DNA of 64,000 nucleotides, taken from NCBI GenBank assembly GCA_963575745.1, contig CAUYUJ010020615.1, forward strand, positions 1,286,236-1,350,235, read 5' to 3'. Source of the DNA: Prorocentrum cordatum (Eukaryota; Sar; Dinophyceae; Prorocentrales; Prorocentraceae). A program made the translations under genes and the position numbers. Under the pieces are notes generated by a model, which saw only the letters and a program-made list of their open reading frames with translations, was not told the DNA's origin and did no database searches. Each line of letters begins with the position of its first letter. The stretch's first letter is position 1. Shown here piece after piece: positions 1-64,000 of the stretch.

Positions 1-364
1 CCTCCTCCCCAAGGTACTCCTTGAAGCGGTAGGTGCGGCCCCGCAAGAAGACGGGCAGCGCGCCACTGTCCTCCAACACCACGGCGCGGCACGGGCCGTC
101 CTCAGGGCTGGAGCAGAGAATGTTCTCGACGTGCATGTCGTGGTCGGGAGTCTCGATCACCCAGTGCTGCGCATCCACTTGGCCTAGCAGCACTCTCTCG
201 TGCCACACGTTGTCATCGCTGTAGAAGACGGCCACGTAGCCGCCAGGGAGGAGCTCACTCCAGAACGCCTCCTCCCCGACGGCGCGGCCGCTGGCCAGTC
301 GGAGGGCCGCCGTCCCTCTCCACTGCGGCACGCGCAGGCTCGGCTCCTCCGCGCTGGCCGCCAT
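1..364 (-). CDS. Conserved-looking protein segment, 3' end beyond window
   Basis: An uninterrupted minus-strand frame runs from an ATG at 364-362 to the window edge: 121 codons with no stop. It has a balanced, non-repetitive composition, with a hydrophobic/aromatic core such as GGYVAVFYSDDNVWHER, then QHWVIETPDHDMHVENI, and ends near FLRGRTYRFKEYLGEE. From memory, a WHER-type motif followed by a W-[VI]-[LIV]-x-T-PDxD motif recurs in many dinoflagellate predicted proteins, often within retroelement-like polyproteins, but I cannot name a family or reaction. The frame is also open upstream of the ATG to about 430, so the ATG is not certain. The next open segment upstream (366-862) is in another frame, so the two are joined either by a small intron or by a frameshift. 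Confidence 0.6.
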   Translation of the reverse strand, partial: MAASAEEPSLRVPQWRGTAALRLASGRAVGEEAFWSELLPGGYVAVFYSDDNVWHERVLLGQVDAQHWVIETPDHDMHVENILCSSPEDGPCRAVVLEDSGALPVFLRGRTYRFKEYLGEE

Positions 365-365
365 C

Positions 366-862
366 CGTAGCGGTGGTCGAACGCGCCTGCTCGCCATCTT
401 GGCGACGTCGGGCGCAGCACCTGCCAGCACTCACCACCAGGATGTGGCCCACGGCCGACCCGAGCACCTGCCACGCGGGCAGCTCCGACCACGCATGCTC
501 GTCGGCCACCTTCTCCACGACTCCTTCGCACCGGCACTCGCAGGCCGGCGGCTCGGGGCAGGGCTGAGGCTCCGGCAGGCTCAACCACCCGGGCGGCCGC
601 TGGCACTGCTCCTCGCGGGCCGCGCCCGCCCCGGCAGCCGCCGCCGCGGCGATGGTGGCCGCCTCCGCGGCCTTGCGGGCGGCACTCACCGCCGCCTTCA
701 CGCCGCTGTCGGCGCCCCAGCCAGCCTGGTGCAGGAAGGCCTGGTACAGCAGGTCTGCGTGGCGCAGCAGCACGGTACCCACGACGCCGACGGCGGCGTG
801 CTGCGGCCGCAGCGCCAGGGCCGTGCAGCCCCGCGTCACCGGCTTCCCCTCCCTGAGAGCAA
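366..862 (-). CDS. Upstream coding segment of the same putative protein
   Basis: This minus-strand frame has a good acceptor-like start (pyrimidine run then TCTCAG at about 863-868) and reads EGKPVTRGCTALALRPQ, an alanine-rich helix, a cysteine cluster (CECRCEG) and a hydrophobic stretch AWQVLGSAVGHILVV that could be a membrane segment. A GTGAGT donor-like site follows the hydrophobic stretch, but the nearest acceptor is only about 14 bases on, so I cannot tell a splice from a frameshift. It probably belongs with the 1-364 segment, giving the order Cys cluster, hydrophobic segment, WHER-type domain. Function unknown. Confidence 0.4.
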
Positions 863-914
863 AAACTGCAAGCGAAAACCCTCGCTCACTTCCTGAATCC
901 CATGCTAAAGCAAA

Positions 915-1050
915 CCCAGGAGGAGGAGGAGGAGGAGGAGGAGGAGGAGGAGGAGGAGGAGGGAGGAGGAGGAGGGACTCCTCTCTGGAGGCTCAGAGTG
1001 GCTCCTCCTCCTCCTCCTCCTCCTCCTCCTCCTCCTCCTCCTCCTCCCCC
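915..1050. repeat. GGA tract followed by TCC tract (inverted)
   Basis: A (GGA)n run at about 917-975 is followed by a (TCC)n run at about 1,003-1,050. The two are reverse complements, so the pair can fold into one long hairpin or form purine-rich triplex structures. Confidence 0.85.
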
Positions 1051-1062
1051 TCCCCTGGGACT

Positions 1063-1509
1063 GCCGAGAAACAGCCTGGCTGGACGAGCTGCGGCCTGCA
1101 TGCGGCAAGGCCTCCGAGGCGGCGGACATCGACTCGCACAGCTGGCGGGAAGCGGGAAGCACGCGTTACTCGCCTCATGGTTCGCCCCGCGACCTGTGAG
1201 TCTCGACCCACCCAACCACCCAACCCACACAAGCCTTTGTGGACGAGGGGGAACACCACGGCGAACAGACGCGGACATGAGGGAGGGGAGGGGAGCGGCA
1301 GGGGACGCGGCGAGCGGGCGATCCTGCTGCTGGGAAACGCTGACGAAAAGTACCCCCCTGCACACCACCCCGCCCATCCGCCGCTGCGGCGTGGCGCGAC
1401 ACCCCCTACCTCCCCCTCCGCCCCGCGAAGGACGGCCTACGGACTGCTGCGCACACCCGCGAGATCCGTCTCCCCCCCCCACGTTCACTAAACCGATTCG
1501 GAGTCTGAT
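1063..1509. other. No gene recognised
   Basis: GC-rich spacer with open frames on both strands but no motif, splice-site pair or codon pattern that I can support as coding. Confidence 0.5.
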
Positions 1510-1687
1510 GGGGACGATAGGGAGGCTGGCTCAGGGGGGAGCATCGGCCTGGAATCGGGGATAGATCGCCGACAGATCGGCGATAAGGTTCCGGATAATG
1601 ATAGACCGCACGATCCTGCGCGGGGTCAACTATATGCGATGAATGGGCGGTCAGGGGTCGATACGCCTCCCCGTGAACTATCGCTGC
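1510..1687. mobile_element. Foldback MITE family A, diverged copy
   Basis: The left end (GGGGACGATAGGG) and the reverse complement of the right end (GGCAGCGATAG) match loosely. The interior repeats GATCGCCGA/GATCGGCGA motifs. The order of sub-motifs is the same as in the better-preserved copy at 2,981-3,190. No coding capacity. Confidence 0.55.
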
Positions 1688-2039
1688 CATCTGGCTTTCG
1701 GATCTGAACTCTACTCTCCGGTAAAACGATCGGAACGATTTGGGCACCCTGGAACGCTCTCGGCGAGGAGCAGGCGCTGGACGGCATCCCAAGGCGGGAA
1801 AACCGCCGAGACCGACGAAAGCGCCCGAACACCTCGAAGATGGAACCTCCCCCCCTGAGCCTTCCTCCCCCACCCTAACGGTTATAGCGTTGCCCCTGCG
1901 AGTACCCTTCCACATCCAGCCGCGGTGCCGCGAGCGGCCCATTTCCTCCGTCTGGTGTGGGCTAACCAGGCTCAGCACATACCCGGCTCAGACAACTCAG
2001 AACAAACTGCGTTGCAATTTCTCCAGGCTCAACCAAAAC

Positions 2040-2252
2040 TTGGACGCCCAGAATGGGTACGGACAAAAATGGGTAGGACACCGAACAACACATGTTGTCC
2101 AAAAACCGACAGCGGCCGCTGTTGGGCAGGCGGCCTTCTGTCTCAAATGGACAGCGTCCGCCGGCGACGCCGACAGCGAGCCCTGTTCAAAGTGGGCAGG
2201 AACTGCTGTTAGTCTTCGCACCCTTTCGTTCCGTACCAATTTCGTTCGCCCC
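2040..2252. mobile_element. MITE family B, diverged copy
   Basis: Begins TTGGACGCCC and follows the same sequence as the 3,950-4,162 element: a GGGTACGGA block, an ACAGCGGCCGCTGT palindrome, GGGCAGGCGGCC, CCCTGTTCAAA, then a right end resembling CCGTACCAATTTCG. The terminal inverted repeats are much more eroded than in the second copy. Confidence 0.65.
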
Positions 2253-2552
2253 GACATAAGGTAAGGCCACCTCCAGGGCCGCGAGCGGCTCTCAAACCAG
2301 GCCCAGCCCAGATCTGGTTTTGCACGATCCCGCACGATCTTGAGCTTACGGAGAATAAGAATAGACGCAAAAGCTCGGAGCTCCGCGCAAAATTTGGATC
2401 GGAGCAAGACCCCCTTCCCTGACGCGCGAAACGCGCCAGGGGCGGCGCCGGAGGCACCGCCAGGGGGGCCCACCGCCGATCCGAGAAATCCGCGCGGAGC
2501 TGAAATCTGTGATTCTTTTGTTCGATTTGCGATGAGTCCTGTGTCGAGGCAA

Positions 2553-2691
2553 GCGCGTTCCACTACTCGCAGAGCAGCTGCTCGCAAATGGCCTGGATCC
2601 GCCGCGAGGGATCTGCGATCCTTTACGTGGAAGAGGACATGTCCTCTTCCTGACGTTTGCGAGTAGGCACTTTGCGAGTAGCGGAGCGCGC
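2553..2691. repeat. Foldback with a 22-bp perfect palindrome
   Basis: Outer arms GCGCGTTCCACTACTCGC (2,553-2,570) and GCGAGTAGCGGAGCGCGC (2,674-2,691) are inverted with two mismatches. Second inner arms GCTCGCAAA/TTTGCGAG follow. A perfect 22-bp palindrome lies at 2,629-2,650 (GGAAGAGGACA and its complement). A 30-base part of the right arm, GCGAGTAGCGGAGCGCGC and beyond, recurs as a direct repeat at 2,942-2,972. Confidence 0.7.
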
Positions 2692-2980
2692 TCGGTGAGC
2701 GTCCTATCTTGAGCAGGGACCGACCGTCCCGGCATTCCTATAGGCCACCACGGCATGTTCTTAGAACCCAAAAATGTTCGAATAACCCTATAATTTTCTT
2801 AGAACATTAACCCGATGCGTTAAACCAAGACAGCCGCGACCATACAGGTTCTAACAACATTTCGTGCAGACCACACAAGGTTCTTATAACATTTTGTGGT
2901 GGGCCTATAGGCGAGCCAGGACGCTTCGCCACTGCTTGATTGCGAGTAGCGGAGCGCGCTCGGTGAGTGTCCAATCGTGG

Positions 2981-3190
2981 GGGGCAACGATAGGGGGGGG
3001 ACTGGCATAAGGGGGGATGCATCGACCTGGAATCGGCGATACATCGCCGATAGATCGGCGATAGGCCCCTGATAGTGAATCCGCACCTTCCTGGGCAGGT
3101 TGGGGCTGTCAGACCCCTATCGGCGATCAATGGGCGTGTTGGGGGTCGATGCATCCCCCCTGTGCGCATCCCCCCCCCTATGGTTGCCCC
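2981..3190. mobile_element. Foldback MITE family A, well-preserved copy
   Basis: The first 47 bases and the reverse complement of the last 47 match at 39 positions; both ends start GGGGCAAC and both contain GGGGGGATGCATCGACC. Inside, GATCGGCGATAGG and CCTATCGGCGATC continue the symmetry, so most of the 210-bp element can fold on itself. It has no reading frame of its own and is a non-autonomous element. The target-site duplication is unclear. Confidence 0.75.
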
Positions 3191-3366
3191 GGAGATCGGC
3201 TGCCTCCGCCCTCCCGCGCCAGGGCCCGCAAGCAGCTTCGCGCGACGCCACCTCGGGGCGGCGCCGGAGCGCGCAGGCGCGGGCGGCGGCCTCGGCCGCT
3301 CCACCCTGGCGTCAAGGCGGGCTCGTCCTCCTGCTCCTCTCGACTCCACGTCACCATATTCTGATT

Positions 3367-3706
3367 CCCCCTCCTCGTCCTCCTCCTCCTCCTCCTCCTC
3401 CTCCTCCTCCATCTCCTCCCCCATGCTCCCTCCTCCTCCTCCTGCACCTTCCGCCTCCTCCTCCTCCTCTCGTCCTCTCCTCCCCCTCTTGTTCCTCCTC
3501 CTCCTCCTCCTCCTCCTCCTCCTCCTCCTCCTCCATCTCCTCCCTCACCATCCTCCTGACTCCTCCTCTCCATCCTCCTCATCCTCGAAAGGCTGGAGGA
3601 GGAGGAGGAGGAGGAGGAGGAGGAGGAGGAGGAATAGGAGGAGGAGGAATAAGAGGAGGAGGAGGAGGAGGAGGAGGAGGAGGAGGAGGAGGAGGAGGCA
3701 GCAGAA
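3367..3706. repeat. TCC tracts followed by GGA tracts
   Basis: Three TCC-rich runs (about 3,373-3,430, 3,430-3,480 and 3,495-3,540) are followed by GGA-rich runs at 3,597-3,640 and 3,650-3,700. The two halves are complementary and could fold into a long hairpin. Open frames across it encode only Ser, Pro, Leu, Arg or Gly runs and are not genes. Confidence 0.85.
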
Positions 3707-3949
3707 AGTGGGAGAGGGGCAAGGTCTTGGAGAGGCTGGAGCGCTCCGTGGAATCTTGGGGGGGAGCTGTGCGTGTGTGTGGGAGTCTAGGCGGTCATCC
3801 TCAGTTCACTGCTCTCACACTCTCTCTCCTCTCCACGAAAAGAGACTCCCCGATCACGTCTCTCTGTACTATGTATTTGCCTTTGGGCTCCAGCCCCGGT
3901 CCCGCCTGACCCAGACCCTGGAAAAGACCTCCCCAAACAGATGTTCCTT

Positions 3950-4162
3950 TTTGGACGCCCGACATGGGCACGGAAAGAATGGGTACAGTGCCCAACAACA
4001 AATGTTGACCCAAACCAACAGCGGCCGCTGTTGGGCAGGCGGCCTTCTGTCGCGAATGGACACAGGCCGCGGCGGCGCGGACAGCGAGTCCTGTTCAAAA
4101 TGAACAGGAACTGCTGTTGGGCATTGTACCCATTCTTTCCGTACCCATTTCGGGCGTCCAGA
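3950..4162. mobile_element. MITE family B, intact-looking copy with TSD
   Basis: The left end TGGACGCCCGACATGGG and the reverse complement of the right end match at 43 of 46 positions, a long terminal inverted repeat. The core carries a perfect 18-bp palindrome, CAACAGCGGCCGCTGTTG. The element is bracketed by TCCTT at 3,945-3,949 and 4,163-4,167, a candidate 5-bp target-site duplication. No transposase is encoded. The intact TIRs suggest it moved more recently than its relative at 2,040-2,252. Confidence 0.8.
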
Positions 4163-4169
4163 TCCTTTA

Positions 4170-5210
4170 CGATCTGATGGCATTCTGGGAACACTTGTCC
4201 CCGGCATGCCGCGGACACCTCTCCCTGGCATTTTCCTGCATCCTTATTCCCCCCTTGCCCTTCCTGCCTCATCCTCCCTCGTCCCAGCCACCCGACAGAC
4301 ACTCTGCTGGATCGCCCTGGAGCACCAGAAAAGCCGGAGCGCTCCCCCGCCCCCCTCTCCCGCCCTCCTCCTCGAGCTGCCGCTTGCTTCAGGGCCAGGA
4401 CACCGGGGCCAAGAGCAGACCAGCGCACCTGTCCTGCGGGACACCTCCCCCCTCCCCCCTACACGGCGCGTCGCGGTGCGAGGTTGTGTGGGGCATCGAC
4501 CTACATACATGCAGCAGCGACGAGGCGCCCGGATCCCCGCCCTCGGGGCTCCCCGCTCTTCCCCTCCTCCCTCCCGGAAAGGCAAAACAACGGAGGCAAG
4601 ATTTGGAGGAGGCAGCATCTCCCCTTCCCATCCCCTTCATGCCCCCTCGCATCCTTTGTCGTCCTGCTCCTCCTCCTTCTCCTCCTCCTCCTCCTCTTAT
4701 TCCTCCTCCTCGTGTTTCGGTCTTCGACGGAGGGGGCGAAAGATGGGCCGCAGCGCTTGGGGCGCGCTTGCAAGAGAAAAGGACAGTAGCTCCACCGTCG
4801 GACGCAGAATCAGAGAGTTCGGGCTCTCAAGAGGGAGCTGCTTGGACCATCGTTGTTTGCGGGCTGTAGGCAGCCCCGTCGAGGCGCACTCGTAGTGAGC
4901 ATCTCCTCTTTCTGCTGCTCCTCCTCCTCCTCCTCCTCCTCCTCCTCCCCCTCCTCCTCCTCCTGCTCTTCCTCCTGATTATCCTCCCCCTGTCGCTTCC
5001 GCATCTCATCCCCCTACTCCTGTCCCCCTCCCCGAACGAGTAACACCCGCCTCCTCGGTCGGTCGGAATTTGACGGTATCAGAAGTCGAAGCCGAACCTA
5101 GCACCAGATAAATCACAACAACATGAAGAGGGGAAAGTGCAAGCGCCGAAGCTGACCCTGAGCTTGGCCCATATCCGCCTCCCCATGCTCCCCCCCGTCC
5201 CCCTCTTCGT
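4170..5210. other. No gene recognised; short CTC tracts
   Basis: Spacer with CTC-rich runs at about 4,660-4,705 and 4,918-4,975. The remaining sequence shows no supported exon, RNA gene or mobile-element end. Confidence 0.5.
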
Positions 5211-5214
5211 CCCG

Positions 5215-6290
5215 CTCCTCCTCTCCTCCTCCTCCTCCCTCTCCTCCTCCTCCTCCTCCTCCTCTACGGTCTACGCGATCCACCCCTCCTACACGTCCTC
5301 ATCCTCCTCCTCCTCCTCCTCCTCCTCCTCCTCCTTCTCCCCCTCCCCCTGCCCACTCCGCCTTCTCCTGCTCCTCCTCCTCCTTCTCCTCCTCCAAAAC
5401 AACACAATGCCAATATTACGTCCCCCTCTCCCCTCACTCCGTGCAGCAGATACTTGGCCTTGTTTTTCCCCACATATGTTGGCCGAATTGGGTCTCACGT
5501 GTGCTTTGCAATCTTGTTGTTTTTGGTGTTTTAAAACGGTGATCCCGCTACAGCGTGGGCCTCATGTTCGGATCGCCCCTGTGTTCCCGTCGTTCAGAAG
5601 GGCGCTCTCGCAACAGCGCGGGCCACTCTGATGAAATCGAGTCCTTGTTCAGCGTTGTCGCCTCCCTCATTTCCCTTCCGCCGCCTTCCCCTGGTCCTCC
5701 TGCTCCTCACACTCCTTCCGCTCAAGTTCCTGCTGCTGCTGTTTGCCCTCGTCCTCATCCTTCCTTATCCTCCCCTTCTTCCTCCTGCTCGTCCTCCTGC
5801 TCACCACCTCTTGCTCCTACTCTTACTCCTCTCCTCCTGCTCCTCCTGCTCCTGTTCCTGTTCCTGCTCCTGCTGCTCCTCCTCCTCCTCCACGTCCTCC
5901 TCCTCCTCCTCCTCCTCCTCCTCCTCCTCCTCCCCCTCCCCCCCCTATATACGCAGCTCCCCTTTTCCGATTGCGAATGACATACTGGGATCTTTCTTGT
6001 AAGGGTCGTGTCGGCTACGACGCGTATCCGCGGATAAGAGAACAAATCAGCACAATGGGATGGGATGGGAAGGAATGACAAGGATGTCTGATCTGGCGCG
6101 AACGCACCCAGCTTGTCCTCCTCCCCCTCTTCCTCGGAGGGTGAAGACCTCCTCTCCTCCTCCCCCTCCTGTGACTCCTCCTGCTCCTCCTGTTCCTCCT
6201 GCTCCTCCTCCCTCCTCCCCCTCCTCCCTCCTCCCTCCTCCCTCCTCCCTCCTCCCTCCTCCCTCCTCCCCCTCCACCCTCCCCTGCCCT
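5215..6290. repeat. Cluster of CTC/CCT-rich tracts
   Basis: CTC-type runs occur at about 5,218-5,265, 5,298-5,395, 5,690-5,945 and 6,112-6,285; the last includes a CCTCCCT heptamer repeated about eight times. The 5,400-5,640 gap between runs is ordinary spacer with no recognisable gene. Confidence 0.8.
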
Positions 6291-6960
6291 TCCCTCCAGG
6301 GGCTCCGCGATCCCCGCCTCTGGGCGGCCGCGCGTCACCGACGGGCGCCCATGCGGCCAAGCCGCGTGCCGCCGCGCGCCGCGGCGGGGGGGCACCCTCT
6401 CCCCGGGCACGGGGCCGCAGGCGAGAGGCTGCTGCGCCGGCGAGGAGGCAAGAGAAGGGCTGGTGGAGAGGGAGGGCGGACGAGGAGGGAAGGGGGGGGC
6501 GAAGACGAGAAGATGAGGGAAGGGAGGGAAGGAAGGAGGAGGGAGAGGAAGAGGGAGGCGGGAAGGCGAAGCAGGAAGCTTTGGATGCTCTCAGGACGGG
6601 GTCGGGGCTCAGGTCCCCGTAGGTTCCCAAAGGTCCTCTGAGAGGCTTCCAGAATATGTTCTGAAGGAGGGAGGGAAAATTAATGATGACACACGTAGGA
6701 GATCGTGAAGAAATTTGCAGGCAGGAGGCGGAAGGAGGAGCAGGAGGCGGGAAAGGCGAAACCTCATCCACGGGCATAGGGGAGATCGAGGCCAAACGTG
6801 GGCATAGCTCCTTCACTTGGGGCGCAGGGCACCGACGACGCCGCGGCCGGTGGAGGCGGCGCCGCCCATTATGAACACCCAACACCCGACCCGCCGTCCC
6901 CGAGCCGCGTGTGCTGGGGGATGGCCCCAACACCGTGTGGCGACTCACCAGAGGCAGAAA
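6290..6960. other. No gene recognised
   Basis: GC-rich then purine-rich spacer. Open frames on both strands are low-complexity (Arg/Glu/Gly-rich) and lack any motif I can name. Confidence 0.45.
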
Positions 6961-7111
6961 TACCACTACCACCAGCTAAGGGGGTGGCTGTCCCACCCTC
7001 TCGAGCTGGTGGCACCTCGTTCTGGGCATGCCTCCAGAGAGCTCCCGGGAGGAGGTGCCACCAGCTCGAGGGGAGGAGGCGGCCACCCCCCTATGGCTGG
7101 CGGTAGTGGTA
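6961..7111. mobile_element. Inverted-repeat (foldback) element
   Basis: Left arm TACCACTACCACCAGC to GCTGGTGGCACCTC (6,961-7,018) is the reverse complement, with a few mismatches and a short gap, of the right arm GAGGTGCCACCAGC to GCGGTAGTGGTA (7,052-7,111). The loop is about 33 bases. Arms of nearly 60 bp in a 151-bp unit fit a foldback MITE. Confidence 0.7.
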
Positions 7112-7317
7112 CTCCTGTCTCTCCTGAGTGACAGGCCTCGGCGGCGAGCCCAGAGGAAGTCAGACGGGGCGGGCCTGCTCAGAAGGCTCGGCAGGCCTCT
7201 GGCCTGCTGAGACGCTTTCGAAGCCTTCGTCTCGAAGACACCGAACTTCTCGGAAAACCATAAAGCTTCTGAGCAGCCTGGCCGCCTCCCTCTCACTTCC
7301 CCTCTTGGCGCGCCGCC

Positions 7318-7403
7318 GACCCAAAACCGCGTGACGGACCGCGTGGTGACCTTGAAACCCCAAGAGACCTCACCGCACGGTCCGTCGCCCGACGGTTTTG
7401 GGG
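7318..7403. repeat. Second inverted repeat
   Basis: CCCAAAACCG then ACGGACCGCGTGGTGA on the left is mirrored by TCACCGCACGGTCCGT then CGGTTTTGGGG on the right, giving about 30 paired bases with a small bulge. It may be an isolated foldback or the centre of a larger eroded one. Confidence 0.55.
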
Positions 7404-7845
7404 CCCTGGAGGCCCCCGCCGCCCGAGACGGCTTCGGAGAACGACCCGAGTCCCAAAACAGCGCGTTGACCCCGAATCTCCGTCGACTCAGCACACGTGA
7501 TGGTCACCACTCCCACTCCGTTCGGGGGCCCCCGAGGATGGTGGAGCGGGACTCGGGCGCTGCTCCATCGGGGAACGAGAAGCAGGGGGCGAAGAACTGC
7601 GCACCGTTCCGCAGGGACGAGTGCTCGCAGAGATCTCCAACCGAAAGCTGGAGGCACCATGCGTTGCGGCTGGGTGCAGTCTGCTAGGCTGGCAAGTGGA
7701 GCCCCTCCTGGACTCGGGCTGCTGCGAACAGAGGCGGAGAGCACATCGTCATCGCTGGCCGCGCCCTTCCGTGCGTGCAAAACGGGCATCCGCTCGCAGT
7801 GCCTGAGTCCAAGGAGGGGGGAGCCAAGAGGTAGATCGGTCGGTA
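7404..7845. other. No gene recognised
   Basis: GC-rich sequence with open frames on both strands. The minus-strand frame is non-repetitive but shows no motif, so I do not call it a gene. Confidence 0.4.
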
Positions 7846-8190
7846 TGTAGTTGTGCATACAGATATGCAAACCCACCGACCTACCTGTATACATACGTGC
7901 ATACATACCTGCCTGCCTGCCTGCCTACCTACCTACCTGCCTACATACATATATAACTGCATGCATGCGTGCACATACAAACACACATACATGCATATAC
8001 ATATACATATACATATACAAGCACATGTACATATACACATAAATATACATGTACATGTACACATACCTATACATATACATATACATATACCTATACATAT
8101 ACGCATACACATGCACACACATGTACATATTCATATACATATACCTATACATATATCTATACACATACATATACATACACATACACATAC

Positions 8191-8271
<81 letters not shown>

Positions 8272-8705
8272 CATCAATTTACATACATACACACGTACAT
8301 ACATACATACTTACATACATACACACATAAATACACACATACAACGATACATACATACATGCATACGTACCTACTTATATACACATACACATATACACAC
8401 ACATACATACATACATACATACATACATACATGCATGCATACATACATACATACATCCATCCATCCATCCATCCATCCATCCATCCATACATACATACAT
8501 ACATACATACATACATACATGCATGCATGCATGCATGCATGCATAGATACATACATACATGCATACATACACATACACACATGTAGACATACATGCATGC
8601 ATACATACATGCATACATGCATGCATACACACATGCATACACTCATACATGCATGCATGCATACATGCGGGCATACATGCACACGTACATACATGCATAT
8701 ATGGT
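7845..8705. repeat. CATA/ATAC microsatellite block
   Basis: Long runs of ACATATAC, CATA and CATG units with a (CATC)n stretch at about 8,455-8,490. It reads as endless Thr-Tyr-His-Ile or Cys-Met-Tyr in every frame, so none of the open frames is coding. Confidence 0.95.
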
Positions 8706-9025
8706 CCAGGGCTTGGGCCCCCTCCCCACCCAATGCTGATGCCATTGGCCCCCCCCCCCCGCGCGATGGTCCCCCCCGCCCTCCCCTGTGGGCGTGGCGT
8801 GGTGCTGCGCTGCGGTGACCGCCCCCCCCCCCCTGTGGATGTGGTGTGGTGCTGTGGTGGTTCAGAAGTGGGCGTGGCGTGGTGCTACGCTGGTGCCCCC
8901 CTCCCCCCCCTGTGGATGTGGTGTGGTGCTGCGGTGGTTCAGACGTCGTCGTCGTCGTCGTCGTCGTCCTCGTCCTCGTCGTCCTCGTCGTCCTCGTCGT
9001 CCTCGTCGTCCTCGTCGTCCTCGTG

Positions 9026-9058
<33 letters not shown>

Positions 9059-9189
9059 ATCGTCGTCGCCGTCGTCATCGTCGTCATCGTCGTCGTCGCC
9101 GCCGCCGCCGCCGGCGTCGTCGCCGCCGCAGCCGTCGTCGTCGTCGTTGTGGTGGTCGTCGTCGTCGTCGCCGTCGTCGTAGTCGTCGC

Positions 9190-9220
<31 letters not shown>

Positions 9221-9310
9221 GGCGTCGTCGTCGTCTCTGGGACCATACCATCTGGGGGGGGGGGCCCGAGGAATCCTGGGACCATACCATCTGGGGGGGG
9301 GGGGGGCGTG
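8706..9310. repeat. Short duplications and (GTC)n microsatellite
   Basis: At 8,820-8,940 a block ending CCCTGTGGATGTGGTG is duplicated about 83 bases apart. An interrupted GTC/CTC triplet run spans 8,941-9,237. Then TCTGGGACCATACCATCTGG is present twice (about 9,236 and 9,276). Confidence 0.9.
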
Positions 9311-9328
9311 AACCCTCGACCCTGTCTC

Positions 9329-9705
9329 ATATATGCATGCATGCATGCATGCATGCATACATACACAAACGCACGCATACATACACACATGCATGCATGC
9401 AAACATACCTGCACATCTACATTCTACATGCATACACGCATACATGCATGCACGCATACATAGATACATACATACGTACACACATACATACACACACCTA
9501 CATACACACACCTACATACATACATACATACATACATACATACATACATACATACATACATACATACATACATACATACATACATACATGCATACCTATC
9601 GACCTATATATAGACATGCATGCATCAATACATGCATACACACATCTAGTGTACACAAACACATATGTGTATACTGTAATACATATATATACACATACAC
9701 GCAAT
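9329..9705. repeat. CATA/CATG microsatellite
   Basis: Second tetranucleotide block, cleanest at 9,505-9,590 as (ACAT)n. No coding signal. Confidence 0.95.
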
Positions 9706-10230
9706 CGCCGACGCAACCCTCGATGCCCTTTCAGGCCCTTCTCCTGCATCCCTGGATGCCCTCCCCCCAATGTATAAGAGAGCTGGAAATCCACCCCGAG
9801 CACAAGCAACCCGACAAGACAAGCCGGTTCGCCAACGCCCGGGATCGAAAAGGGCAAGGCCGTTCAGCAAACGCCCAGGGCCGTTTAAGAAACGCCGAGT
9901 ACCTGGGTCAGGGTGGTTTCTCCTCCTCCCATTTACGCAACGCCCGCAGTGGGGGGATTGCAGCCTCGGGCCCCGGGGGCCCGCGCAGATGCTCCGAAAC
10001 TCGGCGCTGCCCTGGGGGCCGGCGCACGCGGCCGCCCGCGGTCCACACGGAAAGGGAAACGAGGAGGCGGGGAGGCGGGAGGTGCCCAGGAGTGGAGGAG
10101 GGGGAAGGGGGAGATATCCAAAGGAGGGGGAGGGAGGGAGGGAGGGAGGGAGGGAATGGAATGGAACGGAATGCCCATGGGGGACGTGCGCAGCACTGAA
10201 AACTAAGAAACAATGGCGGGGACAGGACGC
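9706..10230. other. Spacer 3' of the LINE
   Basis: Contains a GGGA run at 10,128-10,155 and otherwise unremarkable GC-rich sequence. The true 3' boundary of the LINE should lie at or just inside its right side; no poly(A)-derived T run marks it. Confidence 0.4.
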
Positions 10231-10276
10231 TCAGGAGCTGGGCCGACATAGCCTACTCTGGAGGCCCAGACTAAAA

Positions 10277-10819
10277 TTATCCCCGAGAACGAGCAGCAGA
10301 TCCGTGCTTTTTGAGTCGGATTCGTTCAACGAGTGCCGACATTCGTTGCTCATAGGAGGGGACCGACTCCGAGGCCGAAAATCGAATCCGAACAACGGAA
10401 GGGGTGCTCGAGGTCCTGGGGTCAGCAGACAACCCCGCCAGCCTCGAGAGAGGCACAGTCTTAGCAAGCAGCGCCTGCACACGACGATTGGGCCATTTGC
10501 CCTGGCGGAGCCTCCCGAAGACCTCGAGACCCTTTCTCGTCGGCTGCTCGCAACTACGGCCGAGCTTGCGAGCTCGTCCTTGGGACCACCTCCACAATTC
10601 AAACAAGCTGTGTTCTGCTCTCTGGACACAGGGCGACACGACACGACGAGGCACCATCGACAGCGTCTCGAGCCATCGATCCAGCCCAGGCGACGAGGCG
10701 ATGTCCCTTGGGGTCGGATAGCAACGTATTGATCACATTCGGCACGCCTGGGCACCCGTTCATTTGCAACTGCTCTCGTGGGCCTTCGGCCTGAGCCAGG
10801 CAAAATCTGCACTGTATGC
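10277..10819 (-). pseudogene. C-terminal tail of the LINE polyprotein
   Basis: After RNase H comes a Cys/His-poor basic region (CRFCLAQAEG then a frame change), ending in a 127-codon frame with a helical basic stretch (SYEQRMSALVERIRLKKHG). Probably a nucleic-acid-binding tail. Assigned by position. Confidence 0.45.
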
Positions 10820-11708
10820 CTAACTCGCCGAGCTGCCGATCGTGCCAGGATACTGAACGCCTAGATCTGGAAGCACATATCTTTGGCGGGCATTTCCACC
10901 GAACATTATTCTGGAAAAGGGGCAGGACATCCGCGGCAACTTTCGTGAAACTCGAGGCCCGCTGGGCCGCCAAATCCAAATCAGATAACAACTGTGGCGT
11001 CGGGCTCGGGTGGTGATCTGGGGCAGCTTTCGCCTGCTTCTCCACCGCCGAGTTCGCATGTGCATATATTCGCTCGGTGCCCTCCAAATCATCAAGGACC
11101 CCTTCGGAGCGGTGCGCTTTGACATGCCGAACAGACTGCATGAAGGGCGCCCCCTCCAGCTGGAGGGCGAAGAATTGTCTGAGTTCTGCAAGCTTGCTAG
11201 ACACACTGACCTGACGCGTGACCTGCTGCTGACAGATTCTCACTGCTGCCAAACAATATGATGCAAGCTGAGCTTCTCGAGTCGCCACTTGACCACACAG
11301 AGCGATGGCAACGTGTTCAGCCATCGCGGGAGTTTGAGGGATCTGACCAGGGACTATCCCGCGCATGACGGCAATGGGTTCATCGCCGGCGCATGGGCGC
11401 ACAGCTATTGCCCTGGCGGCTCTGCGCAACGGTCGCAACAACTGCTTGCTACAGCATCCGCCAGAGGCAAGACGGAGAGGCGCAGCAGCTGTGAGAGATG
11501 CAATCTGATTACGTTCCGGGTCCAGCGGGCTGCCGCTGCCGTCTAACACCTCGCACTCCGTCGACGCGGAAGGGCTCGGCAACTCGCTGTCCTGATACCG
11601 CGGTGAAAATGGGCCCCCTCGGGGCTGCCCCTGGCGACGCACAGGAATTCGGGAGGGACCTCGGCTTTTTGGCGGGCTGCAACTACATGTTCTAACTGGC
11701 ACACGCAC
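10820..11708 (-). pseudogene. RNase H domain of the LINE
   Basis: A frame from 11,708 reads LDGSGSPLDPERNQIASL (residues 55-72), the first catalytic-Asp strand of RNase H. AMAEHVAIALC with the Glu follows (residue 131), then SYCLAAVRICQ where family members usually have S-D-C. HVKAHRS (195-201) and ANSAVEKQAKAA (218-229), where G-N-x-x-A-D is usual, complete the fold. Two of the acidic positions are therefore changed and activity is unlikely. DGSG, the Glu strand and the V-K-A-H box make the assignment secure. Confidence 0.75.
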
Positions 11709-12033
11709 AGTCGGTTATGGATTGCGCCCCTTTCCCCGCAAGCGCAAACCCCGCCGCGCAAGCGCCCCGCCCTCTCGACGCGACCATAGGTCCACCATCC
11801 TCGACCGGCAGCACCCTTGATTCAATATTTCTGAGATTTAGAAAACTTGCGGGCCTTAGCCCCAACACGGTCTCGCATCAGGCCCAGGGTCGCTCGCGTG
11901 CCTGCTGGGGGGCCTAGCTTCTGAGCAAACATGGGCTCTCGCTGCCTTTGATCTCCGAGCTCTAGCACGTCGGCGAACTGCGCGGGGTGGGTCAAGGCGA
12001 CGTCTATGTGAATATCACTATGGTCGATCCATC

Positions 12034-12634
12034 TCAGAGGCCCCTCCGCTCGCCAACCAGCGCGGCCGAGACGCAGCGCGGCTCTAGCAAAGGGGGCCTC
12101 TGGATTGTCGCCAATCTGTACATTCTGACGGCCTCGAAAGCTCCCAAGGCCTCAGAACGTCGGGCGCACTGATAAGATAGAGCTCTGGGCGAATCGCAGC
12201 ATTCCAGCACGTCCTGCACCGCTGGGTCGCGGGCGCCAAGGCGAGCCCAGTGCAGCTATCTCCGTTTGAAACGACCTTAGCGGACAGGGGAACACCAGCA
12301 TGGGACGGGGTATCACATTTAGCAACTAATCTGCGGTGGCTTAGCCACTCCGCAGCCCTGGGCCCCAGGACCTCAACCCAGAACTACAAGCGGGAGCGGC
12401 CCCTTGTTTGTGCACTCGCTTGAAGGGGGTCTCCTTGGGGCCCTTGAAACGCTTGCGGAGGGCTCGGGTCTTGCGAATTAGTGTGGTCATTTCTGTGAGA
12501 CGTTTATTTTGCTTCACTCGGGCCTGCTTCTCACGGCGCGGTCGCCCGGCAGCTTCGTCGACTCCGAGGTAGGAGACGGGCGACTTGCATGCGCTCCTCA
12601 AGAATCCGAGCTCGTCACATACGGCATGGGCCAT
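12034..12634 (-). pseudogene. Region between RT and RNase H
   Basis: Continues the polymerase thumb/connection after the frameshift: a Lys/Arg-rich helix (12,634-12,341) and a second open segment (12,219-12,034) reading MQDVLECCDSPRALSYQCA. The segments are in different frames. I infer they belong to the same polyprotein from position and composition only. Confidence 0.5.
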
Positions 12635-12638
12635 AGAT

Positions 12639-13450
12639 TCAGACGTTGCGAGGATGACGGATCTTGTCCTGGTTCAAGCCAGCAATGAGCTTCTCACTGG
12701 CTGTCATGAGCCCTCTGGCTGCTTCGACCGCAACTCCCTCGGCAATGTCAAAATCACTGGCGGACTTGCGTAAGGCGCTGTCGTCTATGTAATCCTGAAA
12801 ATCAACCGTGGGAACTTTGAGCATCATCATATCACGCCGGTCGACTGCGTGCACTTTGATTCCTGTGTCACTGTAGGCGTCACCCGCTGGCGCCCCGAAC
12901 TTGGCGAAAATGCACCGTCTGGGCGCGGTGCCGCCCAAGAAAGTCACTCTCGGGCCCGCCCGCGCGATCGTCGCCAACTTGAGCCAGCAGGCCGGCGCGC
13001 CGCGACGAAGAAACGTACACCTGAGCGCCATCAACGGGATCGACTCATAGCATTTGGAAAAGTCGACAAAGATGGCGACTCCATGTTTGTGAGAAATCTG
13101 GTCCGACTCGGTCCTGGCCGCGAGCGCCCGCGCGCAGTCTATGGCAGACCTGCCTTTGCTGGCCCCCCAGTATTGCCGGCCCACTGCATCATTCATGAAC
13201 TCGACGCATGGGCGACGAGCTCGCTGCCAGACCCCGTAGGTTCCAGCGCGAAGAACTTTCAAACCTGCTGCCTTGGATTGGTTCGCCCAGCATCGGCATC
13301 TGAATCCAACAAATTTGACGCGGGAGAACCCCGACAAATTCTGAGGCCTGGTATATGGGCGCCAAAACTTACAAACCGTCGTCGGCTATCATCGCGAGGT
13401 GCCTCGGGTGACAATTGTCGAAAGAGGCCGCGGCGCCTGCAGGGGGGCCC
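12639..13450 (-). pseudogene. Reverse transcriptase domain of the LINE
   Basis: An open frame of 232 codons (13,337-12,639) contains the polymerase motifs in order: motif A FVDFSKCYES (residues 90-99), motif B GAPAGDAYS (148-156) and motif C DYIDDSA (182-188) with the catalytic Asp pair intact. Upstream, YGVWQRARRPCVEF and GRSAIDCARAL fit the fingers region. The frame ends prematurely: near 12,661 one extra base separates NQDK from the continuing sequence SVILATSESMAHAVCDELGF, which runs on through a basic helix (RREKQARVKQNKRL) to 12,341. The protein region itself is the best-preserved part of the element. Confidence 0.85.
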
Positions 13451-14289
13451 CTAGCCGCGCTGCGGATCTGATCTGGCGCCAACCCCGGGCGCGAAGTCCT
13501 GTCGGGGACCCAAGCCTCTGGAGCCTTGCCCGTGGCGTGCCGCAAAATTTCGGCCAAGCTCCACTTCCTGCTGGGCTATGATCACGGGGTCGCCAGACTG
13601 GGTCCCGAGCGCCACAGCTGGGGCAGGAATAGATCGATCGAGTCGCCCTGTGCAACGCACTTGCGCCCCCGTCGCCTGCCATCTTGCGCCAATCTGCCCA
13701 TCTATCATTCGACTCCTGTTTCGTTGTTCTTGGCTTCGAGCGCGGCATCGTCGGCGATCTCATCCAAAAATCTCTGCAGCCGCTCGGCATCCATCATCCC
13801 TGGTCTGCTTGACCGTCGCGTCGAGCCTGCCGCTGAGGCCCTGGCCAGATTAAGCCGGGACCAGAACATTATATATCTCCTCAGAGCACTGGGCCAACAT
13901 ATCATCTTACGAGTGCAACTGATAAATGGAGATCAGCGCCTCCTGGAGCCCCTCCCATCCTTGTGCAATGCTCTGAATGCCACTTTCAACGTTGGTACGG
14001 TACGTGGCGTTGGCCCACCTCGGCTGGACATTCCGCCTAACAGCGCCAGCCTGCTTCAGCTCGACACCCGCGTTTGCCGCAGCATAGTCTGCCATTGAAA
14101 CCGTAAACATACCGTATACAAGTGTGGCGAGCGCCCGCGCGACAGCGGCGTCAGCTGCGTCATCTTGAGCGAGGGCAGCTGCGTGCTTAGCAAGGGCAGC
14201 ATGCACAAACCAATCAACTGGTCGCGTCATTGGACCTGGCGGGGCCACCGACGGCAGCTTCTGTCTGACCGGGTATGCATAGTGCTGTA

Positions 14290-14965
14290 TGTCGTAACCA
14301 TGATCCACCGTTTTTTACTGAACAGGTCTGTGAGGTTTCCCGTGCCATGTCATAACTGCCTTGGCGCCTCGGTATCGTCGAATAGCGGTTTTGTTGAGCC
14401 CAGAGATATCGATGGTAGACGAGCCAGTTCCACCGCTGAACGTGACCTGGTCAAGCACCGCAAGCATGGCATTCGCCAACCTGGGATACTCGGAATCCTC
14501 GATTTCGCGCGCCGTCATACTTCAGTCGCCTCCGATGATGCAAGGCGTCGCCGCCCTCGCCAATATCTTCCCTGCGGCCGCGAGAATGTCAGCGCTGATG
14601 CCCGTGATACCAATAAAAGTCACGCAAATCACCTTGTCAACAACGTGAGCCCAGGCCACCCGGGTAAGTCAACTAGGACATGTTGTAGCCGATGCTCACA
14701 CATCAATTGACCATCGGGTGGATGCCCGAGCCCAAGATCGTCGCGAACGAGCACAGCTGCACCACCAGACGGAACAACCCCTTCACTTGGCTTCGCAGGC
14801 ATGGCAGCCGTCTCCAACCCACGGTTGGCAGCCCAACTGTGTAACTGCTCCAGCGTGTCGGGCACGAAAACCTATCTCCTGGCATAACAGTATCATCGCT
14901 GTGCTCTGGGTGGGGCAAGACTTGAGCGTGGCGCGGCCCCCGCTAGCATTGAAAGTCTCTCTGAA
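14290..14965 (-). pseudogene. APE-type endonuclease domain of the LINE
   Basis: The segment TLKSCPTQSTAMILLCQEIGF holds the Gln-Glu of the endonuclease active site. A frameshift near 14,785 leads into GGAAVLVRDDLGLG, and another near 14,660 into KVICVTFIGITGISAD. The next motif, normally GGD-[WF]-N, reads GGD-stop-SM (TGA at about 14,523), so a tryptophan codon has probably become TGA. Downstream FSGGTGSSTID matches the S-x-ID end of the domain, and PHRPVQ is followed by an in-frame TAA near 14,312. In working elements this domain nicks target DNA to prime reverse transcription. This copy cannot make an intact protein. Confidence 0.7.
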
Positions 14966-15044
14966 CATTGTGCCTTGCTCCTTGGCCGCGGGCGGCCTGC
15001 GGGCAGATCCTCCGAGCGGGCGGACGCCACAGACGAGCAACGTA

Positions 15045-16383
15045 CTAGGAACACTTGGGCTTCTTTCCAAGCTCTCGGCACATCTTATCAAAACTGGCTT
15101 GGCCGCCTCCATCTTTGGCCAAGTCGACAAGCTGCTGCAGCTCATGCCCGCCCAATTCATCAATACCTCGCTTGACTCCACCGCCGTCGACTGGGGGGCC
15201 GTCGGCTGGCTTGTCAGCAGATGCGCGACCATGGCCACCAGGGTCAGTGGCAGGACCAGGCTCTGCATCATCAGACTTGGCGGGGATCTTCGCAACCAAC
15301 GTCTCGCGGAGCTTGCCCCAGAGGAAGGCCTGGAGGTCCGGATCAACTTCTTCAGCCTTGACATCGAGAACGTCGAAAGAGAAACTTGCAGCTGCGCCTG
15401 GGGACTTGCCACCGACACTCGCTGCGGTGGAATCAAACTCACGCTGCAAGGCAATGATATTCTGCTTCTTTGCCTGGAGAGCAGTGCGTTTGCACTCGAG
15501 CCTCTCGTGCAGCTTTGTGAACTGCTCCTCTTTCACTGTGATCTCTTTCTCAATGCGAATATATGCTTGCTTGGTTTTTGTTGTAGGTCCTGCGCCGCAC
15601 GACGGTGTGCGACAGCTGGAGGTCGTAGTCATGTTTGCAGCAGCTTGGTTTGATCGATCTTGTCCTGGATCTGCATGCGGAAGTCTGCTCCAGCATCTCC
15701 AGAAGGTAATGTCGTGAGCGCGGCCTCAAAACACTCAAGATGTGCAGCAAATTTGCCTCGATTATCTTCGTCTGTGTCGTCGGCCTTCGGCTCAGCAGCT
15801 GCCTGGGCATCGGGCGGTGCCGCCCAAGGAGCACGGGTGAAGCTCGGGTTGTCAGCCGTTGGCTCGGTGCCCTTGCCCGTGCGGAGAGCATCTGCGATCG
15901 TCTTCTCGAGGGCTGCCATCCGCTTCCCAAGGTCGTCACTGCCTGGCGCCTGCGGTCGGCGACCGCCTCCAGCACCAGCCTGCCGCGCCTGGGCCTTCGC
16001 GTCCCAGATCTGCTGCTGCTCGATCGCTCTGATCCTGATGCGGTTCGGCACTTCATTACCGCAGGCGCACCGAATGCGGCACGCCCAGTTGGCATTCGCC
16101 GAGCAGCGCCCGCACGCCCACGTGGGTCGACGAGGTCCTCAGAGGACAGGCGGCTGCGGCGGCGGCGGCACCATGAGGGCTGTTGTCGCAGGGCCGCGCT
16201 CGGCTCGCCCTGGACAGGGATGGCGAACGAGGAACGCCAACTGCCTCGCTGGAGGCAGATTCGAAAGCCCTTGAATTGGAATGGGCTGGGTGTGGGGGCC
16301 CAACTCCCACCGTGAAGGCACGAAAGATCGACGTCTGGCCGCGGACTAGTGGTATCCGTGCTGTCCCCAGGGGAACAAGTCAT
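15045..16383 (-). pseudogene. LINE ORF1-like region: zinc finger and coiled coil
   Basis: An ATG directly after the spliced-leader relic opens a frame of 277 codons. After about 80 codons the family-like sequence moves to another frame: TWACGRCSANANWACRIRCACG (positions about 16,130-16,060; only 22 residues, first part WACGRC, second CRIRCACG) has the W-x-C-x2-C-x9-C-x-C spacing of a RanBP2-like zinc finger. It continues as a Gln/Ala-rich segment (RAIEQQQIWDAKAQARQ) to a TGA at 15,629. The next frame (15,632-15,045) is a clear coiled coil rich in Lys and Glu (RIEKEITVKEEQFTKLHERL). Single-base frameshifts near 16,140 and 15,630 break what was probably one protein. Likely role: binding the element RNA. 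Confidence 0.6.
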
Positions 16384-16404
16384 CTTGAGCCAAAATGGCG
16401 ACGG
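16384..16404 (-). other. Relic of the dinoflagellate spliced leader (DinoSL)
   Basis: On the minus strand the 21 bases match the 21 invariant bases of the published DinoSL at 20 positions, including all of CCATTTTGGCTCAAG; the only difference is C for A at the fifth base. An ATG follows with no gap (16,383-16,381). DinoSL is added to mRNAs by trans-splicing, so a genomic copy at a 5' end means that a processed transcript was reverse-transcribed and inserted. Confidence 0.88.
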
Positions 16405-16713
16405 GAGGAGGTTTCAGGGAGGGGGGAGGAGGATCCAGGGGAGGACAAGGGGGGAAGAGGGGCGGATGAGAAGAGCGAGGAAGAGCACGATGGACGAGGA
16501 CCAGCAGGGTTCCTCTTTTTCTGCCTCCTCCTCCTCCTCTTCCTCCTCCCCGTCTGTGAGGGGGAGGCAGAGGAGGAGGGGGAAAAGGACGATGAGGGGA
16601 GGGAGGGGGCGGGGCCGGGAAAGGAAGCTGGAAAAGAGGAGCGGGGCGGAGTGGTAGGAGAGCGCAGACAGCAGCAGTAGCAGCAGGACCCGGCACGCTT
16701 GGCATGGGGGAGC
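16405..16713. other. Purine-rich spacer
   Basis: GGA/GAGG-rich sequence upstream of the LINE 5' end with no gene. Confidence 0.5.
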
Positions 16714-16856
16714 CGGGTCCTGAGGGAAACGGGTCATGGATGCTGCGGCCTCCCCCCATGGGACAGCTCTTCATCCTGCACCGTCTTCTGACACTCCCGG
16801 GGGCCCGTGGTGGGCCCGTGGAAAGCCGGAAAACGGCGACAACACCTCAGGACCCG
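16714..16856. mobile_element. MITE family C, copy 1
   Basis: Perfect 12-bp terminal inverted repeats CGGGTCCTGAGG/CCTCAGGACCCG bound 143 bp. The internal order (GGGAAACGGGTC, CTTCATCCTG, TTCTGA, CCCGTGG, CGGCGACAA) is shared with the copy at 20,223-20,360. Confidence 0.75.
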
Positions 16857-17574
16857 TAGCCCTCGGGACCCCGCTGCCCCCACGGCGGCGCGCGGGGCAG
16901 GACTCCGGCGGGAGAGCCGCTCCCCGACGGGGCGCCAGCATCCCCCGGGCTGTCCTCGGCAGGCCGGGGGCCCGCGGGTCGGCGGCCACGGTCGCGGCCG
17001 GCGCAGAGCGCGCGAAGCCGCCGAAGCTCAGCGTGCGCCATCGCGTCGCGTGGCGTCCCCTGAGATCCTGGCGTCTCGATGTTTTTCGAGCCGGGCGTTT
17101 TCACATTTTTTCGTGTTTGCTCTCCCTGCTCGTCCCGCAATCTGTCGCCCGGGTCGCCGCCCTCCGTCCCCCCTTCTCTCCGCTGTCGTCCCCTGCCGCC
17201 TGCCCTCATCCTTCCCCCGGCTCCGGGCTCGTCCTGGACCCCGAGTGTCGCTCCCTCCTCTGCCTCCCTGGTGCAGTTGCTCTCTAGGGTCGTCCACCTT
17301 GCGGGCGATTTTGGCGAATGGGGTATGCATGGCGAGATTTGTGAACCTTCCCTGTATATGGAGCCAGCGACGCCAGAGGCTTCGAATCGCCGGTCGCACT
17401 CGTTTCACCCCTTTTGCCAATGCACCTCTGACATGAACGGCTTCTCTCTCTCTCTCTCTCGCCACGGGGCCCTCACAGATTGATTCGGCTCGAAAGACGC
17501 AGAAAGATGGTGTCTAGGCCTCTGGACGTGATAAGTAGCACGCCACAGTTGCTGATAAGAGATGAGAGGGAGGG
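16857..17574. other. No gene recognised
   Basis: GC-rich spacer with a (CT)n run at 17,444-17,461. A minus-strand frame continues from here into the tandem repeats and is not supported as coding. Confidence 0.45.
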
Positions 17575-17960
17575 AGCGGGCGCGGGCTCGGTCGCGGACG
17601 GGTCGCGGGGTGGGTCGCGGGGTGGGTCGCGAGTGGATCGCGGGGTCGGTCACGGGTGGATCGCGGGTGGGTCGCGGGTGGGTCGCGGGCGGGTCACGGG
17701 TGGGTCGCTGGTGCGTCGCGCATGGGTCGCTGGTGGGTCGCGGGTGGGTCGCGGGTTGGTCGCGGGTGGGTCGCGGGCAACTCGCGCGGTGGGTCGCGGG
17801 GGGTCGCGGGTGGGTCGCGGGCGGGACGCTGGGTGGGTCGCAGATCGGTCGCAGATCGGTCGCGGGTGGGTCGCAAGGTGGGTCGCGGGGTGTCGCGGGT
17901 TGGTCGCGGGTTGGTAGCGCGTGGATCGCGGATGAGTCGTGGGCCAGGTCGCGGGAGGGA
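17575..17960. repeat. 10-11-nt tandem repeat (GTGGGTCGCGG)
   Basis: About 35 tandem units of GTGGGTCGCGG and close variants. Frames across it are Arg-Val-Gly or Asp-Pro-Pro-Ala-Thr repeats. Confidence 0.9.
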
Positions 17961-17974
17961 TGACGACAACAAAG

Positions 17975-17999
17975 GACAAACACCACCACCACCACCACC

Positions 18000-18074
<75 letters not shown>

Positions 18075-18322
18075 AATCTTGAGACTGTTCGCCCTTCTAT
18101 GCTCGAGTGTCCAATAACACGTATTTCCCAAACCCTCGATACCCGCCCTCTTCGTCTTCGATCGAACCCCTTTTGGGGGGTATACCTTTCTTCCCTGCAG
18201 GCCGGGCCCCGGCAAGCGGCGGGGCGGCCGCGGACCGTCGGCATGGCCAGCGGCAGCGCTGATCGGCGGGGCGGCCGCGGACCGTCGACCCGACCCAAAG
18301 AGGGACGGACAGGGGACCGACC

Positions 18323-18373
<51 letters not shown>

Positions 18374-18400
18374 GCGACGACGACGAGCGAAAGCGAGAGA
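17975..18400. repeat. ACC, AAC and CGA microsatellites
   Basis: (ACC)n at 17,985-18,014 runs into (AAC)n to 18,071. A duplicated GGCGGGGCGGCCGCGGACCG block (about 18,215 and 18,265) follows, and then (CGA)n at 18,318-18,390. Confidence 0.9.
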
Positions 18401-18419
18401 TAACGACAGCAGGGCTACG

Positions 18420-19190
18420 AAGCACACGAAGTAGGCCACGAAGGGCGACAGCGGGGACACGAAGGGAATGCGTATGGTGCCACAACGGGCGCGAACGAGC
18501 GGGGGCCACGAGGGGCAGATAATGCGGGGCCACAAAATGGAACGATGGGCCACTGAGGGTAGCAACTGGGCCACGCAGGACAGTGAGGGGGCCACAAACG
18601 GCGACAGCGGGGCCACGAAGGGCATGCACACGGGGCCGCAACGGGCGCGAATGAGCGGGGGCCACGAAGGGCATACGTATGTTGGGCCGCGGAGGGCAAG
18701 GACGGGGCCACTGAGCGCAGAAAGTGGGCCACGAAGGGCAGCGAGTGGGCCACGAAGGGCGACAGCGGGGCCACGAAGGGCATGCATATGGGGCCACCAC
18801 GGGCGCGAACGAGCGGGGGCCACGAAGGGCATACATATATGGGGCCACGAAGGGCAGCGAGGGGGCCACGAAGGGCGACAGCGGGGCCACGAAGGGGAGC
18901 GAGGGGGCCACGAGGGGCTGCAACGGGGCCACGAAGGGCTGCAACGGGGCCACGAAGGGCAGCGAGGAGGCCACGAAGGGCTGCAACGGGGCCACGAAAC
19001 AAAGCGAGGGGGCCACCAAGGGCTGCAACGGGGCCACAAAGGGCAGCGAAGAGGCCACGAAGGGCTGCAACGGAGCCACGAAACAAAGCGAGGGGGCCAC
19101 GAAGGGCTGCAACAGGGCCACGAAACCAGGCGAGGGGGCCACGAAGGGCTGCAACGGGGCCACGAAGGGCAGCGATATCCCGATTCCTAG
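18420..19190. repeat. 21-nt satellite (GGGGCCACGAAGGGCTGCAA)
   Basis: Tandem units of about 21 nt built on GGCCACGAAGGGC, alternating with GCTGCAAC, AGCGAGG and GACAGC endings. Units are cleanest at 18,840-19,175. The left part includes longer units with CATGCATATGGGGCC. The array is G-rich on one strand and open in several frames. Confidence 0.9.
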
Positions 19191-19195
19191 GTAAT

Positions 19196-19500
19196 CTGTG
19201 AGGGAGTCCCAAGCGTGAGCGCGACTCCTGGGTGCCTGGGTGTCGGGAGCGAGGCGCTTGAGTAAATTGCAGGAAATTCCAACGCAAAGGCGCTATTCTA
19301 TTCGTCAGTAAATTGCAAGGAAGTCTCCAGCGAGATCGCGACTCCAAAGCGCCGGGAGAGCGATTCCTGAATAAATTGTAAGGCAGTCACAAGCGAGAGC
19401 GTGATTCCTGTATAAAATGTCTCGGGCTGGAGCGGGGGTCCTGGCTGAATTGTGAGGAAGTCTCATGCGGGAGCCGTTGTTGCTGTAACCCGGGGGCCAG
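19196..19500. repeat. Degenerate 45-60-nt tandem repeat
   Basis: About six copies of a unit containing TAAATTGCAAGGAAGTC then AGCGAGAGCG(C/T)GA(C/T)TCCTG, at about 19,200, 19,258, 19,306, 19,368, 19,405 and 19,440. Confidence 0.75.
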
Positions 19501-19624
19501 GGGCCCAGTTTGAGCATCAAGACTTCCCCTGTTTAAAAAGCAGGGTGCGAGCGTCGAGGGGCACACTTTGATTGAGAATAAAGAGTATGCACCGGTGGGG
19601 GGATCAACAATAATTATTCTTCAG

Positions 19625-19912
19625 AAATGAGAATTCAACAACGACAACGACAACGACAACAACAACAGCAACAACAACAACACCAACAACACCAACAACA
19701 CCAACAACAGCAGCACCACCAACACCACCACCAACAACAAAAACACCAACTGCAACAACACCAACACCAACACCAAACACAGACACCACCATCACCACCA
19801 CCACCAACAACAACAACACCAACTGCAACAACACCAACACCAACACCAACACCAACACAGACACCACCATCACCACCACCAACAACAACGACAACAGCAA
19901 CATCGCTACGTC
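19625..19912. repeat. CAA/CAC-rich microsatellite
   Basis: ACAAC and CACCA units. CCAACTGCAACAACACCAAC occurs twice and ACAGACACCACCATCACCA twice, so a block of about 75 nt has also been duplicated. Confidence 0.9.
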
Positions 19913-20222
19913 AGATATCAGGGTCGGCTGGCTCCAACGGGTCCGGCACGTGTAGGTGGCGACATCCGAACCCTGCCCCCGCCAATCATCTGTTTCTCCT
20001 GAATCGACAGGGGGGCGGGGCAATCAGGGATTGGATTTCGCTCCACATGTCCGACGAATTCCGAACCCTACCCCCACCACCAAACGGGTCATCTGATGAT
20101 CGGCGAGGGTGGGGATCGGAATCTCGCCACTGAACGTTCGAGAGGCAGGCGCGCAAGTCGGGCCACACCCAGGCGATGCCGACCAGCAGCAAGACCGCGA
20201 ACGGAGATCAGCATCGGGGAAG

Positions 20223-20360
20223 CGGGTCCTGAGGGAAACGGGTCCTGGACCCCGGGACCTTCCCACAAGACGGAATCTTCATCCTGAATCGTGTTCTGAT
20301 ATTCCTGGGGCCCGTGGGAGGCCCCCAAAGCCCGAGAACGGCGACAAACCTCAGGACCCG
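20223..20360. mobile_element. MITE family C, copy 2
   Basis: Same perfect 12-bp TIR as the 16,714 copy (CGGGTCCTGAGG). Here the symmetry may extend outward through GGGGAAG/TTCCCCCC. 138 bp, non-coding. Confidence 0.75.
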
Positions 20361-20749
20361 TTCCCCCCATGTCGAGGAACGGGGAGGAGGGGGGGCGTCT
20401 GGGAAGAGGGGGACGGGACTAGGAAGAGGAAGATAATCCTGATCCTGCTCCCCCTCCTCCTCCTGCACCCTTCTTTGACTACTCCTCATGCTCCTCCTCC
20501 TTCCCTCTGAGGAGGCAACTCCTGGCTGGGAGGTCTTCGCCGGAACGATTAAGGGCGAGTAAGCCCGATTGATGAGCCACTTCACAGGATTAGGCTGGAT
20601 TGAACACGGACGAAGCCAAATTAAGAAATATCAACGAAGGATCAGCCCAGATTAAGCCAGTTACCGACCGCGAAAATACCAACGCCGATGCGGAGTTTGA
20701 CCTCGCAGGAGCTGCATCCTAGCCCTTCGCTCACCGCAACCTGGCCTTC

Positions 20750-21103
20750 TCAGGCCGAGGCCCTCAGCGACGCCAGCATCTTCCGGAAGAGCACGCGGTG
20801 CCCAGCGCTGCAGCCGACGAGCCCGAACATCTCCTCCTGAGCGGACACGAAAAATACCGATACCGCTACCCCCCCTGGCTCCCGGGGCGAATCCAGCAGT
20901 GGCGGCGAGGGCCTCCCAGGAGGCCCAAACAGGCGACAGCGACGAAAGAAGGGGTGGTATCGGACCGCTTTCTTGCTCTGACTCCTGGTCATCCACCTCG
21001 AGCAGCCTCAGCACTCTGTCAGTGTACCCGTGCTTGCCGAGGGCCTCCACGTAGGCGCCGAGGCCCCACTCCTCCAGGTGCGTGGCCACCGGCTCGGCAG
21101 CGC
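20750..21103 (-). CDS. SAM-domain protein, last two exons
   Basis: Two minus-strand segments read together as a sterile alpha motif (SAM) domain. Exon 21,103-20,985 encodes 39 residues including THLEEWGLGAYVEALGKHGY and DRVLRLLEVDDQ. Exon 20,836-20,750 encodes EEMFGLVGCSAGHRVLFRKM, then LASLRASA and TGA. Joined they give 67 residues, the usual SAM length, with the helix pattern W-x-LG-x-Y, hydrophobic VLRLL and terminal GHR-x-x-L. SAM domains mediate protein-protein or RNA contacts. The junction is in phase 0 and uses a GA...AG intron (GACCAG|GAGTCA...CTCAG|GAGGAG), a donor class known from dinoflagellates; a GT donor nine bases earlier would drop VDDQ. The acceptor of the upstream intron is probably CCAG at about 21,104. 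Upstream exons were not found. Confidence 0.65.
20837..20984 (-). other. 148-nt intron made of a dispersed repeat (candidate introner)
   Basis: The intron between the SAM exons begins GAGTCAG and ends CCGCTCAG; CAGGAG is present at both junctions, as if it were a duplicated target. Its interior (GGGCCTCC, GGAGGCCCTCG, CGCCAC, GCTGGATTCG, CCCGGGAG, GTAGCGGTATCGGT) is shared with loci at 31,149-31,280 and 26,890-26,998. Confidence 0.6.
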
Positions 21104-21323
21104 CTGGCCCCGGCAGCCTTGGTTTTGGACGCCTATGTTTGTTCTCGGCGACGACATCGTGACTCCCAGAACGACCAACGCCGAACATATGAAAGAGAGT
21201 GGGGAATCGGCAGGCTGTCCTCCACGGTGAGACGGAAACCCTGGAGCGGAAAAGAAGGGGAGCGGAGGAACGAGCAGGACGCAGAAGGTGGAGGATGCAA
21301 GAGAACGGCGGCATGTGGTGTGG

Positions 21324-21470
21324 ACGCCGAAATGATTACGGACAGCATGCGTGCGATGCCCAACCTTAATGGTTGTCCCCAAACCAACAGCGGCAGCTGT
21401 TTGGGCAGATGGCCTTCCGTCTCCAACGGGCACCGCCCGCGGCGGACCGACAGCGAGCCCTGGGCCTCCC
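21324..21470. mobile_element. MITE family B, partial copy
   Basis: Carries the family core (CCAAACCAACAGCGGC, AGCTGTTTGGGCAG, GGCCTTCCGTCTC, CGACAGCGAGCCCTG) and part of the left end (GACGCCGAAATGATTACGGA). The right TIR is missing. Confidence 0.6.
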
Positions 21471-21834
21471 GTCCACCGCGGACATGCCGGACATGCCAGC
21501 TCCGACGCTGAACATCGCCTCCCGAGAGCTGCCTCCAAACCTCGGAGGCCCGGAGGGGCGAGGACGGCGGAAGGTCGGCTGCGGCCCAGGGGGGAAAGTG
21601 CAGGTGAGAGGCGGCAGGCCGTCTCACAATAACTACCCACCAGACCATCCCAACCTAACCCCCGAAAACACCAATTTCGGGTCACAAGGGGAACGGGTTC
21701 CAGGTGCTTTTCGCGACCATCCTGTGCTGTTGGGTCTTCGTTTTGAAGACACGGTGCCCGCGTCTCCTCCTCCTCTCCTCTCCTCCTCCTGCTCCTCCTC
21801 CCCCTCCTCCCGCCTCCCGTCACCACCTCACCCA

Positions 21835-22150
21835 TTTCGGCACACCCCTCAGACGTTTCGTGCCCCATAGGGAGCTCCACCGAAGGCCCAGCTGCCAGCG
21901 CTCGCATGCGGCCACCGTGCCCATTTTGGCGCACCCCTCACACGCTTCGTGGCCCCATAGGGAGAAGGCCGAGCTGCCAGCGCTCGCATGCGGCCACCGT
22001 GCCCATTTTGGCACACCCCTCACACGCTTCGTGGCCCCATAGTGAGCCCCACCAAAAGCCCAGCTGCCAGCGCTCGCATGCGGCCACCGTGCCCATTTTG
22101 GCACACCCCTCACACGCTTCGTGGCCCCATAGGGAGCTCCACCCATGCGG
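21835..22150. repeat. 80-90-nt satellite, four units
   Basis: Units contain CTCGCATGCGGCCACC, GTGCCCATTTTGGC, CACCCCTCA and ACGCTTCGTGGCCCCATAG. The last block and GGGAGCTCCACCGAAGG are shared with the 77-nt satellite at 48,930-50,712, so the two arrays are related. Confidence 0.85.
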
Positions 22151-22342
22151 TGCATATCACGACGGTGCCCACAACTGCATATGGTTGGGTCACTCGCCAG
22201 GCTTATTTCAATGTTCCCCGACGCCTCCCCTACCGGGAATGGAGGGCAAATTGGGGCTTTGGGTTGGGTTGGTGTGGTTCGGTGGGTGTTGACAAAGGCG
22301 GCGGGGCTTCTGAGAAGCCCCCTGGCCTTCCCAGAATAAGAC

Positions 22343-22505
22343 GAAGCCAGGTCGAGAATTAAATCGGGTGAGAACAAATCGAGAATCTCTGAGATCCGGC
22401 GGCTCTTGAAGATGTCTCGGGCGCGGCGGCCTTCTCAGAGCGTTCCAGAACGCTCTGAGAGCGACCCGGAACGCTCTGAAACGGATTTGATCCTCGGCCT
22501 AGCCC
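22343..22505. mobile_element. MITE family D, diverged copy
   Basis: The left end AGCCAGGTCGAGAATTAAATC and the reverse complement of the right end match at about 16 of 20 positions. The interior (ATCGAGAATCTCTGAGATC, GCGGCCTTCTCA, TCTGAGAGCG) matches the copy at 29,347-29,512. A perfect internal hairpin TCAGAGCGTTC-CA-GAACGCTCTGA lies at 22,435-22,458. Confidence 0.65.
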
Positions 22506-22509
22506 CGTC

Positions 22510-24052
22510 CGAAAGCTACATCTCTCTTGTGAGGAGACTTGGAGAACTTCTCAGAAGGCCGCTTGCTTTCTGAACCTTCTGAGCAGGCCCGCCTTGCAGG
22601 CGGCCAGGGGCCTGAACTGGCAGGGACCCCAGAAAATCCGCCGACCCTGTCGGCGTGTGTGAAGGGTTTCCTCCGTTCGAGTCGTCATCTCCGTCATTCG
22701 TTTGTCGTCGTCTCTGTCGTCCTCTTCCCCCCCTTTCCCAGGGACCGCCTCAGCCCGTCATTCGTTTGTCGTCGTGGCTGTCGTTCTCTTCCCCTCCTTT
22801 CCCAGGCGTTGAGGAACGCCGTAATGGAGTCGAAGGGAAGCCCCTTCCCTTCGATCCCTCCCCCGCGGGGGGGGGGGTATGGGGGGGGGTCCTGGGGGGA
22901 ATCCCGGGGGGGGGGGGAAGGGTCAGATACGACGCTCTCCCGGGGATTCCCGGAGCTCAAAAGAATTACAAAAAAGGCCAATTGTGGTTCAATATGCCCC
23001 ACAGACAGTCCACGAGAACCCCGACTCGCCTGACGATCTGTCCAAGACGCCTTCACGGCTTCCAGACGGCCCAAGAGGCCTGCAAGACGCCCCAAGAGGC
23101 ATCCAGGAGCTTTCCCACGAGAGCCCCGAGAGGCACAAATCGTAGATGTTCCATACGTTTTTGCAGGATTCTAGCGCTCTTGCCTCTGACGTTTGCCAAC
23201 GCGCCAAGACGGCCCAGGAGGCCCCCAATATCGCCCCGAGACACCCCAAGAGGCGCCCAAAAGCGTCCCCTAACGGCCCAAGAGGGCCCCAAGACGGCCC
23301 AAGACGCCTCCAGGACGTCCCCAGAAATCCTCGGAGGCATCCAGAGACCCCCCCAAAAAAGACCATGAAAAATAAAACATCGACTCGAACCCCGATCCTC
23401 GATCCTCCTCTTCCTCCTCTGCCTCCTCCTCCTCCTCCTCACCCTCCTCGTTCTCTGTTTCCCTCTCGCTCTTCGTGGTTTTTTCCCCCGCACCACCCTG
23501 AAACCTGCATGAGCCTCCCAGAACCACCCCCCCCTCTTCCCTCGGCCCACCTCCTCAAACGCTCCAGCCAGAGGAGAATCGAACAACAGCGTAATCGACT
23601 CGAAGGGGACCCCGTTCCTGTAATCCCTTCCCCACGAGAGAGGGGAGGTCCTGGGGGAGGGCGAGAGGGAGGAGAAGATCCCGCGGGGTCCCTGGAAGCG
23701 TCCTGCGAATCGTGACCCCCCCCCTCCCCCTTCTCCGAAGGAGAACGCCCAAGAGAGCCCCAGGAACGCCCCAAGAGAGGCCGAAGAGGGGGAAAACCAA
23801 CCCACAATTCAAGCTCCCCACTCCAAGAGGCTACCAGGAGGTCCCGAAATCGCCCATGTTTTTTCACCTGCTCGACTTCCAGGCTTCATACACTCCACGT
23901 CGGCCCGACCGTCGGCCCCAGTTGCCTCCGAGAGCTCCCCAGAACGGCCCAAGTACACGCCAGGATGGCCCGGGAAGGCCCCAAGACGGCCCAAAGACCC
24001 CCCCGGACAGCCCAAGAGGGCCCGGGAAGGCCCCAACAAGGACTCGCGATCG

Positions 24053-24086
<34 letters not shown>

Positions 24087-24430
24087 TCATCGTCCCCCTT
24101 CAGGGTCGGCGGCATCGGCCGTAAGGCCTTCGCAATCAGTCAGGCGGGGGGGGTGAGGGTCAAGTCGAACCCACTCAAAATCGGTTCCCTACCGGACCAT
24201 CCCCAAGCTCCGTCTGGTGCAGTTTCCCCGTATCCGCTTTTCAGTTCCAGACCCGAAAACGGCCCCAGAGAACGAAAAAGACGAGAAACCTTCCTGAGCC
24301 CATGGGACCTCGGACCTGCCCGCCCCTCCTGCTGGCCGAAACCAGTGCTGCGGCACCTGAGACCCCGAGGCAGCTCCGAGGCCCGCCCCCTCTGCCTTCC
24401 CCCCTGGCATCCAATAGCGCGCCAAATCGG
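22510..24430. repeat. Spacer with outliers of the large satellite
   Basis: Two stretches (about 23,030-23,355 and 23,720-24,050) are made of CCCAAGACGGCC/CCAAGAGGCC units like the 32.5-48 kb array. A block with TCATTCGTTTGTCGTCGT is duplicated at about 22,695 and 22,756. A GTC triplet run lies at 24,050-24,085. No gene was found; G runs at 22,868-22,918 are striking. Confidence 0.7.
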
Positions 24431-24459
24431 GCGCAAAGCAGACACAATGCATCTTCCTC

Positions 24460-24940
24460 GCATGGCCATATTTGGCGCTATTGGTCGCTATTCGAGCGCT
24501 ATTCGAGACTATTCGGCGGCATTCGACGCTATTTGGCGCTATTCGACGCTAACTGTATCAAGTTCTATTCGCCGATAAACATCGAATCCGAGACGAACAG
24601 AAGCTCGCGTGTCTTCCTACTTGCTGGAAAGCATCCAGGAGAACCGACAAAGACTTCCCAAATACCTGCCCCGATCGTGGCGATGCTTCGGCGATGTATC
24701 GGCGACGTCGGCGATGCACCGCCGCTGTGGGCGTTCTGAACATCGGGCTCCGCATCGAGCCGCATCGCCGACGCATGGGCGATGCGGCGCGACCCTCCGA
24801 GTCGGAGGGTCGCGCCACATCGCGGAGTCGGAGTCTGAGGAGCCCATCTCCATCAACTCGGAGCCCATCCCCATCTCCATCCCCATCGCGGAGTTGATGG
24901 AGTCGGAGGCTCCGACTCCATCAACTCGGACCCCATCTAG
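24460..24940. repeat. Short-period repeats
   Basis: GCTATTCGA units at 24,470-24,555, GGCGATGC/GGCGATG units at 24,675-24,790, and CCATCAACTCGGA/GGAGTCGGAG units (some inverted) at 24,795-24,940. Confidence 0.75.
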
Positions 24941-25454
24941 GAGGCCTGGACCCGGGAGAGGAAGAAGGAGGAGGAATTGGGAGGACGAGGAGGAGGAGGA
25001 GGAGGAGGAATGGGGAGGGGGGAGGGGCAAGGGAGCAGTAGGAGGGAGGAGGAGGAAGAGGAGGAAGAGGAGGAAGAGGAGGCCCACCCCTTCGGGGCCC
25101 GCCGCCGAGAAGGGGACCTCGATCGTCCCCCCCCCCGACCCGAAAGCCTGGGGCCCTGCGACGGCGCGGCCACGGCGGGCGCCGGCGCGGCCGGCCCGGG
25201 CAGCGCCTCGCTGGCGCCGGGCGGCGGCAGAGGAACCTCGCTGTGCAGTTTCGGGGACCCCTTCGAGGGGGCAGAGATGGGGATAGCATCAGAGGCGACG
25301 ATAGGGGCGAATAGCCCAGGGGAGAGCAATACATGTAGTATTAGGTGCGCCAGTGATCTATGTCTTCGAAAAGGTTCCCGGGCGAATACGTGTAACACCC
25401 GCCCCTGGGCCATGAAGCTTCAACATTGGCAGCAGTTTCACAACTGTAGGGCGG
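24941..25454. other. No gene recognised
   Basis: GGA-rich run to about 25,080, then GC-rich sequence that is open on both strands without recognisable motifs. Confidence 0.4.
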
Positions 25455-25690
25455 GCCGTTTTCAAAAAAATGTGGCTCTCGCCTGAGCGCCGCGCACATT
25501 CCTTGTACAACTTTGTAGGAGCTTCACGGATTGAGGGCAGTTCCTTTTCAAAATGTGGCTCTCGCCTTAGCGCCGCGCACATTCGTTGTAAACCGTTGCA
25601 AGAAGTTCGCATGTTGAGGGCGGTTCCTTTTCAAAATGTGGCTCTCGCCTTAACGCCGCGCACATTCGTTTGTAACATTTGCAAGACTTT
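25455..25690. repeat. 84-nt tandem repeat, three units
   Basis: ATGTGGCTCTCGCCT followed by AGCGCCGCGCACATTC recurs at about 25,470, 25,554 and 25,638. The spacers hold AACTTTG/AACCGTTGCAAG/AACATTTGCAAG variants and GGCAGTTCCTTTTCAAA. Confidence 0.85.
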
Positions 25691-26889
25691 CACGGGTTCC
25701 CATGATCAGCATACCAGAAATAGTTTTGGACGTATTCCGGATTATGAGGGTGCAACAGTTGCGTTGGCTCGCGGTGCTGAGGTCCCAGGAATGGTGTTCT
25801 GGCGCGATGCAACAGTCAGGTCGATCCGTGGCGATAGAATCCAACAACAATGATTTGGCATGCTTCAGGGTCTTCAAACGGTTATCTTCCAACGAGGCAG
25901 TTCCCTGTTGAAATTCACCGTTGTAGGGGCCTATGAAGAGGGAGCTTGGAGGGAGGGTCTATTCCAACATCGTTGACGACTCTTGGGTTTTCACTGGTGC
26001 CCCTCCTCCCCATCCTCCCCCTCCCCCTCCCCTCCCCCTCCCCCCTCCCCTCCCCCTCCCCCTCCTCCCTCCTCCTCCTCCTCCTCCTCCGCCTCCTCCT
26101 CCTCCTCCTCCTCCTCCTCCTCCCATCTCACCTCCGCCGTCTTCCTCCCCCCCTCTCCCCGTGTACCGAAACCTTGACGAACCCTTGTCGAGCCCGCGTC
26201 GGGCACAGGAACTCGGCAGGGCGGGCAAAGAGCCCCCCCGAAGGTGCAGCGGAAAGGAACCCTCACGGCGGAAAGCACCCCTGGGGCGGCCAGCGCCGGC
26301 GCCGCCGCCAGCGCCGCGAGCCCCGGGGCCGCCAGCTGGTCGGCGGGGGCGCGCTCTGCCCCGCCGCGCTCGACGCCTGCGATGGCGAGCTGCCCGCGCA
26401 CGCCCTTCTGGTCGAGGGCTCAAGGACGTCTGCTGTCCCGGGACTCGCGCTGGGGCTCCCACGACCTGCCCCGGATCTCCCCGGAGACCTCTGGGCTGGC
26501 CTCGGTCTGTAGCTAGATCTCTTCTGATTCATCCAGATTCGACTCGATCCCCGATCTTCCCCCCCGGTGGTCTTCGGGCCTCACATGAACTCGGGTCTCC
26601 GGCGGCCGCTGAGGACGTGTTGGGCAACCCCATAACGCTCTCGGCGAGGCGCAGCTGCTCAAGAGCATATCGAGGCGAGACAGGCACCAGGGACCGACGA
26701 GAGCTCCCAGACGCTTCCGAAGCTTGGCCCGCAAGTCTCTTCGACGGAAGTCGTCAAGCCCTCAGGGACCGTCTGCTTCTGCTCGCGCGCGCCCTCGGCA
26801 CAGCGCCAGACATTTCGAGGCAAGGCCAGGCAAGTGCAGAAATCGTGGACGCTCCAGCGCGAGTCGAGGAACAGCAGAGTCGTTAAGTC
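25691..26889. other. CTC tract and unassigned GC-rich sequence
   Basis: A CCCTCC/CTC run lies at 25,998-26,125. 25,691-25,985 holds a 69-codon plus frame without motif. 26,160-26,889 is open in several frames; the minus frame following the introner-like block (26,888-26,659) is non-repetitive but not recognised. Confidence 0.45.
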
Positions 26890-26998
26890 CTCAATGGGGG
26901 AACCAAACAGATGCCGATACCGCTGCCCCACAAACCTCTCCTGGGTTGAATCCAACCGTGATGGCGAGAGCTCTCCAGAGGTAGAAAAACTACCCTCA
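26890..26998 (-). repeat. Introner-like dispersed repeat, copy 2
   Basis: On the minus strand: CTCTGGAGAGCTCTCGCCA, TTGGATTCAACCCAGGAG, GGGGCAGCGGTATCGGC, then TTTGGTTCCCCCATTGAG. The block order is that of the SAM-gene intron, including a terminal AG|G. Confidence 0.55.
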
Positions 26999-26999
26999 T

Positions 27000-27474
27000 A
27001 GTAAGCATCGCGGCATGCGAACCCTTCAACAAACGCGCCTCAGGATGAAAACGAGCAGGGCGGGAATGTTCAGCAAACGCCAAGGACTTCACAAGTTATG
27101 CGGCTTAGGTTTTCCTCTGAAATCTAGGACCAGCAGCCGTATCGGGATTCGGGGAACAAGAACTTGCATAAACGTAAGCTTTTGGAGGACAGCGCGGATG
27201 CCTCAGATCAGCGCCGGAACCCCCTGACGGGCCTCCGGCGCCGCCCCTGGCGCGCTCCGCGCGCAGGGAGGGGGTGTGGAGCGCCGATCCAAAAACTCCG
27301 CACGGGCCTCCGAATTCGGAAGTTGGGGGGGGAGATCGCAGTGGAACGGAGACCCCCAACCCGGAAATCGTTTCGTTTCGTTCGTGTCGTGCGTGCGGGC
27401 GAGGCGGTGCTGCGTGGGCGCGCGAGAGGAATGAACCCGCCGTTGCTAGGTCGAGAGCAAGACAAATGTTGCTC
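27000..27474. other. No gene recognised
   Basis: Mixed-composition spacer with no repeat or exon that I can support. Confidence 0.4.
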
Positions 27475-28225
27475 CCCCGTCCGTCCGTCCGTCCGTCCGT
27501 CCGGCGGTGGCCCTAGCGATGTCCCGCGGTGTCCCGCGATGTCCCGTGGTGTCCAGTGGTGTCCGCCGTTGCTAGGGCGAAATCAAGACAAATGTTTCGC
27601 TCCCGTCCGTCCGTCCGGCGGTGGCTCGCGGTGTCCCGCGGTGTCCCGTGGCGTCCCATGGTGTCCGCCGTTGCTCGGGCGAAGTGACGACACATGATTC
27701 TCCCCCGCCAGCCCGACCGTCCGTCCGTCTGACGGTGGCTGCTCGCGGTGTCCCGCGGTGTCCCGTGGTGTCCCGTTGTTTTCCGTTGAGTGAGATCGAT
27801 AGTGAGGTCGATAATGAGATCGATAGTGAGATGGATACTGAGATCGATGTGGTGCCCCGAGTTGCCCCGTAGTGTCCCAAAAAGTGCGATCGATAGTGAG
27901 ATCGATAGTGAGATCGACAGGTGTCCCGTGGTGTCCCGTGGTGTCCCGTTGAGTGAGATCGATAGTGAGATCGATGTGGTGTCCCGAGGTGTCCCGTGGT
28001 GTCCTATGGTGTCCCGTTGAGTGAGATCGATAGTGAGATCGATAGTGAGACCGATAGTGAGATCGCCAAGTGTTCCGCGGTGTCCCGTGGTGTCCCGTGG
28101 TGGTCCGTGGTGTCCCATGGTGTCCCGTTGAGTGAAGTCGATAGTGAGGTCGATAGTGAGATCGACAGGTGTCCCGTGGTGTCCCGTGGTGTCCCGTTGA
28201 GTGAGATGGGTAGTGGGATCGATTG
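27475..28225. repeat. Compound satellite of two short units
   Basis: A 10-nt unit (GTCCCGTGGT and variants) alternates with a 12-nt unit (GAGATCGATAGT). (GTCC)n runs at 27,478-27,502 and 27,603-27,618 precede CGGTGGC blocks. A longer period (27,440, 27,560, 27,665) places GTTGCT(A/C)GG-CGA-GACAAATG-type blocks between them. Confidence 0.9.
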
Positions 28226-28271
28226 AGTCAGATGTCGGTCCCCCCCTCTCCCCCCCCACACAACCTCCGTA

Positions 28272-28505
28272 TCACCCGAAGGGTGGCCGTATAGGTATCA
28301 TGTTTATGTCATTATCTGTCTCTCGAAGAGTACTCTCCTCCTCTGACTTGGGGGCCTTCTGCTTCTCCTCGCGCGCGCCCTCCGCGACCGGCGCGGGCGC
28401 CGTGCTGCCCCCGAGGGCGCGCAGCGCGGGCCGGAGCACGGCCACCAGGGCCTGCGATGGGCTCCACGTGAGCGACCCCCACTTTGAGCCCAGCGCCTGC
28501 CGGGC
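28272..28505 (-). CDS. Terminal exon of an unidentified protein
   Basis: From a strong acceptor (CTGCTCTCCCACAG|G) the minus strand reads 77 codons to TGA: ARQALGSKWGSLTWSPSQAL, then a Leu/Ala helix (VAVLRPALRALGG), a charged acidic/basic segment (EGAREEKQKAPKSEEEST) and a short tail. Composition and amphipathic pattern look like protein. No family is recognised. Just upstream, ATGGTTCTACC...CGATGG|GTAAGT would join in frame if the 22 bases GTAAGT...CACAG were removed. An intron that short would be exceptional, so a distant upstream exon is more likely. Confidence 0.45.
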   Translation of the reverse strand, partial: ARQALGSKWGSLTWSPSQALVAVLRPALRALGGSTAPAPVAEGAREEKQKAPKSEEESTLRETDNDINMIPIRPPFG

Positions 28506-28736
28506 CTGTGGGAGAGCAGGAACTTACCCATCGGTCGGGAGAAGTAGGTAGAACCATGAAGTCGGAAGGCGTTGGAAGCATATTGGGTCTCCGCCCGCCC
28601 CCTGGAGAGGACGAAAACGGTGAGGCCACTCGATCATTGAAGTAGGAAGGAGCTTAAAGTAGATTGGGATCTGGAACTGCAACAATACCTGGATGGGTCA
28701 AGTAAAAGACGTGAGCGCTGTAAAGGTTCGGCCGCC

Positions 28737-29069
28737 ATGGCCAGTCTGATGCAGTTTCTCACGAGCCCTTACCATGAACTTGAGAATGTTGACGGTAGGG
28801 TTTATAAGGTTAGAAGGGGGAGTCGTCTTCATATTGCTGGAAATTGGGCCCACCCCTCGCACGCACTAACTTTCCACCACGGCTTCAGCCTGTGGTTTTG
28901 CAAAGTCTGCGGGTTCTTCGAGCAATCCCAAACAAGTGGCTTAGCGGATGAGTGTAAGACCCCGTGTCCAAGACTCGTAAGGAGTACCTCGATTGGCGAT
29001 AGGCTTACAAGGGACCTCCACCCGAACGCCAAGGAGCTCAAGGATGCCGATGCTCGGGCAAAGGCTTGA
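28737..29069 (+). CDS. Zinc-ribbon ORF resembling a retroelement tail
   Basis: A 110-codon frame starts at an ATG in an excellent context (GCCGCCATGG). It contains NWAHPSHALTFHHGF, then SLWFCKVCGF with Cys55 and Cys58, and LADECKTPCPRL with Cys73 and Cys77, a CxxC...CxxxC zinc-ribbon arrangement, and ends with a charged tail (KELKDADARAKA). Similar HP-x-H...WxC-x2-C...C endings occur at the C-terminus of dinoflagellate LINE-like proteins; the second LINE fragment here (30,172-30,410) has one. This may be a free-standing intact tail or a small host gene. No introns are seen. Confidence 0.5.
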   Translation: MASLMQFLTSPYHELENVDGRVYKVRRGSRLHIAGNWAHPSHALTFHHGFSLWFCKVCGFFEQSQTSGLADECKTPCPRLVRSTSIGDRLTRDLHPNAKELKDADARAKA

Positions 29070-29117
29070 GGAGAAATGTTCGTTAATTTCGCTACGATAA
29101 TGCTGTAAGTCCTGCCA

Positions 29118-29338
29118 GTCCCTCCTCCTTCCTCCTTCCTCCTTCCTCCTTCCCTCATCCTCCTCCACCTTCTCCTCCGCCTCCTCTTCCTGCTCGTCCT
29201 CCTCATCATCCTCGTCCTCCTCCTCCTCTTCCTCCTTCTCCTCCTCCTGGTTCTCCCCCTCCTCCTCCTCCTCCTCCTCCTCCTCCTCCTCCTCCTCCTC
29301 CTCCTCCTCCTCCTCCTACTCGTACTCCTCCTCCTCCC
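29118..29338. repeat. CTC/CTTCC-rich tract
   Basis: TCCTTCC units at 29,128-29,155, then an almost pure (CTC)n run at 29,260-29,335. Confidence 0.9.
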
Positions 29339-29346
29339 ATTTTAAG

Positions 29347-29512
29347 ACGAGGCGAGGACGAGGATAATTCGAGCGAGGATAAATCGAGAATCTCTGAGAT
29401 CAGCCAGTTCTGGAGAATGTTTCGGGCGCCGCGGCCTTCTCACAACGTCCCCGAACGATCTGAGAGCGTCCAGGAAAGTTCTGGAACGGATTTATCCTCG
29501 TCCTAGCCCCAT
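29347..29512. mobile_element. MITE family D, better-preserved copy
   Basis: The left end AGGACGAGGATAA and the right end TTATCCTCGTCCT are perfect 13-bp inverted repeats, with partial symmetry outward (GAGGCG/TAGCCCC). The interior matches the 22,343 element (ATCGAGAATCTCTGAGATC). Confidence 0.7.
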
Positions 29513-30171
29513 CCGGGCCAGCCTGTGTGATGCTGGAACGTCTTTAATGTTGCACCGAGCTCCATCGCTGGATCTGTCGCCTCCTTGGCCGAACAAGCAG
29601 CGTGCTGTGTGCAGACATCCATTGATGTGAGCTTTTCCAATCCGAGGCCCCGTGGACTACAGGTATCCCACCCGCCGAAGCCCCTGTGAACTAATTACAA
29701 TGACTACAGGTACCCCTCCAGCACCTCCCACTTCCTCGACCACAGGTACCCCCCCACGAGAGACTGGTACCCCCCACGAATTACTGATAGACTCAGAATA
29801 ATCTTTCGTCCGAGATTCATGCTTGATGGTCCTGAGGCGCGATGACCAGCCCCAAGGAAACAGCGCGCCGCGACTGATACAATCACGTCGTCGGAGATCT
29901 GGCTACACATCGAACCCCAGCGACGCCTCCAACGGCCTCCATAATCGACCATCACGAGGCCCAGAGGGCGCCAGAGGCTCCCAAATGGGGCGAGAAACTG
30001 GGGACATCTTGGGCCAGCCCGAACTATCCGGGATAACTCCAGTCTGGGGTAACTGCAGTTTGGGCCCCCGACGCGCGAACCAGGAGACCCCTGACCACCC
30101 CCAGCCTTCACGCTGTTTTTTGTTTGCGAACTCCCCGATGGCGCACCGCTGCTCACCGAGGTCAGAGTGCA
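29513..30171. other. No gene recognised
   Basis: Spacer in which a short GACTACAGGTA(T/C)CCC(C/A)CC motif recurs three times at 29,654-29,760. No exon supported. Confidence 0.4.
30028..30105. repeat. Left member of a repeat pair flanking the LINE fragment
   Basis: CCGGGATAACTCCAGTCTGG through CCCCTGACCACCCCC resembles 31,030-31,108 (CCGGGATGACACCGGTCTTG through CTCCTGACCACCCCC) in direct orientation, about 1 kb apart. Confidence 0.55.
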
Positions 30172-31000
30172 GTGCTAGCGAGCTTGCAGCGCAGCCAGCA
30201 CAGCCCGCTGCTCAGCGGGTGGGAGAGGAACAGCCTCCCCGTCGCGAAGTCTTTGACTTGTGTACGGGCTCTCTCCCCTGAGCAGCTTGCCTCGGCGGCA
30301 CTTCGCCTGCGCATTGGCAGGCTCTCCTTCGCACGGCAGACACAGCTTCTTGGCCCGCCCGCTGGAGAAAACCCCGCAATTGCTTCAAATCACAAAACCT
30401 CCAGCACGCAAGAGAACGTGCTTACGGCTGGGTGGCCCCAGCGAGGTCCTTGCGGGCAAGACGAAGCGGGCCACTCTAGCATGCGCATTCCTGCAGGGAG
30501 TGCGAAAGAGGGCGTGCATTCCCTGAGCCGTGCCAGAGAAGCGACCGCACTGCTGTCATCTCCAAGCCTTGCAGTCTCAGACCAGGTTGTGGGGTCGGGA
30601 CCCAGGAGGAGGTCCCTCCCGAGCACGCCTTCGAAGGCGGACCCCACTCCGGACCTGGGCCTGGCGGCCTGTGGTGTCCTTGACCGTGCCAACTTGCATA
30701 GTCATGCACGCAACAAAACTACACATATTGATCGAGTCCTTGGACCGCTGCTGCCAGACCTGCCTCAATCCCTCGGGGAGCCCGTGCAGGGCCGCGCCTT
30801 TCCTGGCCTGCAGGTCCGCCTGCGCGTTACCCAGGACGTCGAGGCGGGCCTGGCCGACGAGGGTATCGGGGTCGCGGCCCGAGTGGGCCTTCACCTTGAC
30901 AACTTCGAGAGCACCAGAATCTTGAGACTCCTCACGCACAAGCATCCAGATGCGACGCCACAGATCCGCGTGTGGCCTCCTGGCTTTTGTGCACCAGGCC
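30172..31000 (-). pseudogene. LINE fragment: RNase H end plus zinc ribbon
   Basis: The minus strand reads RPHADLWRRIW, then VVKVKAHSGRDPD and DVLGNAQADLQARKGAALH: the V-K-A-H box and the G-N-x-x-A-D motif of RNase H, with the Asp kept. A frameshift in 30,577-30,480 leads to GGFVI-stop-SNCGVFSSGRAKKL, CLPCEGEPANAQAKC and a Leu/Arg tail ending at a TAG near 30,177, a zinc ribbon with one in-frame TGA where Cys or Trp is expected. No RT or endonuclease is attached, so it is a 5'-truncated copy, separate from the 10-16 kb element. Confidence 0.7.
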
Positions 31001-31029
31001 TCTCCACGCTGGAAGCCTCGAGTGAGTCA

Positions 31030-31108
31030 TCCGGGATGACACCGGTCTTGGCCAACTCGGGTCAGGGCCCCCCCGATGCACGCACCAAAAACTACTCCTG
31101 ACCACCCC
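31030..31108. repeat. Right member of the repeat pair
   Basis: Direct-repeat partner of 30,028-30,105. The two bracket the RNase H fragment and could be remnants of a surrounding element or a segmental duplication. Confidence 0.55.
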
Positions 31109-31148
31109 CCGCCCTGCTGATTCGGGGCTCGGAACATTTTTGGGCCCT

Positions 31149-31280
31149 TAGCGGGGAGACCAGAAAGGCACCGATACCGCTACTCCCCAGACCCCTCCCG
31201 GGGTGCGTTCTGACGAGAATTTCGAGGCGAATCCAGCGGTGGCGACGAGGGCCTCCGAGGAGGCCCAGAAAGAGGAAAAC
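31149..31280 (-). repeat. Introner-like dispersed repeat, copy 3
   Basis: On the minus strand: CTGGGCCTCCTCGGAGGCCC, CGCCACCGCTGGATTCGCC, then after a 30-base insertion CCCGGGAG, GTAGCGGTATCGGTGCC and TGGTCTCCCCGCTAAG|G. It is the closest relative of the SAM-gene intron. Whether it interrupts a gene here is unknown. Confidence 0.6.
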
Positions 31281-31774
31281 GTGTGGAGGGTAGAGGCATG
31301 GGTATCTTTCCCTCCTCTGACTTGGCGCCCCCCCGGACGGCGCAGTGCCCCGGGCCTTTCGGAGCGCCAGCGCCCACAATACCAGCCACACCACCGCCCC
31401 GCGCCACGACCGCAGCCCCAGGCGGCGCATGCCACCCCAGAGGACCACGTTCGCGGCGAGCGCCGACCACGGCCACGCGACAGGCCCCGGCAGCAGCGAG
31501 CTCCGCGAGCGCGCCTGCCAAGCCCGAGTTGGATCGAACCGCAAAATCGGATCGGATCTGACACAGGCGATGATAGAGACGATCCGCTGGCCCCCTTGCG
31601 GGGCCATCAGGCTGCGAGACTTAGATTTACTGCTCCCTGCACCAGCTCCAGTTCCCAGTGTTACAATATCTGCTCTGTCCGCGCGAGAGGGGGGGAGCCG
31701 ACAAGGACCCTGGTTAGCGTCCCCCGGGAGGGTTCTCAGAATTTCAGGGAAGCTTGGGACACGTAGAAATACAT
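31281..31774. other. No gene recognised
   Basis: GC-rich spacer with frames open on both strands and no motif. Confidence 0.4.
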
Positions 31775-32310
31775 GAGATTCGCGCTTCCGAGGTCACGAT
31801 CCCGCGTAAATTACGCAACATTCGTGCCCCCGAGGCTACGATCCGCTGTAAATTATGCCACCATCGCGCTCTCGAAGCCACCTTCTCTGGGAAATTATCC
31901 AGCATTCGCGCCCCCGAGGCCACAATCCCGCGAACATTCGCCAAATTCGCGCCTCCGAGGCCACGATCTGGTGTAAGTTACCAGAAACATTAGCGCCCCG
32001 ATGCCACGATCCCCGTTAAATTACGTCACATTCGCGCCCAGAAATCTTCTAAGTTAGACCTAATTCTCGCCCCCGAGGCAATGACCCCTAGTAAATTACA
32101 CCACATTCGCGCCCCTGAGGCCACGATCCCTGCTAAATTATACCACAATCGCGCCTCCGAGGCCACGATCTCATGTGAATTATCGCATATTTACGCTTCC
32201 GACGCCACAATCCCTCGCAACTCACACCACATTTGCGCCCCCGAAGCCACGATCCCTAGTAAATCGCGCTGCATTCGCGCCCCCGAGGCCACGATCTCCT
32301 ACAAGAAGTC
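31775..32310. repeat. 41-nt satellite, about 13 units
   Basis: Unit: ATTCGCGCCCCCGAGGCCAC then GATCCC-GTAAATTA-CCAC. The GAGGCCACGATC block recurs at a strict 41-nt step (for example 31,875, 31,916, 31,957, 31,998 and 32,117, 32,158, 32,199, 32,240). The last unit runs directly into CCAAGAGGC-type repeats. Confidence 0.9.
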
Positions 32311-32435
32311 CCAACAGGCGCCCAGGACGCGCCCAAGAGGCCTCCAAGAAACCTAAAAGATACCCCGCGAGGCCCTCAAGAGGCGTCCAAACCGCCTCCA
32401 AGAGGCCCCCGAGAGGCTTCCCACGACACCCCAAT

Positions 32436-32464
32436 ACACACACACATACACACACACACACACA

Positions 32465-32537
<73 letters not shown>
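32436..32537. repeat. (CA)n then (TA)n microsatellite
   Basis: ACACACATACACACACAC at 32,440-32,465, then about 37 TA dinucleotides to 32,537. Confidence 0.95.
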
Positions 32538-32541
<4 letters not shown>

Positions 32542-32598
32542 AAGAGGCCTCAGAACCACAACCCAGGCACGGTGGCGGGATGGGCCGAAAGCCACTAG

Positions 32599-32725
32599 GA
32601 TCCGCCGCCCCCTGCTTGCAGGGGTGCACGGCGTGCTGGATGTTTCAGGTTTTGGTTTTGGTTCTTTTTCCAAAAGAACTCCCCCAATGGGCTCCGGCAC
32701 GTCCCGCCGGGGTCCCGGGAGGAAG
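32599..32725 (+). repeat. Hairpin cassette 1 (right half only)
   Basis: Starts at GGATCCGCCGCCCCCTG, i.e. inside the second stem. Has the CCCCTGC-TT-GCAGGGG hairpin and GTTCTTTT-TCC-AAAAGAAC. The TTCG tetraloop position reads GGGCTCCGGC. The left half is absent at the array edge. Confidence 0.7.
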
Positions 32726-33404
32726 CCGAAAGGACCTCAATCCGGAAAAAAATCCTCCAAAAAACGGCCGTTTCGCTCGGGACATCCTCAAAAAATCGCG
32801 AAGATGGCCCAAGATGGCCTCCAAGTCCGCCCGAGATGGTCCAAGACGGCCTCCAAAACGGCCCAAGAGAGTCCAAGACGGCCCAAGACGGCCCAAGAGG
32901 CCCCCCAGAGGCCTCCCAGACGGCCCAAGAGGCCTCCAAGAGGTCCTCCAGGAGAGTCCGAAGAGGCCAAAATCATTGATTTTTCCTTGGTTTTTGAAGG
33001 ATTCTGGCATTTGCGCCTTTTCGGCTCTCCGACGGCTCGAGACGGCCCAAGAAGCCCCCAAGATCGCCCAAGAGGCCCCCAAGAGAGCCCCATGATGGCC
33101 CAAGTGGCCTCCAAGATGGCCCCTAGAGGGCCCCAAGAGGGCCCAAGAGGCCTCCAACACGCCCAAGATGGCCTCCCAGACGCCCAAGATGGCCTCCAAG
33201 ACGGCCCTGGAGCATTCCAAGCGGGCCCCAAGTCGGCCCATAGAGGCCCCCCAAACGGCTTCCGACGGCTTCAGACGTGCCAGGAACCCACCAAGATGGC
33301 CGAAGTTGGCTCGAAGCTGGCCCGAGACGGCCCAAAAAGCCCCAAAGATCGCCCAAAGCTTGCCCAAGAGGCCTCCAAGACGGCCAAGATGACCTTCAAG
33401 ATGC

Positions 33405-33655
33405 CCACGTGTTCCCCGAAGGCTTTCCAAACCGATTCGGGGAACACGTGGTCCGATAGCTTGGCAGGTCTGGCCTCAACGTTCGGCCACATAGGCGCTT
33501 CCAAAAAGGCAGGGGGCGGCGGTGATTCGCCGTAGGCGTCTTCGATCCGCCGCCCCCTGCTTGCAGGGGTGCACGGCGTGCTGGATGATTCAGGTTTTGG
33601 TTTTGGTTCTTTTTCTAAAAGAACTCCCCAGTGGGCTTCGGCCCGTCCCGCCGGC
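33405..33655 (+). repeat. Hairpin cassette 2 (complete)
   Basis: Stem 1: CCACGTGTTCCCCGAA (33,405-33,420) with its perfect 16-bp complement at 33,436-33,451. A small TGGCC/GGCCA stem follows. Stem 2: CAGGGGGCGGCGG with a perfect 13-bp complement CCGCCGCCCCCTG around a 24-nt loop. Stem 3: CCCCTGC-TT-GCAGGGG, overlapping the right arm of stem 2. Stem 4: GTTCTTTT-TCT-AAAAGAAC. Stem 5: GGGC-TTCG-GCCC, a classic stable tetraloop hairpin if transcribed. A GGTTTTGGTTTTGG run sits between stems 3 and 4. Confidence 0.85.
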
Positions 33656-34339
33656 CACCCGCGCATTTCCCAAAATGCGTCTGTCAATGCCCAAAAACGG
33701 CCGTTTCGCTCGGGACATCCTCAAAAAATCGCGAAGATGGCCCAAGATGGCCTCCAAGTCCGCCCGAGATGGTCCAAGACGGCCTCCAAAACGGCCCAAG
33801 AGAGTCCAAGACGGCCCAAGACGGCCCAAGAGGCCCCCCAGAGGCCTCCCAGACGGCCCAAGAGGCCTCCAAGAGGTCCTCCAGGAGAGTCCGAAGAGGC
33901 CAAAATCATTGATTTTCCCTTGGTTTTTGAAGGATTTTGGCATTTGCGCCTTTTCGGCTCTCCGACGGCTCAAGACGGCCCAAGAAGCCCCCAAGATCGC
34001 CCAAGAGGCCCCCAAGAGAGCCCCATGATGGCCCAAGTGGCCTCCAAGATGGCCCCTAGAGGGCCCCAAGAGGGCCCAAGAGGCCTCCAACACGCCCAAG
34101 ATGGCCTCCCAGACGCCCAAGATGGCCTCCAAGACGGCCCTGGAGCATTCCAAGCGGGCCCCAAGTCGGCCCATAGAGGCCCCCCAAACGGCTTCCGACG
34201 GCTTCAGACGTGCCAGGAACCCACCAAGATTGGCCGAAGCTTGGCTCGAAGCTGGCCCGAGACGGCCCAAAAAGCCCCAAAGATCGCCCAAAGCTTGCCC
34301 AAGAGGCCTCCAAGACGGCCAAGATGACCTTCAAGATGC

Positions 34340-34604
34340 CCACGTGTTCCCCGAAGGCTTTCCAAACCGATTCGGGGAACACGTGGTCCGATAGCTTGGC
34401 AGGTCTGGCCTCAACGTTCGGCCACATAGGCGCTTCCAAAAAGGCAGGGGGCGGCGGTGATTCGCCGTAGGCGTCTTCGATCCGCCGCCCCCTGTGGTCT
34501 TGCCACAGGGGTGCACGGCGTGCTGGATGTTTCAGGTTTTGGTTTTGGTTCTTTTTCTAAAAGAACTCCCCAGTGGGCTTCGGCCCGTCCCGCCGGCCAC
34601 CCGC
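34340..34604 (+). repeat. Hairpin cassette 3 (complete)
   Basis: Stem 1 perfect over 16 bp as in cassette 2. Stem 3 is longer: CCCCTGTGG-TCTTG-CCACAGGGG, with matching changes on both sides. Confidence 0.85.
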
Positions 34605-35509
34605 AAGTTTCCGAAAATCCATCTGTCAATGCCTTTGTTGCCCCAACTTGGCCCAAGATGGCCTCCAAGACGGCCAAGATGGCCCAAGATGGCCTCCAAG
34701 ATGCTTCCAAGACGGCCAAGATGGCCTCCAAGACGGGTAAGATGGCTCCAAGATGCACCCAAGACGGCCCAAGATGGCCTCAAGATGGTCTAAGACGGCC
34801 CAAAAGGCCCGCAAAAGGCCTCCAAGACGGCCCAAGAGCCCTCCAAGACGCCCTCCAGGAAGGCCCGAATAGGTTAAAATCATTGATTTTCCTTAGGTTT
34901 TTCAAGGATTTTGGCATGTTCTTCTTTTCAGCTCTCCGACGGCCCAAGACGGCCCAAGAGGTCCCCAACATCGCCCCAACAGCACCCAAGAGGCCTCCAA
35001 GATGGCCCCATGACGGCCCAAGAGGCCCCCAAGAAGGCCCCAAGAGGGCCTCAAGACGGCCCAAGAGGCCTCCAAGACGCCCAAGATGGCCTCCAAGACG
35101 GCCAAGATGGCCCAAGATGGCCTCCAAGATGCCTCCAAGACGGCCAAGATGGCCTCCAAGACGGGTAAGATGGCTCCAAGATGCACCCAAGACGGTCCAA
35201 GATGGCCTCAAGATGGTCTAAGACGGCCCAAAAGGCCGGCAAAAGGCCTCCAAGACGGCCCAAGAGCCCTCCAAGACGCCCTCCAGGAAGGCCCGAATAG
35301 GTTAAAATCATTGATTTTCCTAAGGTTTTTGAAGGATTTTGACATGTTCTTCTTTTCAGCTCCAAAGCAAGGCATCCATAGAGGCCCCCAAGATGCTTCC
35401 AAGACCGCACATGTGGCCCAATATAAACCCAGAGTAGCCAAAAAGGCACTCAAGAGACCTCCTCCTCCATTCCCCCCCTTCCTATCTCTCCTCTCCTCCC
35501 CGTCCTCCC

Positions 35510-35790
35510 CCACGTGTTCCCCGAAGGCTGTAAAGACCGATTCGGGGAACATATGGCCCAATAACTTGGCAGACCTCTGGCCACAGCAGTCGGCCGCATC
35601 GGCGCTTCCGAAAGGGCAGGGGGCGGCGGTGATTCGCCGTAGGCGTCTTCGATCCGCCGCCCCTTTTGCTTCAGCAACGGGGTGCCCGGCGTGCCAAATC
35701 CTATCGGTTTTGGTTTTGGTTCTTTCTGTTCTTTTTCCAAAAGAACTCTCCCAGTGGGTTTCGGCCCGTCCCGCCGGTGTCCCGGGATTT
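35510..35790 (+). repeat. Hairpin cassette 4 (complete, diverged)
   Basis: Stem 1 arms GTGTTCCCCGAA/TTCGGGGAACA are kept although the loop differs (GGCTGTAAAGACCGA). Stem 3 upper part is TTGCT-TC-AGCAA, a different but still paired sequence. Stem 5 is GGGT-TTCG-GCCC with a G-T pair. Confidence 0.8.
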
Positions 35791-36594
35791 TTTCCAAGGA
35801 CCTCACTTCCCCAATTTTCTGCCCCAGACGGCTCCAAGATGGCCTCCAAGATGGCCAAGATGGCCCAAGATGGCCTCCAAGATGGTCCAAGATCGCCTCC
35901 AAGTCCGCCCAAGATGGTCCAAGACGGCCTCCAAGACGGCCCAAGAGAGTCCAAGGGGGACCCAGACGGCCCAAGAGGCCCCCCAGAGGCCTCCCAGACG
36001 GCGCAAGAAGCCTCCAAGAGCTCCTCCAGGAGGGCCCGAAGAGGCCAAAATCATTGATTGTCCTTGGGTCTTTAAAGGATTTTGGAATTTGCTTCTTCTC
36101 GACATTCCGACGGGCTGAGGACGGCCCAAGAGGCCCCCAAGATCGCCCAAGAGGCCCCCAAGAGGGCCCCATGACGGCCCAAGTGGCCTCCAAGATGGCC
36201 CCAAGAGGGCCCCAAGACGGCCCAAGAGGCCTCCAACACGCCCAAGATGGCCTCCAAGACGCCCAAGATGGCCTCCAAGACGGCCCCGAAGCGCCCCAAG
36301 AGGGTCCCCCGTTGGCCCAGAAAGGCCCCCCAGACGGCGTCAGGCGTGCCAAGAACCCACCAAGATGGCCGAAGTTGGCTCGAAGCTGGCCCAAGCCGGC
36401 CCAAGAGGCCCCCAAGAGGGCCTCCAGGAAGGCCAGAAGAGGCCAAACACATTGATTGTCCTTAGGTTTTTGACGGATTTTGACATTTCCTTCTTTTCGG
36501 CCTTCCGACGGCCCGAGACTGCCCAAGAGCCCCCAGAGATCGCCGAAAGATCGCCCAAGAGGCCTTCAAGGCGGCCAAGATGACCTTCAAGACG

Positions 36595-36683
36595 CCCACG
36601 TGTTCCCCGAAAGCTTGCCAAACCGATTCGGGGAACACATGGTCCGATGGCTTGGCAGGTCTGGCCTCAACGTTCGGCCACAC
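36595..36683 (+). repeat. Hairpin cassette 5 (truncated)
   Basis: Contains stem 1 and the GGCC hairpin (to GTTCGGCCACA), then returns directly to satellite. Stems 2-5 are missing. Confidence 0.8.
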
Positions 36684-37421
36684 AAGACGGCCAGGATGAC
36701 CTCCAAGACGGCCCCAGATGGCCTCCAAGTCCGCCCAAGATGGTCCAAGACTGCCTCCAAGACGGCCTCAGAGAGTTCAAGACTGCCCAAGACGGCCCAA
36801 GAGGCCCCCCAGAGGCCTCCCAGACGGCCCAAGAGCCCTCGAAGAGCTCCTCCAGGAGGGCCCGAAGATGCCAAAATCATTGATTGTCCTAAGGTGTTTG
36901 AAGGATTTTGGAATTTGCTTCTTCTCGGCATTCTGACGGGTCAAGACGGCCCAAGAGGCCCCCAAGATCGTCCAAGAGGCCCCCAAGAGGGCCCCATGAC
37001 GGCCCAAGTGGCCTCCAAGATGGCTCCAAGAGGGCCCCAAGACGGCCCAAGAGGCCTCTAACACGCCCACCATGGCCTCCAAGACGCCCAAGATGGCCTC
37101 CAAGACGGCCCCGAAGCGCCCCAAGAGGGTCCCCCGTTGGCCCAGAAAGGCGCCCGAGACGGCTCCCGACGGCGTCAGACGTGCCAGGAACCCACCAAGA
37201 TGGCCGAAGTTGGCTCGAAGCTGGCCCAAGGCGGCCCAAGAGGCCCCCAAGAGGGCCTCCAGGAAGCCCAGAAGAGGCCAAAAACATTGATTGTCCTTCG
37301 GTTCTTGACTGATTTTGACGGTTTCTTCTTTTCGGCTTTCTGACGGCCCGAGACAGCCCAAGAGCCCCCAAAGATCGCCCACTTGGGGCCTCCAAGACGG
37401 CCACGATGACCTTCAAGATAC

Positions 37422-37464
37422 CCACGTGTTCCCCGAAGGCTTTCCAAACCGATTCGGGGAACAC
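37422..37464 (+). repeat. Hairpin cassette 6 (stem 1 only)
   Basis: Only GTGTTCCCCGAA, the 15-nt loop and TTCGGGGAACAC remain, flanked at once by satellite units. Confidence 0.85.
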
Positions 37465-38204
37465 CCCAAGATGGCCTCCAAGATGGCCAAGATGGCCTCC
37501 AAGATGGCCTCCAAGTCCGTCCAAGATGGTCCAAGACGGCCTCCAAGACGGCCCAAGAGAGTCCAAGACGGCCCAAGAGGCCCCCCAGAGGCCTCCCAGA
37601 CGACCCAAGAGGCTTCCAAGAGGTCCTCAAGGAGGGCCCGAAGAGGCCAAAATCATTGATTGTCCTTGGGTTTGCAAGATTTGGGAATTTGCTTCTTCAC
37701 GTCATTCCGACGGCTCAAGACGGCCCAAGAGGCCCCAAAGATCGCCCGAGAGGCCCCCAAGTGGGCCCCATGACGGCCCAAGTGGCCTCCAAGATGGCCC
37801 CAAGAGGGCCCCAAGATGGCCCAAGAGTCCTCCAACACGCCCAAGATGGCCTCCAAGACTCCCAAGATGGCCTCCAAGATGGCCCCGAAGCGCCCCAAGA
37901 GGGTCCCCCGTTGGCCCAGAAAGGCACCCGAGACGGCTCCCGACGGCGTCAGACGTGCCAGGAACCCACCAAGATGGCCGAAGTTGGCTCGAAGCTGGCC
38001 CAAGACGGCCCAAGAGGCCCCCAAGAGGGCCTCCAGGAAGGCCAGAAGAGGCCAAAAACATTGATTGTCATTCGGTTCTTGACGGATTCTGACACTTTCT
38101 TCTTTTCGGCTTTCCGACGGCCCGAGACGGCCCAATACCCCCCAAAGATCGCACACAGATCGCCCAAGAGGCCTCCAAGACGGCCAAGATGACCGTCAAG
38201 ATGC

Positions 38205-38465
38205 CCACGTGTTCCCCGAAGGCTTTCCAAACCGATTCGGGGAACACATGGTCCGATGGCTTGGCAGGTCTGGCCTCAACGTTCGGCCACATAGGCGCTT
38301 CCACAAAGGCAGGGGGCGGCGGTGATTCGCCGTAGGCGTCTTCGATCCGCCGCCCCCTGTCGATTCATCGCAGGGGTGCCTGGCGTGCTGAACCCTCTAG
38401 GTTTTGGTTTTGGTTCTTTGTCCAAAAAAACTCCCCCTGGGGCTTCGGCCCGTCCCGCCGGCCAC
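38205..38465 (+). repeat. Hairpin cassette 7 (complete)
   Basis: Stem 3 upper part is CGAT-TC-ATCG. Stem 4 is weakened (GTTCTTTGTCCAAAAAAAC). Stem 1 has one mismatch (CGTG/CATG). Confidence 0.85.
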
Positions 38466-39266
38466 ACGGAAAGCGCCGAATTCCCAAAATTCCTGCCCAA
38501 GACTGCTCCAAAAACGGCTGTTTTTCTCGGGACATCCTCAACAAATCGCGAAGATGGCCCAAGATGGCCTCCAAGTCCGCCCAAGATGGTCCAAGACGGC
38601 CTCCAAGACGGCCCAAGAGAGTCCAAGACGGCCCAAGAGGCCCCCCAGAGGCCTCCCAGACGACCCAAGAGCCCTCCAAGAGGTCCTCCAGGAGGGCCCG
38701 AAGAGGCCAAAATCATTGATTGTCCTTAGTTGTTTGAAGGATTTTGGCATTTGCGCCTTTTCGGCTGTCCGACGGCTCAAGACGGCCCAAGAAGCCCCGA
38801 AGATCGCCCAAGAGGCCCCCAGGAGGGCCCCATGACGGCCCAAGTGGCCTCCAAGATGGCTTCAAGAGGGCCCCAAGACGGCCCAAGAGACCTCCAACAC
38901 GCCCAAGATGGCCTCCAAGACGCCCAAGATGGCCTCCAAGACGGCCCTGGAGCATTCCAAGAGGGCCCCAAGTCGGCCCATTGAGGCACCCCAAACGGCT
39001 TCCGACGGCGTCGGACGTGCCAGGAACCAACCAAGATGGCCGAAGTTGGCTCGAAGCTGGCCCAAGACGGCCCAAGAGGCTCCCAAGAGGGCCTCCAGGA
39101 AGGCCAGAAGAGGCCAAAAACATTGATTGTCCTTCGGTTCTTGACGGATTCTGACATGTTCTTCTTTTCGGCCTTCCGACGGCCCGAGACGGCCCAAGAG
39201 CCCCCAAAGATCGCCGAAAGATTGCCCAAAAGGCCTCCAAGACGGCCAAGATGACCTTCAAGATGC

Positions 39267-39525
39267 CCACGTGTTCCCCGAAGGCTTTCCAAACCAAATC
39301 GGGGAACACATGGTCCGATAGCTTGGCAGGTGTGGCCTCAACGTTCGGCCACATAGGCGCTTCCACAAAGGCAGGGGGCGGCGGTGATTCGCCGTAGGCG
39401 TCTTCGATCCGCCGCCCCCTGTTGATTCATCACAGGGGTGCCTGGCGTGCTGAACCCTCTAGGTTTTGGTTCTTTTTCCCAAAGAACTCCCCCTGGGGCT
39501 TCGGCCCGTCCTACCGGCCACCCGG
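39267..39525 (+). repeat. Hairpin cassette 8 (complete)
   Basis: Stem 3 upper part is TGAT-TC-ATCA, differing from cassette 7 by a C-G to T-A exchange on both sides. Stem 1 loop ends CCAAA instead of CCGAT. Confidence 0.85.
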
Positions 39526-39800
39526 AAGACTCCCAATTCCCCAATTTGTCGCTCAAGATGGCCCAGAATTGCCTCCAAGATAGCCACGTTGGCCCAATAT
39601 GGCCTCCAAGATGGTCCAAGATGGCTTTCCAAGACGCCCAAGAGACTCCAAGACGGCCCAAGATGGCCCAAGAGGCCCCCCAAACCAAACCCGGGCAAAC
39701 GGCGATGTTGCTTAACGGCGAGGTTGAGAACCTGATGTTTAATACCCCCCGCTCGCAGTGTAAACTCGATGAATTCGGTGCCATGGCGCACTTACTCACG

Positions 39801-40335
39801 CAGGACGAAAGATTTTCCTCTCGAGGTGCAAATGGCCATGAGGAGTTCGCAAGACAACGTCGGCGCCGGAACGGACGGCGACCAGACGAGCTGTTTGCAG
39901 CAACCGGGATGAGAGGGATGTATGTATTCATTTCGAATGGGACCCGCGCGCGTGGGGAGCTGGTGGGTGTGCGCGAGACGACGCAACGCCCATCGTGGAG
40001 AGTTAATTACCGAACCCCCCATCCCCCGTAGAATCTTAACACGGGCGGTTTGCGGGGTCCGCGGATCCGATTTCTTCCGGCTCCCTGTTAAAATTGAATT
40101 ATAAAAATTTAAAACAGGGTAGAAATCGGACCCGCCGTGAAAAATAAGACCGAACACGGATCCAGCAAATCCGAAATCGGATCCGCGCGGACAGAAATCG
40201 GATCCACCGAAACACACCAAAACCAAAATTGGATCCGCGCGGCCTTCATTGGATCCGACGGTGGGTATCTCACACGCGTCTGCTTCGGGCTTCAAACCTT
40301 CGTTCTGGACCCAGGAGGAAAAAACTTTCGTCCTG
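39801..40335. mobile_element. 535-bp TIR element, copy 1
   Basis: Starts CAGGACGAAAGATTTTCC and ends with CTTTCGTCCTG, a near-perfect inverted repeat of about 20 bp. Near the middle an inverted repeat (GGATCCGATTTC...CCCTGTT / AACAGGG...GAAATCGGA) forms a second hairpin. GGATCCGCGCGG and related GGATCC units recur in the right half. Non-coding. Confidence 0.8.
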
Positions 40336-41071
40336 GGGATGAGCGTTGGCCTTCGGACACGTTGGTTGCCACGTTGTCCACGCACCGCACATCACCACAA
40401 ATTCCCCGCAACGTTCCTGCTCGAGACGTCCTCGCAACACTCGGAAGAAGACTCCCACCCGTTGGTTCGAGTTCTCGTTCGGGACGTCCTCGCGAAAGCT
40501 TGCGTTTCGGATTCGGAGTCGTGATGGGCCACGCCGGAGCCCGCCAACCAGGGGAAGGCCTCCTTCTTTTCTGGCGTTGCGCTGGCCTCCAAATCAACAC
40601 GGCGAGATCGAAAACGGTCGCTGGCAACGTCGTCCGAGGCATCCGCAAGACGTGCAGGGAGATCCACGCCCTCGGAGGTGGGGCTGCGAGGCGGGGTTGA
40701 GCGCGGGAGCGCGCCCGCGCGCGGCCTCGGCGACCGGCGGCGGCCGCCGTCCGCGTGCGCGTGGATCGGCGAGGCGAACATGAATGATGTTAGTGTGCAC
40801 GCGCACGAAACGGCAAATGTTGATGATGTTCAGTTGCACGTGCACGACTCGGTGAGGCGCCTCATCCGAGAGCCAAATTTGAAAATCGGTCGTCGCCGTC
40901 GCCTCCGGCGCCGGCAACGCCCTCCTCGTGCTCGTTCGGCGGCGACCGCGCGAACGTCATTGGAGTTGCGACGACGGAGCCCGCGCCGAGCGCGGGGCGC
41001 CGCCTCGTCGCGGGAGAGAGCGCAGAGGCCGCCCGTTGGGAAAGGAGACGCAGGGCCGAACCGCACTTACG
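40336..41071. other. Segment between the paired 535-bp elements
   Basis: 736 bp of mixed sequence, open in several frames. I see no transposase, polymerase or integrase motif. Confidence 0.45.
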
Positions 41072-41607
41072 CAGGACGAAAGATTTTCCTCTTGAGGTGC
41101 AAATGGCCATTAGGAGTTCGCAAGACAACGTCGGCGCCGGAACGGACGGCGACCAGACGAGCTGTTTGCAGCAACCGGGGTGAGAGGGATGTATGTATTC
41201 ATTTCGAATGGGACCCGCGCGCGCGGGGAGCTGGTGGGTATGAGCGAAGACGACGCAACACCCATCGTGGAGAGTTAATTACCGAACCCCCCATCCCCCG
41301 TAGAATCTTAACACGGGCGGTTTGCGGGGTCCGCGGATCCGATTTCTTCCGGCTCCCTGTTTTAATTGAATTATATAAATTTAAAACAGGGTGGAAATCG
41401 GATCCGCCGTGAAAAATAAGACCGAACATGGATCCAGCAAATCCGAAATCGGATCCGCGCGGACAGAAATCGGATCCACCGAAACACACCAAAACCAAAA
41501 TTGGATCCGCGCGGCCTTCATTGGATCCGACGGTGGGTATCTCACACGCGTCTGCTTCGGGCTTCAAACCTTCGTTCTGGGCCCAAGAGGAAAAAACTTT
41601 CGTCCTG
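41072..41607. mobile_element. 535-bp TIR element, copy 2
   Basis: Direct-orientation copy of 39,801-40,335 with few differences. Its central palindrome is better preserved (CCCTGTTTTAA...TTAAAACAGGG). Its flanks share CGCACTTAC on the left and GGGATG on the right with copy 1, so the duplicated block may extend slightly past the TIRs. Confidence 0.8.
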
Positions 41608-41764
41608 GGGATGTACTTTCCATCTTGACGAAAACAAGCTTCAACATCATTGTTCAAGTGTTCCCGAACGCTTACAGGCGTCAAAGCCGTGCGCGCGCCG
41701 CACGTGCAACTATCGCGCGCGCTCGTTTGAACTCGGACGTCGTTGCGACGCAGAGCCCACGCAA

Positions 41765-41885
41765 AACGAAATGTAGTAAATCACGAAACACCGTTTCCTA
41801 CATTTCAAATTTGCGAATGTTTCGAGCGAGAACGACACCGCGAAATGTAGGAATGCACGAACCACGCTTTCCTACAAAAGGCTCG
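41765..41885. repeat. Two tandem hairpins
   Basis: GAAATGTAGTAA ... TTTCCTACATTTC (41,769-41,810) and TGTAGGAA ... TTTCCTACA (41,846-41,878) are hairpins of the same design with CACGAA-CAC loops, about 75 nt apart. Confidence 0.7.
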
Positions 41886-43233
41886 GCCACCAACAACGCT
41901 TTCCTTCAATCGTTTTTCCTGCGTCGCCGTTATCCGCGTCGCCGTTTAACCGTCTACGGCGCGATATTCTGAGTTCGTAGGAAATCCAATAATACATGCA
42001 AACAAGGCTGCTTTTCATGCAAGTCGCACCTGCGAGACACGGTTCCCCCGAAACCAATGCCGCCAGCACGCGAGCCAGCCTCATCGACAATACCAAAACC
42101 TACATCGCCGTTAGCTACATCGCCGTTTGCCCGTCTACGGCCAAAGGCCTCCAAGACGGCCCAAGAGGCCTCCAAGAGGTCCTCCAGGAGGGCCCGAAGA
42201 GGCCAAAATCATTGATTTCCCATGCGTTTTTGAAGGATTCTGGCATTCGCTTACTTTCGGCTTTCCGACGACGCAAGACGGCCCAAGAGGCCCCCAAGAT
42301 CGCCCCCACAGCGCCCAAGAGGCCTTCAAGATTGCCTCAGGACTGCCCAAGAGGCCCCCAAGACGGCCCCAAGAGGGCACAAAGAGGACCCAAGAGGCCC
42401 CCAAGACGCCCAAGATGGCCTCTAAGACGGCCCTGGAGCACCCCAAGAGGGCCCCAAGTCGGCCCAGAAAGGCCCCCCAAACGGCTTCCGACGGCGTCAG
42501 ACGGGCCAGGAGCCCACCAAGATGGCCGAAGTTGTCTCGAAGCTGGCCCAAGACGGCCCAAGAGGCCTCCAAGAGGGCCTCCAGAAAGGCCAGAGAAGGC
42601 CAAAAACACAGATTTCCCATAGGTTTTCGAAGGATTCTGACATTTGCTTCGGGTCGGCTTTCCGACTGCCCGATACAGCCTAAAAGCCCCCAAAGATCGC
42701 CCAAGAGGCCTCCAAGATGACCCCAGAACGGCCCAAGAGGCCCCCAAGACGGCCCCAGAGGGCACCAAGACGGCCCAGGAGGCTGGAAAGACGCCCAGGA
42801 TGGCCTCCAAGACGGCCCTGGAGCATTCCAAGAGGCCCCCCCCCAAACGGCTTCCGACGGCGTCGGACGGGCCAGGGGCCCACCAAGGCGGCCGAAGATG
42901 GCACTAAGATGGCCCAAGACGGCCCAAGAGGCCTCCAAGAGGGCCACCAGGAAGGCCTGACAAGGCCAAAATCATTGATTTCCCATGGGTTTTTGAAGGA
43001 TTGTGGCATTTGCTTTTTGTTCTGCCTTCCGACGGCCCGAGACGGCCCCAGTGCCCCCAAAGATCGCCCAAGAGGCCCAAGACCGCCCCAAGAGGCCCCC
43101 AAGACGGCCCAAGAGGCCTCCAAGACGCTCAAGATGGCCTCCAAGACCGCTTAAGAGCTCTCCAAGACGTCCCCCAAGAAGGCCCGAAACGGTCAAAATG
43201 GCCTCCAGGCGGCCAAGGTGACCTTCAAGATGC

Positions 43234-43505
43234 CCACGTGTTCCCCGAAGGCTTTCCAAACCGATTCGGGGAACACATGGTCCGATAGCTTGGCAGGTCT
43301 GGCCTCAACGTTCGGCCACATAGGCGCTTCCAAAAAGGGAGGGGGCGGCGGTGATTCGCCGTAGGCGTCTTCGATCCGCCGCCCCCTGTCGATGCATCGC
43401 AGGGGTGCCTGGCGCGCTGGACACTTTCGGTTTTGATGTTGGTTCTTTTCCCCCCCCCAAACAAATAACTCCACCTGGCGCTTTGGCCCGTCCCGCCGGG
43501 GTCCT
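43234..43505 (+). repeat. Hairpin cassette 9 (stem 4 lost)
   Basis: Stem 3 upper part is CGAT-GC-ATCG. The stem 4 region is replaced by a C run (GTTCTTTTCCCCCCCCC), and stem 5 is altered to GCGCTTTGGC. Confidence 0.8.
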
Positions 43506-44841
43506 GGGAGGCTCTTCCAGGAGCGCATACTCTGGAACAAATCCTCCCTGAAACGGCCGTTTCGCTCGGGACATCCTCAACAAATCGCGAAGATGGCCCA
43601 AGATGGCCTCCAAGTCCGCCCAAGATGGTCCAAGACGGCCTCCAAGACGGCCCAAGAGAGTCCAAGACAGCCCAAGACGGCCCAAGAGGCCCCCCAGAGG
43701 CCTCCCAGACGGCCCAAGATGCCTCCAAGAGGTCCTCCAGGAGGGCCCGACGAGGCCAAAATCAAGGATGTTCCTTGGGTCTTTAAAAGATTTTGGAGTT
43801 TGCTTCTTCTCGACATTCCGACGGCTGAGGACGGCCCAAGAGGCCCCCAAGATCGCCCAAGAGACCCCCAAGTTGGCCCCATGACGGCCCAAGTGGCCTC
43901 CAAGATGGCCCCAAGAGGGCCCCACGACGGCCCAAGAGGCCTCCAACACGCCCAAGATGGCCTCCAAGACGCCCAAGATGGCCTCCAAGACGGCCCCGAA
44001 GCGCCCCAAGAGGGTCCCCCGTTGGCCCAGAAAGGCTCCCAAGACGGCTCCCGACGGCGTCGGACGTGCCAGGAACCCACCAAGATGGCCGAAGTTGGCT
44101 CGAAGCTGGCCCAAGACGGCCCACGAGGCCCCCAAGAGGTCCTCCAGGAGGGCCAGAACAGGCCAAAAACATTGAATGTCCTACGGTGTTTGACGGATTT
44201 TGACATTTCCTTCTTTTCAGCCTTCCGGCGGCCCGAGACGGCCCAAGAGCTCCCAAAGATCGCCGAAAGATCGCCCAAGAGGCCTCCAAGATGGCCCCAG
44301 AACGGCCCAAGAGGGCTCCAGAACGGCCCAAGAGGGCTCCAAGAGGCCCCCAAGACGGCACAGGACGCCTTTAAGACGCCCAAGATGGCCTCCAAGACGG
44401 CCCTGGAACATTCCAAGAGCGCCCCAAGTCGGCCCATAGAGGCGCCCCAAACGGCTTCCGACGGCGTCAGACGGACCAGGAGCCCACCAAGACGGCCGAA
44501 CATGGCCCCAAGATGGCCCAAGACGGCCCAAGAGGCCTCCAAGAGGGCCTCCAGGAAGGCCTGAAAAAGGCCAAAGCGTTGATTTCCTATGGTTTTTGAA
44601 GGACTGTGGCATTTGCTTTTTGTTCTGCTTTCCGACGGCCAGAGACGGCCCTAGTGCCCCCAAAGATCGCCCACGAGGCCCAAGACACGGCCCAAAGAGG
44701 CCCCCAATACGGCCCAAGAGGCCTCCAAGACGCTCAAGATGGCCTCCAAGACCGCCCAAGAGCCCTCCAAGACGTCCTCCAAGAAGGCCCGAAAGGGTCC
44801 AAATGGCCTCCAGACGGCGGCCAAGATGACCTTCAAGATGC

Positions 44842-45105
44842 CCACGTGTTCCCCGAAGGCTTTCCAAACCGATTCGGGGAACACATGGTCCGATAGCTTG
44901 GCAGGTCTGGCCTCAACGTTCGGCCACATAGGCGCTTCCAAAAAGGCAGGGGGCGGCGGTGATTCGCCGTAGGCGTCTTCGATCCGCCGCCCCTTGTCGA
45001 TTCATCGCAGGGGTGCCTGGCGTGCCAGATGATTTCGGTTTTGGTGTTGGTTCTTTTCCAAAAGAACTTCCCCTTGGGCTCCGGCGCGTCCCGCCGGGGT
45101 CCCGG
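44842..45105 (+). repeat. Hairpin cassette 10 (complete)
   Basis: Stem 4 is GTTCTTTT-CC-AAAAGAAC. Stem 3 upper part CGAT-TC-ATCG. Stem 5 reads GCTCCGGC. Confidence 0.8.
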
Positions 45106-46596
45106 AAAGATCTTCCAGACCCAGCTCCAAAGGGTTTTTCCTGCTCCAGACGTCTGCAAGACGGCCTCCAAGACGGCTAAGATGGCCCCAAGATGCCTCC
45201 AAGACGGCCCAAGATGCACCCAAGACGGCTTCAGATAGCCTCAAGATGGCCCAAGACGGCCCAAGAGGCTCCCAAGAGGCCTCCAAGACAGCCCAAGAGG
45301 CCTCCAAGAGATCCTCCAGGAGGGCCCGAAGAGGCCAAAATCATTGATTTTCCTTAATTAGGTGTTTGAAGGACTTTTTTGCATTTGCTCCATTTTGGCT
45401 TTCCGACGACCCAAGACGGCCCAAGAGGCCCCCAACATCGCCCCCAGAGCGCCTAGAGGCCTCCAAGATGGCCTCAGGACTGCCCAAGAGGCCCCCAAGA
45501 CGGGCCCAAGAGGGCACCAAGACGCCCCTCAGAGGCCTCCAAGACGCCCAAGATTACCTCTAAGACGGCCCTGGAGCACCCCAAGAGGGACCCAAGTCGG
45601 CCCAGAGAGGCCCCTGGCGTCAGACGGGCCAGGAGCCCACCAAGATGGCCAAAGTTGGCTCGAAGCTGGCCCAAGACGGCCCAAGAGGCCTCCAAGAGGT
45701 CCTCCAGGAGGGCCAGAAGAGGCCAAGATCATTGATTGTCCTTAGGTTTTTGAAGGATTTTGACATTTGCTTCTTTTCGGCCTTCCGGCGGCCCGAGACG
45801 GCCCAAGAGCCACCCAAGATCGCCCAAGAGGCCTCCAAGAAGGCCCTAGAACGGCCCAAGAAGCCCCCAAGACGGCCCAGGAGGCTTTTGAGACGCCCAA
45901 GATGGCCTCCAAGACGGCCCTGGAACATTCCAAGAGGGCCCCAAGTCGGCCCAGAGAGGCCCCCCAAACGGCTTCCGACGGCGTCAGACGGGCCAGGAGC
46001 CCACCAAGACGGCCCAAGAGGCCCCCAAGAGGCTGCCAATACGACCAAAGAGGCCTCCAAGAGGTCCTCCAGGGGAAGGCCCGAAGAGGCAGAAATCATT
46101 GATTTTCCTTAGGTGTTTGAAAGATTGTGGCATTTTCTTTTTTCGGCCTTCCGACTGCCCGAGACGGCCCGTGGCCCCCGAAGATCGCCCAAGAGGCCTC
46201 CAGTATGGCCCCAGAACGGCCCAAGAGGCCCCCAAGACGGCCCAAGAGGCCACCAAGACGCCCAAGATGACCTCCAAGACGGCCCTGGAGCACCCCAAGA
46301 GGGCCCCAAGTCGGCCCAGAGAGGCCCCCAAGACGGCGTCCGACGGCGTCAGACGGGCCAGGAGTCCACCAAGACAGCCAAAGAGGCCACCAAGAAGCCC
46401 CCAAGAAGGCCAAAGAGCCCACCAAGACGGCCGAAAGATCCAAGAGGCTCCCAGGAAGCTCCCAGGAGGCCACAAGAGTGTCCCCAGAGGCTCCCAACAT
46501 GCCCCCTCCTCCTCCTCCTCCTCCTCCTCCTCCTCCTCCTCCTGCTCCTCCAACTCCTCCTCCGCATCCTCTTGATCTTCCCCGCCATCCTCCCCC

Positions 46597-46865
46597 AAGT
46601 GTTTCCCGAAGGCTTTCCACAACGGTTGGGGGAACACATGGCCCGATACCTTGGCAGAGGTTTTGCCACAACGCTCGGCCACATGGTCGATTATAGAAGG
46701 CGGGGGGCGGCGGTGATTCGCCGTAAGCGTCTTCGATCCGCCGCCCCCTGTCGATTCATCACAGCGGTGCAAGGCGTGCCGAATCCTTTCGCTGTTGGTT
46801 TTGGTTCTTTTTCCAAAAGAACTCCCACTGGGGTTTCGGCATCGTTTGCCGGGGTCCCGGAATGG
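46597..46865 (+). repeat. Hairpin cassette 11 (diverged)
   Basis: Stem 1 is weakened (GTGTTTCCCGAA/TTGGGGGAACAC), stem 3 has an A-C mismatch and a broken GGGG run (CAGCGGTG), stem 4 is perfect. Confidence 0.75.
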
Positions 46866-47913
46866 CCCGGAAAGAGTGGTTCCAACAGTTTTTCCTGCTC
46901 CAGATGGCTCCAAGATGGCTTCCAAGATGGCCTCCAGGTTCGCCCAAGATGGTCCAAGATGGCCTCCAAGACGACCCAGCAGAGTCCAAGATGCCTCCAA
47001 GTTCGCACAAGAAAGCTCTCAGACGGCCCAAGACGGCCAAAGAGGCCTCCAAGAGGCCTCCAAGACGGCCCCCGAGGCCTCCAAGAGGTCCTCCACGAGA
47101 GGCCGAAGAGGTCAAAATCAATGTTTTTCTTCGGTTTTTTTATGGATTCTGGCTTTTGTTATTTTCAAGCCTTCCGACGGCTCACGACGGCCCAAGGAGC
47201 CCGAAAGATCGCCCCCAGAGCGCCCAAGAGGCCTCCAAGATAGCCCTATCATGGCCCAAGAGGCCCCCAAGACGGCCCCAAGAGGGCGCCAAGACGGCTC
47301 CAGCGGCCTCCAAGACGCTCAAGACGGTCTCCAAGACGGCCTCCAAGATGCTTCCAACACGGTCAAGATGAGCTTCAAGACTGCCAAGATGGCCGCTAAG
47401 ACGGCCAAGATGGCCCAAGATGGGCCCTAGAGGTTCCAAGATTGCCCCAAAGGAGTCCAAGAGGTACTCCAAAAGGCCCGAGAGAGCCACAATCTTCAAT
47501 TTTCCTTAGGTGTTTGAAGGATGTTTGGCAGTTTCTTCTTTTCAACTCTCCGACGTCCCATGACGGCCCAAGAGGCCCCCAACATCGCCCCACGAGCGCC
47601 CAAGAGGCCTCCAAGATGGCCCCATGACAGGCCAAGAGGCCCCCGAGAGGGCCCCAACAAGACCCCAAGACGGCCCAAGAGGCCCCTAAGACGCCCAAGA
47701 TGGCCTCCAAGACAGCCAAGATGGCCTCCAAGATACCTCCAAGACGGCCAAGAAGGCCTCCAAGACGGCGAAGATGGCCGAAGATGCACCCACGACAACC
47801 CCAGATGGCCTGAAGGCCCGCCAGAGGCCTCCAAGACGGCCCAAGACCCCTCCAAGACGTCCTCCAGGAAGCCCGAAAGCTCGGAAACCACCTGGTCCGA
47901 TAGCTGCCCGACT

Positions 47914-48058
47914 CCGTGTTCCCCGAAGGCTTTCGAAACCCACTCGGGGAACGCGTGGCCCGACAGCGTTGCCAAGCTCAAACCCAACTTTCGGCCACGC
48001 AGGCGCTTCCGTAAAGGCAGGAGGCGGCGGTGATTTGCCGTAGGCGTCTTCGATAACG
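47914..48058 (+). repeat. Hairpin cassette 12 (truncated at right array edge)
   Basis: Stem 1 GTGTTCCCCGA/TCGGGGAACGC keeps pairing with a G-T. The left arm of stem 2 is present (GGAGGCGGCGG), and the sequence ends at GTCTTCGATAACGCC, where the array also ends. Confidence 0.75.
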
Positions 48059-48060
48059 CC

Positions 48061-48210
48061 AACGTTTCAATTTGCCCTGATGACTCCTATACGCCCCCGC
48101 ATGCTGTTCCTAGATGCGCCAAGGCAGCGCCGAGACGCACCGGCGCGACTCTGTGATACCCCATTCTGATAGAGAGGGGACCAGCGGCAGGGGGCGAAGC
48201 CCTTACGGAT
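48061..48210. other. Short spacer
   Basis: Unique-looking sequence between the satellite edge and the GAT microsatellite; nothing recognised. Confidence 0.5.
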
Positions 48211-48219
48211 ATGAATGAT

Positions 48220-48250
<31 letters not shown>

Positions 48251-48480
48251 TTGACGATGACGATGGTGATGGTGATGATGCTGCTGATGATGATGTTGGC
48301 ACTGATGATGATGATGATACTGATGATGATGGTGATGATGATGTTGATGATGAATATGATTCGGATGATGATGCTGACAATGGTGATGGCGATGATGATG
48401 CTGATGATGGTAATGGTTATGAGGAGGAGTAGTAGGAGAAGGAGGATGATGATGGTGATGACGAGGATGATGTTGTTGAT
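48211..48480. repeat. GAT/GAC microsatellite
   Basis: Interrupted (GAT)n with GAC, GGT and GCT variants. Frames encode Asp or Met runs only. Confidence 0.95.
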
Positions 48481-48929
48481 AATGCGATTGGCAATCGTAA
48501 GGATGATGATGAACATGATCATCGCCAATGGGTTGTCCCGAACCGGATCGGGATCGGATCGGCGTGCGCGACTCTGGCGGGCCCCGGCCGATGCAAGTGA
48601 AATGGGCGGATGCTGGTGAATCGCAGCCCCAAATGGCGAATCGAATCGCTTCGAATCGGATCGGAGGTGGCCATGCCTGCGACTCCTCGACCCAGGCGCT
48701 CGTGGATATGGCGTGCTGAGCGACCTCGCGGTTGGCTGCGATGGCCTCGCGGTGCGTGCTCGCGTCCTTCGGCAAAGGCCGCCCAGGGGGGGCGGGTATA
48801 GCAGAATTCGTTTCCCAACCATCCTTTTTGGTCCTTGTTTTGAAGAGACGGCGTCCCGCGTTCCCGCATCCCGCCTCCTTCCTTCCCCTCCTCCTTCCTC
48901 CCATCCGCCTCGACAGCTCCCTGCGTTTC
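48481..48929. other. No gene recognised
   Basis: Contains GGATCGGGATCGGATCGG and CGAATCGAATCGCTTCG short repeats at 48,540-48,665. Otherwise spacer. Confidence 0.45.
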
Positions 48930-50712
48930 ACCCACCGACGACAGCGCTTCGTGGCCCCATAGGGGGCTCCACCGAAGGCTCCAGTGGCACAGGCCGCATG
49001 CGTCACCGCCACCCAAGACAGCGCTTCGTGGTCCAATAATAAGGAGCTCCACCGAATGATCCAGTGGCACAGGCCGCATGTGTCACAGCCACCCAGGACA
49101 GCGCTTCGTGGCCCCAGAGGGAGCTCTACCGAAGGCTCCAATGGCTCATGCCGCATGCGTCACCGCCACCCAGGACAGCGCTTCGTGGCCCCATAGGGAG
49201 CTCCACCGAAGGCTCCAGTGGCACAAGCCGCATGCGTCAACGCCATCCACGCAGGACAAAGTTCCGTGGCCCCATAGGGAGCTCCTCCGAAGGCTCTAGT
49301 GGCACAGGTGCGTCACCGCCACCCAGGACAACGTTTCGTGGTCCCATAGGGAGCTCCACCGGAGGCTCCAGTGGCACAGGCCGCATACGTCAACGCCATC
49401 CAGGACAACGCCCCGTGGCCCCATAGAGAGCTCCGCCGAAGGCTCCAGTGGCACAGGCCGCGTGCGTCACCGCCACCCACGACAGCGCTTCGTGGCCCCA
49501 TAATAAGGAGCTCCACCGACTGCTCCAGTGGTACAGGCCGCATGCGTCACCGCCACCCAGGACAGCGCTTCGTGGCCCCATAGGGAGCTCCTCCACCGAA
49601 GATTCCAATGGCTCATGCCGCATGCGTCACCGCCACCCAGGACAGCGCTTCGTGGCCCCATAGGGAGCTCCACCGAAGGCTCCAGTGGCACAGGCCACAT
49701 GCGACACCGCCACCAAGGACAACGCTTCTTGGCCCCATAGGGAGCTCCACCGAACGCTCCAGTGGCACAGGCCGCATGCGCCACCGCCACCCACGACAGC
49801 GCTTCGTGGCCCCATAGGGAGCTCCACCGAAGGCTCCAGTGGTTCAGGCCGCACACGTCAACGCCATCCAGGACAGCGCTCCGTGGCCCCATAGAGAGCT
49901 CCACCGAAGGCTCTAGTGGCACAGGCCGCACACGTCAACGCCACCCAAAACAGCGCTTCATGGCCCCGTATGGGGGTTCCACCGAAGGCTCCAGTGGCGC
50001 AGGCCGCATGCGTCACCGCCACCCAGGACAGCGTGTCGTGGCCCTAGAGGGAGCTCCGCCGAAGGCTCCAGTGGCACAGTCCGCATGCGTCACCGCCACC
50101 CACAACTGCGCTTCGTGGCCCCATAGGGAGCTCCACAGAATGCTCCAATGGCTCATGCCGCATGCGTCACCGCCGCCCAGGACAACGCTTTGTGGCCCCG
50201 TAGGGAGCTCCACCAAATGCTCCAATGGCTCATGCCGCATGCGTCACCGCCACCCAAGACAGCACTTCGTGGCCCCATAGGGAGCTCCACCGAAGGCTCC
50301 ACAGGCACAGGCCACACACGTCAACGCCATCCAGGACAACGCTCCGTGGCCCCATAGAGAGTTCCACCGAAGGCTCTAGTGGTACAGGCCGTATGCGTCA
50401 CCGCCACCCAGGACAGCGTTCCGTGGCCCCCTAGGGAGCTCCACCGAAGGCTCCAGTGGCACAGGCCGCATGCGTCACCGCCACCCAGAACAGCGCTTCG
50501 TGGTCCTATAGGGAACTCCACCGAACGCTCCAGTGGCACAGGCCGCATGCGTCACCGCCACCCACGACAGCGCTTCGTGGCCCCATAGGGAGCTCCTCCA
50601 CCGAAGGCTCCAGAGGCACAGGCCGCATACGTCAACGCCATCCAGGACAACGTTCCGTGGCCCCATAGAGAGTTCCGCCGAAGGCTCCAATGGCACAGGC
50701 CGCATGCGTCAT
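48930..50712. repeat. 77-nt satellite, about 23 units
   Basis: Unit blocks: GGAGCTCCACCGAAGGCTCC, AGTGGCACAGGCCGCATGCG, TCACCGCCACCCAGGACAGC, GCTTCGTGGCCCCATAG. Units are 77 nt with occasional +3 insertions (for example AATAAGGAGC). Because 77 is not a multiple of three, the three frames rotate through the array and no protein is plausible. Shares two blocks with the 21,835-22,150 satellite. Confidence 0.95.
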
Positions 50713-51955
50713 CGCACCGCCCTGGGACCATGCAGCGTGACGGACTCCTCGGCGCACCTCCTCAACCCTGCATTGTCACTGGTTGGGCAATCACCTGGCT
50801 GAGGCCATCGCTGCTGAACTGTGGCTGCCATCTTTTCAACGTGAGTAGCTCCATCGTCCTGACAAAAGGCGGCGCGTCCGATCACAAGAAAAACGACCAC
50901 ATCGTGCCGGCTCCAAACGCGAGCAACGGACGCCAACGCCAAGAGCACATACTCAGTCATGGGCAAGGCCCGCTCAGGAGCCTATGTCATCTGCCAGGCC
51001 TTAGTTTAGCAAGCCCCAAGCGCTGTGGAACACCCGCTTGCAGCGCAAGAGAAACTGCACAGCCGAGATGGTCGTTCCAGCATCTCCCGTGGGACGGCCA
51101 TTGGCCCGCACCGCCTCGATCTATGCGCAAATATCAAGAAACAGCTGCTCCATGTCAATGGACACCTGCACGCCGTGGGCCTGCACCCAGGACGTACAGG
51201 CCTGTACCATCTGAGAATATCAGCGCAAAGTACGAGGTTGAAGAAGTATGTGCGATGGCCTATTAAACTCTCGTCGAACACGAACACGGGACACCATATC
51301 AAGCGGGAACTCGACGCGACGCTTCCGAAGTGTCACGACTGCGATGCCACCCGCCCGACCTGTAGGGATCGTCGGCGGGATTCCTGTCCGTTACGGTGTG
51401 CCCGTATATCCGCCGCACTCACGCTGTCATGACCAGTGCAGAAATCCTCTTGCCAGCAGCGTTGAGCAAATGGGAGGACGAGCGCCCTCTAGATATAACA
51501 CCAAGTCCAACTTGCGAATCCATCAAGTGAGCAAACTCCGTACATGGTTGATGACTGACACGAAATCACCAGCGAAGGGCAGCCAGCGTGCTGAAGACCT
51601 GGAGCGCCGTGATGTGGCTCTTCCAGCGCCACTTCCAGACCAGCACCGTCCTCCAAGTCAACCTTGCCACGCTGATCAGGCGGCAAGGCCAGAAGTCTGG
51701 ACGCATGACATACAGCGTGTCAAGGCGAACGTCTGAGCCTCTCACCTCGGCCCTGCGGACGAGCTTCTCGACGATCTGAACGGTAAGATCTGATCGCTCC
51801 TCGGGGTCTTGCAGGTTACCGAGCCAGGCGAACACCCCGTCGTCGCAGTCCTTCGCCATCGGGACCGCCCCCATCAGCAGCGTCGAACCCACCACCGGTG
51901 GCCCGCAGCTCCTCGATGGAGGGGGCGGCATTTAGGTACCCCTGGCGACGAGCTT
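50709..51955 (-). pseudogene. DIRS-like retroelement remnant (RNase H + tyrosine recombinase)
   Basis: The minus strand from 51,931 reads VRLDTLYVMRPDFWPCRLIS, then WKWRWKSHITALQVF and STLAALRW, a TGA (51,566-51,568) where Arg is expected, and EFAHLMDSQVGLGVISRGRS with SSHLLNAAGKRISAL. HxNxLE-x-x-AAxxALRW, DSQ-V and GRSSS-x-x-LN are RNase H signatures of DIRS-type elements. DRNPADDPYR (about 51,358-51,395) matches the NPAD-x-PSR box. Further on, LDICA-stop-IEAVRANG, TISAVQFLLRC and AWGLL fit the core-binding domain of the tyrosine recombinase, and RALPMTEYVLLALASVARV its catalytic domain start. The rest is cut off by the 77-nt satellite. At least four stops or shifts: a dead copy. Confidence 0.7.
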
Positions 51956-52680
51956 CATGACCCCAAATCCAGGCCACCACGCCTCACTGGATAAAATTCT
52001 CCAGCAGCGCGCACCGAACCATCTCCATCTCCTGCGTCTTGCGACACCTTGTGGCCCTCGCTGTGGACGTGTGCCGTGGCAGGAAATACATCAGCATCTC
52101 CCTCTCGAAGGAGCCGGCGGGCCCCAGCTCACGACCCCGCCAGCGCAGGCAATGCACGTCGCGAAACTGGTGCGGCGCGTGGCAGAAGCGATGCCGCCGT
52201 CATCGGTCCAGCTCCATCTCGCTGAACAGGCTCACGCTCTTCGGTATGGCCCCCGCATGCCACAGACGGCTTCTTGGAAGGCCAAATGGCTTCTGAGAAA
52301 CCCCGCCGCCTTCCGAGAAAACCTGCACCCCCCATGATCATCGTCGTCTGCTTTCAAATCGCAACTCTCGGGTCTCCGACGCCCGGTTCGGGACGATCAT
52401 GGGCACACCCGGAGCGCTCTCGGCGAGGCGCAGCTGCAGGAGCGCATCTCGAGGCTGGCAACAAAACGCCCTCGAACCTCGAACCCGACACTCCCAAACT
52501 GCCCCCCTCGGCGCGCCGCTGATCAGCACGCCTGGAGCAGCAACGCGTCGGCGAGAAGGCCGTGGCCAGCAGGCCGCTGCCGCGAGAGGCGCGCGGCCCA
52601 CCGCGCAGACAGAGCAGCAACGCGGGCGCTCGAAGGATGTTGCAGGCAGGTCTTCCCCGGGAGCCGCAGGGCCCTCCCTC
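51956..52680. other. Possible upstream part of the DIRS-like element; otherwise unassigned
   Basis: Non-repetitive sequence where the reverse transcriptase of a DIRS-like element would be expected, but no polymerase motif could be read on either strand. Confidence 0.35.
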
Positions 52681-52779
52681 TCTCCCTGCCCTCCTCGTCC
52701 TCCCTCTCCTCCTCCTCTTCCTTCCTTCCTTCCTCCCTTCCTTGCTTCCTCCTTCCTTCTTTCCTTCCTTCCTTCCTTC

Positions 52780-52815
<36 letters not shown>

Positions 52816-52985
52816 ATGCGTATCCTCGTGCGTGTCCTCCTCCTCCGCATCCTCCTCCTCCTCCCTCCCCAACGTGTCCTTCACCTGCCCCCCCTCTCCC
52901 TCCGCCCCGCTCCCCCCTCCTCTCCTCCATCCTTGGAACCATTCCCGCTGCCTACCCTCTCTTCCCCCCTTCTCCTCCCCCAGTA
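52681..52985. repeat. CTTCC, CGTCCT and CTC microsatellites
   Basis: (CTTC)n-like at 52,718-52,780, (GTCCTC)n at 52,783-52,815, then CTCC-rich sequence. Confidence 0.9.
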
Positions 52986-53012
52986 GTTGGTCGGTCCCCT
53001 GGGTTGGCTGCG

Positions 53013-53267
53013 ATGTCCTGCTCGAGGTGTAGCAATTTGGAGAGATATGATCGTGCACCGACGTGTGATACGGTGGTGAGGAGGGGAGACATGGTGCGAC
53101 TGTTTCCAGCTAGGTTAACGTCGGCCCACGGTGCCAATTTATGCACGCTGTGTGCGACAATGGTCTCGAGCGCGAGGGATGCGGCAAGGGGCGCCGATCC
53201 TCTGATGCCGTGGCCTTCGCCGTGTCTGCCCACCGGTCGTAGCGGCGGGAGCGGTGCTCCTCGGTGA
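53013..53267 (+). CDS. Small Cys-rich ORF, unknown
   Basis: 84 codons from ATG to TGA. MSCSRC (Cys3, Cys6), APTCDT (Cys18) and LCTLC (Cys44, Cys47) suggest a zinc-binding fold. The tail is Ala/Pro/Gly-rich. Composition is not repeat-like. Could be a small gene, an exon, or part of a decayed element with the reading frame at 53,352-54,155 on the same strand. No family recognised. Confidence 0.35.
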   Translation: MSCSRCSNLERYDRAPTCDTVVRRGDMVRLFPARLTSAHGANLCTLCATMVSSARDAARGADPLMPWPSPCLPTGRSGGSGAPR

Positions 53268-53351
53268 TGCGGCATCTCTCCACGGAGCCCTGCGATGGGG
53301 AGTATCTTCTAATCCTCCTCATCCTGGTCCTTCCGTTGTTGCTTATATTCG

Positions 53352-54155
53352 ATGTTGTCCAGCTTCCTCCGCCTCCTCCTCCTCCTCCTCCTTCTCCATA
53401 GGTTGCTCCCCCTCCTGCACCTCACCCTTTCCCCTATTGCTGTTGTTGCTGTCGTTGCCAATATTCCTCTGAATCCTCCTGTTGTTGCGCGCCCTCCCGC
53501 TGATGGTTCATCAGTTCTCCTTTGTATCCTGTTCTCTCGCCTTCATGAGTCAAGGATGATTAGGGCTGATCCCAAGCACTGGTGCAATTCGTTGCTTCTC
53601 AATTCAGATGAACCCCTTTGCCCAGGATGGCGTTGATGCTCAAACTATAGTCGGAATGTTGGTCACAACGCACTGCGGCTGGCGCCTGATGCATCCCAAG
53701 AAGAGCTTGAACAATATCTCCCTCGCCCGAGACTTCGTGACACGTTCTGGAAGAATCGGGCCTTCGCCGCTGACAAATGGCGCTCTCGCCTGGGCCTTGC
53801 AAACCATTCTAAAAACGTGCCTTCTCACACGGACACGCGCACAAGTGCTCAACACAAGCGCCTGTATGAGCTCGCGCGCTGCGGGTAGTCCACCAGTGGC
53901 GAGAACAAAAATGCGGACACTCCTCCACCAATGGTCCGTAGTGGGCACCCTACTCCGTCGTCCGACCTCTTCCCTCGTCCCTCATCGCTACCCTCCCGTC
54001 GCCGTCCTCCCCTCTCGACTCCTCCTCCTCCTCCTCCTCCTTTACCTTCCCGGGAGGCCACCAACCGTATAACCTCGGCCACTTCCTCATTCCATCGCCG
54101 AGCATGCTGGCCTCCTCAGAAGCCATTGCACATGCATGAAAGCTGCCACGCCTGA
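53352..54155 (+). pseudogene. Broken reading frame, unrecognised protein
   Basis: One frame stays protein-like over about 800 bp with two stops. After a CTC-derived Leu run it reads MIRADPKHWCNSLLLNSDEP and LCPGWR, then TGA (about 53,635). It continues CSNYSRNVGHNALRLAPDAS, QEELEQYLPRPRLRDTFWKN, RAFAADKWRSRLGLANHSKN, TDTRTSAQHKRLYELARCG, then TAG (about 53,885) and STSGENKNADTPPPMVRSG. Both stops are one base from sense codons (TGA from CGA/TGG, TAG from TGG). The central 85 codons look like a genuine conserved segment but match nothing I can name. Confidence 0.45.
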
Positions 54156-54689
54156 CACTCGCGAGTGGACATCGGGGTCGAGTAGGAGATCGACTATAAA
54201 ATCCTGTTGCCCCAGAAATATGTTCTCTCGTCGACTCTACAAGACACTCTACGCACTCTTCGTAGATTCGACGAAACATGAACGCTGTCGTAACTCGATG
54301 CTGTGGTCGATGCCCTTCTCGAAGGGGGGGCCGACGGTGGCTCTGGGGGGTCCTCGCGGGCCTGCGGGGCAGCGAAGGCGTGGAGGCAATGCGGTCTCCC
54401 CCTCCCCCCCCTGCGCCGCTCTCACGGGGCGACTCCTCAGGAGGTGTGACGCTGGGGCTGTCTTGGGACGAGCTTTGGGGCCTCGTGGGCCGTCTTGGGC
54501 CCTTCTGGGCCCGAAAAGGTGAGAACCCAGAAAGCCTCGAAACACCACAACGAAATCAAGGCGTTTGGCCTCCTGAGGCCCTCTCGAGGGCCCTCTTGAG
54601 CTTTCCCGATCGAAGTAAGCGTAGCACCACCGCGGCAACACCACGACGCCGCATCGCACACGAGTGCCACCCGCTCTGTGGGACCACTC
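54156..54689. repeat. Spacer with one satellite-like stretch
   Basis: 54,460-54,600 (CTTTGGGGCCTCGTGGGCC, AAGGCGTTTGGCCTCC) is a distant reverse-orientation relative of the large satellite. Nothing else recognised. Confidence 0.5.
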
Positions 54690-55359
54690 CTAAGCTGGCG
54701 CGTTCCACGAACCAACGCGCGCCACTACCACGACTGTTGGTGCTGCTACGGACACTGCTGCTGCTGGTCCAGCCTGCTCCTTGAGCCGCTGCATCTCCAC
54801 GCAAGCTGCAACCTCTACCTCTTTGATGCGCGCGAAATATCCCGCCACGCTGGTAGGGTCCCTCCCCTCCAGATATGGATGGGACAACTGAGCAGATCAA
54901 GCGGAGAAAGAAATGACTTCAAACTTGCACCGCGATATCCTGCAGACTGAGTCCCCTGGAACGCCCGCTCCGCCCTCCTGCCTGTCCGAGCCACAATCGC
55001 AGAGATGCCCAAGACGCCTAGACCGTGGAAAGCATGGTCCTCGGTGGTCACCTGTTTGCCCTCCCCTGGCTCTTTCTCGTCAACTTCCCTGGACACATCT
55101 TCGTCGGCTAACTGGCAGAAAGGCACGCACTGTGCAACACTGGCCGACAGACTTCTGTCTGGCCTAAGCAAGTGAAGTTACGGTCATTATCGCTGGCCCG
55201 CGGGATCCCAGAGAGAAGCTGGGAGAAGAAGCGGCAGCAGCATATAAAAGCCAAAGTATATTCACCACACTCCAGAGACGCATTGCCACATCGCCAAAGA
55301 CTCATCGGCACTGCAGGTCGCTGCTGGGCAAGGAGTTCGATGCTTCGTGAGCGACGCAA
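54690..55359 (-). pseudogene. Frameshifted reading frame, unknown
   Basis: Three overlapping minus-strand frames read as one protein if two single-base shifts (near 55,150 and 54,885) are allowed: SLWRCGNASLECGEYTLAF; then QLADEDVSREVDEKEPGEGK, HAFHGLGVLGISAIVA, SLKSFLSPLDLLS; then HPYLEGRDPTSVAGYFARIK, EVEVAACVEMQRLKEQAG. Helical and charged, possibly ORF1-like of a retroelement. No defining motif. Confidence 0.35.
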
Positions 55360-55379
55360 TCATAAAAAACTGAGCTGAA

Positions 55380-55769
55380 TAATTGCTGGTCGGCTACTGG
55401 AAGGAACACGGAGCGGAGTCAGGATGCAGGGGGTGGGGATGATGAGGCGCAAGCGAATCTCGGCCTCCCAGCGCCTGAACGTTCCAAGTCCTACCGCCAA
55501 GAGAGACCACGTGATCAGACATGAAACCCGCCTGCTGCTCCTCCTAGGCATCCCCGTGGTCATGTGCTTTTTTCTTGCCCCTCCTCCCTTCTCCCAATGT
55601 GTCCTTTTTCTCTGGCCCCTTCCCCCTAAACATGTGAAGCGCCCAGAAAAACGAGGGGGGGCAGGACACCGAACTCTCAAACTAGGAGGGAGGGTCCGCA
55701 GGGAGGGGATCGAACCGTCCCCGCACCCGCCCAACCGAATAAAATCCGACCAGTGTTCGATCAAGCTCT
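55380..55769. other. No gene recognised
   Basis: Contains GGGATCGAACC (55,697-55,707), which resembles a tRNA T-arm in reverse, but no tRNA can be folded around it. Confidence 0.45.
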
Positions 55770-56035
55770 AATGAAATTACACTGCAGCTGGATCCAACGT
55801 GACTAGCGTCCTAGCTGGCCTCAGTCCAATGCTAATATAACCTCACTATGGCTGGATGCAGCTCTATTTGAATCCTACCGAGGCTCAATCCAGCTCTAAT
55901 AGCCTCATACGATCAGTGGATCAAACTGTAATAGCATCCTAATCGGGATCGCTCCGACTGACTCCTACTAAGGCTCGATCCGCCTCTAATAGCATCCGGA
56001 TCTACTTCGACATAGTTATGATGGAATCGTGCTGA
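55770..56035. repeat. Degenerate 35-40-nt tandem repeat
   Basis: About seven copies of a unit like GGCTCGATCC-CTCTAATAGCATCC, with strong divergence between copies. Confidence 0.75.
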
Positions 56036-56179
56036 AACGTCGTCCTCGTCGTCGCTGACCGACGGAGACGACGGCGAGCGCTGGCGTCAGTTGCCGCTGG
56101 GGAGGGGAAACCGCCCCCACCCCCCGGTTCGACCCCCCTGCAATGCAGGGCCATCCGGCCCCTCCTTGGTACGACCCCC

Positions 56180-56185
56180 CTTTGA

Positions 56186-56247
<62 letters not shown>

Positions 56248-56278
56248 GCACCAGCATCAGCATCAGCATCAGCATCAG

Positions 56279-56322
<44 letters not shown>

Positions 56323-56965
56323 CCAACATTATCATAATCATCATCACAATCATGACGATTCTCATCAGCATCATCATCAACATCATCATCGGCATCTTCA
56401 TCATCATATCATCGTCATCCTCACGATAATCACCAACTGTCATCACCCTTGCATCCTCATCAACGCTATCATCACCACCATCATGATCACTATCTGTCGT
56501 GGTTATCACTGTCATCCACATCATCGTATCAGCATCGTCGTCATCATCATCGCCAGCATCGTCACCATCGTCAGCATCATCATCATAATCTTTATACAAA
56601 CAACATAACCATCATCAACATCATCATCATAAGCATCCCCATCATGCCCACAACCATCAACATCATCACACTCATCATCCGTATCATGATCATCGTCGTC
56701 GTGGTCGTTTTCATTGTCGTCGGCGCCATCCTCATTTTCATCATCGTCATCATCATCAGCAACATCGTACTCATTTAATCCGCATCGTAATCATAAACAC
56801 CATTGTCATCATCATCACCATCATCAGTACCACCATCACCACCATCATGATCGTCGTCATCATCATCATCGTCATTATCCTCATCCTCATCCCATTCATG
56901 CCCACCATCATCATCACCATCATCACAATCGTCGCACCATCACTATCATTATCATCATCCCATTC
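56180..56965. repeat. CAT/ATC microsatellite block
   Basis: (ATC)n pure at 56,187-56,246 and 56,278-56,320, then increasingly interrupted. Frames encode Ser, Ile, His or Met runs. Confidence 0.95.
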
Positions 56966-57239
56966 GTCCGCCCATTCCTCATCATTTCCCCTCTTCCTTC
57001 ATCCATCCCGATGGGTTGATATTGAATCTGGATGTTCAATATAATAATATTGTCGCCAAGGTTCATCGTCACCCGGCGTACCACATAATCCCATTGAGGG
57101 ACATCCTTGGGAGACTGGACGTAAGTCCGAGCTCCTCCTCCCCCTTCTTTTCTTCCTCTTCCTCCTCCTCTCTCCGCTCTTCCTCACAACGAGAACGGCT
57201 GCCCTCCATCCGCTCCTACACAACCATGAGCATGTCAAC
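56966..57239. other. Spacer with a short hairpin
   Basis: ATATTGAA-TCTGGATG-TTCAATAT (57,021-57,044) is a perfect 8-bp inverted repeat. A CTCC run lies at 57,133-57,175. Confidence 0.55.
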
Positions 57240-57600
57240 TTGACTGGGCGTCGTTTCCAGACGGGCTGGCGGGTGCGCGCATTCAACCATGCAGAACGTA
57301 TGTGGACACATAGATCCCAGACGTGGCCGCATCAGTGGCATTACTGGCCTAGCGGAACGTATGTGGACACAACAAATCAAACCATTCGCATTTCTCATAC
57401 ACTTCCCTGGGCTCAGCTGGGGGTCGCTTCTGGATGGACTGGCGGGTGCGCGCATTCCGCCTGGCAGAAGGTGCATGGGCAGAAGGGTGCAAAACGTATG
57501 TGGACACAGAGGTGACACAGCCAACCTAATTGAACGCATGTGGACACAAAGGTGGCGATGCGCGCGTTCAATCTGGCAGAGTGCAGGCGGACATATGTGT
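57240..57600. repeat. Degenerate tandem repeat with GTATGTGGACACA
   Basis: GAACGTATGTGGACACA recurs at 57,295, 57,356, 57,493 and 57,534, and GGCGGGTGCGCGCATTC at about 57,267 and 57,442, with CTGGCAGA blocks between. Confidence 0.75.
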
Positions 57601-57619
57601 AAACTCCGGCATGTAGTCC

Positions 57620-57732
57620 CACCAGCCCTGTAGGGCGTGGGTGGTTTAGCGGGCTGCTTCATCCAAGTCCACCGCCACCTTCGGGGAGGGATTTATGCCT
57701 CCCCCTACCTTCTGCTCCTGGGTCTGGAGGTG
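57620..57732. repeat. Dispersed repeat, copy 1
   Basis: CCAGCCCTGTAGGGCGTGGG, TGGTTTAG, TTCGGGGAGGG, TTTATGCCTCCCCCTACC and CTGGGTCTGGAG match 59,085-59,205 in order. Confidence 0.7.
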
Positions 57733-57799
57733 GGGTGGGGGGGGCAGGTGTCAAAGGGTTCTTGTTCAGAGGGATGTTTTGTTAAACTACGCTGACGCT

Positions 57800-58690
57800 A
57801 CTAAGGTTTTGACCAAATGTTGGTACACTGTTTGGCCTCTTGGAGGGGGGGGGGCGTAATTGAGCTCCCATCATTTGATCGATCTCTTCGAACGTAGCCC
57901 CCGAGGCTCCCAGGGGTGCCCCAAGATGGCCCCAAGAGGTACCCAGGAGGCCCTGCGAGGCACCCGAGAGTCCCCTAGGATGCCCCCAAGGGGCTTTTAA
58001 GAAAACCCCAGGAGGCCCCAAGGGGCCCCAAGAGGCACCCAAGACGCCCCAAGGGGCCTCGGCGAAAAGGCACACATCATGTATTCGACCGAGATGCTGG
58101 CCACATGTTGGCCTCCTGGGGGAGGGGGCCGCTGAGTATGGAGCCCTCCATCCTCTGATCGATCTCCTCCAAGATGGCTTCAAGATGGCCCCGAAGGCCC
58201 CCCGAAGGCTTCCAAGGGTGCCCGAAGACAGCCCCAAAAGGTACCCGGGATGCCCCCCAAAAGACCCAAATATATCCCCAATGTGCCCCCAGTGGGCTCC
58301 CAAAAGCCCCCCAAGAGGCCCCCCAGACGCACCCAAAAGGCCTCGGCGAAGAGGCCAACATCATTCATGGCACAACGGGTTTGGCCACATGTTGGCCTCT
58401 TTTGGGGGTCTAAGTAAGAGCCCCCTTGCTTTGATCGATCTCTTCCAAAAGGGCCCCCCCCAAAAAGCTCCCAAGGGTGCCCCAAGACGGCCAGAAGAGG
58501 TGCCCAAGAAACCCCACGAGGCCCCAAAGCTACCCCCGAAGAGGCTCCCAATAGACCTCCAACAGGCCCCGCAAGGTACACAAGACGCCTCAATAGGCCC
58601 CCACGACTGCCACAAGACCCCCAAGACGCCCCAAAAGGACTCCAGGAAACTATCGAGTATAATCCGGCAAGTCCCCGAGGGGCATCCAGA
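57800..58690. repeat. 275-nt relatives of the large satellite, three units
   Basis: Each unit has a hinge (AGGCCAACATCATTCAT or similar; CCACATGTTGGCCTC) followed by TTTGATCGATCTCTTCCAA and then CCCCAAGAGG/CCCCAAGA-type repeats. Hinges are near 57,800, 58,075 and 58,348. Same architecture as the 32.5-48 kb array with different hinge and short unit. Confidence 0.8.
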
Positions 58691-58719
58691 AGACCTCAGG
58701 CTTTTCTGCTCAACCTCCT

Positions 58720-59030
58720 CCTTTTGTTCCTCATCCGCCTGTTCTGCCTCCTTCCTCCTCCCACCCCCCCTCACCCTCTCCATCCTCCTCGCTCCTCCTC
58801 CCCCTCCTCCTCCCCTCCTCCTCCTCCTCCTCCTCCTCCTCCTCCTCCTCCTCTTCCTCCGTCCTCCTCCTCCTCCTCCTCCTCCTCTCTCCTCTCTCCT
58901 CTCTCCTCTCTCCTCTCTCTCCTCTCTCCTCTCTCCTCCTCCTCTCTCCTCCTCTCTCCTCCTCCTCCTCCTCCTCCTCCTCCTCTCCTCTTCCTCCTCC
59001 CTTCCTCCTCCTCCTCTTCCTCCTCTTCCG
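58720..59030. repeat. CTC microsatellite
   Basis: (CTC)n with CTCTCTC interruptions at 58,885-58,960. Confidence 0.95.
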
Positions 59031-59084
59031 ATTCCTGCTCGATCCTCCCCATATCGGGGCACGACGCACCACGCAATGTTTAAT

Positions 59085-59205
59085 ACCAGCCCTTTGGGCG
59101 TGAGTGGTTTAGAGAGCCCGCTCTGTTCTCAACCCCCCTTCTTCCCCTTCGGGGAGGGGTTTACCCCTCCCCCTACCCCCTCCCCCTGGGCCTGGAGAGG
59201 GCGCC
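59085..59205. repeat. Dispersed repeat, copy 2
   Basis: Second copy of the 57,620-57,732 sequence (CCAGCCCTTTGGGCGTGAG ... CTGGGCCTGGAG). Confidence 0.7.
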
Positions 59206-59289
59206 CCGCGGGTCGTTGGAAGGGGTCTTTTTCGACTCCTGGGAGGGCTAAAAAACGACACCCCTCACGAGGACTCTGGCCCCGACGGG

Positions 59290-59660
59290 GGGAGGCAGAA
59301 AAGTGCTCCCCTCTTCTTTGAAGCCAAAATCATTAATTTTACTACGATGGTGGCCCCATTTTGGCCTTCTGAGGGGGCAGCGCTAATTAAAGCTCCCCTC
59401 TTCTTTCAAGCCCAAATCACTGATGTTACCAAGGTTTTGGCCCCATTTTGGCCATCTGAAGGGGCAACGCTAATTAAAGCTCCCCTCTTTTTTGATCGAT
59501 TTCCTCCAAGATGGCCCCAAGAAGCGCCCAGGAGGCACCAAGAGGCCCCAAGATGGCCCAAGAGGCCCCCAGGAGGCCCCCAAGAGGATCCCAAACGGCC
59601 CAAAGAGGCCCCCCCGAGGCACCCAAGACGCCGAAAAGCCCATCAGGACGACCCTCTACT
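59290..59660. repeat. 92-nt duplicated hinge and satellite-like units
   Basis: GGCCCCATTTTGGCC followed by GCTAATTAAAGCTCCCCTCT occurs twice (59,350 and 59,442), then TTTTGATCGATTTCCTCCAAGATGG leads into CCAAGAGGCCCC units. Confidence 0.8.
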
Positions 59661-59694
59661 CGCCTGGGCGTCGTTTCTGGACGGGCAGGAGGAG

Positions 59695-59882
59695 GGGCCC
59701 GAACGACTCACACCAGGACGAGGGGCCCGAACAACTCACACCACGAGAAACCCGAACGACTCACACCAGGACGAAGAGCCCGAACGACTCACACCACGAA
59801 GAGCCCGAACGACTCACACCAGGAAAAAGGGCCCGAACGACTCACACCAGGACGAGAAGCCCGAACGACTCAAACCACGCGG
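59695..59882. repeat. 22-24-nt tandem repeat
   Basis: About eight units of CCCGAACGACTCACACCA-GGACGA-(A/G)-(A/G)G. Confidence 0.85.
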
Positions 59883-60570
59883 AGCGCTTTCTCTCCCTCC
59901 TCCTCCGCCTCGCCCTTCTCCCGCTCCCACCACAAGGAGGATGTACAAGGAGGCGGGAGGAAGGAGGAACAGGGGGGATGTGCGGGGGCAGGCGGAAACA
60001 CGACTGAAAACACGACTGTCGGCATGCTTCGCTAGAGTTGCTGTTTTGAGATGGGCTGGTGGGGATACGCGAAGCGTGAAGAATTCCACTACGTGCTCCA
60101 TCACATCCCTGCTCAAGGCAATACGTCTCGGCATCATTTCTGGATGGGCTGGTGGCTTCACGTTTTTGTTCGCAACCGCAAACGGGAGAGCCTCGCGGCG
60201 TCGTAAAATCGTACGAAGGCCTAAACTACTGCCGGGATCGAGGCCAGGCGCGACAGCGGGCGAGCGGCCGAAAAGTGCAAGCGAGGCGGCAGGCAGCCAG
60301 CCAAGAGTGGCGACCCAAACTATACAGGGCCAGAGCCGAGGCCGAGCGCCTGCAGCGAACGGGTGGCGAAAATGGCAGCTATGCACCTAGCCTCAAACGC
60401 CGCTCAGAAGCCGGGGACAACCGAGTCCAAACCCAAATGTGACATCGACATCCTCGACGAACCTCACCACGTCTACGACATTGCGTGTGCCGAGTGCTAG
60501 CCAGAACAACGCCGCCGTTGGCAAAAACTATACTGCGAAACCACACCGCGTAGACGGGCGACCTCCAAAT
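59883..60570. other. Unassigned; one 96-codon plus-strand frame
   Basis: The frame at 60,152-60,442 is basic and helical (QARQRASGRKVQARRQAASQ, KLYRARAEAERLQR) but has no motif and no clear start context. Not called as a gene. GATGGGCTGGTGG occurs twice (60,049 and 60,143). Confidence 0.35.
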
Positions 60571-60574
60571 AAAT

Positions 60575-60850
60575 GCCACCAGACCTCTGCATCCAAGGAA
60601 CCCCGATCGGCGAGGCGTGCCATCAAAAGAGCATCTGCCAATGTGAAACCCTTGTGCTTCCGCCACGGAAGCCAATGTCACAGAATAACACACGGGACCT
60701 CGGAGCAACCGACGCGCGGGGCGGAAGATGCGAGCCAAAGGAATGCCGTGCAGTAGGGAGCATCTGCCAAGGAAAGGCCCTTGTGCTTCCGTCACTGAAA
60801 GCAATCTCACAATATAACACCTGGGGCCACATTGACAATGCGGACGCAGC
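60575..60850. repeat. 129-nt tandem repeat, two units
   Basis: GAGCATCTGCCAA, CCCTTGTGCTTCCG, CAGAATAACAC/CAATATAACAC and GGGACC/GGGGCC recur in order 129 nt apart (60,629 and 60,758). Confidence 0.75.
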
Positions 60851-60859
60851 AAGCGGCCG

Positions 60860-61800
60860 TAGGACCAGAGGTGACAAGCCCATGCGCCTCCTGCGGGGGG
60901 ACAGCCGCAATACGATGGACGGGCCAGGCAGCTCGGAATATGGATCGATCAATTTCCTGGCGCGCGCCCCGAAGGGAGCGCTGAGGGCCAGGGCCGTGCT
61001 CAGGGTGGGGTCGCAGCTAACAGCCGTAGAAATGTTGGGTCAAGGGCGGGCCCGTGCGCCTCCTGCGGGGGGACAGCCGCAGGGAGAGGACGGGGCAGTC
61101 GATCGAGGATGTTCACTGCCAGCTGGCCCCCGCGCCCCGGGGGGAGCGCAGAGGCCACGGAGGTACGAGAAATCTCATGGCACAAGCGCCCCGTGGGGAG
61201 CGCTGAACGGCAATCCGTGCTGCGGGTGGGGTCGCAGCTAACAGCCGCAGAAATGTTGAAGTCGATACCGGGCAGCTGCACGCTAGCATTCTCCATCTCA
61301 GTCGCCCGCGTAGAAATGTGGCCTGCAGGGGGGGGGGGCTCTGGAGTCTCCGCTGGGCCCGAGGCGGGGAGCTGAGCTCTGGGGGGGGTCCTCCTGAGGA
61401 ATGGGGGAGACCTGCGGGGCCAGCCAACAACTCGCCGCGGTCCGCCGACTCGAGAGGCGGGAGGGTCGCCAAGCCCGTCCCAGCCGGGCGGCGTGCTGGA
61501 GAGCCGCCGTAAGGGGTTCCCGTGTGCTGGTCGTGCCGAAGCTCGGCGGGGTTGCAGCAAACAGCCGCAGGATGGTATGAGGTACCGTTGCCTGGCTGGA
61601 TGGGAGTGTCGCTGCACGCGGGCGTTGTCCATCCCCACCGCCCGCGTAGGTCAGTGGCCTGCTGGGGGGGAACTCTGGAGTCTCCGCAGGGCCCGAGGGG
61701 GCGGAGCTGAGCGCCGGGGGGGGTCACCTGAGGCCAGGGGGAGACCTGGGGGGGGGACCCAAGGTCGCACTGCAGGTCGCTGGTGGGGTTACTTTTTTTG
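60860..61800. repeat. Complex duplicated block
   Basis: GGGTCGCAGCTAACAGCCG is at 61,010 and 61,225, with a relative at 61,548. CTCTGGAGTCTCCG through GGGGGAGACCTG is at 61,338-61,420 and again at 61,672-61,758. CCC(C/G)-GGGGAGCGC blocks are at 60,969, 61,137 and 61,190. GC-rich; frames open on both strands but not convincing. Confidence 0.7.
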
Positions 61801-61947
61801 GTTCGCGGCTCCAAGGCGAGGGACAGGGAGCGGGCACAACGTCCGGGGCGCGGTACGATGTAAATTGGCCGCAGTGGCGTATGCACATGCCAGGGACAAG
61901 CTGGTGGGGTTACGCGGAGCGTCTAGAATCTATTCTCCGTTCTATCA

Positions 61948-62510
61948 TCACGACTGGACAATAATTCGGGCGCATCGCTTAACAATGGCCATACAATTGG
62001 CGAAGTCCTGCAACGCTTCAAACAGCTTGTTACATTGAGCCGACATGAGCTCGCAGAGGATACTGCTTCGCTCGAGCTTCTGAACTTCAGCGGTCAGTAC
62101 CTGCTTCATGTAGGCAAGATGCCTGGCCCATACAAGCGCGGTGGCCCACGCCTGGTAGGTGGGGTCTGTATAGTTGCGCCTTTTTGGGGGGGAGGGGGCC
62201 AGGCCCGCTGTTTCATTCTGCCCTCGGGAGGTGCAGCGCTGCCAACGTAGGCCTGCGCCCTGAACACGACATGGTCCCATCGGGCAGCCAGCTCACGCTC
62301 CACCCCCTCGAGCAGGAGATCCCCCAAATCGGGCTGCAACTCAACGCTTAAAACCTTGTGCCCCGTCGTACCAACCTTCTTCCAAGGACAACTGGGCGGT
62401 CGGGAGCATCCGACAAGCGGCGCCGCAGGAGGCTTTGAGGGCCTTCCCGAGCTGGGAGACGGATCGAAACGGGAAGGTGGAGGACCACAATAATGGAGCG
62501 TCACGCTCAA
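61948..62510 (-). pseudogene. Frameshifted reading frame, unknown
   Basis: The minus frame 62,510-62,106 (LSVELQPDLGDLLLEGVERE, ARWDHVVFRAQAYVGSA) shifts near 62,185 to the frame ending at 61,948 (TYQAWATALVWARHLAYMKQ, VLTAEVQKLERSSILCELMS, FEALQDFANCMAIVKRC). Protein-like, helical, Cys-containing. A G run (GGGGGGGAGGGGG) sits at the shift. Family unknown. Confidence 0.35.
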
Positions 62511-62694
62511 ATCTTGGAAGTACAGTCAACCCGCATACTCAGGATGAGCGATTTTCCAAACTTACCCTTGCATCCTCCCCTTCGGTCCATCCTTGGCCGC
62601 TTTCGCTGGCCGCCCCGCCCGCAAAGTGTCGACGTGGCAAAGCCCTTGCATACCTGTCGCGCATCCTAATTATACGGGTTGAGTGTATGCATCT

Positions 62695-62715
62695 CTCTCT
62701 CTCTCTCGTTCTCTC

Positions 62716-62756
<41 letters not shown>

Positions 62757-62785
62757 ATCTATATATATATATATATATAGACTAC
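62695..62785. repeat. (CT)n then (TA)n, followed by a GC palindrome
   Basis: CTCTCT run to 62,755, TATATA run 62,760-62,780, then CGCGCGCGCTTCGCGCGCG (hairpin with TTCG loop) at about 62,793-62,812. Confidence 0.9.
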
Positions 62786-62919
62786 AACCATCGCGCGCGC
62801 TTCGCGCGCGCTCAAGTTCTAGATAGGCTTGATAGGTTAACACATGTAATATCAGTTTGGTCGCTTTTTGCGTCCACTGACTCCCTTGGAGGCACTGCGC
62901 AAGCCTCGGAATCGTATAG

Positions 62920-64000
62920 AAGGGGAAGTGCGGAAACGCAGAAATCATTCATTTCCTTTAGGTGATCAACGATTTGGGGCCCTCAAAGGCTTCCTGGGTT
63001 CTTTTTTGGGAGATGCGGGGGGTCTGAATTGTGGTTTGCTGTGCAAGAGTAGACCAGGGGCCAACCTTGGAAAAAGAGAAGGAATTGTGAATTTCCATTT
63101 TTCCCAGTTCCCCGGCTCTGTTCGGCGCTGTTTCTTGTTTGTGCATCGCGGGTTTTGTTAGCCGGGCCCCTCAGGGGTGTGGGATCTTCCGGAGCCCCTG
63201 GGGGTTCTGGAGGCCTCCTGGAGGCCTGGAGAGCCGTCGGAAGTGTGCCTCGGGCTGCGCGGGAGCGTGTTGGGCCGTTCTTTACGTTCTGGGAGCTTCT
63301 TGGGGTCGTCATGGGCTGTCCTTGGGCGTATTGCAGGCCCTCGGGGAAGCCGGGAGGCGCGGTACCGGCCAGATGTCAGGGGATGTGTGGGATCTCCGAG
63401 GAGTCCACTTTCAAAAAAAAGAAGAAGAAGGAATTCTGGGAATTCCTTTTTTTTCTCAAACTCCTCGATCTTCGAGGGTTGGAAGCGGGAAAACGTGAGA
63501 AGTCGAACAACATTAGAAAAAAACATTGGAAATCAAATATTTTACCCTCTTTGGTCTCTCTCAGGACGGCTCTCGCAGCTCTCTTGGGCTTTTCTTGGAT
63601 GCCTCAAGTGTTTTTCTAGCCGGGCCCCTCAGGGGTCTGGGGCTTCAGGACCCCCTAGGGAGGAGTACAAGACGGCTTCCTGGCGGGGTTCCTTGGGTCG
63701 GTCCCCGATAAGCCGAAGGGGGGTCTGGCAGAGAGCCTAAGAGGCCTCGAAGAGAGGGGCCAAGTACGGCGCCATGAGGTCCAAGGATGGCGTCAAGAGC
63801 AACCCAAGAGGGCCTTCAAGCGGAGCTCCTCGGGTCAGTCGTCGGCGAACTGACGGCCGTTTCGAGAGCAGACACAAGGAGCCATGAAGAGGGGGCCCAC
63901 AGATGGCCCAATGATGACTCCAGGAGGAGGGATCCAAGAAAGCTTCCATGCGGGGCCCCTTGGGTCGGCCATCGAGAAGGCGACAGAGGACTCGGGGGGG
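62920..64000. repeat. Satellite relatives in reverse orientation
   Basis: TAGCCGGGCCCCTCAGGGG occurs at 63,160 and 63,618. CTGGAGGCCTCCTGGAGG-type units and AT-rich hinges (AATCATTCATTTCC, TTTAGGTGATCAACG; GGAAATCAAATATTTTACC) echo the large array. The last 250 bases have CCAAGAGGGCC/CCATGAGG units. No gene. Confidence 0.6.

Follow-up and report, generated by a model that had tools for sequence, protein, structure and literature searches.

What is the multi-hairpin cassette of about 250 bp that recurs through a satellite in the genome of the dinoflagellate Prorocentrum cordatum (GCA_963575745.1)? We analyzed a stretch of 64,000 nucleotides from contig CAUYUJ010020615.1 (the window; positions are numbered from its first letter, and all features given below lie on the + strand). 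Searching with three reference copies (blastn, + strand), we recovered the 12 loci that the first-pass annotation had listed as carrying all or part of the cassette, i.e., eight near-complete copies (33396, 34331, 35509, 38196, 39258, 43225, 44833, and 46594) and four partial ones (32571, 36587, 37413, and 47915). Minus-strand matches consisted only of the self-complementary stem 1. The stems were present as originally written, and the partial copies exist, although they are actually truncated ends within unit 4 of the array or its outermost left and right ends. In the cassette, one mobile unit finishes with its 3' end and the next begins with its 5' start. It is not itself what moves; the candidate mobile unit is the stretch between two such seams.

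Nine of these units (family A) lie head to tail from 32601 to 48053, meet at eight abutting 3'/5' seams (e.g., TTCGA/TCCGCC between units 5 and 6, 39407..39408), and form the satellite array with their bodies. Unit 1 (32601..33545; 945 bp) runs from 5' TCCGCC to TTCGA 3', and its interior is 97% identical to that of unit 2 (33546..34480; 935 bp). Both termini were located for unit 3 (34481..35652; 1172 bp), unit 5 (38346..39407; 1062 bp), unit 7 (43375..44982; 1608 bp), and unit 8 (44983..46736; 1754 bp), as they were for unit 1. Unit 4 (35653..38345; 2693 bp) holds two truncated 3' regions (36587-36682 and 37413-37464), and unit 6 (39408..43374; 3967 bp) is broken by a foreign insert with 549-bp direct repeats. 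The last unit, unit 9 (46737..48053; 1317 bp), has a 3' end that runs into a different unit of 156 bp, B (TAACGCC to TTACGGA; 48054..48209), which forms the right flank of the chain and itself runs into unrelated DNA. On the left, directly 5' of unit 1, stands another type of end, X (32567..32600), composed of a GGCC-GAA-GGCC-like hairpin and then CACTAGGA. Unit length ranged from 397 to 1754 bp among the 54 units measured (<2.2 kb), and the A-unit body repeats AAGA at a 10.5-bp phase.

The A units open with TCCGCCGCCCCCTG, which begins the 5' hairpin. In unit 5, this 5' terminus (38346..38359) is also the 5' copy of an asymmetric inverted repeat of 13 bp; its 3' copy, CAGGGGGCGGCGG (39372..39384), is separated from the 3' terminus by 23 nt. 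This repeat corresponds to the originally described stem 2, whose pairing exists but whose arms straddle the seam between two different units. Hairpins are present at both ends of A units (CCCCTG..CAGGGG at the 5' end and GGCGGTGATTCGCC at the 3' end). In unit 5, the 5' hairpin (38354..38376) is stem 3, with its covarying top, and the 3' hairpin (39380..39393) stops 14 nt short of the 3' terminus. The GGGC-TTCG-GCCC segment (38440..38461) in the 5' region is an inverted relative of the X end, and stem 1 (39267..39313), near the 3' end, shows no covariation. An A unit closes with an inverted copy of its start, the hairpin, and a short tail, GTAGGCGTCTTCGA; the base behind the tail is almost always T.

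The cassette had been described as far better conserved than the surrounding satellite, and within the window the identities of the unit ends do exceed that of the interior. Mean pairwise identity was 0.72 for the first 120 bp and 0.85 for the last 150 bp (eight of the nine units, with unit 6 omitted because of its insert) and 0.52 for the interiors (seven of the nine, unit 4 being omitted as well), over a block-shuffled floor of 0.33. Copies are not confined to this array. The 4.13-Gb assembly contains 7,275 instances of a cassette 29-mer and 4,580 of the exact A 3'/5' seam (22-mer), with no occurrence of either reversed control. A starts also adjoin X 3' ends (229 exact X/A seams), and B comes behind A or X; unlike units are thus chained together. 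Exact matches to a 28-mer were absent from IMG/VR and GTDB contigs.

Where no A or B start follows (nine 3' ends on six contigs), similarity stops one base after GGCGTCTTCGA, that base being T; identity was 0.96 to 0.98 up to the boundary, 1.00 for the T itself, and 0.26 to 0.28 beyond. Given that eight of the nine were retrieved by an exact 29-mer whose last base is this T, the high identity before the boundary is partly a matter of selection, but the immediate drop beyond T is not. Of 65 A 3' ends chosen independently of the 29-mer pattern, 62 likewise had T as the next base and three did not. The sequences entered by the nine ends are mutually unrelated, contrary to what would be expected if copies always covaried with the flanking satellite.

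The fixed boundary bears on one rival reading, in which a structured RNA gene would have been amplified as a tandem array. Such a gene could account for conserved copies in the thousands and for the covariation claimed originally, which held at three of the nine pairs of stem 3 and failed for stem 1. In stem 3, double changes occupied 20 cells (the shuffles averaged 7.7, and none of 2,000 came up to 20), and the stem was 90% paired, compared with 45 to 58% when slid by -1, +1, or +2. Double changes in stem 1, the longest stem, did not go beyond the shuffles, 757 of 1,000 of which reached the observed number. However, similarity breaks in mid-cassette at a fixed base, so such an RNA would be halved in many copies; moreover, an Rfam scan at gathering cutoffs and a tRNA scan gave no matches. 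We regard an RNA gene as highly improbable. Of the three original guesses, a hairpin-type mobile element fits best, whereas a structured RNA is not supported by these results, and the cassette does not move as a unit.

The flanks of the window chain also meet directly elsewhere, without the chain between them (50 exact joins genome-wide). Among 30 loci matching the right flank, found without the pattern, an A 3' end reached the same base in 24 (a count that includes the window itself and the duplicates L045/L048 and L063/L065), and A-less joined flanks were present in five. At three of these five, the flanks meet exactly between A and T with neither gain nor loss of bases and with microhomology of 1 to 3 nt; the join at L040 has three extra bases, and that at L056 has G instead of T. 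At the last of the 30 (L047), the left flank is unrelated. Because of the GA/T microhomology, a target duplication of 1 to 3 nt is formally possible at some sites, and the X/B joins could be chains that always lacked A instead of preinsertion sites. One further locus, L010, was considered as a free-standing A insertion and rejected: its left flank recurs at other places, and no match spans the joined flanks. With L010 set aside, none of the A insertions found lies in clearly unique DNA and can be matched to an empty site that is intact. The L010 left flank was also considered as another terminus ("D"), which was dropped because the query sequence itself changes there.

The same observations weigh on an ordinary higher-order satellite produced by unequal crossing-over and segmental duplication, in which the termini would be mere unit edges and nothing would transpose. 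The near-identical interiors of units 1 and 2 and the truncated cassettes within unit 4 fit such a history. So does the mean similarity of the window 5' ends, which for seven of nine was slightly higher to one another than to other loci, as local duplication would give. Nevertheless, the closest match of eight of the nine 5' ends lies at another locus, with one tie, although more units were compared outside the array than inside it. Together with nine 3' ends on six contigs that enter unrelated sequence at the same base and with flanks joined in the absence of the array, this makes a purely satellite origin unlikely.

Among mobile elements, the closest resemblance is to Helitron2. In the portions of the Fusarium oxysporum report used here (PMC5148889), Helitron2/FoHeli1-2 has an asymmetric terminal inverted repeat with its 3' copy approximately 20 to 50 bp from the end, and it shares with A this arrangement, the 5' TC start, the hairpins at both termini, and insertion before T. 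The 3' end differs (ATTTT instead of TTCGA), and the A units are satellite filled, with no coding partner identified. Those portions also report joined-end molecules, cite tandem Helitrons for bat, Drosophila, rice, and maize, and give FoHeli4 as one near-tandem case, compared with the long chains of A. The nonautonomous Helentrons DINE-1/HINE, as far as covered by the sections consulted of PMC4067079, are likewise short and noncoding, with subterminal inverted repeats, a palindrome near the 3' end, and, in some copies, central tandem repeats; however, DINE-1 prefers TT as a target (A/T in family A), and the A inverted repeat begins one base from the 5' end. Rolling-circle elements also form satellite-like arrays in plant centromeres (Xiong et al. 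2016, via excerpts of PMC12628747), many with more than one 5' end but just one 3' end, whereas all eight seams in the window combine a 3' end with a 5' start. Canonical Helitron1 shares the 5' TC, but its 3' CTRR is replaced by TTCGA in A, and its hairpin lies 10 to 12 nt before the 3' end (14 nt in A).

The genome contains Helitron RepHel genes. We found 151 matches to PF14214 and none in 14 control genomes, and the RepHel at L074 aligned with Helraiser (7lcc) at 1.6e-148. Within the window, 10 open reading frames (one in the array) had no Pfam match, nor did 20 further array frames (0 of 21 in the array). When RepHel reading frames were compared with the window and with loci L001-L068 by tblastn, no match appeared. 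We found no autonomous element with A termini; the two RepHel elements with readable ends have other ends. One of two candidate partners, a 1797-aa RepHel family, was rejected on its differing termini. The other, on C428 beside A seams, is closely followed by the foreign 3' end also seen with the 1797-aa family, set in a TA repeat within an A unit. A different mobile class resembling Helitron (a single-strand hairpin transposon, a tyrosine-recombinase element, or a foldback element) would accommodate the failure to find a transposase linked to A termini, the non-CTRR end, and the unusual position directly behind other ends. Yet the asymmetric inverted repeat, the hairpins at both ends, and the placement before T match the account of Helitron2 in the portions of PMC5148889 used, and RepHel genes are abundant, so we think another class improbable.

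The termini, the seams, thousands of copies, flanks joined without the chain, and the presence of RepHel genes in this genome were all observed directly. A is most likely a nonautonomous Helitron2-like family that forms chains. We are fairly confident that nine head-to-tail copies of such a rolling-circle-type element, with an AAGAYGGCC satellite as its interior, make up the array at 32601-48053. By this reading, a RepHel enzyme would act at the A 5' terminus, one strand would be copied through rolling-circle replication that stops on reaching the 3' hairpin, and insertion would place this copy between A and T. Chains may arise by insertion of a unit immediately after the 3' terminus of an A or X element already in place, by repeated copying of circular intermediates, or by both. 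The 5' and 3' subtypes were associated at r = 0.294 when both came from one unit and at r = 0.249 when they faced each other across a seam.

The dinoflagellate nucleus is poor in nucleosomes. A broader proposal, which we consider rather doubtful, is that A, B, and X are rolling-circle elements preferring insertion exactly behind one another's 3' termini, such that ordered polymers would grow unit by unit and a large chromosome component would be built by transposition, not crossing-over. Helitrons have already been named in Symbiodiniaceae in the dinoflagellate literature; neither the P. cordatum genome paper nor a dinoflagellate genomics review uses the word in its main text, and our literature search found no paper treating Prorocentrum together with Helitron. 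The favored reading explains the multi-hairpin cassette as a transposon seam and supplies exact termini for a family whose 3' core has 7,275 exact occurrences in a single assembly. Its chains offer a direct route to two questions: whether the 3' ends of rolling-circle elements serve as targets for other such elements, and how transposons become satellite DNA.

We recovered by blastn the cassette at all twelve loci reported in the window (C19766:1286236-1350235; assembly, 4.13 Gb in 21,875 contigs), with its stems in the form given by the first-pass annotation; a mid-cassette 29-mer occurred 7,275 times across the assembly. At several of the 30 loci retrieved by this 29-mer, similarity broke off exactly past ...GGCGTCTTCGA(T). 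Another unit therefore starts with the cassette's downstream half, TCCGCCGCCCCCTG.... The cassette is the seam between units, i.e., the 3' end of one unit of family A abutting the 5' start of the next. In the window, the first A start (32601) lies directly behind ...CACTAGGA, the last A end (48053) is followed by TAACGCC, and the span from one to the other holds eight abutting 3'|5' seams; genome-wide, the 22-mer seam has 4,580 exact occurrences. The partial cassette copies correspond to the outer chain ends (32571 and 47915) and to truncated ends within unit 4 (36587 and 37413).

Ten of the 3' ends collected at that stage had behind them neither an A start nor a start of B, the unit on the right flank. 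Comparison of nine of these (L008, a locus that stops within 40 nt, was omitted) gave identities of 0.96 to 0.98 upstream of the boundary and 1.00 at the base that follows, falling to 0.26 to 0.28 beyond that base; the exact 29-mer had selected eight of the nine, which raised the preboundary identity and left the postboundary drop unaffected. The next base was T in 62 of 65 A 3' ends that were not pattern selected and in 30 of 30 that were. Unit ends were more conserved than unit interiors, in agreement with the conservation previously claimed for the cassette.

The 5'-end CCGCCGCCCCCTG is the inverse of CAGGGGGCGGCGG, which stops 23 nt short of the 3' terminus; this asymmetric inverted repeat is stem 2 of the first-pass annotation. 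The 3' hairpin (GGCGGTGATTCGCC) stops 14 nt short of the terminus, and stem 3 is the 5' hairpin. The proposed covariation of stem 3 held at three of its nine pairs. Among 39 unique stem 3 sequences (34-nt form, present in 62 of 83 5' ends; 21 dropped), 90% of cells were paired and 20 carried double changes, all at these three pairs; the shuffle mean was 7.7, and 0 of 2000 shuffles reached the observed count, in a type of test that kinship among copies inflates. Sliding the stem by -1, +1, or +2 (three of six slides scored) left 45 to 58% paired. Stem 1 (65 unique of 107 sequences; 81% paired) gave no covariation signal, its number of double changes being reached by 757 of 1000 shuffles.

A genome-wide search with the right flank (48054-48200) returned 1,364 candidates, of which 40 were scored and 30 fetched. 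The match was preceded by an A 3' end in 24 of the 30 loci (including the window itself, with L045/L048 and L063/L065 being duplicates) and by a relative of X, the different end type on the left flank, in 5. This relative joined the right flank exactly at A|T in L051, L059, and L066, with three extra bases in L040, and with G in place of T in L056; the exact joined-flank 22-mer occurs 50 times genome-wide. Since the two flanks are joined elsewhere without it, we infer that the 15.45-kb array represents an exact addition at their junction. The joined flanks may be preinsertion sites or X|B chains that never contained A. In 1 of the 30 loci (L047), the match, a B unit near position 1500, was preceded by unrelated sequence; B may thus also occur by itself, with TAACGCC as its own 5' edge.

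By manual reading, 11 of 20 candidate 5' starts with no A 3' end directly before them lay behind X (...GGCCGAAGGCCACTAGGA), 3 lay at a locus edge, and 6 lay behind something else (including two chance matches). The X|A5 seam has 229 exact matches genome-wide. B is 156 bp long, adjoins A or X on its left, and terminates in ...TTACGGA, followed by unrelated DNA; the base after its end was T in 28 of 33 cases. We found 188 exact X ends; for the 83 that lie on contigs up to C13902, we compared each manually with the X|A5 and X|B matches: 61 were followed by A, 7 by B, and 15 by neither exact string. From these counts, X and B could together form one X-B element that has a preferred insertion point, X being its inner half; however, contig C4191 carries three X|A5 seams within 3.6 kb, as if X were also a unit end inside an array. 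The 5' and 3' subtypes were associated within units (r = 0.296) and across seams (r = 0.329) in all loci except L001 and L039. When loci picked for likeness to a seam were dropped, the values were 0.294 (42 units; reached by 26 of 5000 permutations) and 0.249 (41 seams; 124 of 5000), respectively.

Matches to Helitron_like_N (PF14214) numbered at least 151 in the genome (150 of 1,615 candidates scored), and there were none in 14 control genomes. A reading frame in locus L074 aligned with Helraiser (7lcc) at query residues 207-987 (1.6e-148). No autonomous partner with A termini was present among the two RepHel (Helitron protein) elements with readable ends. A 1797-aa RepHel family was ruled out by its different 3' end, which is palindromic and adjoins TA repeats; the RepHel of contig C428, where this same 3' end lies inside an A unit downstream of the PF14214 match, was ruled out likewise. 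A 12.7-kb RepHel element (L079-L082) occurs on two contigs in copies that are 99.8% identical; its 3' end is palindromic, and TA repeats come after this end in both copies and in the C428 copy.

Within the satellite body (32601-48053), AAGA recurs with a 10.47-bp period, close to the DNA helical repeat, and the tandem periods of the A array (21, 32, 42, 53, and 63) approximate its multiples. A unit 6 contains direct repeats of ~549 bp (39794-40341 and 41065-41613; 96.9% identical) separated by ~720 bp; this arrangement resembles a miniature LTR (TRIM-like) element. A second satellite of ~80 to 90 bp (GCTTCGTGGCCCCATAGGGAGCTCC) apparently occupies 48900-50700 and 21882-22143. The left flank of L010 recurs in tandem at C21666:390334-390955, mostly at 80- to 90-bp spacing. 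An open frame at 12639-13337 (-) contains a stretch (IFVDFSKCYESIPL...) that we take to resemble reverse transcriptase.

Helitron2 is described as having an inverted repeat, two hairpins, and a T after the target (PMC5148889), and there are reports of central tandem repeats in Helentron-type elements and of satellites derived from Helitrons (PMC4067079, PMC12628747). Tandem Helitrons have already been recorded in several organisms (PMC5148889). Unlike the tandem Helitrons described, the chain here is long, keeps both ends at each seam in the window, and joins unlike units (A, X, and B).
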